DNA of 64,000 nucleotides, from assembly GCA_902626385.1 (NCBI GenBank), contig CACOEZ010000002.1:62001-126000 (forward strand), read 5' to 3'. Below the pieces are notes generated by a model. It was not told the origin of the DNA and did not search any database. It saw only the letters and a list, made by a program, of their open reading frames with translations. Made by a program: the position numbers and the translations under genes. The DNA is from an uncultured SAR86 cluster bacterium (GTDB lineage Bacteria > Pseudomonadota > Gammaproteobacteria > Magnimaribacterales > D2472). Shown here piece after piece: positions 1 through 64,000 of this stretch (position 1 is its first letter; every line of letters starts with the position of its first letter).

Positions 1-432
1 AATACTAATGTTCATCACAGGAAAACTTGCTTCACTATATTCTTGAATTTGGGGATCTTCCGCCTCTAAAGGTAATTGATATTTAATTTCTTCAACACCT
101 TGCTTAACATCTACCAAAGCTTGGTCAATATCAAAACCTACTTCAAACTCAAGAAACACTCTTGCATAGCTCAAGTAGCTTGTTGATCGGATATTTTCAA
201 CACCAGTAACAGTTTTAAGTCTATTTTCAAGAGGTCTTGCAATAAGCCTAGAGGTGTCGCCTGGTGATGCCCCATCAAGAAACACAGAAACTGTTATGAA
301 AGGAAGCTGAACATTTGGCGATGCTGCTATTGGAATTTCTTGTCTGGCATATGTACCAGCTATGATTACCATAAAGGCAATCAAAAGAGTTGTTTTAGCT
401 TTTTTTATAGCAAAGTCAATTATTTTTATCAT
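1..432 (-). CDS. RND efflux transporter permease (AcrB-like), N-terminal part, truncated by window edge
   Basis: Reverse-strand frame from cat at 430-432 reads MIKIIDFAIKKAKTTLLIAFMVIIAGTYARQEIPIAASPNVQLPFITVSVFLDGASPGDTSRLIARPLENRL..., typical RND N-terminus; overlaps the upstream adaptor gene by 4 nt. Confidence 0.8.
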   Translation of the reverse strand, partial: MIKIIDFAIKKAKTTLLIAFMVIIAGTYARQEIPIAASPNVQLPFITVSVFLDGASPGDTSRLIARPLENRLKTVTGVENIRSTSYLSYARVFLEFEVGFDIDQALVDVKQGVEEIKYQLPLEAEDPQIQEYSEASFPVMNISI

Positions 433-1307
433 ATGGGATTAGTGATAACCTCTTGACCATCTTCAACAAAACCCTGGCCTTGAATAATGATTTCTACATT
501 TTCTGAAATCCCAGTTACCCACAATCCTTCCTCAGAGTCCTCTAAAATGACTATCTCTACAAATTTTGCTAGATTGCCATCACTTACTATTCTTATACCT
601 AATTTACCCTCATCATTTAAAAGTAAAATTGATGGAGATATCTTATGAGCCTTAACACGATCAATTTCAATGCTTATTTCTGCTGTAAGACCATCTTTAA
701 TAAGCCCCTCAGGATTATTTATTTGTGATTCAACGCTAAAAGTTCTTGTATCAGGTGACGCACTTTTTGATACAAAAGTTAATTTACCTTCAATCTTTTG
801 ACCAGTTACTAAATCAACAAAAACATTTTGATTTACACGAACTTTATTAATATCGTATTCAGGAACTCCGGCAACTAATGAAATTGGATCTAGCTGAATT
901 ATAGTTGCACATATTTGTCCTCTTTCAAGAAAATTTCCTGGTTTAACAATCTGTTCAATGTAACCAGAAAAAGGGGCCTTTACCTCAGTTCTATTTAGCT
1001 CCACGACACCTAAACTACACAAGACAGTATCTTTTTCAACAAAATTACCTTGTGTTGCACCTATGTTGACAACTTCACCAGAAGTTTTCGCTTTAACATT
1101 AATTCTTTTTTCTGACTTAGTTGTAGCTTTAAGTTTGATATAAGGCTGATATTCTATAGCTTCACTAAGAAGTGTCTGAACACTGAATAGTTCATTAGTA
1201 TCAACCACTTTTTGTGGCTCATCATTTTTAAAAAAACCAGAGATCATCCATAAAAGAATTGGAATTAATATATACAACGATAGTCTTATATTTTGTGTTA
1301 ACTTCAT
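429..1307 (-). CDS. RND efflux periplasmic adaptor (membrane fusion protein, HlyD/AcrA family)
   Basis: 292 aa; N-terminal TM segment, lipoyl-like 'VKAPFSGYIEQIVKPGNFLERGQ' motif; adjacent RND pump. Confidence 0.8.
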   Translation of the reverse strand: MKLTQNIRLSLYILIPILLWMISGFFKNDEPQKVVDTNELFSVQTLLSEAIEYQPYIKLKATTKSEKRINVKAKTSGEVVNIGATQGNFVEKDTVLCSLGVVELNRTEVKAPFSGYIEQIVKPGNFLERGQICATIIQLDPISLVAGVPEYDINKVRVNQNVFVDLVTGQKIEGKLTFVSKSASPDTRTFSVESQINNPEGLIKDGLTAEISIEIDRVKAHKISPSILLLNDEGKLGIRIVSDGNLAKFVEIVILEDSEEGLWVTGISENVEIIIQGQGFVEDGQEVITNPI

Positions 1308-1349
1308 ATGCTAATGTTTATGTATTGACATCATCTATGTCAATATTTT

Positions 1350-1931
1350 TTATACTTTATGTTTTTGCCTAAGCTTCTCAAACAGATCTTTGTTTAGTGG
1401 CTTTCTATTTTCTAGGTCTGTATTATCTTCAATTTCAAAAATTTTTCCATTAATAGCCTCAATTTTTAAAGAATTAAAAGCTTTTTTAAAGGCATTAAAA
1501 TTTTCATTTGAATTTTTTTCATTGATTTGATTCCATCCGATACTTTTTCCAGCGAAATAAACAATAGGATGTGACCAGCTATAACTTTTTCTTGGTTGAT
1601 ATGATTTTCTTGCTTCGATATAAGCCTCTTCAACAGTTGGGAAGCCATCTTTTTTGTTTATTTCAATACAAGCTTTCATTAAATCTGTTAATGTTGGTAA
1701 ATAAGATTGAGAGGAAATTACATTTTCTACTGCTTCTATAATTACATCAGGCGATTGTTCTTTCAAACTAACAGCCCAAAGCTTTTTACCTTCCTTTAAT
1801 TTTTCGTCTGTACCAAAGACTTTGTAAAATTGATAATGGTAAGCAAGCTCAAGTTTTAAAAACAAAGCGTCAATAGAGGTAATAAATTCTTCCCTATTCG
1901 AGGTTGATTTCTTTTGCCCAAGTGTTGTCAT
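1350..1931 (-). CDS. Lambda replication protein P-like / putative replicative helicase loader partner
   Basis: ORF track 1350..1994; the MTTLGQKK start at 1931 is plausible. Region 'YHYQFYKVFGTDEKLKEGKKLWAVSLKEQSPDVIIEAVENVISSQSYLPTLTDLMKAC' resembles phage P-type replication proteins; overlaps the DnaT-like gene. Confidence 0.5.
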   Translation of the reverse strand: MTTLGQKKSTSNREEFITSIDALFLKLELAYHYQFYKVFGTDEKLKEGKKLWAVSLKEQSPDVIIEAVENVISSQSYLPTLTDLMKACIEINKKDGFPTVEEAYIEARKSYQPRKSYSWSHPIVYFAGKSIGWNQINEKNSNENFNAFKKAFNSLKIEAINGKIFEIEDNTDLENRKPLNKDLFEKLRQKHKV

Positions 1932-2685
1932 TTTTTCTCGTTTTGAAGTCTTGTTTGTATTTTCCTGGTTCAGAATACTTTTTATCTTCTTCATTATCGC
2001 CTAAATTATTATTCAATATATGTCGCCTTTTAACATGGTCAATAAATTTTGAATTCCATGTTGTAAACGCCGCGCCTTTATCTTTCCAGTAAAGAATGAA
2101 TTCGCTAAGGTATTTTAATGCAGAGTCTTTTGTTATCTCTGATAAATTTAGAATATCAAATACATCATCATCTGGATACCAATTTTCATCAATTACATGA
2201 GGAACAGTCTTATTTGAATTTATTTCTTTTGCCCATTCTCGCCTTATAAAGTCAATGAAGGTAGAATTCCAATTATTTTTTTGCTGACCTCTTTCAATCC
2301 AATATATTTTAAATTCTTTTAGCTTCAAAGAAATAAATTCTTCTGGCATTTTTGTCATCGCAATTACTTCATTAGTTTCTTTGGATGGCATCCAGTTATC
2401 AGATAATGAATTCGAGTCTGTATTTTTTGAAGCAGACCTTACAACAAAATTTTCTGTTTTATTAGTGTTATGCACGTTAATAAAATTATATTTAACGAGT
2501 TTATCTATTGATGACTTTATCTTTGCAGCTGACAGATATTTAGCATTTTCTTTTATTGAAGAAAAAAGATCGTCATATGAATTATTATTTAGAATATTTT
2601 GATTAAATAAATCAAGAATTATTGCGGATTCAAGCCCTAAAGTTTCAGCAACTTCCTTTGAAAAAGATATTTTTTTATCTCCCAA
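1894..2685 (-). CDS. DnaT-like primosomal protein with two tandem DnaT-type DNA-binding domains
   Basis: Two repeats: NWMPSKETNEVIAM...LKEFKIYWIERGQQKNNWNSTFIDFIRREW and NWYPDDDVFDILNL...LSEFILYWKDKGAAFTTWNSKFIDHVKRRH, matching the W-P...F..YW..(R/K)G...W...F pattern of DnaT C-terminal domains. Confidence 0.6.
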   Translation of the reverse strand: MGDKKISFSKEVAETLGLESAIILDLFNQNILNNNSYDDLFSSIKENAKYLSAAKIKSSIDKLVKYNFINVHNTNKTENFVVRSASKNTDSNSLSDNWMPSKETNEVIAMTKMPEEFISLKLKEFKIYWIERGQQKNNWNSTFIDFIRREWAKEINSNKTVPHVIDENWYPDDDVFDILNLSEITKDSALKYLSEFILYWKDKGAAFTTWNSKFIDHVKRRHILNNNLGDNEEDKKYSEPGKYKQDFKTRKNDNTWAKEINLE

Positions 2686-3744
2686 CTATTTTTTACTCCT
2701 TCTTTTCTCAACTGCTAAATTTAGCTGATCAAGACAGCTAAGAGTGTCATCCCAACCCATGCAGGCATCAGTAATGCTTTGACCATACTTAAGTTTGTCG
2801 GATATCTTTTGATTTCCCTCGTTGAGATGGCTCTCTATCATCACACCTTTAATGTATGAATTTCCTGAAATGATCTGATCCGCAATTGATTGAACAACTG
2901 GTATTTGTTGTTTGAATTTTTTTTGGCTATTCCCATGACTTGCATCAATCATTATAGATTCATTTACTTCTGCTTCTCTTAGAGCTATGAGTGTGTTTTC
3001 AACAGATTCTTTATCATAGTTAGGTTCTTTGCCGCCTCTTAAAATTATGTGAGCATCATTATTTCCTGCAGTTTTTAACATAGCTATGTCAGCCTCTTTT
3101 GTTGCGCCAAGAAAAACATGAGAGTGATTGGCAGCTTGAATCCCATCAATTGCTGCCTTGAGACCGCCCGTTGTTCCATTCTTTATACCTATAGGACACG
3201 ATAAACCTGAGGCAAGTTCTCTATGAATCTGACTTTCTGCAGTTCTCGCTCCAATAGCACCCCAAGAAATTATGTCAGTAACATATTGTGGAGAAATTGG
3301 ATCGAGAAATTCAGTTCCTGCTGGCAATCCTATACTTGCAATATCGATTAGCAATTTTCTTGCTATCTCAACTCCTTTGGCAATATCAAAGGTCTCATTT
3401 ATGTCCGGATCATTAATCAAACCTTTCCATCCAACAGTTGTCCTGGGTTTTTCAAAATAAACTCTCATTATTATTAACAGATTTTCATTAAATTTCTTAT
3501 TTGCATCTGCAAGCCTTTCCGCATACTCTATTGCGCTTAAAGGATCGTGAATTGAACAAGGGCCAACAACAATAAATAATCTGTCATCTTTGCCATGAAG
3601 AATTTGGCTAATTTCATTTCTTGTGCCGTATACGAGCTTTGAAATTTCATCATTAATTGGAAATTTGTTCACAAGCTCATATGGAGCAGGTACTTTTCTG
3701 CGATCAATTATTCTTGTATTGTCAGTGGAATAGTTCATTAGCAA
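2686..3744 (-). CDS. 3-deoxy-7-phosphoheptulonate synthase (DAHP synthase, class I)
   Basis: 352 aa; 'LFIVVGPCSIHDPLSAIEYA', 'FEKPRTTVGWKGLINDP', 'IMIDASHGNSQKKF' motifs. Confidence 0.95.
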   Translation of the reverse strand: MLMNYSTDNTRIIDRRKVPAPYELVNKFPINDEISKLVYGTRNEISQILHGKDDRLFIVVGPCSIHDPLSAIEYAERLADANKKFNENLLIIMRVYFEKPRTTVGWKGLINDPDINETFDIAKGVEIARKLLIDIASIGLPAGTEFLDPISPQYVTDIISWGAIGARTAESQIHRELASGLSCPIGIKNGTTGGLKAAIDGIQAANHSHVFLGATKEADIAMLKTAGNNDAHIILRGGKEPNYDKESVENTLIALREAEVNESIMIDASHGNSQKKFKQQIPVVQSIADQIISGNSYIKGVMIESHLNEGNQKISDKLKYGQSITDACMGWDDTLSCLDQLNLAVEKRRSKK

Positions 3745-3910
3745 AAAAATCTGTATATATTAAAAATTGGTGCTCTATTATTAAATGAAAGTTATCTAAA
3801 TAGAATGATTTTCTCGAATTTTTATTTATTAATTTATTGCTATTAAATGCTGTATTTTAAGGAAAAACACAATATATTGTATTAAAATAGACAATTAATT
3901 ACATTATGTA

Positions 3911-4711
3911 GTGTTTATAATGTTAAATAACAATATTAACCAATTAGAATTTCCTACTTACATGGGAGAGAAGTTTGAAAAGTTGCCCGATGACCTTTTC
4001 ATACCTCCAAATGCATTGGAAATATGTCTAGAAACTTTTTCTGGGCCACTTGACCTTCTTCTTTATTTGATTCGGAAAGAAAATATAAACATTCTTGACC
4101 TTGATGTTTCAAATATTACTGATCAATACCTTGAATATATAGAAATGATGGACGCTTTGAAGTTTGAGCTTGCCGCTGACTATTTGGTTATGGCTGCTAC
4201 ATTGGCTGAAATTAAGTCCAGATTAATGTTGCCCAAGGATTCATTTGAGGAAGAAGAAGAAGATCCTAGAGCAGCTCTTATAAAAAGACTGCAAGAATAT
4301 CAAAGGTTTAAAATTGTTTCTGAAAAAATAGCAGTGCTACCCTTGGTAGACAGAGATACTTTCATAGCGTCTGCAAAAAAACCTGAAATTAAGATAGATA
4401 ATCATCATGAAATTAATATATCTTCTGAGGAACTTTACGACACCATAAGAGAAGTTTTGTCCCGACCGAACTACAAAACAAATCATTTAATTGATTTTGA
4501 GGAACTTTCTACTCAAGAAAGAATACAAATCTTGCTAAATTTTCTAGATAAACAAAACATAATTACGTTTTCAAAGACTCTTAAGAAAAATGAAGGAAAA
4601 AAAGGAGTGGTTGTTACACTTTTAGCATCCCTAGAGCTTGCTAAAGATGGCTACTTAGAGCTAATACAGAATAAAAGTGATGAACTTTTCTTGAAATCAA
4701 AACAGGTATAA
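3911..4711 (+). CDS. scpA: Segregation and condensation protein A
   Basis: 'FSGPLDLLLYLIRKENINILDLDVSNITDQYLEYI'; followed by scpB. Confidence 0.92.
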   Translation: MFIMLNNNINQLEFPTYMGEKFEKLPDDLFIPPNALEICLETFSGPLDLLLYLIRKENINILDLDVSNITDQYLEYIEMMDALKFELAADYLVMAATLAEIKSRLMLPKDSFEEEEEDPRAALIKRLQEYQRFKIVSEKIAVLPLVDRDTFIASAKKPEIKIDNHHEINISSEELYDTIREVLSRPNYKTNHLIDFEELSTQERIQILLNFLDKQNIITFSKTLKKNEGKKGVVVTLLASLELAKDGYLELIQNKSDELFLKSKQV

Positions 4712-4713
4712 TT

Positions 4714-5271
4714 TTGGATATAAAAATTACAAATATCGTCGAAGCAATTTTATTAGGGGCTGGTAGACCTATTAGAATTTCTGAGATGAGAAGTATCTTA
4801 GAAAATGATGGTATTTCAGTTGAGCTTTCAGATATCAAAAAATCTCTCAATATTCTTGAGGAAAGATATGCTGATACATCGTTGGAAATCATCGATGTTG
4901 CATCAGGTTACAGAATTCAAATTAAAAATGAGCATAGTGCCTCGCTTAGCCATCTTTGGAATGAGAAAACACCAAGGATATCAAAAGCTTTAATGGAAAC
5001 AATCTCAATTATTGCCTATAAACAACCAGTAACAAGAGGAGATATTGAAGACATAAGAGGAGTCACTGTAAGCACAAAAACAATCAGAGACCTTCTGGAA
5101 AGAAATTGGATAAAGTTGTCTGGTTATAGAGAAGTGCCGGGAAGGCCTGCGCTTTATGTAACAACAAAAGATTTCCTTAATGATTTGAGTCTTAAAAACA
5201 TCTCAGAATTACCAGATTTACCTGAATCTATTGATAATAAAGATATTGATCTCCTCTCTAAAGCGGTTTAG
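4714..5271 (+). CDS. scpB: Segregation and condensation protein B (TTG start)
   Basis: 'ALMETISIIAYKQPVTRGDIEDIRGV', 'GRPALYVTTKDFLNDLSLKNISELP'. Confidence 0.92.
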   Translation: MDIKITNIVEAILLGAGRPIRISEMRSILENDGISVELSDIKKSLNILEERYADTSLEIIDVASGYRIQIKNEHSASLSHLWNEKTPRISKALMETISIIAYKQPVTRGDIEDIRGVTVSTKTIRDLLERNWIKLSGYREVPGRPALYVTTKDFLNDLSLKNISELPDLPESIDNKDIDLLSKAV

Positions 5272-5274
5272 TTT

Positions 5275-6000
5275 ATGCCACAAAGACTGCAAAAATATCT
5301 TGCAAAAGCAGGTGTTGGTTCAAGAAGATACTGCGAAGAACTAATAAAATCAGAAAAAATTTTTGTAAATAAAAAGATTGCAGTTATTGGTACAAGCGTT
5401 GAAGCTGGTGACATAGTAGAGTTTGATGGGAAAATAATTAATTATCATCAAGAATCTCTAAAAGTAATAATGCTCAACAAACCAGAGGGCGTGCTCTCTT
5501 CATCAAAAAAAGAAAAAAATCTACCAATAATCTTTGATTATTTACCAAAAATAGAAAATATAAAAAGGTGGATTGCTATAGGAAGACTTGATGTAAATAC
5601 CTCTGGCTTGATGCTTTTTACTAATGATGGAGACTTTGCAAATTTCTGCATGCATCCCTCGTCACAATTTGACAGAGAATATTTAGTGAGAGCAAGAGGA
5701 TTATTTTCTGCAGAAAAAAAGAAATCTCTTTTAAATGGTATATCGATTAATGGCGAATCCTTCTCATTTACTGATTTAGTTGAAGGTCAGAAAATTGGAA
5801 CAAATCAGTGGTTTTCAGTTTGTTTAACAAGCGGCAAAAACAGAGAAGTAAGAAAACTTTTTGAGTCAGTTGAAATGGAAGTTAGTAGATTAAAAAGAAC
5901 AAGATTCGGGCCTATATTTTTACCATCGACTTTAAGAAAGGGTAAGTGTATTGAATTAGGAGATGATGAAATTAAATTACTAAGAGAATATGGAACATAA
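5275..6000 (+). CDS. 23S rRNA pseudouridine synthase (RluB/RsuA family)
   Basis: S4-like 'RLQKYLAKAGVGSRRYCEELI', catalytic 'IGRLDVNTSGLMLFTNDGDFA'. Confidence 0.9.
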   Translation: MPQRLQKYLAKAGVGSRRYCEELIKSEKIFVNKKIAVIGTSVEAGDIVEFDGKIINYHQESLKVIMLNKPEGVLSSSKKEKNLPIIFDYLPKIENIKRWIAIGRLDVNTSGLMLFTNDGDFANFCMHPSSQFDREYLVRARGLFSAEKKKSLLNGISINGESFSFTDLVEGQKIGTNQWFSVCLTSGKNREVRKLFESVEMEVSRLKRTRFGPIFLPSTLRKGKCIELGDDEIKLLREYGT

Positions 6001-6601
6001 GGAAGCATATAAATTTTTAGAAAAAAAAACTAAAGATTTAGGTCTTGAAAATCTTTCTGCTCATATAAAAAAAGTTGGACCATTAAAAATAACACAGTCG
6101 CGTATGGCTTTCATTCCTCATCTTGTAAAAATAATTGTTGGTCAACAGCTCTCTGTCCAATCAGCAGCAGCTATTTGGAAGAGAACAGAGTTTATTTTGA
6201 AGAATAATAAGTATAAAAAACCTAACAATAATTTAAATTTAAAATTTAAAAATGCTGGTTTATCTCGACAGAAAATTGAATATATAAATGGGATAATATA
6301 CAACCAAGATCTCAAAAAGTTTTCAAAAACAAAGCTAAAAAGGCTATCAGCTAGTGATTATTATGAGATGTTGATTCAAATCAAAGGAATTGGACCATGG
6401 TCAATTGAAATGTCCAGGATTTTTTTTGTTGGCGATCCTGATGTATTCTCAATTCTAGATTTAGGCCTGAAAAACGCGCACTTAAAATTATTCAAAATTG
6501 ATGCATATAATACCGATTTTTATAGGCAATTTAGTCCATATAGAAGTTATATGTGCTTGTATCTATGGAGAGTTCTAGAAGACGAGAATGTCACTATTTA
6601 G
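5990..6601 (+). CDS. DNA-3-methyladenine glycosylase II (AlkA-like HhH-GPD)
   Basis: 'IVGQQLSVQSAAAIWKR', 'LIQIKGIGPWSIEMSRIFFVGDPDVF'. Confidence 0.85.
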   Translation: MEHKEAYKFLEKKTKDLGLENLSAHIKKVGPLKITQSRMAFIPHLVKIIVGQQLSVQSAAAIWKRTEFILKNNKYKKPNNNLNLKFKNAGLSRQKIEYINGIIYNQDLKKFSKTKLKRLSASDYYEMLIQIKGIGPWSIEMSRIFFVGDPDVFSILDLGLKNAHLKLFKIDAYNTDFYRQFSPYRSYMCLYLWRVLEDENVTI

Positions 6602-6602
6602 A

Positions 6603-7352
6603 TTAAATTTTATCACCATAATTTAGATTTATTTTGTCAAAATCTTTGCTTTTATCTGACAACATCCAAATATAATATGGTATCAAATCCATAGCTTCTT
6701 TGAGCTGATTTGGATCCTCTGCAGGAAATGCCATTGCCCTCATATCTGTCCTTGTTGCCATTGGATTAAAGTTGAATACTTTAAAATTTTTTTTATGCTC
6801 AAGCTCGTCGCTTAATATTTCAGAGAGCACCTTCATACCGGCCTTTGAAGCAGAATAGGCACCCCAGAAAGCTTTACCTTTAAAAGCAACACTTGATGAT
6901 GTAAAAATTATTCGTGGATTTTTGGCATTCTCCATATTTGGAAGTAAGAACTTTGTAAGTAAAAAAGAACTCGTTAAATTTACTTTCATGACTTTTTCCC
7001 AACTTACAAGATCATATTCTTCAATGTTTGACATTTTTTCTATAATAGCTGCATTATGAATGATGCAGTCAAGATCAATGTAGTTATCTGAGATTATATT
7101 GGAGATTTCTTGAGATCTTGGCTCATCTAAAAGATTTAAATCACAGCCTATTATGTATGGATCAGTTTCTGTTTTATAAGAAATTTTGTCATAAACATTT
7201 TCAAGCAGAGATTCATTCTTAGACAACAGAATAATATTTGCACCAAGTTTGCTAAGCTCAATAGAAAGAGTTCGGCCAATGCCCCTAGATGCGCCTGTAA
7301 TTAATATATTTTTCCCACTTATTGATAGGTTTGCTTCTTTCAAATTTTTCAT
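6603..7352 (-). CDS. Short-chain dehydrogenase/reductase (YciK-like)
   Basis: 'ILITGASRGIGRTLS', 'YSASKAGMKVLSE'; downstream of ubiG and gph as in the ubiG-mupP-yciK arrangement. Confidence 0.8.
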   Translation of the reverse strand: MKNLKEANLSISGKNILITGASRGIGRTLSIELSKLGANIILLSKNESLLENVYDKISYKTETDPYIIGCDLNLLDEPRSQEISNIISDNYIDLDCIIHNAAIIEKMSNIEEYDLVSWEKVMKVNLTSSFLLTKFLLPNMENAKNPRIIFTSSSVAFKGKAFWGAYSASKAGMKVLSEILSDELEHKKNFKVFNFNPMATRTDMRAMAFPAEDPNQLKEAMDLIPYYIWMLSDKSKDFDKINLNYGDKI

Positions 7353-8002
7353 TATTTAATATTTTTTATTATCTCTATGGGCGAACTTACATTTATAGCT
7401 GAATCATTTTCATTTAATGAATAGCCGTAAAGACAGCCAATAAAATTGGTACCGGCCGAAACTCCAGCTTTTAAATCATTTTTATGGTCTCCCAGATAAA
7501 TAGTATTCTTAGGTAATACATTAAGTTTCTTACAAGCCATTAATATTCCTTCAGGATCTGGCTTAGATTTTGAAACATCATCCGGACATATCAAAATTTG
7601 AGAATTTTGAAATAGATCGAAACTATTAATTAAAGGTTCAGCAAAATTATGAGGTTTATTTGTCACTATTCCATAAGGTATATCATTAGAAAAAAGAAAT
7701 TCAAGAACATCTGATATGCCATCAAAAGGTTTCGAAAGATAAGTCAGATTAGCTCTATATTCCTCTAGAAATTCAGTTTTAATTTTTAAAAAATCTGAAT
7801 CACTTTCATCTATTTTAAAAGCAAATTTTATTAGCTCTGAAGAGCCCTCAGATACATAAGTTCTTAATGTTTCTAATTCAATTTGATCATATCCTTTATT
7901 TTTTAAAATTTTATTTAGAGAACTGTGAAAATCTGGTGCTGTATCAATTAAAGTTCCATCAAGATCGAATAAAACTAATTCAGTATTATAATTTTTTTGC
8001 AT
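7352..8002 (-). CDS. HAD-family phosphatase (phosphoglycolate phosphatase / MupP-like)
   Basis: 'LVLFDLDGTLIDTAPDF', 'GIVTNKPHNFAEPL', 'YLGDHKNDLKAGVSAGT'. Confidence 0.85.
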   Translation of the reverse strand: MQKNYNTELVLFDLDGTLIDTAPDFHSSLNKILKNKGYDQIELETLRTYVSEGSSELIKFAFKIDESDSDFLKIKTEFLEEYRANLTYLSKPFDGISDVLEFLFSNDIPYGIVTNKPHNFAEPLINSFDLFQNSQILICPDDVSKSKPDPEGILMACKKLNVLPKNTIYLGDHKNDLKAGVSAGTNFIGCLYGYSLNENDSAINVSSPIEIIKNIK

Positions 8003-8681
8003 ACATCATATAGTTGACACCAAGATCATTATTCAAGTTGGCATTATGTGTCAAAGGGTTATAGAACATTCCTTTTGTTTCTATTAATTTTGCATTTGCA
8101 TCTCTAACAAAGGACGCCAATTCAGAAGGCTTAATAAATTTTTCAAATTCATGAGTTCCTTTTGGTAAAAGTCTAAAAATATATTCGGCACCAACAATTG
8201 CTGTTATCCATGATCTTGGATTTCTGTTTATTGTTGATAAAAAAAGATGTCCATTTGGCTTTAAGAGTTTCACACAAGTATTTACAAGTGAGCAGGGATC
8301 AGGAACATGCTCAAGTACTTCCAAGCAAGTTACTATATCAAAAGATTCAGATTCATCTTCAAGAAGATCCTCAGCAGTTTTCTCAAAATATGAAATTTCT
8401 TTACTACCATTATCAGCATGAATTTTAGCAACCTCAATTCCAGGACCAGCAGCATCAATGCCGGTCACATTTGCACCAAAATCAAATAGCGCTTCAGACA
8501 AAAGACCGCCTCCACATCCAACATCTAAAATTCTTTTATTTTCAATGCTTACTTTTTCTTTAATATAATCTGCCCTTAGCGGATTAATGACATGAAGAGG
8601 CTTAAAATCTCCATCTTTGTCCCACCATTGTTCCGCAAGATCTGCAAACTTATTTATTTCTTGATGATCAACATTGCTCAT
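7986..8681 (-). CDS. ubiG: Ubiquinone biosynthesis O-methyltransferase
   Basis: 'FADLAEQWWDKDGDFKPLHVINPLR', 'ILDVGCGGGLLSEAL'. Confidence 0.93.
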   Translation of the reverse strand: MSNVDHQEINKFADLAEQWWDKDGDFKPLHVINPLRADYIKEKVSIENKRILDVGCGGGLLSEALFDFGANVTGIDAAGPGIEVAKIHADNGSKEISYFEKTAEDLLEDESESFDIVTCLEVLEHVPDPCSLVNTCVKLLKPNGHLFLSTINRNPRSWITAIVGAEYIFRLLPKGTHEFEKFIKPSELASFVRDANAKLIETKGMFYNPLTHNANLNNDLGVNYMMYAKKL

Positions 8682-8858
8682 ATGTATATCTTAACCCGCA
8701 CGTATTTAATAAAAAATATAAAAAAAACTGTTTTATGTAGTAAAACTACATCTCAAATCATACAAAATAGTTTTTAAATGTACTTAATTCTATTTAGTTG
8801 ACTTTATGAAACTGTTAAGATTAACTTCACTACATAATTAATACAACAAAAATTTAAA

Positions 8859-9968
8859 TTGAAAATAGCGGCCTTAAAATCAGAAGATAAAAGATCACCT
8901 ATTCATTCCGATACTATAAAGTCATTGATTGATTTAGGTGTTGAAATCCATTTCGAGGAAGGTATAGGCAGCGGCATTAATTTGAATGACTCTGTTTTTG
9001 AAGAACTGGGACTATTAAAAAAAAGTAGAGATGACTGTTTAAAAAATGGCGATCTTATAATAACTAATCAGTCGCTTTCTAGCTCAGAACTCGAAATCAC
9101 AAAAAAGAATTCAACTGTTTTAGGTATGGTAAATCCATTTTCTAATCAAGATTTTATTAAAGAGTGTGCTAAAAAAAACATCAATCTTGTGAGTATGGAA
9201 TTTATTCCTAGGATAACTCGTGCACAAAAAATGGATGTTTTAAGTTCGCAGGCTAATCTGGCAGGCTATGTCGCAGTGATCGAATCTGCAAAACATCTGT
9301 CTACCGCTTTGCCAATGATGATGACAGCCGCTGGTACATTAAAGCCTGCAAAAGTTTTTGTGATTGGCGTTGGAGTTGCGGGTTTACAAGCTATCGCAAC
9401 CGCAAAAAGATTAGGAGCTCGTGTAGAGGCTTTTGATACGAGAGATGTTGTAGAGGAGCAAGTTCAATCTCTAGGAGCAAAATTTGTAAAAATTGATCTT
9501 GGCGAAACTGGTGAGACTGATCAAGGATATGCCAAAGAGTTAACTCCAGAGCAAATTCAAATGCAAAAAGAACTTCAATCCAAAGTCTGTGAGAGATCTG
9601 ATATCGTTATTACTACAGCTCAATTATTTGGCAGACCAGCACCACGTTTAATTGATAATAAAACAATTGATGTTATGAAACCTGGTAGCGTCATTTTCGA
9701 TATGGCAGTTGAATCAGGAGGCAATGTTGAAGGTTCAAAAGCAGACGAAATAGTTGTTAGAAATGGAGTTAAAATAGTTGGTATTTCTAATTTAGCATCA
9801 AGGGTTTCTAGTCACGCATCGCTTGCACTTTCAAATAATTACAATAATTGGGTGTGTGATTTTTTTGATAAAGAAAAAGCAGAAATAAATTTTGATTTTG
9901 AAGATGAAATTATTAGAAGTAGCGTAATTGTTTATGGCGGCGAAATAAAAAATGAGAGGTTTAAGTAA
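8859..9968 (+). CDS. pntAA: NAD(P) transhydrogenase alpha subunit, soluble part (TTG start)
   Basis: 'GTLKPAKVFVIGVGVAGLQAIATAKRLGARVEAFDTRDVVEEQVQSLGAKF'. Confidence 0.93.
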   Translation: MKIAALKSEDKRSPIHSDTIKSLIDLGVEIHFEEGIGSGINLNDSVFEELGLLKKSRDDCLKNGDLIITNQSLSSSELEITKKNSTVLGMVNPFSNQDFIKECAKKNINLVSMEFIPRITRAQKMDVLSSQANLAGYVAVIESAKHLSTALPMMMTAAGTLKPAKVFVIGVGVAGLQAIATAKRLGARVEAFDTRDVVEEQVQSLGAKFVKIDLGETGETDQGYAKELTPEQIQMQKELQSKVCERSDIVITTAQLFGRPAPRLIDNKTIDVMKPGSVIFDMAVESGGNVEGSKADEIVVRNGVKIVGISNLASRVSSHASLALSNNYNNWVCDFFDKEKAEINFDFEDEIIRSSVIVYGGEIKNERFK

Positions 9969-10240
9969 TGGAAGTATACGTTTTACTGGGATTTGTTTTG
10001 ATACTTTCAATTTACCTTGGTCTTGAGCTAATTTCTAAAGTTCCAAGCACACTCCATACTCCACTTATGTCCGGTGCCAATGCTATTTCAGGAATAGCTT
10101 TAGTTGGAGCACTTGTATTGAGTTCAGATACACAACTTCAAGAAATTTTAGCCTTATTAGCTATTACATTTGCATCAATAAATGTTTTTGGAGGATACCT
10201 AGTAACAAATAGAATGTTAAAAATGTTTAAAAAGAAATAA
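9968..10240 (+). CDS. pntAB: NAD(P) transhydrogenase alpha subunit, membrane part
   Basis: 90 aa membrane protein; 'KVPSTLHTPLMSGANAISGIALVGAL'; overlaps pntAA. Confidence 0.92.
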   Translation: MEVYVLLGFVLILSIYLGLELISKVPSTLHTPLMSGANAISGIALVGALVLSSDTQLQEILALLAITFASINVFGGYLVTNRMLKMFKKK

Positions 10241-10242
10241 TC

Positions 10243-11622
10243 ATGGATATTATTAACAACATAACAGCCTTTCAAAATGTTGTTTACATTTTCTCTTCTA
10301 TTCTTTTTATATCAGGTATCAAAATGCTTGGAAAAGAGGATACAGCTGTTAAAGGTAACTTTCTATCAGCATTAGCAATGTTTATTGCTGTTTCGGTAAC
10401 AATTATAAATGTTGTAAATCCATTAATTGTGCTAATTGGAATATTAATAGGCGCTTCAATAGGATCATTAATTGCATTAAGAGTAAAGATGACGTCAATA
10501 CCTGAGATGGTCGCACTCTTTAATGGTTTTGGAGGATTAGCAACATTTTTTATCGCTTGGTCAGAATTTAATGCAACTCCTGATAATGTTTTTCAATATG
10601 TTGTCATAATGCTTACTACATATATTGGCGGTGTTACTTTCTCAGGAAGCATAATAGCCTATGGAAAGTTATCTGAAAAACTGAAGATCGAAAAAAACTC
10701 TATCATTACAAAACTATTTACAACTCTTTTTTACCTATCAATCTTATTCTTAATCTATTCGATTGGGTTTACTCAGTTAATTGTTCTGCCAACAGATTTC
10801 TTTACTATTCTTCTAATACTTACTTTGCTTGGTGGAATCGGGTTCGTATTACCAATTGGTGGTGGAGATATGCCAGTTGTCATATCTTTGCTCAACTCGT
10901 TCTCTGGCATAGCAGCAGCTTTTGCAGGACTATTGCTCTTAAACAATGTTCTTATAGTAGCAGGATCGCTGGTTGGCGCCAGTGGATTGATCTTAACAAT
11001 TATTATGGCCAAGGCAATGAATCGATCAATTGGTAATATTTTGTTTGTAGGATATGCTTCGTCATCATCAAGCTCCAGTTCGCAAGAAACAGGAGAAGTA
11101 AAACCAATAAATGTTTCTGATGCCTATTTGATTTTAGAAAATGCAAGTTCTGTATTAGTTATTCCTGGTTATGGCATGGCTGTTGCTCAAGCTCAGCACG
11201 TTGTAAGAGAGCTAGGTGAGCTTCTCGAGGAGAATGGAACAGAAGTAAAGTATGGAATTCATCCTGTTGCAGGACGTATGCCAGGTCATATGAATGTTTT
11301 ACTGGCCGAGGCCAATGTTCCTTATGATGTTTTAGTTGAGCCAGATGATGTAAATCCATCAATGGATACAGTTGATGTTGCAATTGTGATAGGTGCAAAT
11401 GATGTTGTTAATCCCTCTGCTACTGAGGAGCCTGGAAGTCCTATTTATGGAATGCCAATTATTGAAGTTCATAATGCAAGAACAGTTTTTGTACTAAAAA
11501 GATCAATGTCTGCAGGTTTTGCTGGCGTGCAAAACCCACTTTTTTTCAAGCAAAACACTAGAATGCTTTTTGGAGATGCAAAAGAGTCAATTGGCGGCTT
11601 AGTATCAGAATTTAAAGAGTAA
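10243..11622 (+). CDS. pntB: NAD(P) transhydrogenase beta subunit
   Basis: 'VIPGYGMAVAQAQHVVRELGELLEENGTEVKYGIHPVAGRMPGHMNVLLAEANVPYD'. Confidence 0.95.
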   Translation: MDIINNITAFQNVVYIFSSILFISGIKMLGKEDTAVKGNFLSALAMFIAVSVTIINVVNPLIVLIGILIGASIGSLIALRVKMTSIPEMVALFNGFGGLATFFIAWSEFNATPDNVFQYVVIMLTTYIGGVTFSGSIIAYGKLSEKLKIEKNSIITKLFTTLFYLSILFLIYSIGFTQLIVLPTDFFTILLILTLLGGIGFVLPIGGGDMPVVISLLNSFSGIAAAFAGLLLLNNVLIVAGSLVGASGLILTIIMAKAMNRSIGNILFVGYASSSSSSSSQETGEVKPINVSDAYLILENASSVLVIPGYGMAVAQAQHVVRELGELLEENGTEVKYGIHPVAGRMPGHMNVLLAEANVPYDVLVEPDDVNPSMDTVDVAIVIGANDVVNPSATEEPGSPIYGMPIIEVHNARTVFVLKRSMSAGFAGVQNPLFFKQNTRMLFGDAKESIGGLVSEFKE

Positions 11623-11704
11623 ATCTGTCCTTAAATATGTTAAAATATCACCTTAATTAAGGAAGATATTTCATACATAATTCATATTAAAAAATAGGGC
11701 TAAA

Positions 11705-14245
11705 ATGAGCGAATTTGCAAAGGAAATAATATCTGTAAATATAGAAGATGAGCTCAAACAGTCATACCTAAGCTATGCTTTAAGCGTTATTCATGGAAGA
11801 GCACTTCCAGATATAAGAGACGGTCTAAAACCAGTTCACAGAAGAATTTTGTTCGCAATGTATGACCTTAAAAATTCTTACAACAAACCATACAAAAAAT
11901 CAGCTAGAGTTGTTGGAGATGTAATAGGTAAATATCATCCTCATGGTGACTCTGCTGTATACGATGCCATGGTAAGAATGGCTCAAGATTTTTCTATGAG
12001 ATATCCGATTGTTGAAGGCCAAGGTAACTTTGGATCAATTGATGGAGATCCTCCAGCTGCAATGAGATATACAGAAGTTAGAATGGCAAAGATCACTGAT
12101 CAAATGTTAGGTGATATTGAGAAAGATACAGTTTCATATTCACCAAACTATGATGGTAGCGAAAACATACCAGATGTTCTTCCTACGAAAATTCCAAATT
12201 TATTGGTAAATGGATCCTCAGGTATTGCAGTTGGGATGGCAACAAATATACCACCCCATAACCTTAATGAAGTATTAGATGGTTGCATTAAGATTATTAA
12301 TAATCCAAAGATATCCATTGATGAATTGATCAAAGTTATTTCTGGTCCAGACTTTCCAACTGGTGGGACAATTGATGGTAAAGCAGGTATATATGAAGCA
12401 TATAAAACTGGAAGAGGAATAATTCATATAAGATCAAACACTTCCATTGAAGAGGATAAATCAGGAAAGCAGTCTCTGATAATTAATGAAATTCCTTTTA
12501 TGGTGAACAAAGCAAAAATGCTTGAAAAAATTGCAGAACTTGTGAAAGAAAAGAAAATTGAGGGCATTACAGAAATAAGGGATGAGTCTGACAAAGATGG
12601 GCTGAGGGTTGTGATTGAGGTTCGAAAGGGAGACTCAGTAGAAGTACTTGAAAATAATTTATTTGCACAAACTCAACTGGAGCAATCCTTTGGTATAAAT
12701 TTTACCGTTCTGTCCGAGGGCCAGCCTAAAGAAGTCAACCTAAAAGAAATGCTACAAGCATTTGTAAGACATCGTAAAGATGTAATCGTTAAAAGGACTA
12801 AATACGATTTAAATAAAGCCAAAGACAGAGGGCATGTTGTAGAAGGGCTCATGGTGGCAATTGCCAATATTGATGAGATTATTAAGATTATTAAAAAATC
12901 TAAAGATCCAAAAAAAGCTGCAGAATCTTTGTGTAAAAAAACCTGGAAATCAGGTCCAGTTGAAGCAATTCTAAAAAAAGTTGGTAATGATACTTGCAAA
13001 CCTAAAGGCGTTAGCAAAGATCTAGGTCTCAAGGGTAAAAAATATAAACTTTCAAAAGAGCAAGCAAGAGCAATCCTAGAATTGCGCTTGGGAAGACTTA
13101 CAGGACTTGAGCAAGAAAATCTAAGCAAAGAATTTAATGAAATTGTAGAAAAAGTTCTTGCTTTTCAAAAGATTCTTGATGATAAGCAAACACTACAAGA
13201 TTTGATGATTTCTGAATTAGAAGAGATTAAAGAATCTTTTGGAGATGAAAGAAAGACTCTCATAAATGATACTAGAAGAGGTATCACTAACGAAGATCTT
13301 ATACCTGAAGAGACAAGGGTGCTTACTGTTTCAAGAAGTGGATATGCTAAAACTCAACCCTTAGATGAGTATCGTGAGCAAAGAAGGGGCGGACAAGGAA
13401 AAGCTGCCGCTTCTGTTAAAGAAGAAGATTTGATTCAAAACTTATATGTCTTAAGCAGCCATGTTCAAATATTATGTTTTACAACAAAAGGAAAAGTATT
13501 TTGGCTAAAGGTTTATGAGATCCCGGTTGCCTCTAGGACATCAAAAGGAAGACCTCTAGTAAATATGCTAAAACTTGATGATGATGAGAGAGTAAGTGAA
13601 ATACTTCCTGTAGAAGAATTCTCGGAAGATAAGTATATTTTTATGGCTACTAGAAAAGGGATAACAAAGAAAACAAACTTAAGTTTATTTGCTAGAAAAT
13701 GGAAGTCAGGAATTAAAGCTATTAATCTTGATGAAGATGATAGATTAATTGGAACCGCAATAACTGATGGAAAAAAAGAAATTCTTTTAGCTTCCTCAGC
13801 CGGTAAGCTAATAAGATTCAATGAGGAAAAAGTAAGAGCTATGGGTAGAACAGCCAGAGGAGTTAGAGGTATGAAGCTTAAAAAAGATCAAAAGCTTATT
13901 TCTCTAAATGTTGCTGATCCAGAAAAAACTGTTTTGTGCGTTTCTGAAAATGGTTATGGTAAAAAAACTAGCTTAGATGATTTTCCAACTCATAATAGAG
14001 GTGGACAGGGAGTTATTTCTATTAAAACCAGCGAAAGAAATGGCATGATGGTTGCCGCAGCACTAGTAAATGAAGAAGATGGAATTATGCTAATTAGTGA
14101 CAAAGGAACCATGATAAGAACAAATGTTTCTCAGGTTCCAACTTTAAGTAGAAATACACAAGGAGTAAAAATTATTACTCCCAAAGAAGGCGAAAAACTT
14201 ATTGAATGTGTGACAATTCCAGAAGAGGAAGATCAAGAAGAATAA
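11705..14245 (+). CDS. gyrA: DNA gyrase subunit A
   Basis: 846 aa; '[36 protein letters not shown]', '[26 protein letters not shown]'. Confidence 0.97.
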
Positions 14246-14246
14246 T

Positions 14247-15323
14247 ATGAGGGGGTGGAATTTTTCTGCTGGTCCCGCAGCAATTCCTGAAGATGTAATA
14301 TTAGAAGTAAAGAATGAGTTACTTGAGTTCCAAGACTCTGGCTCTTCAATAATAGAAGTTAGTCATAGAACAGATTTATATACAAAACTTGCACATGAGA
14401 CAAAGCAAGACTTCATTGAAATTTTAAATATACCTGAGACTCATGAGGTTCTATTTCTGCAAGGAGGTGCAACTCATCAGTTTTCTATGATCCCATTAAA
14501 CTTTAAAAATATTTCAGATAGTGCAGACTATGTAGTTTCAGGAACATGGTCAAAAAAAGCAGCAGTAGAAGCAGAAAAACTTATTAAAGTTAACATAATT
14601 GCTTCTTCCGAGAATTCAAATTATTCTAAATTCCCTAAATATGATGAATGGAATGTTTCTAGTGATTCGGCATATATACACTTTTGCCCAAACGAGACAA
14701 TGCAAGGAATTGCAATCCATGAAGCTCCTCAGTTTAAAAAACATGTCATTGCTGATATGACTTCTGTAATTCTCAGTGAGCCGCTTGATGTAGGAAATTA
14801 CTCTTTGATCTATGCCGGCGCTCAAAAAAATATTGGTCCTGCTGGATTGGCTGTAGTTATTATTTCGAAAGACTTAATGAATCAAGCAAATAAAAATCTT
14901 CCAAAAATACTCCAATACTCTGAGCACTCTATTGCAGACTCAATGCTTAATACGCCTCCAACGTTTGCATGGTATGTAGCTGGGAAAGTTTTTAAATGGA
15001 TAAAAAAATCAGGTGGACTGAAGTATTTTCAAGATTTAAATAGAAAAAAAGCTGAGATTTTGTATGAATTTCTTGATTCTTCTGATTTTTATATAAATAA
15101 GATAGAAAAAAATCAGAGATCTTTAATGAATGTTACTTTTAATTTAGCTGATGAGCAGCTTAATGAAAGCTTTCTAAATGAATCCAGATCTAAAAATTTA
15201 CTTAATTTAAAAGGACATGCTCTTGTTGGAGGAATGCGAGCGAGCATATATAATGCTATGCCGCTGGAAGGAGTGAAGAAATTAGTTCAGTTTATGAAAG
15301 AATTTGAATCTAAGCACGGTTAA
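14247..15323 (+). CDS. serC: Phosphoserine aminotransferase
   Basis: 'NFSAGPAAIPEDVI', 'YAGAQKNIGPAGLAVVII', 'GGMRASIYNAMPLEGV'. Confidence 0.96.
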   Translation: MRGWNFSAGPAAIPEDVILEVKNELLEFQDSGSSIIEVSHRTDLYTKLAHETKQDFIEILNIPETHEVLFLQGGATHQFSMIPLNFKNISDSADYVVSGTWSKKAAVEAEKLIKVNIIASSENSNYSKFPKYDEWNVSSDSAYIHFCPNETMQGIAIHEAPQFKKHVIADMTSVILSEPLDVGNYSLIYAGAQKNIGPAGLAVVIISKDLMNQANKNLPKILQYSEHSIADSMLNTPPTFAWYVAGKVFKWIKKSGGLKYFQDLNRKKAEILYEFLDSSDFYINKIEKNQRSLMNVTFNLADEQLNESFLNESRSKNLLNLKGHALVGGMRASIYNAMPLEGVKKLVQFMKEFESKHG

Positions 15324-15327
15324 AAAT

Positions 15328-16416
15328 ATGCCAAAAAAAGATTTAAAAAGTTATAGAGATAAAATTGATCAAATAGATCAAAAAATTCTTAAATTAATAC
15401 AAGAGAGAGCATCTCATGCAGTTTCTATTGGAAAATTAAAGTCCAAAGCAAGCCCAAGTTCCTCTTTTTATAAGCCTGATAGAGAATCAAAGATACTCAG
15501 AAGTATTATTAAATCTAATAATGAAGGACTTTTACCCGACAGCAAAATAAGAGCGATTTATAAAGAACTTATTTCAGGATGTTTATCTTTAGAAGAAATA
15601 CTTAAAATAGCCTATCTTGGTCCTGAGGGCACTCATTCAGAAGCAGCTGTGCATAATCAATTTGGTTCTCAAGTTGTAAAAATTCCTTCAAGAACAATCG
15701 ATGATGTTTTTTTTCAGTTAATGCATGATGAAGTCAATATCGGTGTAGTTCCAGTAGAAAATTCTTCTGAGGGAGTCATTAATACGACTTTAAATTGCTT
15801 AGCTGACAGTGAAGACATAAACATTATTGGTGAAATCTATCTTGATATTGATCATCAACTTGCTGCAGGAAATAAATTTGATCTAAAAGATGCATTTGCT
15901 ATTGCTTCTCATCCTCAGGCTCTTGGTCAATGTACAAAATGGATTGAAAGAAACATAGGTAATGTCAAAAGATTAGAGATGCCAAGCTCAGCAGTTGCAG
16001 CAAAATATGCAAAAGAAAATAAAAATATACTTTGTATCGTCAATTCATTGGCAATTGAAAAATATAAATTAAAGTTAGTAAAGAAAAATATCCAAGATTT
16101 TTCTGAGAACAAAACAAGATTCTTAGTAATAGGAAAACATTCTATTGAAAGAACTGGAAAAGATAAGACTTCTTTCTTGATTCAAACTCCTAACAAGCCA
16201 GGTTCGTTGATGGGAGTACTAAAGCCCTTTGACAAAAGAAAGATAAACTTGAGCAAAATTGAAACAAGACCATCTAGGGGAAATATTAAGTCCCATGATT
16301 TCTTTATTGATTGTGAAGGTCACATCAGCGATAAAAAATTATCATTAGCCGTAAATGAGATTATTGATGCCGGCGCAATTGTCAGAAATTTTGGTTCTTA
16401 TCCAGAATATGTATGA
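15328..16416 (+). CDS. pheA: Bifunctional chorismate mutase / prephenate dehydratase
   Basis: 'YRDKIDQIDQKILKLIQERA', 'IAYLGPEGTHSEAA', 'NKPGSLMGVLKPFDKRKINLSKIETRPS'; ORF track begins at 15304 inside serC, ATG at 15328 preferred. Confidence 0.94.
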   Translation: MPKKDLKSYRDKIDQIDQKILKLIQERASHAVSIGKLKSKASPSSSFYKPDRESKILRSIIKSNNEGLLPDSKIRAIYKELISGCLSLEEILKIAYLGPEGTHSEAAVHNQFGSQVVKIPSRTIDDVFFQLMHDEVNIGVVPVENSSEGVINTTLNCLADSEDINIIGEIYLDIDHQLAAGNKFDLKDAFAIASHPQALGQCTKWIERNIGNVKRLEMPSSAVAAKYAKENKNILCIVNSLAIEKYKLKLVKKNIQDFSENKTRFLVIGKHSIERTGKDKTSFLIQTPNKPGSLMGVLKPFDKRKINLSKIETRPSRGNIKSHDFFIDCEGHISDKKLSLAVNEIIDAGAIVRNFGSYPEYV

Positions 16417-17285
16417 AAAATAATATTGAAAGCATACTAATAATTGGTTTAGGAATGATAGGTGCATCTCTAGCGCTTGCATCAAAATCAAAGGTTATAA
16501 AGGTTTTTGGGTATGACTCTAATGATTCAACAGTTGAATTAGCAAAGAAAGAAAATTTTATTGATGATAGTTTTCATAGCCTTGAAGAAATAAATAATAA
16601 GAATCTATCAGATAAGATTGACTTAGTGATAGTTTGCGTACCTCCTAAACAAACTCAAGAAATTTTTAATAACATTCATGAACTTTGGAATACATCTATA
16701 ACAATTACTGACACTTCAAGTGTAAAAAATCATTTAAAGGTGAATGATGTCGATAATATTATTTTATCGCATCCAATAGCCGGTTCAGACAGATCCGGAT
16801 TGTCTGCTGCAGACAGTGAATTATATATTGATAAAAAAAATGTTATTTGTGATCCATTTAATGCTAAAAGTTCGCATCTCAATAGGTTAGTAGATTTTTG
16901 GGAAGGCGCAATGCAAATGAGAACTAGCGTCATGACAGTCAATGATCATGATTTAATCTTTGCCATGACCAGTCATTTACCTCATTTAGTTTCATATGCA
17001 TTAATTGATTCCATTAGATTATCTTCAAATGATGTAGAAGATAATGCTGGTGGTGGCCTAAAAGAGTTTTTAAGATTGAGCGGTTCAAATTCTGAAATGT
17101 GGAGTGAAATCTTCACATTAAATAGAGTTGATTTAATAAAAGCTTTGGCAGGATTACAAATTTCAATTAACAATCTTCTTGAGTTAATTACAGAAACTAA
17201 AGAAATTCCCGATGTATTTAATCATCTAGAGATTCTAAATCATGAATTGAATGAAATTAAATCTTTTAAAGAAGAAAAATTTTGA
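16413..17285 (+). CDS. tyrA: Prephenate dehydrogenase
   Basis: 'IIGLGMIGASLALASK', 'SHPIAGSDRSGLSAAD'. Confidence 0.9.
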   Translation: MKNNIESILIIGLGMIGASLALASKSKVIKVFGYDSNDSTVELAKKENFIDDSFHSLEEINNKNLSDKIDLVIVCVPPKQTQEIFNNIHELWNTSITITDTSSVKNHLKVNDVDNIILSHPIAGSDRSGLSAADSELYIDKKNVICDPFNAKSSHLNRLVDFWEGAMQMRTSVMTVNDHDLIFAMTSHLPHLVSYALIDSIRLSSNDVEDNAGGGLKEFLRLSGSNSEMWSEIFTLNRVDLIKALAGLQISINNLLELITETKEIPDVFNHLEILNHELNEIKSFKEEKF

Positions 17286-18589
17286 ATTTAAAATCATTTC
17301 CCATTAATGGATTATCAGGCGAAATAATTTGCCCCGGAGATAAATCAATATCACAAAGAATTTTAATAATAGGGTCTCTTCTTAATTGTGATATTAAAAT
17401 ATCTGGATTTTTAGATGCTGAAGATCCAAATTCAACAATGAAGGCTCTCAATAATTTGGGATCATTAATAAAAAAAGACAACGACATAGTTTCAATCAAC
17501 CATAGATCAAAACCATTTTCTAATCCAAGCTCTTTTTTAGACTTGGGCAATTCAGGAACTGGCATGAGGCTGCTAACTGGATTTATATCAGGATTAAACT
17601 TAGAAGCAACTTTGATGGGAGATGATTCCTTAAGCAAAAGACCAATGTCAAGAGTAGTTGACCCATTAATATCTATGGGAAAAGAAATCTCAACTAATAG
17701 CGGCAAAGCTCCAATCCAAATAATTGGAGGAAAAATAAAAGATAATTTTGAATATGTCATGCCCATAGCTAGCGCTCAAGTAAAATCATCTTTAATGTTG
17801 GCATCTTTATCCTCAGGAAACTCTATTAAAATTACTGAAGCAAAGATAACAAGAGATCATACTGAGAAAATGATCGAATATTTAGGTGGATCAATTGAAG
17901 TTTCAGAATCATCTGAGGGCAAGGTTATATTTTTAAAGAATTCAAAGTTATCTAAAATCTCAACATATGAAGTTGTTGGTGATTTTTCATCAGCAGCATT
18001 TATCATAGTCGCAGCCTTAATTTCTAAAAATTCAGAAGTTATGATTAAGAACGTTGGATTAAATAAAACAAGATCAGGTTTGCTGGAAGTTTTGTTAAAA
18101 ATGAATGCAAATATTGAAATAGTTAATAAATTGAAAACTTGTAATGAAGACTGTGGTGACATAATTGTAAAGTCTTCACAGTTAGAGGGAATAAATGTAC
18201 CAAATAGTATTATTCCAAATATAATTGACGAGATTCCAATTCTAAGTGTCGCAGCCTCTTTTGCAGAGGGGCAAACTACAATAAAGAATGCTTCTGAGCT
18301 CAAAGTTAAAGAATCTGACAGACTTCATGCAACATCTATGGGCCTAAAGGCAATGAATATAAAGCATAACTTACTAGATGATGGGCTAATAATTAATGGC
18401 ACAAAAGATGATATAGAGATACATGAAGAAATTGAATCATTTGGTGATCATAGAATTGCAATGAGTTTCTTGATAGCTGGCTTGAGATCCAAGAATGGAG
18501 TTACAGTTAAAGACTGCAGTAATATCGAGACTTCTTTTCCTGATTTTTCTAAAATAATGAATAATCTTGGAATGAATATTAATGAATAA
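17282..18589 (+). CDS. aroA: 3-phosphoshikimate 1-carboxyvinyltransferase (EPSP synthase)
   Basis: 'ICPGDKSISQRILIIGSLL', 'LGNSGTGMRLLTG', 'VKESDRLHATSMGL'. Confidence 0.95.
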   Translation: MNLKSFPINGLSGEIICPGDKSISQRILIIGSLLNCDIKISGFLDAEDPNSTMKALNNLGSLIKKDNDIVSINHRSKPFSNPSSFLDLGNSGTGMRLLTGFISGLNLEATLMGDDSLSKRPMSRVVDPLISMGKEISTNSGKAPIQIIGGKIKDNFEYVMPIASAQVKSSLMLASLSSGNSIKITEAKITRDHTEKMIEYLGGSIEVSESSEGKVIFLKNSKLSKISTYEVVGDFSSAAFIIVAALISKNSEVMIKNVGLNKTRSGLLEVLLKMNANIEIVNKLKTCNEDCGDIIVKSSQLEGINVPNSIIPNIIDEIPILSVAASFAEGQTTIKNASELKVKESDRLHATSMGLKAMNIKHNLLDDGLIINGTKDDIEIHEEIESFGDHRIAMSFLIAGLRSKNGVTVKDCSNIETSFPDFSKIMNNLGMNINE

Positions 18590-19241
18590 GATAAATGTAA
18601 TAACAATAGATGGCCCATCTGCTTCTGGAAAAGGATCGCTTGCCAGAGAAATTGCAAAAATATATAACCTATCAATTCTTGATAGTGGATCCTTATATAG
18701 ACTTTATGCATATTTTGCTCAAGAAGGCATGAAGAGTGAATTAATATCAAATGTTATCCAAGAAAATATCGAATTTAAGTTATGTGACCAAGACATGATA
18801 ATTATGAATGTTGATAAAGATATAACAGATGATCTCAGATCTGAGAATATTGCAGCTTTTGCATCTGAATTAAGTTCTAATAGAGAAGTTAGAAATGCAT
18901 TATTTGATCTTCAAAGATCTTTTTATACTGAGAAGGGGCTTGTTGCTGATGGGAGAGATATGGGAACTGTTGTTTTTAGGGATGCAAAACTTAAGATTTA
19001 TCTAACTGCCTCAGCAGAAGTAAGAGCAAAAAGGAGGTATTTAGAGTTGCAGAATCGTGGTCAAGAAGTTAATATGCCCGCTCTGATTGTTGATATTGAG
19101 CAAAGAGATTTAAAAGATAGTTCAAGAGAATTATCCCCGCTTTTGCCAGCAGATGACGCTCATATAATTGATTCATCTGAAATGTCACTTGAGGAAGTAA
19201 TTTGTTATACAAAAAATTTAATTAAAGAGGAATATTTATAA
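18582..19241 (+). CDS. cmk: Cytidylate kinase
   Basis: 'VITIDGPSASGKGSLAREIA', 'VADGRDMGTVVFRDAKLKIYLTASAEVRAKRR'. Confidence 0.95.
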   Translation: MNKINVITIDGPSASGKGSLAREIAKIYNLSILDSGSLYRLYAYFAQEGMKSELISNVIQENIEFKLCDQDMIIMNVDKDITDDLRSENIAAFASELSSNREVRNALFDLQRSFYTEKGLVADGRDMGTVVFRDAKLKIYLTASAEVRAKRRYLELQNRGQEVNMPALIVDIEQRDLKDSSRELSPLLPADDAHIIDSSEMSLEEVICYTKNLIKEEYL

Positions 19242-20549
19242 ATGTCAGAATCATTTTCAGCACTTTTAGATGAGAGTTTAAGTACTCTTGATATGCAGCC
19301 AGGTTCAGTTGTTTCAGGAGTGGTTCTCGATGTTGACAATGACTGGGTTACTGTTCATGTTGGATTAAAATCAGAAGGGGTTATTTCACTTGATGAATTT
19401 AGAAACAATGAAGGCAATGTTGAGGTAAATGTTGGTGATGAGGTTGAAGTTGCTCTTGAAGCTGTTGAAGATGGCTATGGAGAAACTAGAATCTCAAGAG
19501 AAAAAGCAAGGAAGATATCCACATGGAAAATGCTTGAAGAAGCACTTGAAACAGGTGAATTTGTAACGGGCAAAATTCATAATAGAGTAAAAGGTGGTTT
19601 TGCAGTCGAAGTTGAGGTTGTTAAAGCTTTTCTGCCTGGTTCGCTTGTAGATGTTAGACCACTCAAAGAGGCTCCTGACATAGAAAACACTGTACAAGAC
19701 TTTAAGGTTATCAAGCTTGATTACAAAAGAAATAATGTTGTCTTATCTAGAAAAGCAGTTCTTGAAAAAAATAACTCTGCTGTCAAGGTTGAATTATTGA
19801 AAAATCTTGAAGAAGGTCAGATTGTCACAGGAGTAGTTAAAAATATTACAGACTATGGTGCATTTATTGATTTAGGAGGCCTTGACGGGCTTCTTCATAT
19901 TACAGATATTTCTTGGTCTAGAGTAACAAACCCCGCAGAACACTTAGATTTAGGTGAAGAAATCGAAGTTAAAGTTTTAAGTTTTGATAAAGAAAAGCTC
20001 AGGGTTTCACTAGGTCTCAAACAAATTCAAAATGATCCTTGGGAAAATGTCGAATCAAATTATTCTGTTGGTGGTGTTTATGAAGCTGAAGTTTCAAATA
20101 TAACTGATTATGGATGCTTTGCTCAACTTGAGGAGGGTATAGAGGGGCTCATTCATTTATCGGAGCTTGACTGGACAAGTAAAAATATTCATCCATCAAA
20201 AGTAGTAGAAATGGAAGAAAAAATAAAAGTTATGATTTTAGAAATTGACCATGATAAAAGAAGAATATCTCTTGGGCTAAAGCAGACAAAATCAAACCCT
20301 TGGACAGAATTTTCTAATAAATATGGAATTGGAGACAAAGTCGAGGGAAATATAAAATCAATTACAGATTTTGGAATATTTGTAGGTTTGGAAGGAGACA
20401 TTGATGGCCTAATTCATCTTTCTGATATCTCAGAAGATGATGATCCAAAAAAAGCACTTGAAGAATTTAAGAAAGATCAAAAGTTAAGCTGTATCGTTTT
20501 TGCCATAGACGCAGAAAGAGAAAGAATTTCATTGAAATTGAGTGAATAA
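19242..20549 (+). CDS. rpsA: 30S ribosomal protein S1 (five S1 domains)
   Basis: 435 aa; repeated S1 motifs, e.g. 'GQIVTGVVKNITDYGAFIDLGGLDGLLHITDISW'; between cmk and ihfB. Confidence 0.93.
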   Translation: MSESFSALLDESLSTLDMQPGSVVSGVVLDVDNDWVTVHVGLKSEGVISLDEFRNNEGNVEVNVGDEVEVALEAVEDGYGETRISREKARKISTWKMLEEALETGEFVTGKIHNRVKGGFAVEVEVVKAFLPGSLVDVRPLKEAPDIENTVQDFKVIKLDYKRNNVVLSRKAVLEKNNSAVKVELLKNLEEGQIVTGVVKNITDYGAFIDLGGLDGLLHITDISWSRVTNPAEHLDLGEEIEVKVLSFDKEKLRVSLGLKQIQNDPWENVESNYSVGGVYEAEVSNITDYGCFAQLEEGIEGLIHLSELDWTSKNIHPSKVVEMEEKIKVMILEIDHDKRRISLGLKQTKSNPWTEFSNKYGIGDKVEGNIKSITDFGIFVGLEGDIDGLIHLSDISEDDDPKKALEEFKKDQKLSCIVFAIDAERERISLKLSE

Positions 20550-20835
20550 TTTAAAAAAAGGTACATATAACAGATCAGACATTGAAGCATCTCTCAGAAA
20601 AGAATTTCCGAGCTTAACAAAATTACAAATCTCAGAGGCAATAGATTCAATTTTAGAATCAATTATTGAAGCCGTAGCTTTAGATGAAAGAGTAGAAATT
20701 AGAGGTTTCGGTACTTTCTCAAAAAAACTTATAAGGCCAAGGAAATTTGTAAATCCTAAGACTAAAGAAATATCTTATTTAGGGGAGACTGCAACAATGC
20801 ATTTCAAGCCATCAAAAGCATTAATTAAAAAATGA
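20542..20835 (+). CDS. ihfB: Integration host factor beta subunit (GTG start)
   Basis: 'VEIRGFGTFSKKLIRPRKFVNPKT...FKPSKALIKK'; follows rpsA as in other gammaproteobacteria. Confidence 0.9.
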   Translation: MNNLKKGTYNRSDIEASLRKEFPSLTKLQISEAIDSILESIIEAVALDERVEIRGFGTFSKKLIRPRKFVNPKTKEISYLGETATMHFKPSKALIKK

Positions 20836-21494
20836 TTATTGTAGCTATAGACGAAATAGACTTAAATAATGCCTCAGCTATCTTAGATAATTTAGATCAT
20901 GAAAAATGCATGGTGAAAATTGGAAGCGTATCCTTTAATTCCATTGGCCATCAAATAATTTATTATGCTGCTGAAAAAGGCTTCGATATTTTTCTAGACC
21001 TTAAACTTCACGATATTCCAAACACCGTTAAGAAATCTATTGAAGGCCTGTCATCATTACCAATTTCAATGCTTACAATTCATACTTCAGGTGGCAAAGA
21101 TATGATGATGGCAGCCATGAAAGCAGTTTCAGGAACTCAAATAAAAGTCTTTGGTGTTACCGCCTTAACTAGTCTTAATAACGATGATACAAATCAAATT
21201 TTTCAAAGAAATACTGCGGGGCAAGTAGATGCTATGCTGGATTTAGCTCAAGAAGCTGGCATAGATGGAGTTGTATGTTCGCCTCATGAGTTAGAGCTAG
21301 TTAATAAAAGAGAAAGTTTGTTATCTATTACTCCAGGTATAAGACTTCAAGATTCAAATGATGATCAAAAAAGAGTTATGACCCCAAAAGATGCAATAAA
21401 TCTTGGCGCAGATTTTCTTGTAATTGGAAGACCTATTACAGAGGCTGAAAATATTGGTGAGGCTTTAGAAGAGATTTTTCAAAACATATCATGA
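20832..21494 (+). CDS. pyrF: Orotidine 5'-phosphate decarboxylase
   Basis: 'FDIFLDLKLHDIPNTV', 'PGIRLQDSNDDQKRVMTPKDAINLGADFLVIGRPIT'. Confidence 0.95.
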   Translation: MIIVAIDEIDLNNASAILDNLDHEKCMVKIGSVSFNSIGHQIIYYAAEKGFDIFLDLKLHDIPNTVKKSIEGLSSLPISMLTIHTSGGKDMMMAAMKAVSGTQIKVFGVTALTSLNNDDTNQIFQRNTAGQVDAMLDLAQEAGIDGVVCSPHELELVNKRESLLSITPGIRLQDSNDDQKRVMTPKDAINLGADFLVIGRPITEAENIGEALEEIFQNIS

Positions 21495-22861
21495 GTAAAG
21501 AAATGCCAGAAATTTTTACTTATGAAAATTACATGCTGCGATATGAATTTCGTAATAATGAATTTTCAAAAGACCTTTATAAAGAGTTTGATCATAAAGC
21601 AACAAAACTTGGCCTTAATTCAAAAATAGACGATTTATTGAGCGGAAAAGTTGTTAATCTAACTGAAAATCAGGCTGCATTTCATCCTAAATATAGAAAC
21701 AATAAAGGTTTTATCAATGAATTCATAAACTCAGATACTGATTTTGCTCCTGATAGAGAGGGCTTAAAAGATGAAGCATTAAATAACTTTGCGGATGAAG
21801 CACTCTCTGCTGAAAATATTGTTTCTTTAGGAATTGGTGGATCGTATGAAGGACCAAAATTATTAATTGAAAGCCTTGGTCATGACGAAGTACTTTCCGA
21901 TTGGAAACATTATTTTATTACTGGTTCAGACAGAATTGAATTGGATGAAATACTTAAAAAACTAGACCCAAGAAAGACTGTTTTTATAGTTTCTTCTAAA
22001 TCATTTACAACAAGTGAAACAATTGAGAGCCTTAAAGATGCAATTCATTGGTCAGGAGATATAAATAGATTTATTGCCATAACAGCAAATAAGAAAGAAG
22101 CTCAAAAATTTAATTTCAAACACATCGCTGAATTTGATAATGAGATTGGCGGTAGATATTCAATATGGTCTAGAATATCTTATGCAGCTGCTTGTTTTGC
22201 TATGCCTGCCAATCATGAAAATACTTTTGATAATTTTTGTTTTGGCGGCTCAATTGCAGATAGCTATCTTTCTAATGATGAAGATTATCAAAAATTTGTA
22301 AAGATGTTAGCCTTTTCAGATATTTGGTTTCATAACTTCAAAGAAAAAAATACTAGAGCAATCTTATGCTATGACTGGAAGCTTAGATCTCTGCCTAACT
22401 ATTTTCAACAACTTGAAATGGAATCGCTTGGAAAAAGACCAGGTAAAAATTCTGAATTCAAAAAAACTGGTCAAATTATTTTTGGAGGATATGGTCCAAG
22501 AGCACAACACTCTTATTTTCAATTATTACATCAAGGAACTCAAAATATCTGTGCTGACATTATATTAAACAAAGAAAATGAATATAATGGCTTAGCTTAT
22601 TCTCAAGGCATAACCCAAGCAAGGCTTCTATCAGAAGGAGCTAAAACTTTATTAAAAGATGAAGAAGCTATTAATGGTAATGTTCCTGTTAATCTTTTTA
22701 TATTTGATGGTATCGATGCAAAAAAATTAGGATTTCTAATTGCAACTTGGGAACATAGAGTCTTTATAACATCAGTAATGTTGCAAATAAATCCTTTTGA
22801 TCAGTTTGGCGTAAATGCTGGCAAGATTTATACTAAGAAATATCGTACTGAAAAAGATTAG
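21491..22861 (+). CDS. pgi: Glucose-6-phosphate isomerase
   Basis: 'SLGIGGSYEGPKLL', 'VSSKSFTTSETIESL', 'IGGRYSIWSRISYAAA'. Confidence 0.92.
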   Translation: MSKEMPEIFTYENYMLRYEFRNNEFSKDLYKEFDHKATKLGLNSKIDDLLSGKVVNLTENQAAFHPKYRNNKGFINEFINSDTDFAPDREGLKDEALNNFADEALSAENIVSLGIGGSYEGPKLLIESLGHDEVLSDWKHYFITGSDRIELDEILKKLDPRKTVFIVSSKSFTTSETIESLKDAIHWSGDINRFIAITANKKEAQKFNFKHIAEFDNEIGGRYSIWSRISYAAACFAMPANHENTFDNFCFGGSIADSYLSNDEDYQKFVKMLAFSDIWFHNFKEKNTRAILCYDWKLRSLPNYFQQLEMESLGKRPGKNSEFKKTGQIIFGGYGPRAQHSYFQLLHQGTQNICADIILNKENEYNGLAYSQGITQARLLSEGAKTLLKDEEAINGNVPVNLFIFDGIDAKKLGFLIATWEHRVFITSVMLQINPFDQFGVNAGKIYTKKYRTEKD

Positions 22862-22882
22862 AAGTCACAAAATTTTTTTGCC

Positions 22883-24664
22883 ATGCCTATTAATTTAAAG
22901 AAAGTCCCAAATACACCAGGCATTTATAAATTTTTTAATAATCATGAAATCATATATATTGGCAAAGCTAAAGATTTAAAAAAAAGAGTGTCCTCTTATT
23001 TTGGAAAGTCAAAAAAAGATAGGAAAACTTCTCAGATCAAATTTCTTACAAATAAAGTTGAAACTTTTACGACTAAAAACGAAGTTGAGGCCTTGCTTTT
23101 AGAGCAAACTCTTATCAAAGAGAACAAACCAAAGTTTAATATTCTTTTAAGAGATGACAAAACTTATCCATATATTTATTTTTCATTAGATCATGAATTT
23201 CCCGGCGTTTATTCTAAGAGAACAAAAAAAGGTGTTGATAAAAAATACTTTGGACCTTTTGTAAGTTCAGAAGCAGTTAAAAAATCTATAAAAGAGATAC
23301 AAAAAATTTTTAAAGTAAGAAATTGTAGTGATAACACTTTTTCAAATCGAACCAGACCTTGTATAGAGTTTCAAATGAAAAGATGTTCTGCTCCATGCGT
23401 TCAAAAAATCAATAAAGTTGATTATTTTGAAGATATTACGAGTGCTAAATCATTTCTTTCATCATCTGATACCAAAACTATCGAAAGACTTACCAAAGGC
23501 ATTGAAAAAGCAGTATCAAAATTAGAATTTGAAAAAGCTGCAGAAATAAGAGATCGTCTTAACAGATTAAATCTGATTAAAGAGGAGCAGTCAGTTGTAA
23601 CCATGGCAAGTGATGTTGATATATTTTCTATAAGCTCTGAGATGTCTTATCTAGGGATTTCTATAATTGTTGTGAGGAATGGAAAAATAAGGGGAACAAA
23701 GACACACTTAATAAAACAAGCACACTATAATTCTCTCGATGACGTTTATCAAAGCGCTATTTTTAATTTTTATGATAATCAAGTTGATGTTCCAAATAAA
23801 ATACTTTGTGCTTATAAATTGCAAAACAAAAAAATTCTTGAAGAAATGTTTGTTGCAAAACATAAGAGAATAGTAAATATAATTCATTCGCCAAGTAAGT
23901 CAATTAGACCAATATTTAATCTGTGTAAACTTAATGCAATGCAGGTAATTAAAAATCATGTTAGCAAAGAAGATAAATATACTTTTGCTTTTAACGAGCT
24001 TGGAGATTACACAGGACAAAAAAATATCGAAAAAATTGAAGCATACGATGTAAGCCATATTTCAGGTGAAAATGGGGTTGCATCTTGTATTGTATTTTCA
24101 AAAACAGGACCAAATAAGAAAGAATATAGGCTATTTAATATACCAAATGAACTTTCTGGTAATGATACTGGCTCACTTAAGCATGTCTTAGAAAGAAGGA
24201 TAAAATATTATATTGATCCAAAAACTAAGCCAGATTTACTGCTGATAGATGGAGGAAAAAGCCAATTAAAATTTGTTCGATCTGTTTTAGAAAAATCCAA
24301 TCACAAAAATTTAAAAGTTATATCGATTGTAAAAGGCGTTGGTAGGTTTAGGGCTACTGAAACTATTATTGGTGAAGATGGAATAGTAGAAATAGATAAA
24401 AATTCAAAGGCTTTTCTTTTGCTTCAAGAAATGAGAGATGAGTCACATAGATTTGCTATAAGAGCACAAAGAAATAAAAAAAGGAAGACAATAACAAAGT
24501 CAGAGCTAGACATGATAAAAGGTATTGGAAAGATTTTAAAAACAAGACTTTTAAAAAGATTTAAGAGTATCAAAAAAATTAAAGAAGCCTCATTACAAGA
24601 ATTAATGACTGTTAAAGGCATTAATGAGAAAATAGCCTATGAGATAAGAAAAATTTCAAAATGA
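22883..24664 (+). CDS. uvrC: Excinuclease ABC subunit C
   Basis: GIY-YIG N-terminus 'VPNTPGIYKFFNNHEIIYIGKAKDLKKRV', UVR and HhH motifs; followed by pgsA. Confidence 0.96.
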   Translation: MPINLKKVPNTPGIYKFFNNHEIIYIGKAKDLKKRVSSYFGKSKKDRKTSQIKFLTNKVETFTTKNEVEALLLEQTLIKENKPKFNILLRDDKTYPYIYFSLDHEFPGVYSKRTKKGVDKKYFGPFVSSEAVKKSIKEIQKIFKVRNCSDNTFSNRTRPCIEFQMKRCSAPCVQKINKVDYFEDITSAKSFLSSSDTKTIERLTKGIEKAVSKLEFEKAAEIRDRLNRLNLIKEEQSVVTMASDVDIFSISSEMSYLGISIIVVRNGKIRGTKTHLIKQAHYNSLDDVYQSAIFNFYDNQVDVPNKILCAYKLQNKKILEEMFVAKHKRIVNIIHSPSKSIRPIFNLCKLNAMQVIKNHVSKEDKYTFAFNELGDYTGQKNIEKIEAYDVSHISGENGVASCIVFSKTGPNKKEYRLFNIPNELSGNDTGSLKHVLERRIKYYIDPKTKPDLLLIDGGKSQLKFVRSVLEKSNHKNLKVISIVKGVGRFRATETIIGEDGIVEIDKNSKAFLLLQEMRDESHRFAIRAQRNKKRKTITKSELDMIKGIGKILKTRLLKRFKSIKKIKEASLQELMTVKGINEKIAYEIRKISK

Positions 24665-25194
24665 CTAGATTTATAAATTTACTTACAGTTATTAGGATAT
24701 TGTTAGCACCAGTAATTTTGCTTTTCTTAATATTTGGGGAATATCTATTATGTATATCTTTATTTCTTCTTGCCGGAATGTCAGATTATTTCGATGGATA
24801 TCTTGCAAGAAAATACAACGCAGAATCTCAATTGGGAGAAATTCTTGATCCAATAGCAGATAAAATTCTAGTAGTTTTTATTTTAATAGGACTATCAGTA
24901 AATTTACACAGCTACCTCATGGCAGTAATGAGCTCATTGATTATCTCAAGAGAAATAGGTATCGCTGCACTTAGAGATTATGCAGCAAGAAATGGTATGT
25001 CTCATAAAACTAAAGTAACTTTTTTAGCAAAATCAAAAACTGCTCTTCAATTATTTACAATTATGTTGTACTTAATTGCATTATCTTTTAACTTGAATTT
25101 ATTAATATTAATAGGTGACATTTCGCTAATAGCTTCAACATTGATAACTTTATACACAGGTTATGAATACACAAATAATATTTTTACTAAATGA
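24661..25194 (+). CDS. pgsA: CDP-diacylglycerol-glycerol-3-phosphate 3-phosphatidyltransferase
   Basis: CDP-alcohol phosphatidyltransferase motif 'GMSDYFDGYLARKYNAESQLGEILDPIADK'. Confidence 0.93.
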   Translation: MTRFINLLTVIRILLAPVILLFLIFGEYLLCISLFLLAGMSDYFDGYLARKYNAESQLGEILDPIADKILVVFILIGLSVNLHSYLMAVMSSLIISREIGIAALRDYAARNGMSHKTKVTFLAKSKTALQLFTIMLYLIALSFNLNLLILIGDISLIASTLITLYTGYEYTNNIFTK

Positions 25195-25961
25195 AAATAT
25201 CAATTGTGAGTGGTGGATTTGATCCAATTCATTCTGGACACATAGCTTACCTAAAATCTGCTAGAAAACTATCTGACTACCTAATAGTTGCTTTAAATAG
25301 TGACGAATGGCTCATTAACAAAAAGAAAAAAGTTTTTATGTCCTTTGAGGAGAGAAAAAATATTTTAATTAATATTGAATGTGTTGACGAAGTCATCGGA
25401 TTTGAAGATGATGAAGAAGGTAGCTGTACTAATGCTCTTAATAAAATAAAAGAAAATTATCCAAACGATAAACTTATATTTTGTAACGGAGGCGATCGAG
25501 ATAAAAATAATATTCCAGAAATGGCTGTAAAAAATATTTCTTTTAAATTTGGTGTTGGTGGAAGTGGAAAGGAGAACTCTTCTTCATGGCTTCTTAAAAA
25601 TTGGAAACACGAAAGCGAAAAGAGAGTGTGGGGCTTGTTCTATAACTTGTTTGACTCAGATGATGTAAAAGTTAAAGAATTAATTATTAAACCTCAAAAA
25701 GGGATGAGTTTTCAGCGACACAAAAAAAGAAATGAGATTTGGTTAGTTTCAAAAGGATCTTGTGAAGTTTTATATTCCAGAAATAATCCAGACTTAAAAG
25801 ATAAAGTAGTTTTAAATAAATTTGATAAATTTATGATTTCAAAAGGAGATTGGCATCAAATCACTAATCCTTTTGAAGAGGATTGTCATATTATTGAGAT
25901 TCAGTATGGAGAAGCAGTTGTGGAAGAAGACATTGAGAGATTAAATTATTATGAAAAATAA
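25191..25961 (+). CDS. Cytidylyltransferase-like (HxGH) domain fused to a phosphomannose isomerase type II-like cupin
   Basis: N-term 'IVSGGFDPIHSGHIAYLKSARKLSDYLIVALNSDEWLINKKKKVFMSFEER' (HSGH); C-term 'KELIIKPQKGMSFQRHKKRNEIWLVSKGSCEVL...ISKGDWHQITNPFEEDCHIIEIQYGEAVVEEDIERL'. Confidence 0.8.
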   Translation: MKISIVSGGFDPIHSGHIAYLKSARKLSDYLIVALNSDEWLINKKKKVFMSFEERKNILINIECVDEVIGFEDDEEGSCTNALNKIKENYPNDKLIFCNGGDRDKNNIPEMAVKNISFKFGVGGSGKENSSSWLLKNWKHESEKRVWGLFYNLFDSDDVKVKELIIKPQKGMSFQRHKKRNEIWLVSKGSCEVLYSRNNPDLKDKVVLNKFDKFMISKGDWHQITNPFEEDCHIIEIQYGEAVVEEDIERLNYYEK

Positions 25962-26018
25962 AATACCTAATTTGTGCTTTAATTTACTAATCATATGCAA
26001 TACACTCACCAAACGTTA

Positions 26019-26092
26019 GGCTGGATGGCAGAGTGGTTATGCAGCGGCCTGCAAAGCCGTTTACGCCGGTTCGATTCCGGCTTCAGCCTCCA
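26019..26092 (+). tRNA. tRNA-Cys (GCA)
   Basis: GGCTGGATGGCAGAGTGGTTATGCAGCGGCCTGCAAAGCCGTTTACGCCGGTTCGATTCCGGCTTCAGCCTCCA: 7-bp acceptor (GGCTGGA/TTCAGCC), GCA anticodon, GGTTCGATTCC T-arm, U73, encoded CCA. Confidence 0.96.
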
Positions 26093-26098
26093 AGTATT

Positions 26099-26947
26099 AT
26101 GAAAGTTGGAATTATTGGTTTTGGATTTGTAGGAAAAGCCTTGCGAAATGGCCTTAAGGATGAAGTTGATTGTATCGAAATTGACCCAAAATTGAGCACT
26201 AATATTAATGATTTAATAAATTATAAACCTGAAATTGTTTTCATATGTTTACCAACTCCAATGCATGACAACGGAACCCAAAATCTAGATTTAGTAAGTG
26301 AAACGATTAAAGAGATTAACGAATTTGATAGAGATGTATTAATCGTAATAAAAAGTACAATTTTACCAAAATACATAAAAGATATTTTAAATGTCAGCAG
26401 TAATGTGGTTGTTAATCCTGAATTTTTAAGGGAAAACTCTGCAAAAGATGATTTTATTAATTCAGAAATAATTGTTTTTGGTGGCCCTAAAGAAAATTGC
26501 AATAAATTAGCAAATTTCTATGAAAATTTCACAAATTGCATTTGCAAAGATTATGTTATCACTGATGAAATATCAGCTGCCTTAATCAAATATACAATTA
26601 ATTCATTTTTGGCATTAAAAGTTATTTTTTTTAATGAATTGAAATCAGTTTTCGATAATGTTAACGCAACTAATAATTGGTCAGATTTTGTTGAAGCATT
26701 ATCAAAAGATAAAAGAATAGGAAAATCTCATATGAATGTGCCTGGCCCTGACGGAAGGTATGGTTTTGGTGGCGCATGCTTTCCAAAAGATGTTAACGCT
26801 TTTATAAAATATTCTGAAGAAATTGACTCTGTGCTAAGTTTACTTAAAAAGGCAAATACTATTAATAATAATATTAGAGCACAGTATAATGATGTAACTA
26901 CTAGAGAAAAAGAGCAAAATATTAAGTTTAATAATAAAGAGGAGTAG
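26099..26947 (+). CDS. Short UDP-glucose/GDP-mannose dehydrogenase-like protein lacking the C-terminal domain
   Basis: ATG at 26099; 'KVGIIGFGFVGKALRNGL', 'VVVNPEFLRENSAKDDF', catalytic-Cys motif 'GFGGACFPKDVNAFIKY'; about 282 aa. Confidence 0.8.
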   Translation: MKVGIIGFGFVGKALRNGLKDEVDCIEIDPKLSTNINDLINYKPEIVFICLPTPMHDNGTQNLDLVSETIKEINEFDRDVLIVIKSTILPKYIKDILNVSSNVVVNPEFLRENSAKDDFINSEIIVFGGPKENCNKLANFYENFTNCICKDYVITDEISAALIKYTINSFLALKVIFFNELKSVFDNVNATNNWSDFVEALSKDKRIGKSHMNVPGPDGRYGFGGACFPKDVNAFIKYSEEIDSVLSLLKKANTINNNIRAQYNDVTTREKEQNIKFNNKEE

Positions 26948-26957
26948 TTTTTAAATA

Positions 26958-27045
26958 TGCCCGAGTGGTGGAATTGGTAGACACAAGGGACTTAAAATCC
27001 CTCGATAGAAATATCGTGCCGGTTCAAGTCCGGCCTCGGGTACCA
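26958..27045 (+). tRNA. tRNA-Leu (UAA)
   Basis: GCCCGAGTGGTGGAATTGGTAGACACAAGGGACTTAAAATCCCTCGATAGAAATATCGTGCCGGTTCAAGTCCGGCCTCGGGTACCA: TAA anticodon, long variable arm, T-arm GGTTCAAGTCC, encoded CCA. Confidence 0.96.
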
Positions 27046-27053
27046 CTCATATC

Positions 27054-27533
27054 ATGAAAAATAAATGGCTTGTTGCCTTATATAAAATTAACGAAGTTAA
27101 GAGAGTAGAGAGCAATTTATTAAATCAAGAATTTAACTTTTATTTACCGAAAATAACTACAAAAAAAAATGATTTTATTGTTAAAGAAGAATTACTTTTT
27201 CCAGGTTATATTTTCGTCAACACAAGTTTTGAAAATTACTCAGCTCTTAAATATACAAAGGGTATAAAAAATGTTCTAAAGTTTGGTAATAACATACCTT
27301 ATATTTCTAGCGATGATATTAAAGCCATTAAAATGGCAGAAAAAAAATCACATACAAACCCAGTAGCATCAAAAATAAAAATAGGCCAAGATGCACTTAT
27401 TGCAAAGGGCTCTCTAAAAGGAAGTATAGTTAAAATATGCTCACTTCCCTCAAACGAAAGAGTTGAAATTCTTCTGTACTTTCTTGGTTCTCTTCGAAGA
27501 CTTTCTGTATCCGAAAAAGATCTTATATTTTAA
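27054..27533 (+). CDS. rfaH: RfaH-like NusG-family transcription antiterminator
   Basis: 159 aa; 'KWLVALYKINEVKRVESNL', 'LPKITTKK...KEELLFPGYIFVNTSF', 'YTKGIKNVLKFGNNIPYIS' parallel RfaH 'EPLFPNYLFVEF...TRGVSHFVRFG'; heads a polysaccharide locus. Confidence 0.82.
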   Translation: MKNKWLVALYKINEVKRVESNLLNQEFNFYLPKITTKKNDFIVKEELLFPGYIFVNTSFENYSALKYTKGIKNVLKFGNNIPYISSDDIKAIKMAEKKSHTNPVASKIKIGQDALIAKGSLKGSIVKICSLPSNERVEILLYFLGSLRRLSVSEKDLIF

Positions 27534-27538
27534 AAGTA

Positions 27539-27567
27539 TTGCCTAAAAAAACACATATGAATATAAT
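27539..27567 (+). promoter_or_regulatory. Candidate sigma70 promoter: TTGCCT -17 bp- TATAAT
   Basis: TTGCCT at 27539-27544, TATAAT (6/6) at 27562-27567, 17-bp spacer, just after the RfaH-like stop codon. Confidence 0.55.
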
Positions 27568-27589
27568 ACGTTCAAGAGTTAAACGGTAC

Positions 27590-27612
27590 TAATTAAATCA
27601 TCTTTTTAATTA
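27590..27612 (+). other. Leader hairpin: TAATTAAA / TTTAATTA, 8-bp stem, 7-nt loop
   Basis: Perfect inverted repeat 27590-27597 / 27605-27612, 9 nt upstream of the ops-like core. Confidence 0.45.
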
Positions 27613-27621
27613 TTCATCCGT

Positions 27622-27629
27622 GCGGTAGC
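27622..27629 (+). promoter_or_regulatory. ops-like element (GCGGTAGC core) in the polysaccharide operon leader
   Basis: Exact 8-nt match to the core of the E. coli ops/JUMPStart element (GGCGGTAGCGTG), between the RfaH-like gene and the downstream locus. Confidence 0.65.
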
Positions 27630-27685
27630 TATGACCCTAGAACATTTTAATATTTAAATAGCTATTAGAATTTTAATAATCTCCT

Positions 27686-27997
27686 ATGACTAAGAATCGA
27701 AGCATTACAGAAGACCATTTAGATCTTATGCATCATATTCAAGAAGATGGTAAAGCATCTCAAAGAAAAATTTCTAAAAACACTGGCTTCAGTTTAGGAA
27801 AAGTAAATTATATTCTTAAGGGGTTAATAGATATTGGATTTATTAAAATACAAAACTTTAATAAGTCATCTCAAAAAATAAATTATATATATATTTTAAC
27901 GCCCAAGGGTGTAAAACATAAAACAGCAATAACTAAGAAATTTATTATCAAAAAGAAACAAGAATACGATAAACTTAATTCATACATTAAAAAATAA
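27686..27997 (+). CDS. EPS-associated MarR-family winged-helix regulator
   Basis: 103 aa; 'LDLMHHIQEDGKASQRKISKNTGFSLGKVNYILKGLIDIGFIKIQNF...YILTPKGVKHK'. Confidence 0.8.
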   Translation: MTKNRSITEDHLDLMHHIQEDGKASQRKISKNTGFSLGKVNYILKGLIDIGFIKIQNFNKSSQKINYIYILTPKGVKHKTAITKKFIIKKKQEYDKLNSYIKK

Positions 27998-28002
27998 TTT
28001 TT

Positions 28003-28950
28003 ATGGAAGAAACAAATAATACTTTACATTCAAATGATCTTAATGAAGAAATAAATCTTCGAGAACTTATTTCCGTTTTATTTCAAGGAAAATGGATAAT
28101 TGTTTGTATTACTGCTTTTGCATCGATTTTTGGAGTTATTTATAGCCTCTACTTGCCAAATGTATATACATCGAAAGCGTTATTAGTACCTGTAAATTCA
28201 TCCAGCGGAATTTCTGGATCTCTTGGTGGTTTGAGTGGGCTCGCTGGAATTGCTGGAATAAACCTTTCTTCTGGCAGTGACGAGGGTGATTCTGCAAAAG
28301 CTCTTGAAAAGATAAAATCTTTGAGTTTTTTTGAAAATAATATATTAACAAATATATTTCTTCCAGATCTTATGGCTGTAAAGTCTTGGAATTCTGAGAC
28401 AAATACAATTACTTATGATGAAAGTATTTATAATTCAGAAAGCAATACCTGGGTAAAAGATGATTCCATTTCAGATCAAAAAATACCAAGCGCTCAGAAA
28501 AGCTATAGAGTATTTTTAATGCAGCATTTAGGCGTCAGTGAAGATAAAAAATCAGGCTTCATCACATTATCTATTCAACATCAATCACCATTTATTGCCA
28601 AACAGTGGACCGAGTTAGTTATAGATGAGGTTAATGCTTTCTATAGACAAAAAGCCAAATCAGAGTCAGAAAAGGGTGTTAGTTTTCTAAATAAAGAAAT
28701 TTCAAAGACTGGTTTATCTGAAATAAAACAAGCATTAGCTCAACTTCTTCAAGAAGAAACCAAAAATTTAACCTTGATTGAAGCAAATGAATCTTATGTT
28801 TTTGAATATATCGATCCTCCTGCTGTAATGGAAAGAAAATCAGCGCCTAAAAGATCTATTATTTGTATCTTAAGTTCATTTTTGGGTGGTATTTTAAGTA
28901 TTCTTATAGTCCTTATTAGACATTATTTTTTCAATAAAAAAGCTTTATAA
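28003..28950 (+). CDS. Wzz-family polysaccharide chain-length determinant
   Basis: 'EINLRELISVLFQGKWIIVCITAFASIFGVIYSLYLPNVYTSKALLVP' N-terminal TM, C-terminal 'DPPAVMERKSAPKRSIICILSSFLGGILSILIVLI'. Confidence 0.88.
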   Translation: MEETNNTLHSNDLNEEINLRELISVLFQGKWIIVCITAFASIFGVIYSLYLPNVYTSKALLVPVNSSSGISGSLGGLSGLAGIAGINLSSGSDEGDSAKALEKIKSLSFFENNILTNIFLPDLMAVKSWNSETNTITYDESIYNSESNTWVKDDSISDQKIPSAQKSYRVFLMQHLGVSEDKKSGFITLSIQHQSPFIAKQWTELVIDEVNAFYRQKAKSESEKGVSFLNKEISKTGLSEIKQALAQLLQEETKNLTLIEANESYVFEYIDPPAVMERKSAPKRSIICILSSFLGGILSILIVLIRHYFFNKKAL

Positions 28951-29029
28951 ATCTTAAGCTATATCATCATATTCTTAATTAAAAACTCATAAATTTAAAT
29001 TAACTGAGACCACCCTTCAAATTTAATAG

Positions 29030-30448
29030 ATGGATACGCAAAAAATAACCCAATCTTTGGAAGACAGCCTATCGTCTTTGCTTGGTCAAAAGGGTTGGAT
29101 AAATTCAGAGGAGAGCGCACCATGGCATAGAGACTGGTTGAATAAATATGGTGAGCTTCCGCTTGGAGTTGCTCGTCCGTCTTCAACTGAAGAGGTGAGC
29201 CAGGTTCTGAGTTTATCTTATAAATATGGTGTGCATGTTGTACCTCAAGGCGGAAATACAAGCCTTGTTGGCGGAAGCGTATTGGGCTTTGAAAACGGAA
29301 TAATACTATCATTAGATAGAATGAATGTGATCTCATCTATAGATGGAGCTAGCGGTAATATATCTGTAGAAGCAGGTGTTATTCTTGAGCATTTGCATCA
29401 GTTTTTAGAAGGCACAGATTTAATGTTTCCAATGCACTTAGGATCTGAGGGTAGTGCTCAGATCGGTGGATTAATAGCTACAAATGCTGGAGGTAGTCAT
29501 GCTTTTCGTTTTGGAATGATGCATGATTTGATTCTAGGATTAGAGGTGGTGCTAACTGACGGACGCGTATGGGATGGGATGAGGGCTGTGCAAAAAGACA
29601 ATGCAGGTTATCAGTTGCGAAAGCTTATTTGTGGCTCTGAGGGAACATTAGGAGTTGTCACAAAAGCAGTTTTAAAATTATCTCCTAAGCCAAAACAAGA
29701 GTTTACTGCTTTATTGGCAGTGAAAGATGCCTCTGGGTTGATAGATTTAGCTCAGAAACTAAAAGCAGAAGCTGGAGAATTCTTAACCGCAATCGAGTTT
29801 TTCTCGGATGTTGGTTTGGATATAGCTCTTAAAAATATATCTGATCTTATTTATCCATTACAAAGAAGAGCACCATTTTATCTCCTTTTAGAGGGAGGAT
29901 CAGGTTCAACAATAGTACCACTTGATAAAATACTTAACGATATCGTAAGGTGGGGTATGGATGAGGATATTGTTATTGATGGAACAATAGCCCAGTCTGA
30001 ATCTCAACGAGCAGTTTTTTGGCGTTTGCGTGAAGAGCAGTCTGAGGGACAGCGACGTCTTGGCATGCAACTTAAGCATGATATTTCAGTTCCGCCAGGT
30101 TCGATAGTTAAGTTTTTAAAGATTGCAGACGAAGAATGTCACAAAATTCTTAAAGATGTGCAAATTAACGTTTTTGGTCATATCGGAGATGGAAATATTC
30201 ACTTTAATTTATCACCGCCTAATGGAAAAAAAGACTTTTCAGGTCGTGAAACTGAATTTTCTTTCAAGATAGCTAGGCTCGCATCTGATATGAAAGGTAG
30301 TTTTGCTGCTGAGCATGGCCTCGGTCGTTCAAAAATTATTTTAGCTGATGATCTTCGTGATCCCATAGAGAGAGAAATGATGCGTTCTATAAAAAATTCA
30401 TTTGATGATACTAATCATCTTAATCCTGGCGTATTACTTAAACTCTAA
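29030..30448 (+). CDS. FAD-binding oxidoreductase, D-2-hydroxyglutarate dehydrogenase-like (GlcD/D2HGDH family)
   Basis: 'VVPQGGNTSLVGGSV', 'IGGLIATNAGGSHAFRFGMMHDLILGLEVVLTDGRV', 'LICGSEGTLGVVTKAVLKL', 'NVFGHIGDGNIHFNL'. Confidence 0.82.
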   Translation: MDTQKITQSLEDSLSSLLGQKGWINSEESAPWHRDWLNKYGELPLGVARPSSTEEVSQVLSLSYKYGVHVVPQGGNTSLVGGSVLGFENGIILSLDRMNVISSIDGASGNISVEAGVILEHLHQFLEGTDLMFPMHLGSEGSAQIGGLIATNAGGSHAFRFGMMHDLILGLEVVLTDGRVWDGMRAVQKDNAGYQLRKLICGSEGTLGVVTKAVLKLSPKPKQEFTALLAVKDASGLIDLAQKLKAEAGEFLTAIEFFSDVGLDIALKNISDLIYPLQRRAPFYLLLEGGSGSTIVPLDKILNDIVRWGMDEDIVIDGTIAQSESQRAVFWRLREEQSEGQRRLGMQLKHDISVPPGSIVKFLKIADEECHKILKDVQINVFGHIGDGNIHFNLSPPNGKKDFSGRETEFSFKIARLASDMKGSFAAEHGLGRSKIILADDLRDPIEREMMRSIKNSFDDTNHLNPGVLLKL

Positions 30449-30497
30449 ATTTCGTAAGACGTAAATATCAAATAACTATCTTAAAATATAAAGTGCT

Positions 30498-31772
30498 ATG
30501 AAGATAAAAGATTTAAAAGTTGCAATTATAGGCTTAGGCTATGTTGGCCTCCCTCTTGCTGTAGAGTTTAGTAAAAAATTTAAGACCTTAGGTTTTGATA
30601 CAAATCAGAGGAGAATAAATGAATTGAGATCAGGTAAAGACTCGACCCTAGAAGTATCTAAGACTGAGTTAGCAGACAACAAAACACTAAGTTTTTCTAG
30701 TGACGTTAATGATCTTAAGGATTTTAATATATATATTGTTACTGTTCCAACCCCAATAGATGATCATAAACAGCCTGATATGACTTATTTAATTAAAGCG
30801 AGTCAGATGCTAGGTAAGGTTGTTAGTAAAAATGACATAATCATATACGAATCTACTGTATATCCTGGCGCGACAGAAGATGAATGTGTTCCTGCAGTTG
30901 AATCTGTTTCGGGACTTAAATTCAATGAAGATTTTTATGTTGGCTATTCCCCCGAAAGAATCAACCCGGGTGATAAAGAACACAGAGTGACCAATATACT
31001 AAAAGTTACATCAGGCTCGACACCCGAAGCAGCCGAGATAGTTGATCAGTTGTATAAGACAATTATAATTGCCGGTACTCACAAAGCGAGTTCGATTAAA
31101 GTAGCTGAAGCAGCTAAGGTAATAGAAAATACTCAACGGGACGTCAATATAGCTTTAATAAATGAATTATCAATTATTTTTAATAAATTAGAAATAGATA
31201 CTCTTGAAGTATTAGAAGCAGCGGGAACAAAGTGGAATTTCTTGCCTTTTAGACCTGGTATTGTTGGCGGTCACTGCATAGGGGTTGACCCTTATTATTT
31301 AACTCATAAGTCTCAATCAGTTGGTTATCATCCTGAAATGATATTGGCAGGACGCAGGCTTAATGACGGAATGGGAAAATATGTAGCATCTCAGTTAGTA
31401 AAAAACATGCTAAAAAAACGTATTCAAGTTGAAGGTTCAAATGTGTTAATTATGGGACTAACTTTTAAAGAGAATTGTCCAGACATTCGAAATACTAAAG
31501 TCGTGGATATAATCAGAGAATTAGAAGAATACAATATTAACGTCAATGTAACTGATCCTTGGTGTTCTGGTGATGATGCTAAAATTGATTATGGTATAAC
31601 ATTAGAAAATAAACCTAAAAACGGAAGTTACGATGCAATAATTGTTGCTGTAGCTCATAATCATTTTAAAGAATTAGGCGCTAAAAAAATACGAGAATTG
31701 GGTGCAGAGAATCATGTGCTCTATGACCTCAAATATATTTTACCTAAGCATATGGTAGATATGCGTTTGTAA
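30498..31772 (+). CDS. Nucleotide sugar dehydrogenase, WbpO/TviB-like UDP-N-acetylhexosamine 6-dehydrogenase
   Basis: '[21 protein letters not shown]', '[13 protein letters not shown]', '[39 protein letters not shown]'. Confidence 0.88.
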
Positions 31773-31835
31773 CAATCAATTCAGAGCCTTCTTTGATAAG
31801 ACTCTGATATAAAAAAAATTTCAAGAGCTACTGTA

Positions 31836-34398
<2,563 letters not shown>

Positions 34399-34448
34399 TT
34401 TGGTCATAAATTTATAAAGATTTATATTCAATTTATAAAAATCATACA

Positions 34449-35546
34449 ATGAAATTTATTGATTTAGAAAAACAATTATCTCTGATTAGGGACCAAATTG
34501 ATGTGGGCATTAATAATGTATTTACGCATGGTAAATATATTTTGGGTCCTGAGGTTACTGAATTAGAAGACAAATTGGCTTCGTATACTGGAGCTCGTCA
34601 TTGTATAACTTGTGCCAATGGAACCGATGCGCTTCAAATATCACTGATGGCGTTGGGTATAGGTGTTGGAGATGAAGTTATCGTTCCAGGCTTCACTTAT
34701 GTTGCACCTGCTGAGGCTGTCGCCATTTTGGGAGGCAAGATTGTTTACGTTGATGTGTCATCTGATACATATAACTTAGATACCACTAAGATCGAAGCTG
34801 CAATAACTGATAAAACCAAGGCAATAATAGCTGTTTCTTTATTTGGACAGTGTGCTGACTTTGATGAAATCAATGAAATAGCCAGTCGCTATGAACTCCC
34901 TGTTATTGAAGACGGAGCTCAAAGTTTTGGTGCTTCTTATAAAGGTCAAAAGTCTTGCAGTTTGACAACGATAGCTACAACTAGTTTTTTTCCAGCAAAA
35001 CCATTGGGGTGTTATGGTGATGGCGGCGCAATATTCACAAGTGATGAAAGCTTATCAATAAAGCTTAGGCAAATAGCAAGGCATGGTCAAGATAAACGTT
35101 ATCATCATAAAATAGTTGGTTTAAATAGTAGGCTTGATTCAATTCAAGCTGCTGTGCTTTTAGCAAAAATGACGATATTTGATACTGAATTAGTTCAACG
35201 TGACAAAGTTGCATCTAACTATTTATCAAAACTATCAGGAGTTGGTCTGCATTCACTCCCAGATATTAGGCCATTTAATAAGAGTGCCTGGGCTCAGTTT
35301 ACAATTGAAATCAAAAATCGAGACGCAGTTCAACAATATCTATCCAAGAAGGGCATACCTACTACTGTTTACTATCCTATACCTCTCAACAGGCAGCCAG
35401 CGGTGGAGGATACCAAGTCATATCTCTCTGTTTCTGAACATGCGGCTAATCATGTATTGAGTTTACCTATGGGACCTTATTTAAAAAGTTCTGATCAAGA
35501 AATTATCATCGAAGAATTGACTGCAGCGGTTGAAAGCTCAAAGTAA
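34449..35546 (+). CDS. WbpE/WlbC-like DegT/DnrJ/EryC1 aminotransferase
   Basis: 'MKFIDLEKQLSLIRDQI', 'TSFFPAKPLGCYGDGGAIFT', 'RHGQDKRYHHKIVGLNSRLDSIQAAVLLAK'. Confidence 0.9.
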   Translation: MKFIDLEKQLSLIRDQIDVGINNVFTHGKYILGPEVTELEDKLASYTGARHCITCANGTDALQISLMALGIGVGDEVIVPGFTYVAPAEAVAILGGKIVYVDVSSDTYNLDTTKIEAAITDKTKAIIAVSLFGQCADFDEINEIASRYELPVIEDGAQSFGASYKGQKSCSLTTIATTSFFPAKPLGCYGDGGAIFTSDESLSIKLRQIARHGQDKRYHHKIVGLNSRLDSIQAAVLLAKMTIFDTELVQRDKVASNYLSKLSGVGLHSLPDIRPFNKSAWAQFTIEIKNRDAVQQYLSKKGIPTTVYYPIPLNRQPAVEDTKSYLSVSEHAANHVLSLPMGPYLKSSDQEIIIEELTAAVESSK

Positions 35547-35548
35547 TA

Positions 35549-36655
35549 ATGGATTCAACAGATGTTGTTGTAATAGGCGGGGGTGTTGTTGGCCTAGCAT
35601 GTGCTAGAAAATTAGCTATTGCAGGATTATCAACAATCGTGCTTGAAGCAGAAAGCGGGTTTGGTCAAGGAGAAAGCTCAAGAAATAGTGAGGTGATCCA
35701 TGCTGGACTTTATTATAAACCTGGTTCTTTGAAGGCGAAGTTATGCAGGGATGGGCGCGAGTTACTATATAGTTATTGTCAATCAAGGAATATTAGTCAT
35801 TCACAGTTAGGTAAGTGGATTGTTGCTAATGGACCTGCTCAAATTTCTCAGCTAAAGAAAATAGCTTCAACAGCTAAGGCTAATAGATGCAATGAAGTCT
35901 TTTGGATGAGCGGTTCAGAAGCTCAAGAGCAGGAGCCAGAGTTAATTGCTGAGAAAGTTCTTGTATCTCCAAGAACAGGTATAGTTGACTCACATCATTT
36001 TATGCTCAGTCTTTTGGCAGATCTAGAGATAAATGGTGGCGTCTTTGTACCAAAAACAATAGTCGAGTCTGGTAAAGCCATTACAGATGGCATTTTGCTT
36101 AAGACTGGTGGTATAGATGATTATGAGATCAAAGCAAAATTTGTTGTTAATTCAACAGGTATTTTCGCTCCAAGTTTAGCAAAAAAGTTCGGTTGCCAAA
36201 ATGTTCCTAAATTACCAGCAAAAGGCTTCGCTAAGGGAAACTATTTTAGTTTGACTGGTAAAGCACCCTTTAAAAGACTTATCTACCCAGTGCCTGAGCC
36301 TGGGGGACTTGGAGTTCATCTGACATTATCTTTGGATGGTCAGGCAAGGTTTGGTCCGGATGTAGAATGGATTCCAGAGGTTAACTATATAGTTGATTCA
36401 AATAGAAAAATTGCTTTTAGTAAAGAAATTAAGAAGTATTGGCGCAATTTTGATTCTGACAGATTAACACCTGATTATGCAGGTATAAGAGCTAAAGTTA
36501 CTGACCAGCCTGAAACTTCAGATTTCGTTATAAGTTCAGCTGAAGATAATGGTGTCCCTGGCCTTATTAATCTATTTGGAATAGAATCACCGGGATTGAC
36601 TTCATCACTAGCTATCGCTGAAGAGGTAGCTAAAAAATTAAATATAAATTGCTGA
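35549..36655 (+). CDS. FAD-dependent oxidoreductase, L-2-hydroxyglutarate dehydrogenase/oxidase (LhgO)-like
   Basis: 'DVVVIGGGVVGLACARKLA', 'SSRNSEVIHAGLYYKPGSLKAKLCRDGRELLYSYC', 'GLGVHLTLSLDGQARFGPDVEWI'. Confidence 0.83.
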   Translation: MDSTDVVVIGGGVVGLACARKLAIAGLSTIVLEAESGFGQGESSRNSEVIHAGLYYKPGSLKAKLCRDGRELLYSYCQSRNISHSQLGKWIVANGPAQISQLKKIASTAKANRCNEVFWMSGSEAQEQEPELIAEKVLVSPRTGIVDSHHFMLSLLADLEINGGVFVPKTIVESGKAITDGILLKTGGIDDYEIKAKFVVNSTGIFAPSLAKKFGCQNVPKLPAKGFAKGNYFSLTGKAPFKRLIYPVPEPGGLGVHLTLSLDGQARFGPDVEWIPEVNYIVDSNRKIAFSKEIKKYWRNFDSDRLTPDYAGIRAKVTDQPETSDFVISSAEDNGVPGLINLFGIESPGLTSSLAIAEEVAKKLNINC

Positions 36656-36662
36656 GGTATAT

Positions 36663-37631
36663 ATGAATACACTTGAAAATAAAAAAGTTTTGGTAACTGG
36701 TGGAGCTGGTTTCATTGGAAGCTTTGTTGTCACTGAGTTATTGAAAGAAAATGTTGGTGAAGTAGTGATTTATGATAATCTTGCCCGTGGAGACATGTCC
36801 TATATCGAAGAACAGTTAAAAGATCCTCGTTGTAATTATTTTAAGGGCGATTTAAGAGAAATTGATCTTTTAAATACTGCGATGACTGAATGTGATTATG
36901 TTATTCATTTGGCGGCAATGTGGCTTTTGCATTGCAAAGACTATCCGAGAACGGCATTTGATGTGAATATTCAAGGAACCTTTAATGTTTTAGAAGCCTG
37001 CGTAAATAATAAAGTAAGTCGTTTGGTATATTCTTCTTCTGCATCAGTTTATGGGGATGCCTCTGAAGTGCCTATGACAGAAGAACATCCATTTAATAAC
37101 CGTAATTTTTACGGAGCTACAAAAATTGCTTGTGAGGCAATGTGTCGTGCTTTTTTTGATCGATATAATTTAGATTACGTTGGTTTGAGATATATGAATG
37201 TGTATGGACCTCATCAGGATCAAACAGCAGCATATACAGGAGTAGTTCCTATTATGCTTAATAAAATTGATGCAAATGAAGCTCCAGTAATTAATGGTGA
37301 TGGGACTCAAGCATATGATTTTATTTATGTAGAAGATGTTGCTCGATCAAATATTTTGGCGCTCAAAGCTATTACTACAGACGAGTTTTATAATGTAGGC
37401 TCTGGTGTTCAAACAAGTATTAAAGAATTATGTGATCTTATTCTTGAGCTTAAAGAATCTGACTTAAAGGTTACATATCAACCATACAGTGAAGACGATG
37501 CTCGTCGTATGGTTCAAAATCGAATCGGATGTCCCAAAAAAGCCTCTAAAGATCTTAATTTTGATCATGCCTATAGCCTGCGAGAGGGACTTCTCCAGTT
37601 AATTAAATGGCGTGATGATGGTGGAGTTTAA
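36663..37631 (+). CDS. NAD-dependent epimerase/dehydratase (nucleotide-sugar SDR)
   Basis: 'VLVTGGAGFIGSFVVTELL', 'SSSASVYGDASEVPMTEEHPFNNRNFYGATK'. Confidence 0.85.
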   Translation: MNTLENKKVLVTGGAGFIGSFVVTELLKENVGEVVIYDNLARGDMSYIEEQLKDPRCNYFKGDLREIDLLNTAMTECDYVIHLAAMWLLHCKDYPRTAFDVNIQGTFNVLEACVNNKVSRLVYSSSASVYGDASEVPMTEEHPFNNRNFYGATKIACEAMCRAFFDRYNLDYVGLRYMNVYGPHQDQTAAYTGVVPIMLNKIDANEAPVINGDGTQAYDFIYVEDVARSNILALKAITTDEFYNVGSGVQTSIKELCDLILELKESDLKVTYQPYSEDDARRMVQNRIGCPKKASKDLNFDHAYSLREGLLQLIKWRDDGGV

Positions 37632-37634
37632 ACA

Positions 37635-38810
37635 ATGACATCAAAAATGAATATACCAATTGCCAGAACAAGCTTGCTTGAAAATGAAATTCAAAGTGTT
37701 ATTGCTCCTCTTGAAAATGGTTGGTTGGTTCAAGGGCCAAAGGTGGAAGAATTTGAGTCAAAATGGTCAAAATTTACTAGCTCTGAGAATTCACTTGCAG
37801 TTACATCATGCACCACGGCTCTTCATTTATCTCTCGCTGCTTTAGATTTTGGTCCTGGTGATGAGGCAATTGTTCCTGCTTTTACTTGGATTTCTACCGC
37901 AAATGTAGTAGAACACTTGGGTGGAAAGGTGATTTTTTGTGATATTGATCCTGATACTTTCAATATTGATGTAAGCCAAATCGAAGGAAAAATAACTTCC
38001 AAAACTAAAGCGATACTACCTGTTCACTTATTTGGATTAGCAGCGGACATGGATCCGATTAATGATATAGCTGAACGCCATAACCTTTGGGTTGTGGAGG
38101 ATGCTGCATGTGGCTTTGGTGCTAAATACTTTGGAAGACATGTAGGCACCCTAGGCACTACTGGATGTTTTAGCTTCCATCCTCGCAAAGCACTTACTAC
38201 GGGTGAAGGAGGTATGGTAACAACTTCAGATTCAAAGCTGGCAGATAAGATTCGATGTCTCAGAGATCATGGTGCAACAATGTCAGATCTCCAAAGACAT
38301 ATGGGAGCTAAACCATATTTATTGGCCGATCATCCTGAGGCAGGCTATAACCAAAGAATGACTGACATACAAGGAGCGTTAGGCTCAGCACAAATGGATC
38401 GTGCTAATGAAATTATATTAGAACGTCGCAACCTCGCTAATATTTATAACGAAGCTTTTTCAACTCTAGAGTGGTTACGAACCCCAGTTTGTTATGAGGG
38501 TTATGAACATGGTTATCAGAGTTACCCTTGTATGTTTAGACCTGAAAACTTGAGTCTTCAAAATGTTAAAGAAGTTAACCAAGCTAGGAATGCTTGGATG
38601 GAACTATTACAAACAGCAGGCATTTCAACTCGTCCGGCAACACATGCTGTTCATATGCTATCTTATTATCAAAAAAAATATAAATGTGAACCAAAAGATT
38701 ATCCAAATGCTTATATTGCTAATGAGTGCAGTATAAGCTTGCCTTTGTTTCATGGCATGACCGAAGACGAGCAAAACTTTGTTATTGAATTTGTTAAAAA
38801 TTCTTTCTAA
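37635..38810 (+). CDS. DegT/DnrJ/EryC1 aminotransferase (perosamine synthetase-like)
   Basis: 'VTSCTTALHLSLAALDFGPGDEAIVPAFTWISTANVVEHLGG', 'FSFHPRKALTTGEGGMVTTSD'. Confidence 0.87.
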   Translation: MTSKMNIPIARTSLLENEIQSVIAPLENGWLVQGPKVEEFESKWSKFTSSENSLAVTSCTTALHLSLAALDFGPGDEAIVPAFTWISTANVVEHLGGKVIFCDIDPDTFNIDVSQIEGKITSKTKAILPVHLFGLAADMDPINDIAERHNLWVVEDAACGFGAKYFGRHVGTLGTTGCFSFHPRKALTTGEGGMVTTSDSKLADKIRCLRDHGATMSDLQRHMGAKPYLLADHPEAGYNQRMTDIQGALGSAQMDRANEIILERRNLANIYNEAFSTLEWLRTPVCYEGYEHGYQSYPCMFRPENLSLQNVKEVNQARNAWMELLQTAGISTRPATHAVHMLSYYQKKYKCEPKDYPNAYIANECSISLPLFHGMTEDEQNFVIEFVKNSF

Positions 38811-38829
38811 GTTAAAACATTCAAGAAAA

Positions 38830-39672
38830 ATGATTCACAAGCTTAATAAAAGCATTACTTCTAGTAAGTTAGCCGATCAGTTAGGTGCTGAACATTCAGG
38901 ACCCTCGAAAGAGATTACGGCATTTAGCGACTTGCAAAGTGCTAAAGAGAATTGTTTGTGTTTTATTAACGACAGCGCAAGAAAACACAATCAAAACTCT
39001 ATTGTTATTTCAAAATTTAAAACCAAAGATTGCATAAGTAACATTATTTGTAGCAATCCGAGACTAGCATTTATTGAAGCTTTATCTTATTTTCTTACAA
39101 ATGGATATATTGCTCAGCAGTTTTCAGGAAAAATTCACGAATCTGCTGATGTTGCTTCTTCTGCAATAATAGAAGAAGGTGCAGAATTAAATGCTGGTGT
39201 TCATGTTGGCCCTGGATCATATATCAAAGCTTGTGTTGTTTTGGGAGCTAACAGCAAGATTGGAGCAAATTCTGTCCTAGGCCATGACGGTTTCGGTTTT
39301 GAAAGAAACAGTCAAGGAGTGCCAATACGTTTTCCTCACTTTGGTAAATTAGTTATTGGAAAAGATTGCGAAATTGGAAATTCTTGCAGTATTTCACGTG
39401 GAACCTTGAACGATACAATTATTAAAAATGGTGTAAAGATAGATGATAACGCTTATCTGGCTCATAATGTTCTAGTAAAAGAAAATACTTACATAATGTC
39501 TGGCGTAAGATTAAATGGAAGTGTTGAGGTCGGAAAGGATTGTTGGGTTGGAACAAATGCGATTGTAAGAGAAGGTTGTATTGTTAGCAGTAACACGGTA
39601 GTGGGAATGGGTAGTGTTGTAGTAAAAAATATTCCATCATCGGCAGTGGTTTTTGGAAACCCAGCAAAATAA
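38830..39672 (+). CDS. LpxD-like acyltransferase paralog (left-handed beta-helix)
   Basis: ATG at 38830; LpxD-like N-domain 'SSKLADQLGAEHSGPSKEITAFSDLQSAKENCLCFIND' and hexapeptide repeats 'GHDGFGFERNSQGVPIRFPHFGKLVIG'. Confidence 0.75.
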   Translation: MIHKLNKSITSSKLADQLGAEHSGPSKEITAFSDLQSAKENCLCFINDSARKHNQNSIVISKFKTKDCISNIICSNPRLAFIEALSYFLTNGYIAQQFSGKIHESADVASSAIIEEGAELNAGVHVGPGSYIKACVVLGANSKIGANSVLGHDGFGFERNSQGVPIRFPHFGKLVIGKDCEIGNSCSISRGTLNDTIIKNGVKIDDNAYLAHNVLVKENTYIMSGVRLNGSVEVGKDCWVGTNAIVREGCIVSSNTVVGMGSVVVKNIPSSAVVFGNPAK

Positions 39673-39709
39673 ATAAACAATAAAATATTACAGAGATTAA
39701 ATCTATTAT

Positions 39710-41572
39710 ATGTGTGGTATTACGGGCATAGTCAATCTTAATGGTGATAAAGTATCGCAGGTTATTTTGCAGAAAATGACAGATGCTATTATTCATCGAG
39801 GTCCAGATGGTGATGGAATTTGGATGGAAGATAATGTTGGTTTAGGCCACAGACGATTATCGATCATTGATCTTTCCTCAGGTGGACATCAACCCATGAT
39901 GAGTCATGATGATCGCTATTCTCTATCCTATAACGGCGAGATTTATAATTATCGAGAATTGAGAACCGAGTTAGAGGCTTGTGGTCATAGATTTAGGTCA
40001 AGCTCAGATACTGAGGTTGTTCTCTATGCCTTAATTCAATGGGGTACAGATGCATTACTTCGCTTTAATGGAATGTTCGCTTTCGCATTATGGGATAGCA
40101 AAGAACGAAGTCTTCTGTTGGCTCGAGATCGCTATGGTATCAAACCACTCTATTACTCACGCCAAAACTCAATATTAACTTTTGGTTCAGAGCAAAAAGC
40201 CATACTAGCTCATCCAGAATTTCGAAGAAAAATTAATGCCACTGCTCTCTTGGAATACTTTACTTTCCAAAATATCTTTTCTGATAGAACCCTTATGGAG
40301 GATATAAGAATTCTTCCTGCTGGACATTTCGCAATACTTAAAAATAGTGATACAGATTTAAAAATTCAAAGCTATTGGGATTTTAACTTTCGGGAACCTA
40401 ATAATATAAAAGATAAAGAGGTTTACATTGAAGAGCTGGAACACCTCTTCCAACAGTCAGTTAATCGTCAGTTAGTGAGCGACGTTGAGCTAGGAGCCTA
40501 TCTTAGTGGGGGAATGGATAGTGGATCTATAACTGCAGTTACGGCACAGTCTCTTCCAAATCTTAAGAGCTTTACTTGCGGTTTTGATTTAAGTTCAGCT
40601 TCTGGCATAGAGCTAGTTTTTGATGAGCGGATAAAAGCTGAAGCTATGTCGGCAAAATTTAAGACTGAGCATTATGAAATGGTTTTAAAGGCCGGAGATA
40701 TGGAGCGCTGTCTACCTATGGTGGCCAAGCATTTGGAAGAACCTAGAGTTGGTCAAAGCTATCCTAATTATTATGCAGCTCAACTTGCGAGCAAGTTTGT
40801 CAAAGTTGTTTTATCAGGGACTGGTGGTGACGAACTCTTTGGTGGCTATCCATGGAGATATTATCATGTTGCTGGGAGTAAGAGCTTCGAAAATTTCATT
40901 GATCAGTATTACAGTTATTGGCAGCGATTGATAGATGAAAAATATTTAAAAAAGATATTTTCACCACTGCAACAACAAATTAAAGACACTTCTACACGAG
41001 ATATTTTTCAAGATGTATTTGCTAATCGTGATAAAGTTTCAAATTCCCCAGAGGATTATGTAAACCATTGTTTGTATTTTGAGTCAAAGACCTTTCTTCA
41101 TGGTCTGTTCGTAGTAGAAGACAAACTCTCAATGGCGCATGGCTTGGAGAGTCGTGTACCATTTATGGATAACGATTTGGTAGATTTTGCGATGCAATGC
41201 CCGGTTAACCTTAAACTAAATAACCTGCATCAAATGCTAAAGACTTTTAAAACTAATATTAATGATACCTTTAAAAAAACCAATGATGGTAAGCAGATTA
41301 TGCGAGATGTGATGAAACGTTTTATACCAGAAGATATTACCAGCGCTCAAAAACAAGGTTTTTCTTCGCCAGATGCTAGTTGGTTTAAAGGTGAAAGCAT
41401 CGATTTTGTTAAGAGAACATTACTTGATAAAAATTCACGTATCTATGATTACCTCGATAACCGATTGGTAACACCTTTAATTAATGAACATTTGAGTGGT
41501 AAAGAGAATCGTCGATTGTTAATTTGGTCACTTCTTAATGTAGACGCATGGATGCAGGATGTGAATTTATGA
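39710..41572 (+). CDS. Glutamine-dependent asparagine synthetase-like amidotransferase (copy 1)
   Basis: 'MCGITGIVNLNG', 'RGPDGDGIWMEDNVGLGHRRLSIIDLS', 'GAYLSGGMDSGSITAV', 'LSGTGGDELFGGYPWRY'. Confidence 0.9.
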   Translation: MCGITGIVNLNGDKVSQVILQKMTDAIIHRGPDGDGIWMEDNVGLGHRRLSIIDLSSGGHQPMMSHDDRYSLSYNGEIYNYRELRTELEACGHRFRSSSDTEVVLYALIQWGTDALLRFNGMFAFALWDSKERSLLLARDRYGIKPLYYSRQNSILTFGSEQKAILAHPEFRRKINATALLEYFTFQNIFSDRTLMEDIRILPAGHFAILKNSDTDLKIQSYWDFNFREPNNIKDKEVYIEELEHLFQQSVNRQLVSDVELGAYLSGGMDSGSITAVTAQSLPNLKSFTCGFDLSSASGIELVFDERIKAEAMSAKFKTEHYEMVLKAGDMERCLPMVAKHLEEPRVGQSYPNYYAAQLASKFVKVVLSGTGGDELFGGYPWRYYHVAGSKSFENFIDQYYSYWQRLIDEKYLKKIFSPLQQQIKDTSTRDIFQDVFANRDKVSNSPEDYVNHCLYFESKTFLHGLFVVEDKLSMAHGLESRVPFMDNDLVDFAMQCPVNLKLNNLHQMLKTFKTNINDTFKKTNDGKQIMRDVMKRFIPEDITSAQKQGFSSPDASWFKGESIDFVKRTLLDKNSRIYDYLDNRLVTPLINEHLSGKENRRLLIWSLLNVDAWMQDVNL

Positions 41573-42276
41573 TTGGTATTTTGTCTGATGCGCATGGAAA
41601 CATTGAAGCATTTCAGGCTGCAATAACTCACTTAAGATCACTTGGTGCTAAATCTTTCTATTATCTTGGCGATGCTGTTGGATATATTCCATCACTTGAT
41701 GTAGTGGATGAACTGATATCAATGAGAGGGGAAGTTAAATGTATCCTTGGAAATCATGAGGAAATGCTTTTCCAGGAAGATATATCACCAAGCAGAGAAG
41801 CTATCTATCAATTCAAGCCAATACGTGACAGGCTATCAAGCAATCAGATTGATTTTCTAATGTCATGGCCAACTCACATTCAAGAGACTATTGATGGCAC
41901 TTCAGTTCTATTTGTTCATGGGAGTCCAAGAGATTATACAAATGAGTATGTTTATCCAGATACTGACCTCAGTCAATTTAAGCCTGGCACCTCATTTGTT
42001 TTTATGGGACATACTCACTACCCATTTTTAAAAAATTCAAATAGTACTACCTTCGTTAATGTTGGTAGTTGCGGACTGCCAAGAGATGATGGTCGCTTCG
42101 GTGCATTTGCTACTTTTGATCCAAGCACCAAAAGTGTCAAAATATATCGTCACGCTATAGACAAGTTTGTTAGCAAACTGAACTTGAATTTTCTTGAAGT
42201 AATTCATCCATCGGTTCTAGAGGTGTTTGAACGTCGATCAAATAAAGTTTTTGAAAGCAACTTTAAAAGTATATAG
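41569..42276 (+). CDS. Calcineurin-like metallophosphoesterase
   Basis: 'MIGILSDAHGNIEAFQAA', 'YLGDAVGYIP', 'ILGNHEEML', 'FMGHTHYPF'; start at 41569 overlaps the asnB-like stop codon. Confidence 0.85.
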   Translation: MIGILSDAHGNIEAFQAAITHLRSLGAKSFYYLGDAVGYIPSLDVVDELISMRGEVKCILGNHEEMLFQEDISPSREAIYQFKPIRDRLSSNQIDFLMSWPTHIQETIDGTSVLFVHGSPRDYTNEYVYPDTDLSQFKPGTSFVFMGHTHYPFLKNSNSTTFVNVGSCGLPRDDGRFGAFATFDPSTKSVKIYRHAIDKFVSKLNLNFLEVIHPSVLEVFERRSNKVFESNFKSI

Positions 42277-42287
42277 GAGTATAGATT

Positions 42288-43340
42288 ATGATGAATGTTC
42301 TTGTAACAGCAATGGGCGGCGGTGGACATGGAGAGCAGATATTGAAAGCGCTAATGCTGGCAAAAAAAGATCGTTATAGGATTATTGGGGCTGATGCAAA
42401 CCCAGACTGTCCTCAATTTAGCTTGGTTGATGAAAGCGTAGTATTACCCTTTGCTAATTCACCAAACTATATGGAATGCTTATTTGATCTAATTGATCGA
42501 TATAAAATTAAAGCTCTATTTCATGGCTGTGAACCAGAATTGGAGCTATTTTCGAAGCATCGTGATGAGATAGAGAAACGTGGCGTCTTCCTACCAATCA
42601 ATCCAACTGCAGTTATTGAAATGTGTATGGACAAAGAAAAAACAAATAGAAGACTAAGCGAATTAAATTTTAGTTCACCGAGATTTACCATAATTAATTC
42701 TAAGAATGACTTGACTGCTATTGATTGGTTTCCTGTAGTTGTGAAGCCATCAGTTGGTGGCGGCGGATCTGCAAATGTCTACATTGCTCAAGATCGTCAG
42801 GAACTCGAAGGTCTTGCCGAGTATTTAAACCTAGGCAAAAACAAAATAAAATTTTTAATCCAAGAATATGTTGGGACTCCAGATCAAGAATATACGGTTG
42901 GTGTATTGCATGATATGAACGGTGATTATATTAATTCAATTGCAGTAAAAAGAGCATTGACCGGTCAGCTTAATATCCGTGTTTCTGTTCCCAATCGAAC
43001 TTCTAGAGAAGAACTTGGACCTAAGCTGGTAATTAGTTCTGGAGTGAGTCAAGGTCAAATAGGGCGTTTCCCTGAAGTGACAAATCAATGTCAGGAAATT
43101 GCAAAAGCAATAGGTGCACGTGGAGCTATAAATATTCAATGTCGTCTTGTTGATGGGGTGGTAAAAGTATTTGAGATTAATCCGCGTTTTTCTGGTACTA
43201 CCTCTTTACGAGCAATGGTTGGCTACAATGAACCAGATATATTAATTCAAAAACACCTCTTCAATGCTGTCATAGAAAAGGACTTCAAATATGAAGAAGT
43301 TAATATTCTTCGAAGCCTAATTGAAACAAAAGTTACATGA
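42288..43340 (+). CDS. ATP-grasp ligase (CarB/PylC-like)
   Basis: 'PVVVKPSVGGGGSANVYIAQD', 'FLIQEYVGTPDQEYTVGVL', 'VFEINPRFSGTTSLRAMVGYNEPDILI'. Confidence 0.85.
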   Translation: MMNVLVTAMGGGGHGEQILKALMLAKKDRYRIIGADANPDCPQFSLVDESVVLPFANSPNYMECLFDLIDRYKIKALFHGCEPELELFSKHRDEIEKRGVFLPINPTAVIEMCMDKEKTNRRLSELNFSSPRFTIINSKNDLTAIDWFPVVVKPSVGGGGSANVYIAQDRQELEGLAEYLNLGKNKIKFLIQEYVGTPDQEYTVGVLHDMNGDYINSIAVKRALTGQLNIRVSVPNRTSREELGPKLVISSGVSQGQIGRFPEVTNQCQEIAKAIGARGAINIQCRLVDGVVKVFEINPRFSGTTSLRAMVGYNEPDILIQKHLFNAVIEKDFKYEEVNILRSLIETKVT

Positions 43341-43349
43341 GTATTTAAG

Positions 43350-44234
43350 ATGATCTTAGTCACAGGCTCTGATGGAATTGTTGGCAGGGGGATCTGCAAA
43401 AAACTGCAGGAATTATCCATTCCATTTATGCCTTTAACACATCGTCCAAAGGAATACACATCAAATAAGGCTTTGGTTATTGATTTAGCAAACGATATAG
43501 ATTCACTAACCCCTTATCGACATGAGATTTCGGGAATTGTTCACCTTGCCGCAGCTGTTCCTCATAGCATTAGTTATCCAGACAATGATATATCAGCTGA
43601 TATGACTAGACGTATAGATCAGAATATACATGCTTTTCAGAAACAATCTGGAGCATCTTTAATCTACATGTCAACTTGTGGGTTGTACAATAGATTAACT
43701 TCTAATACAAAGTATGAAGATGATCATGATTCGATATCTGTATCATCTCCTTACTTCTCTGCTAAGGCTGATGGTGAATCACTTTTCCTTTCGCAGGGAA
43801 CTTCAACAATACTCCGTCTTGCTGCACCAGTAGGTGTAGGGTTGAAGCCGCAGCTCGTTTTGAGCCGATTTATATCTACAGCTAGAGAAAATGGCGTGAT
43901 CAATATTTGGGGTAGTGGAAGTCGAGAACAGGATTTTATTGACACGGTAGATGTTGCAGATCTAATTGTGAGAGTATTAAAAAAACCTAAGAGAACCATA
44001 ATAAATGTTGCAACCGGTATGCCTGTCACAATGATGAAGTTAGCTAAAAAAGTCGTCGAGGTTGTTGAAAAAGGTTCAATTAAAATATCGCCAAAAATTG
44101 ATCCAAGTGATGGCGAAACAGCACGTTATTCCATAAGTCGTGCCAAAGATTACTATGCTTGGAAACCGCAATGCACATTAGAAGATTCAATATATAAATT
44201 AATTCCAGAGAATTTTGAGGAAAATCAATCATGA
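43350..44234 (+). CDS. NAD-dependent epimerase/dehydratase
   Basis: 'MILVTGSDGIVGRGICKKLQ', 'GIVHLAAAVPH', 'YFSAKADGESLFLSQGTSTILRLAAPVG'. Confidence 0.82.
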   Translation: MILVTGSDGIVGRGICKKLQELSIPFMPLTHRPKEYTSNKALVIDLANDIDSLTPYRHEISGIVHLAAAVPHSISYPDNDISADMTRRIDQNIHAFQKQSGASLIYMSTCGLYNRLTSNTKYEDDHDSISVSSPYFSAKADGESLFLSQGTSTILRLAAPVGVGLKPQLVLSRFISTARENGVINIWGSGSREQDFIDTVDVADLIVRVLKKPKRTIINVATGMPVTMMKLAKKVVEVVEKGSIKISPKIDPSDGETARYSISRAKDYYAWKPQCTLEDSIYKLIPENFEENQS

Positions 44235-45349
44235 GCAACATATCACTAACAATACCTGATATGCCTTTCTGTTTAGGTGCAATGAATACACCAGAAAATC
44301 CTTCAGGAATTCCAAATGTTTACCCATTTCATTTAGAAATTAATTCCTCACTTGGGCGGCTGGAGCAAACTATTGATGCATCTCTAGAGGAGTTACTCAA
44401 ACAAGCTTATGAAGTTGGCAATGAAATGGGAACACCTTCAGATAATACAGAGCTTGGATTACCCTATGTTGATGATTTTATAAGCTTCATTGATCAATCA
44501 GTTTCTTGCCGAGGAAAATTACTTGAAATTGGGGCTGGTACTGGGTTTATGAGTAAACGGCTTTCTCAGGATGGCTGGCAGGTTACAAGTATAGAGCCTG
44601 GAGTTGGGTATGAGCATTATTGGAAGTCCTATGATGTGGAAGTTATTAATGATTTCTTTCCCACGAGTTTGGTTAAGGGCCAATTCGATGCAATCATATT
44701 TTATACTGTTCTAGAACATCTTAAGGATACCAAAACTTTTTTATCTAGCGTGAAAAAACAATTAAAACCAGATGGAAAAATTTTCTTGGCGGTTCCTGAT
44801 TGTACTTTAGAGATATCGCAGCGCGACCCCAGTATTCTTCTACATGAACATTTTCATTACTTTACCAAGGCTTCGCTTGCCAATACGTTGTTTGAAGCAG
44901 GCTTGACAGCATCTATTAAGCCTAGTCAATTTGGTCGTTCACTATTTGCGGTAGGCACAATTGCGGCTGATACACAATTACCATCAGTAAATACATCCAT
45001 CTTGTCAGAGCTAGAGACTTATATTAATGAAATTCCAAAAGCACGAACAATTTTGCAAGATAACTTAACAAATTGGCTTAAAAATGGCGATGTTGGTTTG
45101 TTTTGCCCGAGCCGCCTATTGAACTTTTTTCAAGCTGATACTGACTTCTTTTTCTATGATGATGCTGAGGGACTTGAGGGACAATATTATCCACCGTTTA
45201 CATCAGTTATTGGCAATCGTGAAAAATTATTCAATGATGAACCAAAAACACTTCTAATTGGTTCTAGAACTTTTGGAGAAAAACTTAAATCAGAGCTCCT
45301 ATCAGCTGGTCTAAAATCTAACATAATTTTAATGAGTGACTTGATTTGA
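44231..45349 (+). CDS. Class I SAM-dependent methyltransferase
   Basis: 'LLEIGAGTGFMSKRLSQDGWQVTSIEPG', 'FYTVLEHLKDTKTFLSSVKKQLKPDGKIFLAVPD'. Confidence 0.82.
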   Translation: MSNISLTIPDMPFCLGAMNTPENPSGIPNVYPFHLEINSSLGRLEQTIDASLEELLKQAYEVGNEMGTPSDNTELGLPYVDDFISFIDQSVSCRGKLLEIGAGTGFMSKRLSQDGWQVTSIEPGVGYEHYWKSYDVEVINDFFPTSLVKGQFDAIIFYTVLEHLKDTKTFLSSVKKQLKPDGKIFLAVPDCTLEISQRDPSILLHEHFHYFTKASLANTLFEAGLTASIKPSQFGRSLFAVGTIAADTQLPSVNTSILSELETYINEIPKARTILQDNLTNWLKNGDVGLFCPSRLLNFFQADTDFFFYDDAEGLEGQYYPPFTSVIGNREKLFNDEPKTLLIGSRTFGEKLKSELLSAGLKSNIILMSDLI

Positions 45350-46089
45350 ATAAAAAAAACAATTCATATCGTTTAAATGAACAAGCCTGGATTAAGATTT
45401 CTGATCTTGATCCGGATTCTCTAATACATAATGCAGTTGCTCTAACATTTGATATTGATTGGGTTTGTGACGCGATACTAAAAGAATGTATTGATCTTAT
45501 CGAGAAAGTAGATGTTGCTGCTACCTGGTTTGTTACACATGACACTCCAGCACTAGAAAGATTGAGGGCAAATAAAAAATTTGAACTAGGTATTCATCCA
45601 AATTTCAATCCGTTGCTTGATGGTAATGGTGGCTCCGCTGAATATATTATTGATCAAATGTTGGAGCTTGTTCCAGAAGCAGTATCAATCAGATCGCACT
45701 CATTAGTTCAGAGCTCACGATTACATGAGCTTTTTTATAAAAAAGGCTTGATTTATGATTGTAATGATTTTATTTCTAAGCGATCTGAAATCATATTGCA
45801 ACCATGGCGCTTATGGAACGGAATGGTAAAGGTTCCGCATTTTTGGGAAGATGATGCTGAATGTATCTATAAAACCAGAACATCAATGCATGATCTTTTA
45901 GCTCATGAAGGTATTAAGGTGTTTGACTTTCACCCAATTCATGTATTTCTAAACACTGAAGATCTTAGTCGATATGATACAACTAGAGAGTTTCACTCAA
46001 TCCCTGAAGAGCTGCTAAAATATCGATTTAAAGGCGAAGGAACTCGAACGATGTTGCTAAATCTTCTATCGGAATTTAAAAATGCATAA
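45346..46089 (+). CDS. Polysaccharide deacetylase-like protein (WbmS-like)
   Basis: 'AVALTFDIDWVCDAILKECIDLIEKVDVAATWFVTHDTP', 'FELGIHPNFNPLLDG', 'SIRSHSLVQSSRLHEL'. Confidence 0.65.
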   Translation: MNKKNNSYRLNEQAWIKISDLDPDSLIHNAVALTFDIDWVCDAILKECIDLIEKVDVAATWFVTHDTPALERLRANKKFELGIHPNFNPLLDGNGGSAEYIIDQMLELVPEAVSIRSHSLVQSSRLHELFYKKGLIYDCNDFISKRSEIILQPWRLWNGMVKVPHFWEDDAECIYKTRTSMHDLLAHEGIKVFDFHPIHVFLNTEDLSRYDTTREFHSIPEELLKYRFKGEGTRTMLLNLLSEFKNA

Positions 46090-47131
46090 CCATCGACTGC
46101 TAAAAGATCTCATTGTAAATTTTGATATTAACCTTGATGGACTCAATGTTTATACTGAGGCAGCATCAGGTCATTATGCTTATGGTCCTGTGCTTGCTGC
46201 ATTTGCAGGCGCAAAGCATGTAACTGCACAAGTAAGTGATAGCAGATTTGGATTAGCAAAAGATATTATTGAACAAACTTACAAGATCGCTGAAGCCTAT
46301 AAAGTTGCTGACAGAATTAAATGTGTTGATGCACGTAGTCATTTAGATCTTGCAAAAGCAGACATAGTCACTAATAGCGGTCATGTAAGACCAATTGACA
46401 GAGATTTAATAGATACATTACGACCAACAGCAGTTATTCCTCTTATGTGGGAAACCTGGGAGTTGAGAGAGTCAGATTTTGATTTGAATCGATGTCGAGA
46501 ACGAGAAATATTAGTTCTTGGCACCAACGAGCGGACTCCGCCATGTGATATGCGTGGTTTTATAGGAATGACTGGATTAAAATTACTGTTAGACCTCGGA
46601 TACGACGGCGGTTCTATTTTGGTACTTGGGAATTCTCCTATTCCTGGCGCCACCCTTGTAGAGGCCTTTGGCCGACTTGAATTAGATGTTACATGGGTCT
46701 CAGATGACACAAATGCAAACTTGCGATATGAAGATCTGTCAGAATATTTTTATAATAATGGTAATAAATATTCTCATATTATTATTGCTGAGCATCAAAA
46801 TGAATCTATACTTTTAGGTTCAGAAGGATTTATAAAATTTGAAGAAATTAAGATGATTAATCCTAACATTCAAATTGGAGTAATGTGTGGAAATATAGAT
46901 GTAAATGATCTTCTTGCATCAGGACTGTCATTCCTTCCAAAAGAAATTGCACCTCATGGATTTGTGAGTTTTCAACCATCTGAGTTGGGTCCGCGTCCAG
47001 TCCTCACTTTATTTGCAGCTGGATTAAAAGTTGGAGAGCGAATGTCTAGGGCCAGGCTTAGAGGTCAAACATTAGAACAAGCTGCAAGTACAGCTATTGA
47101 AGAAAGTCCAGCAATGCATTTTACGGAGTGA
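46082..47131 (+). CDS. Protein of unknown function, Rossmann-like segments, within polysaccharide cassette
   Basis: 349 aa; 'YTEAASGHYAYGPVLAAFAGAKHVTAQVSDSRFG', 'GTNERTPPCDMRGFIGMTGLKLLLDLGYDGGSILVLGNSPIPGATLVEAFGRLELDVTWVSDD'; overlaps neighbours on both sides. Confidence 0.6.
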   Translation: MHNHRLLKDLIVNFDINLDGLNVYTEAASGHYAYGPVLAAFAGAKHVTAQVSDSRFGLAKDIIEQTYKIAEAYKVADRIKCVDARSHLDLAKADIVTNSGHVRPIDRDLIDTLRPTAVIPLMWETWELRESDFDLNRCREREILVLGTNERTPPCDMRGFIGMTGLKLLLDLGYDGGSILVLGNSPIPGATLVEAFGRLELDVTWVSDDTNANLRYEDLSEYFYNNGNKYSHIIIAEHQNESILLGSEGFIKFEEIKMINPNIQIGVMCGNIDVNDLLASGLSFLPKEIAPHGFVSFQPSELGPRPVLTLFAAGLKVGERMSRARLRGQTLEQAASTAIEESPAMHFTE

Positions 47132-47709
47132 GAAACATGGATGAAGATATAAAAAACCTACATGATCAATTGATACGTCTTCATAAGCAACTTCGTAGCG
47201 AATCCAAATCAAAATTTAATAGAATTAATCCTTTTTCCGAAGATTTGTTTAGCTGGAAAGAGAGAGGAGAATATTGGGGAGAAGAAGGAAATAATGTAAC
47301 TATTTACAATACAACAACAGTTGTAGGTGATGTCACAATTGGAGCGAATACCTGGGTAGGCCCTTACTGCGCTTTGGACGGCAGTGCCTCTCTAATTATT
47401 GGTGAAAATTGCTCTATAAGTTCAGGTGTTCAAATAGTAACTCATGATACTGTTATGTGGGCACTCAGTGGCGGAGACTTAAAGCGAGAGGTTTTGCCAA
47501 TTAAGATTGGTAATTGTTGTTTTATAGGCTCACATGCCGTAGTTTCTAAAGGTGTTACTATAGGTGATCATTGTCTAATTGGTGCAGGCGCTGTTGTCAC
47601 CAAAAATGTCCCATCATTTTCGATTGCTGCGGGTGTTCCTGCAAAAATCATTGGCCAAGTTGTTCTTGGGGATGACGGCAAGATAGATTTAGAATATTTT
47701 GATAAATAA
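47128..47709 (+). CDS. Hexapeptide-repeat acyltransferase
   Basis: 'TTTVVGDVTIGANTWVGPYCALDGSASLIIGENCSISSGVQIVTHD...FIGSHAVVSKGVTIGDHCLIGAGAVVTKNVPSFSIAAGVPAKIIG'. Confidence 0.88.
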   Translation: MRNMDEDIKNLHDQLIRLHKQLRSESKSKFNRINPFSEDLFSWKERGEYWGEEGNNVTIYNTTTVVGDVTIGANTWVGPYCALDGSASLIIGENCSISSGVQIVTHDTVMWALSGGDLKREVLPIKIGNCCFIGSHAVVSKGVTIGDHCLIGAGAVVTKNVPSFSIAAGVPAKIIGQVVLGDDGKIDLEYFDK

Positions 47710-47736
47710 AATAAACCATAATAGGAAGGTTATAAA

Positions 47737-48900
47737 ATGAATGTTATGAAAGAAAAGATTATTTGTGAACGCTGCGTTTACGATAACGTTAATATAAGCA
47801 AAATTTCTTTTGATGAGGATGGTATTTGTAATTATTGTCGCCAAATTGAAGATATGCAGGCTAAATATAAAACAGGAACAGAAGAGGGCGAGAAGATATT
47901 CAGTGAAATTGTTGATAGGATCAAGCAGGATGGCAAGGGTAAGCCTTATGATTGCGTGATGGGTGTAAGCGGTGGAACAGATTCTTCATATTTGGCATAT
48001 CTAGCTGTTGAGAAGTATGGACTTCGTCCCTTAGCTGTTCATCTTGATAATACATTCAACAATGCAATTGCAACTGAAAATATTCATAAGGTTCTTGGAG
48101 CACTAGACATTGATCTTGTCACACATGTTGTTGCAACAAAAGAAGCAGAGGATATATACAGATCTTTCTTTAAGGCAAGTGTCATAGATTTTGATGTCTT
48201 TGCAGACATCGGTGTGCCTCAATTATTATACAAGACAGCAGCAAAGTATGGCCTTAAGTATCAACTTGAAGGACATTCATATATTGCAGAAGGCATATCA
48301 CCTCTTGGAACAATGTATGCAGATGGAAGGTATTTGGCTTCAGTCCATGGTATGTTTGGGAGTGTTCCGATAAAAACCTTTCCAAATATGTCACTATCTG
48401 ACTTTATCAAATGGACAGCTTTATATAGGATTGAGAAAATCCGACCATTATGGTATCTAAAATATTCAAAAGAAGATGCTCGAGAGTTCCTCCAAAAGAG
48501 ATTCAATTGGGTATATTATGACGGCCATCACTTGGAAAATAGAACAGGTGCTTTTCATCACAGTGTTTTAGGTCCACAAAAATTTGGCGTTGACTCCAGG
48601 GCTAATTCACTTTCTGCGTCTGTTCGATCTGGCAAAACAACTCGCCAATCCGCTCTTGGTGAATTAGAGCAACCCCCAGTTATTGAAGAAGATTTGGTAG
48701 ATTATATGAAAAAACGTATGGGTTTTTCTGATGAAGAATATGACGCAATAATGTCAGCGCCCATTAAAACTTGGCAGGACTATCCTACCAATAAAAAGCG
48801 ATTTGAGCGCCTACGTCCGTTTTTCTTTTTTTTACTTAAGCTTAATCTCATTCCTGAAAGCTTTTATATAAAATATTGCTTTCCTTTTGAAACAGATTAA
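47737..48900 (+). CDS. N-acetyl sugar amidotransferase (WbpG/PseA-like)
   Basis: 'ICERCVYDNVNISKISFDEDGICNYCRQIED' Cys motifs, PP-loop 'YDCVMGVSGGTDSSYLAYLAVEKYGLRPLAVHLDNTFNN'; followed by hisH/hisF homologs. Confidence 0.9.
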   Translation: MNVMKEKIICERCVYDNVNISKISFDEDGICNYCRQIEDMQAKYKTGTEEGEKIFSEIVDRIKQDGKGKPYDCVMGVSGGTDSSYLAYLAVEKYGLRPLAVHLDNTFNNAIATENIHKVLGALDIDLVTHVVATKEAEDIYRSFFKASVIDFDVFADIGVPQLLYKTAAKYGLKYQLEGHSYIAEGISPLGTMYADGRYLASVHGMFGSVPIKTFPNMSLSDFIKWTALYRIEKIRPLWYLKYSKEDAREFLQKRFNWVYYDGHHLENRTGAFHHSVLGPQKFGVDSRANSLSASVRSGKTTRQSALGELEQPPVIEEDLVDYMKKRMGFSDEEYDAIMSAPIKTWQDYPTNKKRFERLRPFFFFLLKLNLIPESFYIKYCFPFETD

Positions 48901-48912
48901 GGCTTATAAAAT

Positions 48913-48942
48913 TTGACATTTATCTATCCAGATGACTTAAAT
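48913..48942 (+). promoter_or_regulatory. Candidate internal promoter: TTGACA -18 bp- TTAAAT
   Basis: Consensus -35 at 48913-48918 in the intergenic region before the HisH-like gene; -10 matches 4/6. Confidence 0.3.
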
Positions 48943-48959
48943 AAAACTATTGAGATGAA

Positions 48960-49574
48960 ATGATTACCATCATAAATTATGGCATGGGCAACCTTGGATC
49001 TTTGGTTAATATGTTTAAGCGAATTGGTGTTAAAGCAACCATAGAGTCAGATCCAGATGTTATAAAAAAAGCAAAGAAGTTAATACTGCCCGGTGTAGGA
49101 GCTTTTGATACAGCTATGTCTACTATAAATAATGCTCCTGGTTTGCGTGAGGTACTCGATCAAAAAGTACTTGTTGAAAATACGCCTATACTAGGAATAT
49201 GCTTGGGAATGCAACTATTAACTCGATCAAGTGAGGAGGGATCACTTCCTGGTTTGGGCTGGATACATGGTGAAACAATACGGTTTCCAAAATCCGATAA
49301 TTTGAAAGTACCACATATGGGCTGGAATGTTGCATTACCAAACTCGCCAAGCATACTCACTAAAGAGCTTGTAGATGAGCCACGTTACTACTTTGTTCAC
49401 TCATATAGGGTTCACGTTGATGATCCAGAACATTCCCTGATGAGGACTCACTATGGTATTGATTTTGATTCAGCAATTGGTCGAGATAATATTTTTGGTG
49501 TTCAGTTTCATCCAGAGAAAAGTCATCGTTTTGGAATGCAAATTCTGAAAAATTTTGCTGAGCATAATATATGA
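48960..49574 (+). CDS. HisH2-like glutamine amidotransferase (class I)
   Basis: 'MITIINYGMGNLGSLVNMFKRIG', 'ILGICLGMQLLTRSSEEG', 'IFGVQFHPEKSHRFG'. Confidence 0.9.
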   Translation: MITIINYGMGNLGSLVNMFKRIGVKATIESDPDVIKKAKKLILPGVGAFDTAMSTINNAPGLREVLDQKVLVENTPILGICLGMQLLTRSSEEGSLPGLGWIHGETIRFPKSDNLKVPHMGWNVALPNSPSILTKELVDEPRYYFVHSYRVHVDDPEHSLMRTHYGIDFDSAIGRDNIFGVQFHPEKSHRFGMQILKNFAEHNI

Positions 49575-50320
49575 TTCGAACCCGCATCATACCTGCTCTT
49601 CTATTATCAGATGACAGCTTGGTTAAAACAGTGCGTTTTAGGAACCCCACCTATGTTGGAGATCCTGCTAATACCGTTCGTATTTTTAACGAACTTGAGG
49701 TAGATGAATTATTGTTCTTAGATATTACTGCCGCGAAAGAGCGTCGTGGACCTAATTATGATGTACTTACTAATATTGCTAATGAATGTTTCATGCCTCT
49801 TGGTTATGGTGGCGGCATCTCTAGTTTAGATCAAGCTAAGAAAGTATTTGATATTGGATTTGAAAAGGTGGCTATAAACACTCAGTCAGCAGAGAATTCA
49901 GACCTAATAGGAGAAATAGCGCGCCATTTCGGCAGTCAAGCTGTTATAGCATCCATTGATGTGAAAAAAAATTTCTTTGGGAAGCAGACCGTAAGAACAT
50001 TAGGTGGTAGGAAAAATATCAGACGAGATCCTGTCACTTGGGCTAAAGAAGTTGAAGAAATGGGCGCTGGTGAGATCCTTTTAACATCAATAGATAATGA
50101 GGGAACCTGGCAAGGTTTCGATATTGACATGGTAAAGTTTGTCTCAGACGCAGTTTCCATACCTGTGATTGCTCATGGAGGCGCAGGAAAGGTTGAACAT
50201 ATAGTTTCCGTGGTCCAGCAAGCAAATGCATCAGCAGTAGCTCTCGGAAGTATGGTGGTATTTCAGAAAAAAGGAATGGGTGTATTAATTAGTTTTCCTG
50301 AAAATATTAATTGGAATTAA
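49571..50320 (+). CDS. HisF2-like cyclase subunit
   Basis: 'TRIIPALLLSDDSLVKTVRFRNPTYVGDPANTVRIFNELEVDELLFLDI', 'PVIAHGGAGKVEHI'. Confidence 0.9.
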   Translation: MIRTRIIPALLLSDDSLVKTVRFRNPTYVGDPANTVRIFNELEVDELLFLDITAAKERRGPNYDVLTNIANECFMPLGYGGGISSLDQAKKVFDIGFEKVAINTQSAENSDLIGEIARHFGSQAVIASIDVKKNFFGKQTVRTLGGRKNIRRDPVTWAKEVEEMGAGEILLTSIDNEGTWQGFDIDMVKFVSDAVSIPVIAHGGAGKVEHIVSVVQQANASAVALGSMVVFQKKGMGVLISFPENINWN

Positions 50321-50344
50321 ATAACATAAGGTAGATTTATTTAT

Positions 50345-52204
50345 ATGTGTGGAATAGTTGGTATAAGCTCACTTGCTCCGGTTGAAAATAAAGATTGGTT
50401 AATTTTAGGGCGAGATTCAATGCGTCATCGAGGACCAGATAGTAAGGGTATTTTCTGGTCGACAGATGGTCAGGTTGGATTTGGGCACCGTCGTCTATCG
50501 ATTCTAGATTTAACTGAAGGAGGTCATCAGCCAATGAGTTCATTGGATGGCCAACTTGTAACAGTATTTAATGGAGAAATTTACAATCATATTGAGCTTA
50601 GAAAGAAACTAATAGAACTTGGACACACATTCCAATCAAATTCAGATACGGAAGTTATTCTTAATGCTTATAAAGAGTGGAGCCATGATTGTGTTATCCA
50701 TCTTCAAGGTATGTTCGCATTTGCTATTTATGATCTTGTTCAATCTAAAGTCTTTCTTGCACGCGATAGGGCAGGTGAAAAACCTTTGTTTTACAATATT
50801 AGCAAGGGAGAACTTCGTTTTGCTTCGGAATTAAAGGCATTGATCTCTGATCCAAGTTTTTCAAAAAATATAGATCCAAGAGCATTGGATTGTTATCTTA
50901 GTATGGGCTATGTTCCAGGTCACTTGTGTATTCTTGAAGGCGTTAATAAACTTCCAGCAGCCCACACTTTGAGCTTCAGCCTTAAAGATGGCTCATTTAA
51001 AATTTTACGTTACTGGGATTTACCTGATCTAACATCAGAAGAATATTGTCAGGAGGACCTCCTAAATGAACTTGAAAATCTTTTAGAGGACTCAGTTCGA
51101 CGACAGCTTGTTGCAGATGTGCCAGTAAGTTTGTTATTGAGTGGAGGTGTTGATTCAAGCCTAATCACAGCATTAGCTGCTCGCAGCGAGTCACAAATTA
51201 AAACTTTTACAGTAGGCTTTAGTGGGAATAGGGATTATGATGAAAGCACTCATGCTCAGCTTATTGCAAAACATTTTGATACTGATCACACATTATTGGA
51301 AGCTGACGACGTAAAGCCTGAGATGATGTCTTTACTAGCAAGACAATACGATGAACCTATAGTTGATTCTTCAATGATCCCGACATTTTTGGTTAGTCAG
51401 CAGATAGGAAAGCACTGCAAAGTTGCTCTTGGTGGCGATGGAGGTGATGAATTATTTGGTGGATATTATTCAGCAAGCCGAATGGCTGCTTTACAGCAAA
51501 ACTATTCATGGATACCACTGTCATTGAAGAAGAAAATATCTCAATGTGGAGTTGCTATGCTCCCAATTGAAGCAAGAGGGCGTCATTTTTTCAATCATTT
51601 AGGTGCCGACATCAGTAAAGATATTCCACCATTTATGCCAAAATTTGACCAATATGCTCGATCTAAACTCCTTGATCTTCACTACAAAGACTGGCCATTC
51701 GTGGCAGATAGTATTCGTAAAAGTCGAATTCCAAAACATTCAGATCCAGTGCAGAGAGTAACAAGATTCGATTTCATTAACTATATGGCTGAAGATATTT
51801 TAGTTAAAGTGGATCGAGCAAGTATGTTGAATTCCTTGGAAATAAGAGCACCATTTCTTGATGTTTCTGTTATCGAATTTGCTTATGGAAAAGTACCATC
51901 TAAGCTAAAAGCAACATCATTAGACAGAAAAATTCTCCTCAAAAAATTAGCATCACGAATATTGCCACCTGACTTTGATAAGAAACGTAAAATGGGGTTT
52001 GGAATTCCTCTTGATCGTTGGCTAGCTAAAGGTCCTTGGCGAAGTATGTTTGAGGCAGTGCTTTTGGATTCTAACTCAACATTTTCTAGAGAAGAAGTCC
52101 TTAAACTATTTCAAAGTCTTGATAAAGGCCGTCCAGTAAAGGAGCATTTATTTTGCTTAATGCAGTTTGAACTATGGCGAAAGGAATACAATCTTGCTTT
52201 GTAA
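50345..52204 (+). CDS. Glutamine-dependent asparagine synthetase-like amidotransferase (copy 2, WbpS-like candidate)
   Basis: 'MCGIVGISSLAPV', 'RHRGPDSKGIFWSTDGQVGFGHRRLSILDLTEGGHQPM', 'SLLLSGGVDSSLITALAAR', 'LGGDGGDELFGGY'. Confidence 0.9.
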   Translation: MCGIVGISSLAPVENKDWLILGRDSMRHRGPDSKGIFWSTDGQVGFGHRRLSILDLTEGGHQPMSSLDGQLVTVFNGEIYNHIELRKKLIELGHTFQSNSDTEVILNAYKEWSHDCVIHLQGMFAFAIYDLVQSKVFLARDRAGEKPLFYNISKGELRFASELKALISDPSFSKNIDPRALDCYLSMGYVPGHLCILEGVNKLPAAHTLSFSLKDGSFKILRYWDLPDLTSEEYCQEDLLNELENLLEDSVRRQLVADVPVSLLLSGGVDSSLITALAARSESQIKTFTVGFSGNRDYDESTHAQLIAKHFDTDHTLLEADDVKPEMMSLLARQYDEPIVDSSMIPTFLVSQQIGKHCKVALGGDGGDELFGGYYSASRMAALQQNYSWIPLSLKKKISQCGVAMLPIEARGRHFFNHLGADISKDIPPFMPKFDQYARSKLLDLHYKDWPFVADSIRKSRIPKHSDPVQRVTRFDFINYMAEDILVKVDRASMLNSLEIRAPFLDVSVIEFAYGKVPSKLKATSLDRKILLKKLASRILPPDFDKKRKMGFGIPLDRWLAKGPWRSMFEAVLLDSNSTFSREEVLKLFQSLDKGRPVKEHLFCLMQFELWRKEYNLAL

Positions 52205-52209
52205 TTAAA

Positions 52210-52227
52210 AGCTTTGATTATAAAGCT
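52210..52227 (+). other. Short hairpin AGCTTT-GATTAT-AAAGCT followed by a T5 run (weak terminator-like)
   Basis: 6-bp stem, then CTAACTTTTT, in the gap after the second AsnB-like gene. Confidence 0.3.
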
Positions 52228-52261
52228 CTAACTTTTTAAACACTATGTCTGGTAATTTAAT

Positions 52262-53209
52262 ATGGATTTTTTAAACTTTATTTGCCCACAAACAAAACAG
52301 TCACTTCACAAGAGCGATAATACATTAATAGCTAATGAGGCTTGTTACAAAATTAAGGGAGACATTCCTCGCTTCGTAGCTTCAGATAACTATGCAAAAG
52401 CCTTTGGGTTACAGTGGAATACATTTAAGCTCACACAATTCGATTCATATACTAAATCTCCCGTTACAGAGAAGCGTTTAGAAAAGGCATTTGGACGACC
52501 ACTATCTTCATTAGCTGGAAAATGTATCCTGGAAGCTGGATCTGGTGCAGGCCGCTTTACTGAAATTCTTCTTAAATATGGTGCAATAGTATATTCATTC
52601 GATTTCAGTAATGCAGTAGAGGCAAACTACGAAAATAACATGCCTAATGAAAATCTAACTTTGTTTCAGGCTGATATAGAAAATATTCCATTCCAGGATG
52701 ATTTTTTTGATGCGGTGCTATGTCTTGGAGTCCTGCAACATACCCCAAGTACTAAATCCAGTTTGAGAGAACTTTCCAGAGTCTTAAAGCCAAAAGGAGA
52801 ATTGGTATGCGATCACTACAAATACCATATGGGTATGTTTACCTCAACTTATCTAATCTGGTGGCTTATGATTAAGCAGTTTAGCTCTGTTCGACAATTA
52901 CAAATTACAGATTGGCTCACTCGCTTTTTCTTTCCTATTCACTGGAAATTTCGTGAAAACAGATTCATACAGATACTATTACGCAGGATATCACCAATTA
53001 ATTTTTACTATGGACGATATGATCTACCAAAGAATATTCATTTTGAGTGGTCTCTATTGGATACGCATGATAGAAATACAGATCATTATAAGCGTCATGT
53101 AACTCGATCTAAATTTGAAAATATGTTGCGAGAAATTGGCTATGAAGAGTTTTCTGTTTTTGTAGGAGGAACAGGATATTGTTGTCGTGCAGTGAAAAGA
53201 GATGACTAA
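52262..53209 (+). CDS. Class I SAM-dependent methyltransferase with Trm112-like N-terminal segment
   Basis: 'MDFLNFICPQTKQSLHK...YKIKGDIPRFV', 'ILEAGSGAGRFTEILLKYGAIVYSFDFSNAV', 'DAVLCLGVLQHTPSTKSSLRELSRVLKPKGEL'. Confidence 0.8.
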   Translation: MDFLNFICPQTKQSLHKSDNTLIANEACYKIKGDIPRFVASDNYAKAFGLQWNTFKLTQFDSYTKSPVTEKRLEKAFGRPLSSLAGKCILEAGSGAGRFTEILLKYGAIVYSFDFSNAVEANYENNMPNENLTLFQADIENIPFQDDFFDAVLCLGVLQHTPSTKSSLRELSRVLKPKGELVCDHYKYHMGMFTSTYLIWWLMIKQFSSVRQLQITDWLTRFFFPIHWKFRENRFIQILLRRISPINFYYGRYDLPKNIHFEWSLLDTHDRNTDHYKRHVTRSKFENMLREIGYEEFSVFVGGTGYCCRAVKRDD

Positions 53210-54480
53210 TGTTTAATAACCAAAAACCTAGAATTGCCATTATTGGCAACATGAATAATAACGGTTTTAGTTTATTACGTTATTTTCGTGATCTTGGTGC
53301 GGATGCCTATCTCCTAACTTTTTCAAATGACGGTAGTGGAAATCTATCTCATTTTACACCTGAGGCTGACACCTGGGACATCGAAAGTTGGAAAGCATAC
53401 ATTCGTCCCCTGAGAATACCTAATAGTTCTAGAGGTATACTAACGTGTCTGCTAAGCAGATTTTGGCCAAGCAAATTAAAAAAAAACTTACTGTCAAACT
53501 ATGATCTTTTTGTAGGTTCTGGCTCTGCACCTGCTATGTTTGCAGCTATGAAATTAAAACTTGATATCTTTTACCCTTATGGTGCAGGTATTGAATTTTA
53601 TGGCGATCTTGAGTTTAAACATAATATCAAATCAAGGTCTATAAAAAGCCTTTTGTATCGTTATATTCGTAGTTTACAAGCAGAGGGAATTTGTAATGCA
53701 ACTCATTGTCTTAATGCAGAGATGAGCATAACAAAAGATTCATTTGAGGAACTTAATAAGCAGTTTTTAAAGTTACCAATACCTATGGTCTACAATGGTA
53801 AAGATGATACAAATCAAACCTTGCATCCACAAGTTAATAATGCCATAGAGCGTATTCAAGCAGCTCAGCTATCCATATTTTGTTGTTCTCGTCTTCTTTG
53901 GGATAAGAAAACACTCAAGGCTGATGTAGGAGAAAATTGGAAAAGTTTTAGTAAGAATAGTGATTGGCTTTTTATTGGCTTATCTCAATTTATTGCAAAA
54001 AATACTGAAGCAAGACCGTTGCTAGTATGTGTTGAATACGGTCCTGACATCAAAGTAACTAAGAAACTTGTGGAAGATTTAGGCATTAGTGAATATGTCA
54101 TTTGGCTAACTCCCATTCAACGAAAGGAAATTATTACCTTGATAGATGTTTGTGATGTTGGTGTAGGCGAATTTTATTCTGACCCTGGAGTTATTTGGGG
54201 TGGAACTGGTTGGGAGGTACTGTCCCGTGGCAAGCATTTTTTGCAAAGTTTCAATTTCTCAAATGAGTCCTTTGAATCACAGTTTGGTTATCCGCCACCG
54301 CCCATTCTTGATGTCAAATCAGCTCAAGACGTTGCCCGACATCTTAATACTCTTCATAGTGATATTCATAAGCGTGAAGCCATAAATAGGGAAGTTTCTA
54401 TTTGGTTTGAACGTTATAACGGAATTGGTCTTGCCAAGGAGTGGCTTAATTTACTTCATAAAAATGATGAGGAGATATGA
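53209..54480 (+). CDS. Putative GT-B-type glycosyltransferase
   Basis: 'RIAIIGNMNNNGFSLLRYFRDLGADAYLLTF', 'IFCCSRLLWDKKT', 'DVGVGEFYSDPGVIWGGTGWEVLSRGKHFLQSF'; sits among wzx/GT genes. Confidence 0.6.
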   Translation: MFNNQKPRIAIIGNMNNNGFSLLRYFRDLGADAYLLTFSNDGSGNLSHFTPEADTWDIESWKAYIRPLRIPNSSRGILTCLLSRFWPSKLKKNLLSNYDLFVGSGSAPAMFAAMKLKLDIFYPYGAGIEFYGDLEFKHNIKSRSIKSLLYRYIRSLQAEGICNATHCLNAEMSITKDSFEELNKQFLKLPIPMVYNGKDDTNQTLHPQVNNAIERIQAAQLSIFCCSRLLWDKKTLKADVGENWKSFSKNSDWLFIGLSQFIAKNTEARPLLVCVEYGPDIKVTKKLVEDLGISEYVIWLTPIQRKEIITLIDVCDVGVGEFYSDPGVIWGGTGWEVLSRGKHFLQSFNFSNESFESQFGYPPPPILDVKSAQDVARHLNTLHSDIHKREAINREVSIWFERYNGIGLAKEWLNLLHKNDEEI

Positions 54481-55955
54481 AGTTACCTAATAAATTGAAT
54501 CAGTTTGAAAGATTTAGATTTCTTCTAAGTGATGCAGCGGTTTATGGCTTTGGTGGTGCGTTGAATAAACTGCTTGCGCTATTTACATTTCCTTTGCTGG
54601 CGAGATATTTTTCAGTAGAGCAATTTGGCATCATTGATTTATTAAATACAACAGTTGTACTTTTAGTTACTTTTTTAGTTTTTGGTCAAGATTCTGCAGT
54701 CGCTCGTTTTTTTTATGATGACGAAAACTCTAGTCATCGACGTCAAGTAGTAAGCCAATCATTGGCATTTCAAATCATAATTTTCGCTTTTGTCTGTTCT
54801 ATCTTATGGTTAAATATAGGCTTAATTGTAGATGTTTTATCTCTAAAAACTGATGGAGAATTGATAGTAAAGTTTATAATTTTACAGGCTCCATTTTTTG
54901 TATTCATAAACTTTTCGCAAGGATTGCTTAAATGGACCTTTAAACGCAAACATTTTTTGTTCATCTCTGTTGGATCTACTGTTGCTACTTTAATTGGTCT
55001 TGTACTTGGAGTTGCTCTATTTGAACTAGATATCGTTGGTGTTTTTGCTATTTATTTTATAGTAAGAGGAACTTTTGGACTTTTAGGTATTTATTTGGTT
55101 AGACAGTGGATAACTATCCCAAATAATTTTAGGATATTAAAAGAAATGCTGCCTTTTGCAATACCATTTGGGTTGATATGTATAGCAGCATCATTTTTGC
55201 CTGTTTTTGAACGAAATGTAGCTCTTAATTATATTGGTGCTGATGAGCTAGGTTTTTTCGCCGCTGGAGCTAAAATAGCTCTTATTATAGGTTTACCAAT
55301 ATATGCTTTTGAAACAGCTTGGGGGCCATTTTCTTTATCAATATTTAAAGAGAATGATGCGACAAAAACTTACCAACTCATGCTCCCAATTTTTACAGCA
55401 TTTATTTGTTGCACCTGCTTATTTCTGACGTCAATTTCTGAGTTTTTATTAATTTTATTAGTATCAGATAAATATGCTGGAGCAGGAATAGTAGTTTTCG
55501 CACTAAGCTTAACTAAAGCGATTCAGTCAATTGGAGGTGTTACAGGACTCGGAATAACCTTAGCAAAAAAATCTTATATAAAATTATATAGTTACCTACT
55601 TATGATTTTAGTTGCTTTTCTCATCTTACCTCTTTTATCAAAAAACTTTGGTTTGTCTGGACTAGCTTTTGGTAGTCTTATTGCCATGGTGACCTGGGCA
55701 GTAATGGAGACATATCTATCTCAACGAATTCATCCTATTGAATGGAGATTTACTTCCACAATTCTGATTTTATTGACAACAATTATCTTTGGTTTTTTAC
55801 ATCAAATTACCTTAGATTCTTATTTATTTAAAGGTGTGAGTTTTATTCCTTTAATAGGTATTTTATTAATAATATTTCTTGCCTGGTTTAAGGTTTTTAA
55901 TGTTGATCAACGAACCTTGCTGACTAATATTTTTTTTCAAAAAATAAAACATTAA
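54477..55955 (+). CDS. Wzx-like oligosaccharide flippase
   Basis: 492 aa polytopic protein; 'LLSDAAVYGFGGALNKLLALFTFPLLARYFSVEQFGIIDLLNT' typical of polysaccharide transport flippases. Confidence 0.82.
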   Translation: MKLPNKLNQFERFRFLLSDAAVYGFGGALNKLLALFTFPLLARYFSVEQFGIIDLLNTTVVLLVTFLVFGQDSAVARFFYDDENSSHRRQVVSQSLAFQIIIFAFVCSILWLNIGLIVDVLSLKTDGELIVKFIILQAPFFVFINFSQGLLKWTFKRKHFLFISVGSTVATLIGLVLGVALFELDIVGVFAIYFIVRGTFGLLGIYLVRQWITIPNNFRILKEMLPFAIPFGLICIAASFLPVFERNVALNYIGADELGFFAAGAKIALIIGLPIYAFETAWGPFSLSIFKENDATKTYQLMLPIFTAFICCTCLFLTSISEFLLILLVSDKYAGAGIVVFALSLTKAIQSIGGVTGLGITLAKKSYIKLYSYLLMILVAFLILPLLSKNFGLSGLAFGSLIAMVTWAVMETYLSQRIHPIEWRFTSTILILLTTIIFGFLHQITLDSYLFKGVSFIPLIGILLIIFLAWFKVFNVDQRTLLTNIFFQKIKH

Positions 55956-55961
55956 TATTAA

Positions 55962-57368
55962 ATGATTACGCTAGTTAAACTAATCTCAGTTTATGTTCTT
56001 TCGTTCATAATTTTTGGCGTTACAGGAAATATTTATATTGCTATTTTCTCTTTTTTTACGCTGTTAGGCCATTGGTTGGCAATATCTAAATTTCTCCAAG
56101 ATCCTAGTCTTAAAAGTTCACGTAATATTTTAATCCTTTATTCTTTTTTGCTATGCCTAATTTCAATTATTTCATACAAACAGAGTGTAATTATTGGTGG
56201 AGAATTATCACCTTATCTGAGTGGGAGCGATGGTGAGGGTTATTTTGAGAATGCACTAGAACTTATGGGAGGAGACAAGTTTTATCAATTAGGGTTCTTA
56301 GGTAGTGCATATTTTGGCTATCAACTCATTTTGTCTTTCGCATTTGATATTTTTGGTGCAAACTTATTTGTAGGCTTGTTGTTAAACAATACAATAGTCT
56401 TATTGACAGCCATACTGGTTACTAGGATAACTTGGATTATAACGAGAGATAATCAAACCTGCTTTTATTCCGCTCTAGCTTTCATATTAACTACAAAATT
56501 TATCTTTTACTCTAATACTTTGCTTAAAGATCCATTCCTAATCTTTGGAGTTGCATTAGTTTCATATATGGTAACTATGATCAACACTCGCAAAGCTATG
56601 ATGCCATCCTCATATATAGCATTATTTTCTGCAGCCCTAATTTTTGGGATGATGCGACAACCCATGCTTGTTCTAATTCCCTTAAGTTTTATTGTACTTG
56701 GCCGTACAATTTTAAAAACTATTTGGATGCCTTTAATAATATTTTTTATGGCTGGAACTTCATTCTTTGCTTTAATAGGAACATTTACCACTCAGATTTT
56801 TACATTTGAGCAGATTGCTAATATAGTTTTTAATAATCAGCTTTTATCAAATGCAGCTGATGATGGGACAAACATTGACGGCGTAGTTGGAACAGTTTCA
56901 ACTGCATTCGGACAATTACCAATATATATAAAGATGGTTCTTATACCGATTCCTGCAATTTTACAGTTTATCTTACCTTTCAATTTTTGGAGCACTAATT
57001 TTTTAAATGATCACTTTATTAATTTTTTTAATACCAATGCAAATATTATTTGGTATTTATTTATTGGAGTATTCATGATCTATGGGATGTTGTATTGGAG
57101 GCGATTACCTAAAAATATGAGTACACGTTTGTTTTTATTGGGTGCTGTTGCATATTTGGCTCACGCTCTTGTTTTTGGAGGAGTAGTACCTAGATATGGT
57201 AGCCCATATCTTGTGATGATGTTTCCTACTATTGGATACTTGATGAGTTGTGTTGTTAAAAAAAGAGGAAATTATATTCATATCAAGAAATTTTTTCAGT
57301 TTTACTACATGACAGTGCTTATTGCAGTTATTCTTTTCCTCTTTTTATTAATAACTCGTTATCAGTAA
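55962..57368 (+). CDS. Polytopic membrane protein, candidate Wzy polymerase
   Basis: 468 aa, many hydrophobic segments, directly after the Wzx-like gene; 'SGSDGEGYFENALELMGGDKFYQLGFLGSAYFGYQ'. Confidence 0.55.
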   Translation: MITLVKLISVYVLSFIIFGVTGNIYIAIFSFFTLLGHWLAISKFLQDPSLKSSRNILILYSFLLCLISIISYKQSVIIGGELSPYLSGSDGEGYFENALELMGGDKFYQLGFLGSAYFGYQLILSFAFDIFGANLFVGLLLNNTIVLLTAILVTRITWIITRDNQTCFYSALAFILTTKFIFYSNTLLKDPFLIFGVALVSYMVTMINTRKAMMPSSYIALFSAALIFGMMRQPMLVLIPLSFIVLGRTILKTIWMPLIIFFMAGTSFFALIGTFTTQIFTFEQIANIVFNNQLLSNAADDGTNIDGVVGTVSTAFGQLPIYIKMVLIPIPAILQFILPFNFWSTNFLNDHFINFFNTNANIIWYLFIGVFMIYGMLYWRRLPKNMSTRLFLLGAVAYLAHALVFGGVVPRYGSPYLVMMFPTIGYLMSCVVKKRGNYIHIKKFFQFYYMTVLIAVILFLFLLITRYQ

Positions 57369-57370
57369 AT

Positions 57371-58483
57371 ATGAAACGCATTTTGAAAAAAAATTGTAAC
57401 TCGATTCTTGTTGTTGGCAACGGGTCTATCGGCGTCTCTCAAGAAAATAGATTATTTATTTCCAATCATACAGGCGAACTTTTGCTTCAACTAAGAGCAC
57501 GAGGATTTGCGCCAACTTATATGGCCCCAACTTCTAAATATAATTGCAATTCTAACCTTTTAAATTTTGAGCTTAATCAGCATGGATTAAAAGGATCTTT
57601 GATAAAAAAAAGTAATTTATTTAGACTAGTACGAATTCTTTTTACCGAAATATGGAATAATCAATTCGTCTACATATTTTACCCAGGTACAATTGGGATG
57701 ATTATTGCTTTTCAATGCTTATTATTTGGTAAATCCTATGGTCTTTATGTTAGAGGCGGTCGATATAATCAAGGTTGGCTATCTAAATTAATCATGAGGT
57801 TTGCATCTTTTATTCTGACGGTTTCTCCATCTATTGAAGAAGATCTAAGGCTTTATTGTAAGAATGTTAAAACTATTCGACCTATGACTTTTATTGACGA
57901 TTCTGACAAATTCAATCGTCCAGTTATAAAAGAAGCTCCAAAATGTTGGCAAGGGCTCTTTGTTGGCAATTTAATTGAGGCTAAAGGGGTACGCGAGTTA
58001 TTAAATGCAGCTATTATTTTGCATCGAGAACAATTCCCATTCCATCTTACATTGGTAGGAGGTGGTTCGCTTTACGATGAGTTAAGCGAATGGTTGCCTT
58101 CCAGTCCCATAAAGCACAATGTAAAAATAGCAGGACTTATCAATAATAAGAAAGAGCTGATGAACGAATATAAAAATGCAAACTTTCTCATATTGCCGAC
58201 TCACCATGAAGGTTTTCCGCGAGTTTTATATGAGGCCATGATAACTTCATTACCTATTATCACTACAATGGTTGGGGGAATTCCTGGGCGAATGCAGAGC
58301 CGAAAAAACTGTGTAGCGATTGATGTCAAGAGCAGTGAGTCTATAGTTTGTGCAATTAAAGAATTAGCAAGTGACTTAACGTTATATAATAAAATTGGTT
58401 TTGCTGGACAAAATACGGTTTTAAATGTTTTAAAGAATAGTAGAAGCCATATTGATCTCATAAGCGAGTTTTGGAGATTTTAA
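57371..58483 (+). CDS. Glycosyltransferase family 4-like
   Basis: 'GLFVGNLIEAKGVRELLNAAIIL', 'FLILPTHHEGFPRVLYEAMITSLPIITTMVGGIPG'. Confidence 0.85.
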   Translation: MKRILKKNCNSILVVGNGSIGVSQENRLFISNHTGELLLQLRARGFAPTYMAPTSKYNCNSNLLNFELNQHGLKGSLIKKSNLFRLVRILFTEIWNNQFVYIFYPGTIGMIIAFQCLLFGKSYGLYVRGGRYNQGWLSKLIMRFASFILTVSPSIEEDLRLYCKNVKTIRPMTFIDDSDKFNRPVIKEAPKCWQGLFVGNLIEAKGVRELLNAAIILHREQFPFHLTLVGGGSLYDELSEWLPSSPIKHNVKIAGLINNKKELMNEYKNANFLILPTHHEGFPRVLYEAMITSLPIITTMVGGIPGRMQSRKNCVAIDVKSSESIVCAIKELASDLTLYNKIGFAGQNTVLNVLKNSRSHIDLISEFWRF

Positions 58484-59065
58484 ATGTTAAATAAAGTTTG
58501 GAATAGAAAAATAACAGGCTTACCTATGATGCTTGTTCAGGTATTCATAATTGTTTTGGGAAGATTAATCGATTTTTTTATGACATTTCTTTGGCGCATG
58601 AATCTCGGTAGTTCGGGTAAGGGCACCAAATTACAACGAGGTGTAGTAATTCGCAATCCTGGTAATATCACATTATCCGATTATGTTTCGGTGGGTCGAT
58701 ATGCAGAAATTACAACTGAATTTAATGATTCAAAGTGTAAGATTGGTCGATTGTCTCAAATAAATAAAAATGTGAAGCTAGACTACTCTGGTGGATTAGT
58801 TGTTGGAGAGAATGTGGTTATATCTGAGTCTTCAACTATTTACACACATGACCATGGCGCTGATCCAAAGTCTGTGCCAGATAAAACATCTTTAATTATA
58901 GAAGATAATGTGTGGATTGGCGGACACGCTATTATTATCGAAGGTGTTGGTCGAATAGGCCAGGGCGCAATGGTTGCAGCTGGTTCAGTGGTAACTAAAG
59001 AAGTTCCAGCCGGAGTTATTGTTGGTGGAATTCCAGCAAAAACCTTAGGCAAGAGAAAAATCTAA
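58484..59065 (+). CDS. Hexapeptide-repeat acyltransferase
   Basis: 'VVIRNPGNITLSDYVSVGRYAEI', 'DNVWIGGHAIIIEGVGRIGQGAMVAAGSVVTKEVPAGVIVGGIPAKTLG'. Confidence 0.87.
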   Translation: MLNKVWNRKITGLPMMLVQVFIIVLGRLIDFFMTFLWRMNLGSSGKGTKLQRGVVIRNPGNITLSDYVSVGRYAEITTEFNDSKCKIGRLSQINKNVKLDYSGGLVVGENVVISESSTIYTHDHGADPKSVPDKTSLIIEDNVWIGGHAIIIEGVGRIGQGAMVAAGSVVTKEVPAGVIVGGIPAKTLGKRKI

Positions 59066-59068
59066 ATT

Positions 59069-59884
59069 TTGGAGAAAAAGGAAATGAAAAAATTTGATAA
59101 GGAACTTAAATTAGATCTTTTTGAAGCCTTTAATGAACTCAAAATTCATTATCCCTTTAAAGGAGCAGTAGGCACTAGAGAGTATTATAGTAATAGAGCA
59201 ATTGTTATGGAGTTAAATAAACATCTTGATGGATTTAAGGGAAAACGCTTGCTAGATATTGGATGTGGACCTATGAGTAAGACCGCAATTTTTCAATTGC
59301 TTGGCTGTAATTGCTTTGCAGTAGACGACTTAAGTGATCCTTGGCACTTAGAAGGAAACAATATTCAAAAAATTACAAATTTCGCTACTCAGATTGGAAT
59401 AAATTTTTATAAACAAGCTGAGGGTGACTACTCAATACCATTCGAGGAATCATCCTTTGATCTGGTGACCTCTTTATCAGTTATAGAACATCTTCACGAA
59501 TCTCCTCGTGCAATGTTAAATTCTATGGGAAAAATGGCAAGAGAAAACGGATTAATTGTAATAAAGATGCCAAACTCGGTAAATTTAAGGAAGAGACTAT
59601 CAGTTCTAATCGGTAAAACTAATTATCCTCCTGTGAATCAATTTTATGACTCTGATCAAACCTGGAGAGGACATGTTAGAGAATATACGTTAGATGAAAT
59701 AATATATATATGCAAACGAACTGGATTTGAAGTAGTGTCTGCAACAACGTTTGAACACCTTGCGCATGAAAAGCTCACTAGCCCAATTCGCGAAATTTAT
59801 TTAATGATTTGCAATCTAATTCCGACTTTACGAAGTAGTCTTTTGGTGGTTTGTCGAAAACCGCCTTCATGGAAACCGAATTAA
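59069..59884 (+). CDS. Class I SAM-dependent methyltransferase
   Basis: 'LLDIGCGPMSKTAIFQLLGCNCFAVDD', 'FDLVTSLSVIEHLHESPRAMLNSMGKMARENGLIVIKMPN'. Confidence 0.8.
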   Translation: MEKKEMKKFDKELKLDLFEAFNELKIHYPFKGAVGTREYYSNRAIVMELNKHLDGFKGKRLLDIGCGPMSKTAIFQLLGCNCFAVDDLSDPWHLEGNNIQKITNFATQIGINFYKQAEGDYSIPFEESSFDLVTSLSVIEHLHESPRAMLNSMGKMARENGLIVIKMPNSVNLRKRLSVLIGKTNYPPVNQFYDSDQTWRGHVREYTLDEIIYICKRTGFEVVSATTFEHLAHEKLTSPIREIYLMICNLIPTLRSSLLVVCRKPPSWKPN

Positions 59885-60003
59885 TATTATAGTATTTCGT
59901 ATAATCACATTAGCTTATAGATCAATATTTAAATTATAAGTTGGACATGACATAATTTTAATTGAATATATAGTTAGATTTTAATAGTTATAAATTATTA
60001 TAA

Positions 60004-61143
60004 ATGGCAACTAGATCCATACATATTTTGCCCAATATCCCTAAGGAAGCTAGTGGCTACTCTGCAAGTGTATATGGTCTATGTGAGGCGTTGGAAAAGA
60101 AAGGAATAACAACAAAACTTGCAACATTTAGTCCATTGGAGGAGCAATTTAAAAAAGGATTTGTAGAGTCTTTTAAGCTTAATTTTGGAGTTAATAGTCT
60201 TGGTGCATCTTTTGATATGAGAAGATGGTTAAGCAATCAAGTGAAATCAAAAAGCTTGGAGTTAATTCATGTTCATAGCCTTTGGAGAATGGCATGTTTA
60301 TATCCCAGTAAACATGCAATTAATTTACCTATTAAGTTTATTGTTTCACCGAGGGGCACCCTCTCTCCTCAGGCATTAAAATATTCGCCTTTTTCAAAAA
60401 AGATATTCAGTAAATTATTACAGAATCCAGCATTTAGTTCTGTAACAGGTTTTCATGCTACATCTTTTCAAGAATATTGTGATATTAGAAATTATGGTTT
60501 TCGTCAACCTGTTGCAATAATCCCAAATGGTATATCAGTTCCTCGCAATATTGAAGATCACAAAAAATGTAATCAAGTACTTTTTGTTGGTCGCATTCAT
60601 CCAATTAAAGGTATTGAAAACCTAATTAAGGCATGGAGTATGATCCAGCAATATCATGTAGATTTGGAATTAGTAATTGCTGGTCCAGGCGAAGATAAGT
60701 ATATTGCGCAGCTTAAAAATTTGGCTCGTAAATTAAAACTTAAAAGATATAAGTTTTATGGACCAGCTTATGGAGTTAACAAATATAACCTTTATCAAAA
60801 ATCTCAAATTACAGTTTTACCGACTCATAGTGAGAACTTTGGTATGGTGGTTGCGGAGTCGCTCTCAGTAGGCACGCCTGTTATTGTTACCAAAGGGGCG
60901 CCTTGGGAAAAAATTGTGAGTGAGGATGCTGGATGGTGGATTGATATTGGAGTTGAACCATTAGCAGAGGCTCTAAATCATGCTTTAGGTTTATCTAAAA
61001 ACGAGCTTTATTCTAAAGGCAAAAATGGGCAAGATTGGATGTCTCGAGAATTTTCTTGGGAAGCCGTAGCGAATGATATGAAAAGTTTTTATGAGTGGCA
61101 AACTAAAAGTATCGAAAAGCCTGATTTCGTGCATTTAGATTAA
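60004..61143 (+). CDS. Glycosyltransferase family 4
   Basis: 'FIVSPRGTLSPQALKYSPFSKKIF', 'LFVGRIHPIKGIENLIKAW', 'VLPTHSENFGMVVAESLSVGTPVIVTKGAPW'. Confidence 0.9.
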   Translation: MATRSIHILPNIPKEASGYSASVYGLCEALEKKGITTKLATFSPLEEQFKKGFVESFKLNFGVNSLGASFDMRRWLSNQVKSKSLELIHVHSLWRMACLYPSKHAINLPIKFIVSPRGTLSPQALKYSPFSKKIFSKLLQNPAFSSVTGFHATSFQEYCDIRNYGFRQPVAIIPNGISVPRNIEDHKKCNQVLFVGRIHPIKGIENLIKAWSMIQQYHVDLELVIAGPGEDKYIAQLKNLARKLKLKRYKFYGPAYGVNKYNLYQKSQITVLPTHSENFGMVVAESLSVGTPVIVTKGAPWEKIVSEDAGWWIDIGVEPLAEALNHALGLSKNELYSKGKNGQDWMSREFSWEAVANDMKSFYEWQTKSIEKPDFVHLD

Positions 61144-61271
61144 AATAATATCTACTATAATGTCGAGTATATTTTTTAATATGCTATGCTAATTATGCGC
61201 GTAAATTTAATAAAAATGCTATACCTTCCTAGTTTACATATTTATTATTATCACCTGAGAGTTCAACTTAA

Positions 61272-63386
61272 ATGAAACAAATTATCCAAAATTTAAAAAA
61301 TGGAGAAACAACTCTTGTGGATGTACCTTCTCCACAAAATATTGACGGCCACATACTTATAAAAACCAATAAATCGCTTGTTTCTGTTGGTACAGAAAGA
61401 ATGTTAGTCAATTTTGGAAAAGCAGGCTGGGTTGAAAAAGCTCGCTCTCAACCAGATAAAGTTAAGATGGTTTTGGATAAGATAAAGACTGATGGGTTTC
61501 CAGCAACTTTTGATGCTGTAAAGTCAAAGCTTGACCAACCGCTAACTCTTGGATATTGCAATGTGGGCACTGTTCTTGAAAATGGTGGAACAGGATTTGA
61601 AGTTGGAACTAGAGTTGTCTCCAATGGAAACCACGCTGAGATAGTTCGTGTTCCAAAAAATTTATGTGCAAAAGTACCTGATAGCGTTGATGATGATTCT
61701 GCGGCATTTACCGTTTTAGCAGCAATAGCGTTGCAAGGTGTTCGTCTAGTAAAACCTACATTAGGTGAATGCGTTGTTGTGACAGGTTTGGGTTTAGTAG
61801 GGCTAATCACAGTTCAATTGCTACGTGCTAATGGTTGCCGTGTTTTGGGTATAGATTTTGATTCAAATAAATGCAGGTTAGCTAGAGAATTTGGAGCTCA
61901 AACAGTTGATCTGTCTGAGGATGATGATCCAGTTATGGTAGCAGAAGGATTTTCTCGTGGCCGTGGTGTTGATGCTGTCATTATTACAGCCTCTACTAAA
62001 AGTAGTGAGCCTCTTAGTCAAGCTGCTACTATGAGTCGCAAGCGCGGACGGATTGTTCTTGTTGGGGTTATCGGACAAGAAATTTCCCGAGCTGATTTCT
62101 ATGAAAAAGAATTGAGCTTTCAAGTTTCATGTTCTTATGGACCAGGTCGTTATGACATGGATTATGAAGACAAAGGTAATGATTATCCTGTTGGATTTGT
62201 ACGATGGACAGAACAGCGAAATTTTGAGGCTATTTTAGATTTGATGGCTTCAGGTTGCATCGATGTCAAGCCATTAATAAGTCATAGATTTAAAATTGAT
62301 TCTGCTTTATCAGCCTATAATGAGCTCAATAATAACTCTTCGTTAGGTATTCTGATTGACTATACCAATTCTCAAAAAAAATCATTAAACAAAAACATAG
62401 TTAAACTCACTGAGAATCATCAAAATCAAACACAAAAAGGAAATGTTGCCTTTATAGGCGGCGGAAATTATGCTTCAAGAATTCTTATACCAGCATTTAA
62501 AAAAGCTGGAGCAAATTGTACTGCTATAGTAACTAGTGGGGGTATCAGTGCCGTTCATCATGGAAAGAGAAATGGGTTTCTTTTCGCCTCAACTGACATC
62601 GAGCAAGCGCTTGGTGATTCTGTTGATACTGTGGTTATTGCTACTCAGCACAATCTTCATGCGCAACAAGCTGTATTAGCATTAGAAAAAGGTAAGCACG
62701 TTTTTGTGGAAAAACCATTAGCGCTTAATCATGAGGATATTAATGCGATTGAGGCAGCACAAAAATCATCCAAGACAATGCTAATGGTTGGATATAATCG
62801 TCGGTTTGCTCCGCATATTAGAAAAATTAAAAGCTTGCTTGATAAGAAAGTCATGCCAAAAACATTCATTATGACAATGAATGCAGGTGAAATTCCTCAG
62901 GATCATTGGACACAAAATGCTGAGATTGGCGGAGGGCGTATTATTGGGGAGGCATGTCATTACATTGATTTGATGCGTTATTTGTCTGGATCAAAAATAA
63001 AATCCTTTAATGTTGTTAAAATGGGTGAAAGTGATTTTATCAAAATAACCGAGGACAAGACTATAATTTCACTTACCTTTGAAGATGGATCAATAGGGTC
63101 TATTCACTACTTCGCTAACGGAGGAAAATCCTTTCCCAAGGAGCGTGTAGAAATTTTTTGTGAAAATGCGGTGCTACAACTTGATAATTTCAGAAAACTG
63201 CGTGGTTTTGGTTGGAAAGGTTTTTCTAGAATGAATCTTTGGTCGCAGGACAAGGGCCAAAGAAATTGTGTGGATACTTTTATGAAAAGCGTCAGAGATG
63301 GTGGAAAAAATCCGATTGCACAGAATGAAATATTTGAGGTAGCAAGAGTTTCTGTTGATATTGCAGAAATGCTGAGAAATAACTAG
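61272..63386 (+). CDS. Bi-domain oxidoreductase: zinc-type alcohol dehydrogenase fused to Gfo/Idh/MocA dehydrogenase
   Basis: N-half 'VVVTGLGLVGLITVQLLRANGCRVLGIDFDSNKCRLAREFGAQTVD'; C-half 'VAFIGGGNYASRILIPAFKKAGANCTAIVTSGG...HVFVEKPLALNHEDINAIEAAQ'. Confidence 0.88.
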   Translation: MKQIIQNLKNGETTLVDVPSPQNIDGHILIKTNKSLVSVGTERMLVNFGKAGWVEKARSQPDKVKMVLDKIKTDGFPATFDAVKSKLDQPLTLGYCNVGTVLENGGTGFEVGTRVVSNGNHAEIVRVPKNLCAKVPDSVDDDSAAFTVLAAIALQGVRLVKPTLGECVVVTGLGLVGLITVQLLRANGCRVLGIDFDSNKCRLAREFGAQTVDLSEDDDPVMVAEGFSRGRGVDAVIITASTKSSEPLSQAATMSRKRGRIVLVGVIGQEISRADFYEKELSFQVSCSYGPGRYDMDYEDKGNDYPVGFVRWTEQRNFEAILDLMASGCIDVKPLISHRFKIDSALSAYNELNNNSSLGILIDYTNSQKKSLNKNIVKLTENHQNQTQKGNVAFIGGGNYASRILIPAFKKAGANCTAIVTSGGISAVHHGKRNGFLFASTDIEQALGDSVDTVVIATQHNLHAQQAVLALEKGKHVFVEKPLALNHEDINAIEAAQKSSKTMLMVGYNRRFAPHIRKIKSLLDKKVMPKTFIMTMNAGEIPQDHWTQNAEIGGGRIIGEACHYIDLMRYLSGSKIKSFNVVKMGESDFIKITEDKTIISLTFEDGSIGSIHYFANGGKSFPKERVEIFCENAVLQLDNFRKLRGFGWKGFSRMNLWSQDKGQRNCVDTFMKSVRDGGKNPIAQNEIFEVARVSVDIAEMLRNN

Positions 63387-63418
63387 TTAAATTAATTTAA
63401 AATTTTTAACTAATTAAA

Positions 63419-64000
63419 ATGAAAAAGATTATTCTGTTTTTTAACACTCTGCGATTTTTAAAGTGGCAGCAAATCTACTTCAGAGTAGTTCGCAAATTAA
63501 TAAAGCCAAAGATCACAGAAATATTTAATGGAGTTGATCCTAAACGCTCTGTAAATTGGAAACATATTACTCTATACGAGGATTACATAAACCACGATTT
63601 AGACGTATGTTTCCTAAATCATACTAAAAAAATTGATTTACCAACAGATTGGAACAATAAATCACTCAGCAAATTATGGGTCTACAATTTACATTATTTT
63701 GAGGATTTATTATCTTTAAATGCTAAGAAAAAAATTGAACTCCATAAAGAATTATTAGATTGTTGGATTGATCAAAATCCAGTTGGATTTGGCAATGGTT
63801 GGGAGCCTTATACTTTATCTTTGCGGATTGTTAATATCTTAAAAGCATGGCTTGGTGGTTTTGAATTAAATAAAAAACAATTTAACAGTACCTTTGCACA
63901 GGCGAGCTATTTATCAAATAACCTTGAAAAGCATTTATTAGGAAATCATTATTTTGTAAATCTAAAGGCGTTGCTATTTGCAGGTACTATTTTTGGAAAT
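63419..64000 (+). CDS. Heparinase II/III-like protein, N-terminal part, truncated by window edge
   Basis: Frame from ATG 63419: MKKIILFFNTLRFLKWQQIYFRVVRKLIKPK...WVYNLHYFEDLLSLNAKKKIELHKELLDCWIDQNPVGFGNGWEPYTLSLRIVNILKAW...KHLLGNHYFVNLKALLFAG. Confidence 0.78.
   Translation, partial: MKKIILFFNTLRFLKWQQIYFRVVRKLIKPKITEIFNGVDPKRSVNWKHITLYEDYINHDLDVCFLNHTKKIDLPTDWNNKSLSKLWVYNLHYFEDLLSLNAKKKIELHKELLDCWIDQNPVGFGNGWEPYTLSLRIVNILKAWLGGFELNKKQFNSTFAQASYLSNNLEKHLLGNHYFVNLKALLFAGTIFGN

Follow-up and report, generated by a model that had tools for sequence, protein, structure and literature searches.

A pair of adjacent chromosomal genes, here called T and P, is in our judgement the resident helicase-loading module of the SAR86 cluster, domesticated from a phage module of the lambda O/P type and replacing DciA; we put the probability of this reading at roughly 80%. 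The placement of the replicative helicase on DNA is a need of every bacterium, and SAR86 is among the commonest lineages of the surface ocean. Very probably, the pair is the SAR86 loader of DnaB, of the kind described as DopC/DopE, and it would act by binding this helicase. The new element is a double loss of P in which its terminal helix, about ten residues long, is kept on T, and a P loss that leaves the C-terminal helix on T has, as far as we know, not been described before. Brezellec et al. (2017, Genome Biol Evol, doi 10.1093/gbe/evx111) reportedly found a chromosomal pair derived from lambda O/P, DopC/DopE, in bacteria without DciA and DnaC/I and proposed it as a third helicase matchmaker, in a paper the title of which is itself said to carry the word 'putative'. 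That such a proposal exists in the literature, as a sequence-only reading of this DNA had stated, is borne out by PMC13326638 and PMC6784150, in which the 2017 idea of domesticated lambda O/P genes as a third matchmaker is cited; DopE is named as a loader family in the former (PMC13326638).

The window, i.e. the whole stretch of DNA that was analysed, comprises 64,000 nucleotides from the 72% complete genome of an uncultured SAR86 cluster bacterium, and almost every named relative obtained in a scan of genome contigs belongs to the SAR86 cluster. For comparison, we used 121 genomes of the order, 39 of them at least 90% complete, and 274 genomes of the class. The genomes of the order fall into four SAR86 families, labelled f1 (34 genomes), f3 (33 genomes) and f2 and f4 (54 genomes together). 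The features of the locus are the following:

1..432, minus strand: start of the RND transporter gene, which runs on outside the window (ORF; contig positions 59322-62432)
429..1307, minus strand: membrane-fusion protein of the RND pump, next downstream (PF16576, E 2.9e-21)
1350..1994, minus strand: P gene, 214 aa, DopE/lambda P-like helicase loader (ORF, ATG start)
1353..1391, minus strand: C-terminal helix of P, within NKDLFEKLRQKHKV (AlphaFold2 helix 202-211; tail tests)
1653..1907, minus strand: N-terminal five-helix domain of P, residues 30-114, G39P-like (AlphaFold2 pLDDT about 90; match to 1no1)
1894..1994, minus strand: overlap of the T end and the P start, 101 nt (ORF coordinates)
1894..2685, minus strand: T gene, 263 aa, DopC/lambda O/DnaT-like (ORF, TTG start)
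2023..2193, minus strand: second DnaT ssDNA-binding domain of T (PF17948, 63.5 bits)
2215..2409, minus strand: first DnaT ssDNA-binding domain of T (PF17948, 60.9 bits)
2686..3744, minus strand: 3-deoxy-7-phosphoheptulonate (DAHP) synthase, upstream neighbour (PF00793, E 4.4e-92)

The sequence-only reading had described two overlapping genes at 1350-2685, one for a protein with tandem DnaT-type domains and one for a P-like replication protein, beside aro and efflux genes and with no other phage gene in view, and this description holds throughout: the two genes are overlapping minus-strand ORFs, flanked by the DAHP synthase gene upstream and by the membrane-fusion protein and RND pump genes downstream. 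No base separates the TTG start of T from the stop codon that ends the DAHP synthase gene, and the membrane-fusion gene, a neighbour whose position is conserved, begins 42 nt past P. The operon order DAHP synthase-T-P-membrane-fusion protein-RND transporter recurs with T at the same operon site across SAR86, P being absent in f2 and f4. The DAHP synthase gene adjoins T in all four families and in the outside relative G165, which has the same gene order aro-T-P, and about 13 flanking genes stand in the same order in all four families.

Profile searches against the DnaT and phage P families gave matches for both genes (PF17948 and PF06992, respectively). T matches the DnaT DNA-binding domain (PF17948) in two stretches with an E value of 5.5e-34, and its AlphaFold2 model matches the DnaT ssDNA-binding domain 4ou6 in the PDB with a probability of 1.00; the N-terminal part of the model is helical and has weak matches to winged-helix proteins. 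Among the PHROGs, T falls into phrog_1408 and phrog_1032, both annotated as 'replication initiation protein'. The T protein of the window has no match to the E. coli DnaT equivalog NF002770, one f4 T reaches 19.9 bits as compared to a cut-off of 201, and a search of NCBIfam gave no family covering the T/P pair. P scores 26.6 bits with PF06992 (Phage_lambda_P), barely above the curated cut-off of 26; its SAR86 relatives reach up to 45.8 bits, and P matches phrog_109, 'P-like helicase loader', with an E value of 1.4e-13. The AlphaFold2 model of P, computed on alignments of SAR86 relatives, consists of the five-helix N-domain, further helices, a low-confidence linker and then the C-terminal helix 202-211 (pLDDT 79-88). 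When this model was compared to the PDB with Foldseek, no match reached an E value of 0.001, and the top matches were all helicase loaders: the first three are the lambda P chains of 9oa1, the complex of DnaB and lambda P (probability 1.00, E 1.4e-3 to 9.6e-3), and SPP1 G39P (1no1) is matched with a probability of 0.99 and a TMt of 0.80. G39P also ranks first, with an E value of 0.02, in a sequence profile search with P.

The C-terminus of T in f1 and f3 has a W motif (NTWAKEINLE, window 1894-1930) that is like the end of lambda O (TDWIYGVDL), and the end of the O protein of PAJU2 (TSWAVGLEQDLF) resembles it as well. The motif is altered in f2 and mostly lost in f4, and it may be the end of T that binds P.

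DnaT domains, and with them T, are present in 110 of the 121 genomes of the order. Ten of the 11 genomes without T were checked, and all ten also lack the adjacent aro gene; thus, the region is unassembled or absent as a whole in these genomes, and a loss of the T gene as such is rejected. P, counted with a profile built on P itself (A1), was found in 63 of the 121 genomes: in 33/34 genomes of f1, in 30/33 of f3 and in 0/54 of f2 and f4. The absence of P is clade-wise, affecting two families, and not sporadic. The sporadic occurrence that would have spoken against the sequence-only reading is not seen: T is near-universal and stands in identical synteny over the four families, and P was lost in f2 and f4. 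Both genes look like phage O and P, the O-P order is also found in Pseudomonas phages, and in DciA-bearing genomes P sits in prophage-like settings, several of them beside an XRE repressor; it could be argued from this that T and P are a prophage remnant or genes of a mobile element. However, the locus is fixed in the chromosome with a synteny of about 13 genes over the families, the pair is nearly universal in the order, and its phage relatives are distant (21-30% identity for the best ones, and none confirmed in the viral contigs searched). A prophage remnant is ruled out by these observations as far as sequence can do so, and we give this explanation hardly any credence. Proteins with tandem DnaT domains occur in the class sample only in SAR86 and the outside relatives G123 and G165, none of them with a detected DciA. 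The genome G280, without detected DciA, encodes a protein of 385 aa (L178:3371-4528) with a T-like N-terminal part, a P-like domain and a C-terminal LxxLRxL stretch, possibly a natural T-P fusion. Finally, a stand-alone P with the tail described below (KRLKALRDKFDL) and no T beside it is encoded on JAURLQ010000089.1 (L162:4001-4663), between lldD-like and ettA-like genes and near glyA-nrdR.

A resident module that replaces DciA also agrees with the content of the genomes. The DciA profile PF05258 has no match in any of the 121 genomes of the order, including the 39 that are at least 90% complete. As a positive control, the same profile detects DciA in 221 of the 274 genomes of the class, where counts of absence are upper bounds because it missed a 101-aa ORF of G158 (L211:4862-5167) that lies between lpxC and the gene preceding secA and reads like a short DciA. 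The usual place of dciA in Gammaproteobacteria is the interval from secA to lpxC (PMC5109545); in the four SAR86 genomes checked, which come from f1, f2 and f3, these two genes are direct neighbours and the interval holds no gene. The 39 near-complete relatives and this closed site rule out the incompleteness of the source genome as the cause of the missing DciA. Among the PF01695 matches listed, there is no AAA+ loader of the DnaC/DnaI type (about 245-310 aa); these matches have the size of DnaA, Lon or RuvB, and the best one reads as DnaA. It is conceivable that a strongly diverged DciA persists in SAR86 and that the pair is accessory, and the ORF of G158 illustrates how such a protein can escape the profile, but the closed lpxC-secA site and the complete lack of profile matches in the order make this very improbable. 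As a separate observation, the f4 genome G008 (95% complete, a single contig) has no LpxC match, in contrast to the tested genomes of f1, f2 and f3; judged from its gene content, this small-genome family may lack the usual route of lipid A synthesis.

A role of the pair that is restricted to replication restart is possible because PriA is present: it was found in 13 of the 14 genomes searched (12 SAR86 and 2 others), i.e. in 11 of the 12 SAR86 genomes. T, with P, would then act like E. coli DnaT in PriA-dependent restart, and an unrecognised factor or DnaB itself would account for loading at oriC. This idea is in line with the DnaT domain in T and with the situation in E. coli, where DnaT functions in restart and its gene shares an operon with dnaC (PMC13377028). 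On the other hand, DnaC of the same dnaTC operon serves both oriC and restart, no other loader was found in SAR86 (no DciA in 121 genomes, a closed lpxC-secA site and no candidate among the PF01695 matches listed), and the order-wide conservation of T together with a phage-type loader argues for a core function. We consider a restart-only role unlikely, and we favour the reading of T and P as the resident loader, in keeping with the earlier proposal of a domesticated phage helicase-loading module, which gains support from the lack of a detected DciA, from the lack of a DnaC-sized protein among the PF01695 matches listed and from the conserved chromosomal operon, the function itself being the probable part of this reading.

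The two families without P have retained a specific part of it. In f1, the tail of P follows the pattern L..L[RK].K[HY].[IVL]. In f2 and f4, P is gone and the membrane-fusion gene directly follows T, with gaps of 28 nt (L064) and 1 nt (L066). The tail is found on the P-less T in all 15 closed proteins of f2 and all 11 closed proteins of f4, and on none of the T proteins beside P. As a regular expression, it occurs in 23 of 25 distinct C-termini of P-less T, in 0/56 of T with P and in 0/352 other SAR86 C-termini; the two misses are a one-residue variant and an f1 T with P cut by a contig end. Since this regular expression was made after both sets had been seen, we trained a position matrix on f1-type P tails only, and 25 of 26 T proteins of f2 and f4 score above all 497 background C-termini. 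By the same matrix, the P tails of f3 are divergent from those of f1, and for P of G165 no tail was found in the ORF or in the following 300 nt. A further reduction has occurred within f1, where one genus (L163-L168; g4 and named SAR86 SAGs) has a P of 142-147 aa that lost the WSHP domain and kept the N-domain and the tail.

The order of these events can be read from a family tree built from ten genes (3317 columns), in which f1 and f4 are sisters (100/100). A clade of f2 and f4 is rejected by AU tests, with p 1.1e-4 for the ten genes and p 0.039 for aro alone, and a single shared origin of the loss of P in these two families is thereby ruled out. Because P is present in f1, in f3 and in the outside relatives G165 and G123, we conclude that P was lost twice, in f2 and in f4. 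A loss followed by a re-gain of P at the same spot would be less economical. As far as the sequences tell, P has thus undergone two losses, with the tail kept on T each time, and a third reduction within f1.

The structures available for lambda P suggest what the tail might do. In the cryo-EM complex, each lambda P runs an extended segment along the C-terminal tier of DnaB, and the final helix of lambda P is placed at the linker helix of the adjacent DnaB subunit (PMC6391071); the LH-DH site of DnaB is common to DnaC, lambda P and DciA (PMC9912922). Residues 219-226 of lambda P (IAEIKAKF) resemble the tail pattern; a significant sequence match of the tail to the C-terminus of lambda P is unsupported, as 92 of the 497 background C-termini reach its score in the matrix. 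Since the C-terminus of lambda P does not stand out from the background in this matrix, the equivalence rests on position, pattern and structure, from which we infer that the SAR86 P tail is the counterpart of the C-terminal DnaB-docking helix of lambda P. The tail helix looks like a portable helicase-binding element that would bind DnaB, and T with the helix like a one-protein loader.

We propose the following scenario. A replication module of the lambda O/P type would have been domesticated before the SAR86 families split. T would coat ssDNA by its tandem DnaT domains and mark where the helicase is to be loaded, at oriC and perhaps at restarted forks too. By analogy, T would supply the ssDNA binding as DnaT does in the E. 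coli preprimosome, where DnaT filaments bind ssDNA (PMC13377028). P bound to T would capture DnaB and open or hold the ring, with the C-terminal helix of P docking at the linker-helix/docking-helix site of DnaB; binding, ring opening and the exact site of action are all predicted from the relatives of the pair. In f2 and f4, P was deleted and the helix taken over by T, so that one protein would couple ssDNA binding to the capture of DnaB. Whether this single protein, composed of DnaT-like repeats and a transplanted tail helix, makes up the entire replicative-helicase loader of these families, a minimal loader of a non-AAA+ type with two origins, each by a deletion that removed the body of a lambda P-type loader and left its DnaB-binding helix, is a question on which we see the chances as evenly divided. 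The tail might instead bind a partner other than DnaB, e.g. DnaG, SSB, DnaA, the beta clamp or another T protomer, and the P-less families might have lost or moved the loader function. The failure of the lambda P C-terminus to stand out in the tail matrix would fit such a partner, but the tail ends a loader of the lambda P type whose fold match covers most of lambda P, DnaB is contacted by the C-terminal helix of lambda P (PMC6391071), and the tail survived each of the three separate times that P was reduced. A different partner is a possibility to be taken seriously, if a rather doubtful one, and docking at DnaB is the function that we prefer for the tail.

In the papers searched, no report links SAR86 to helicase loaders. 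Our analysis identifies the probable helicase loader of SAR86, and with it the putative third class of loaders now covers an entire order. Moreover, a lambda P-type loader has been reduced naturally in SAR86: in two independent deletions, only a helix of ten residues was spared, which resembles a natural mutagenesis and indicates an indispensable part of this type of loader. From this we predict that DnaB can be recruited by an ssDNA-binding protein to which a short peptide has been fused.

The pair can be compared to several known systems. With DciA it shares the presumed function of bringing DnaB to DNA, but there is no homology between them, and DciA was not found in SAR86. As in the E. coli dnaTC operon, a protein with a DnaT ssDNA-binding domain is encoded beside a loader; however, the SAR86 loader is of the lambda P type and not an AAA+ DnaC, and the number of DnaT domains is two or three in T as compared to one in E. 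coli DnaT. The N-domain of P has the fold of SPP1 G39P, and SAR86 P extends beyond it with another helical domain and with the conserved tail. Lambda O/P and the SAR86 pair have in common the O-P gene order with overlap, the fold of P, the extended segment that ends in a helix (predicted in SAR86), and the C-terminal W motif of T in f1 and f3 (DWIYGVDL at the end of lambda O). They differ in that T of SAR86 has tandem DnaT domains, in that lambda P and SAR86 P share only 14% identity in the fold alignment, and in that the SAR86 pair is chromosomal and vertically inherited. The closest parallel is DopC/DopE: both pairs are chromosomal, derived from lambda O/P and hosted by genomes without detected DciA and DnaC/I, and the chromosomal residency with conserved context and vertical inheritance is found in SAR86 as well. 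What sets SAR86 apart from DopC/DopE, as far as we know, is the loss of P in f2 and f4 with the helix kept on T.
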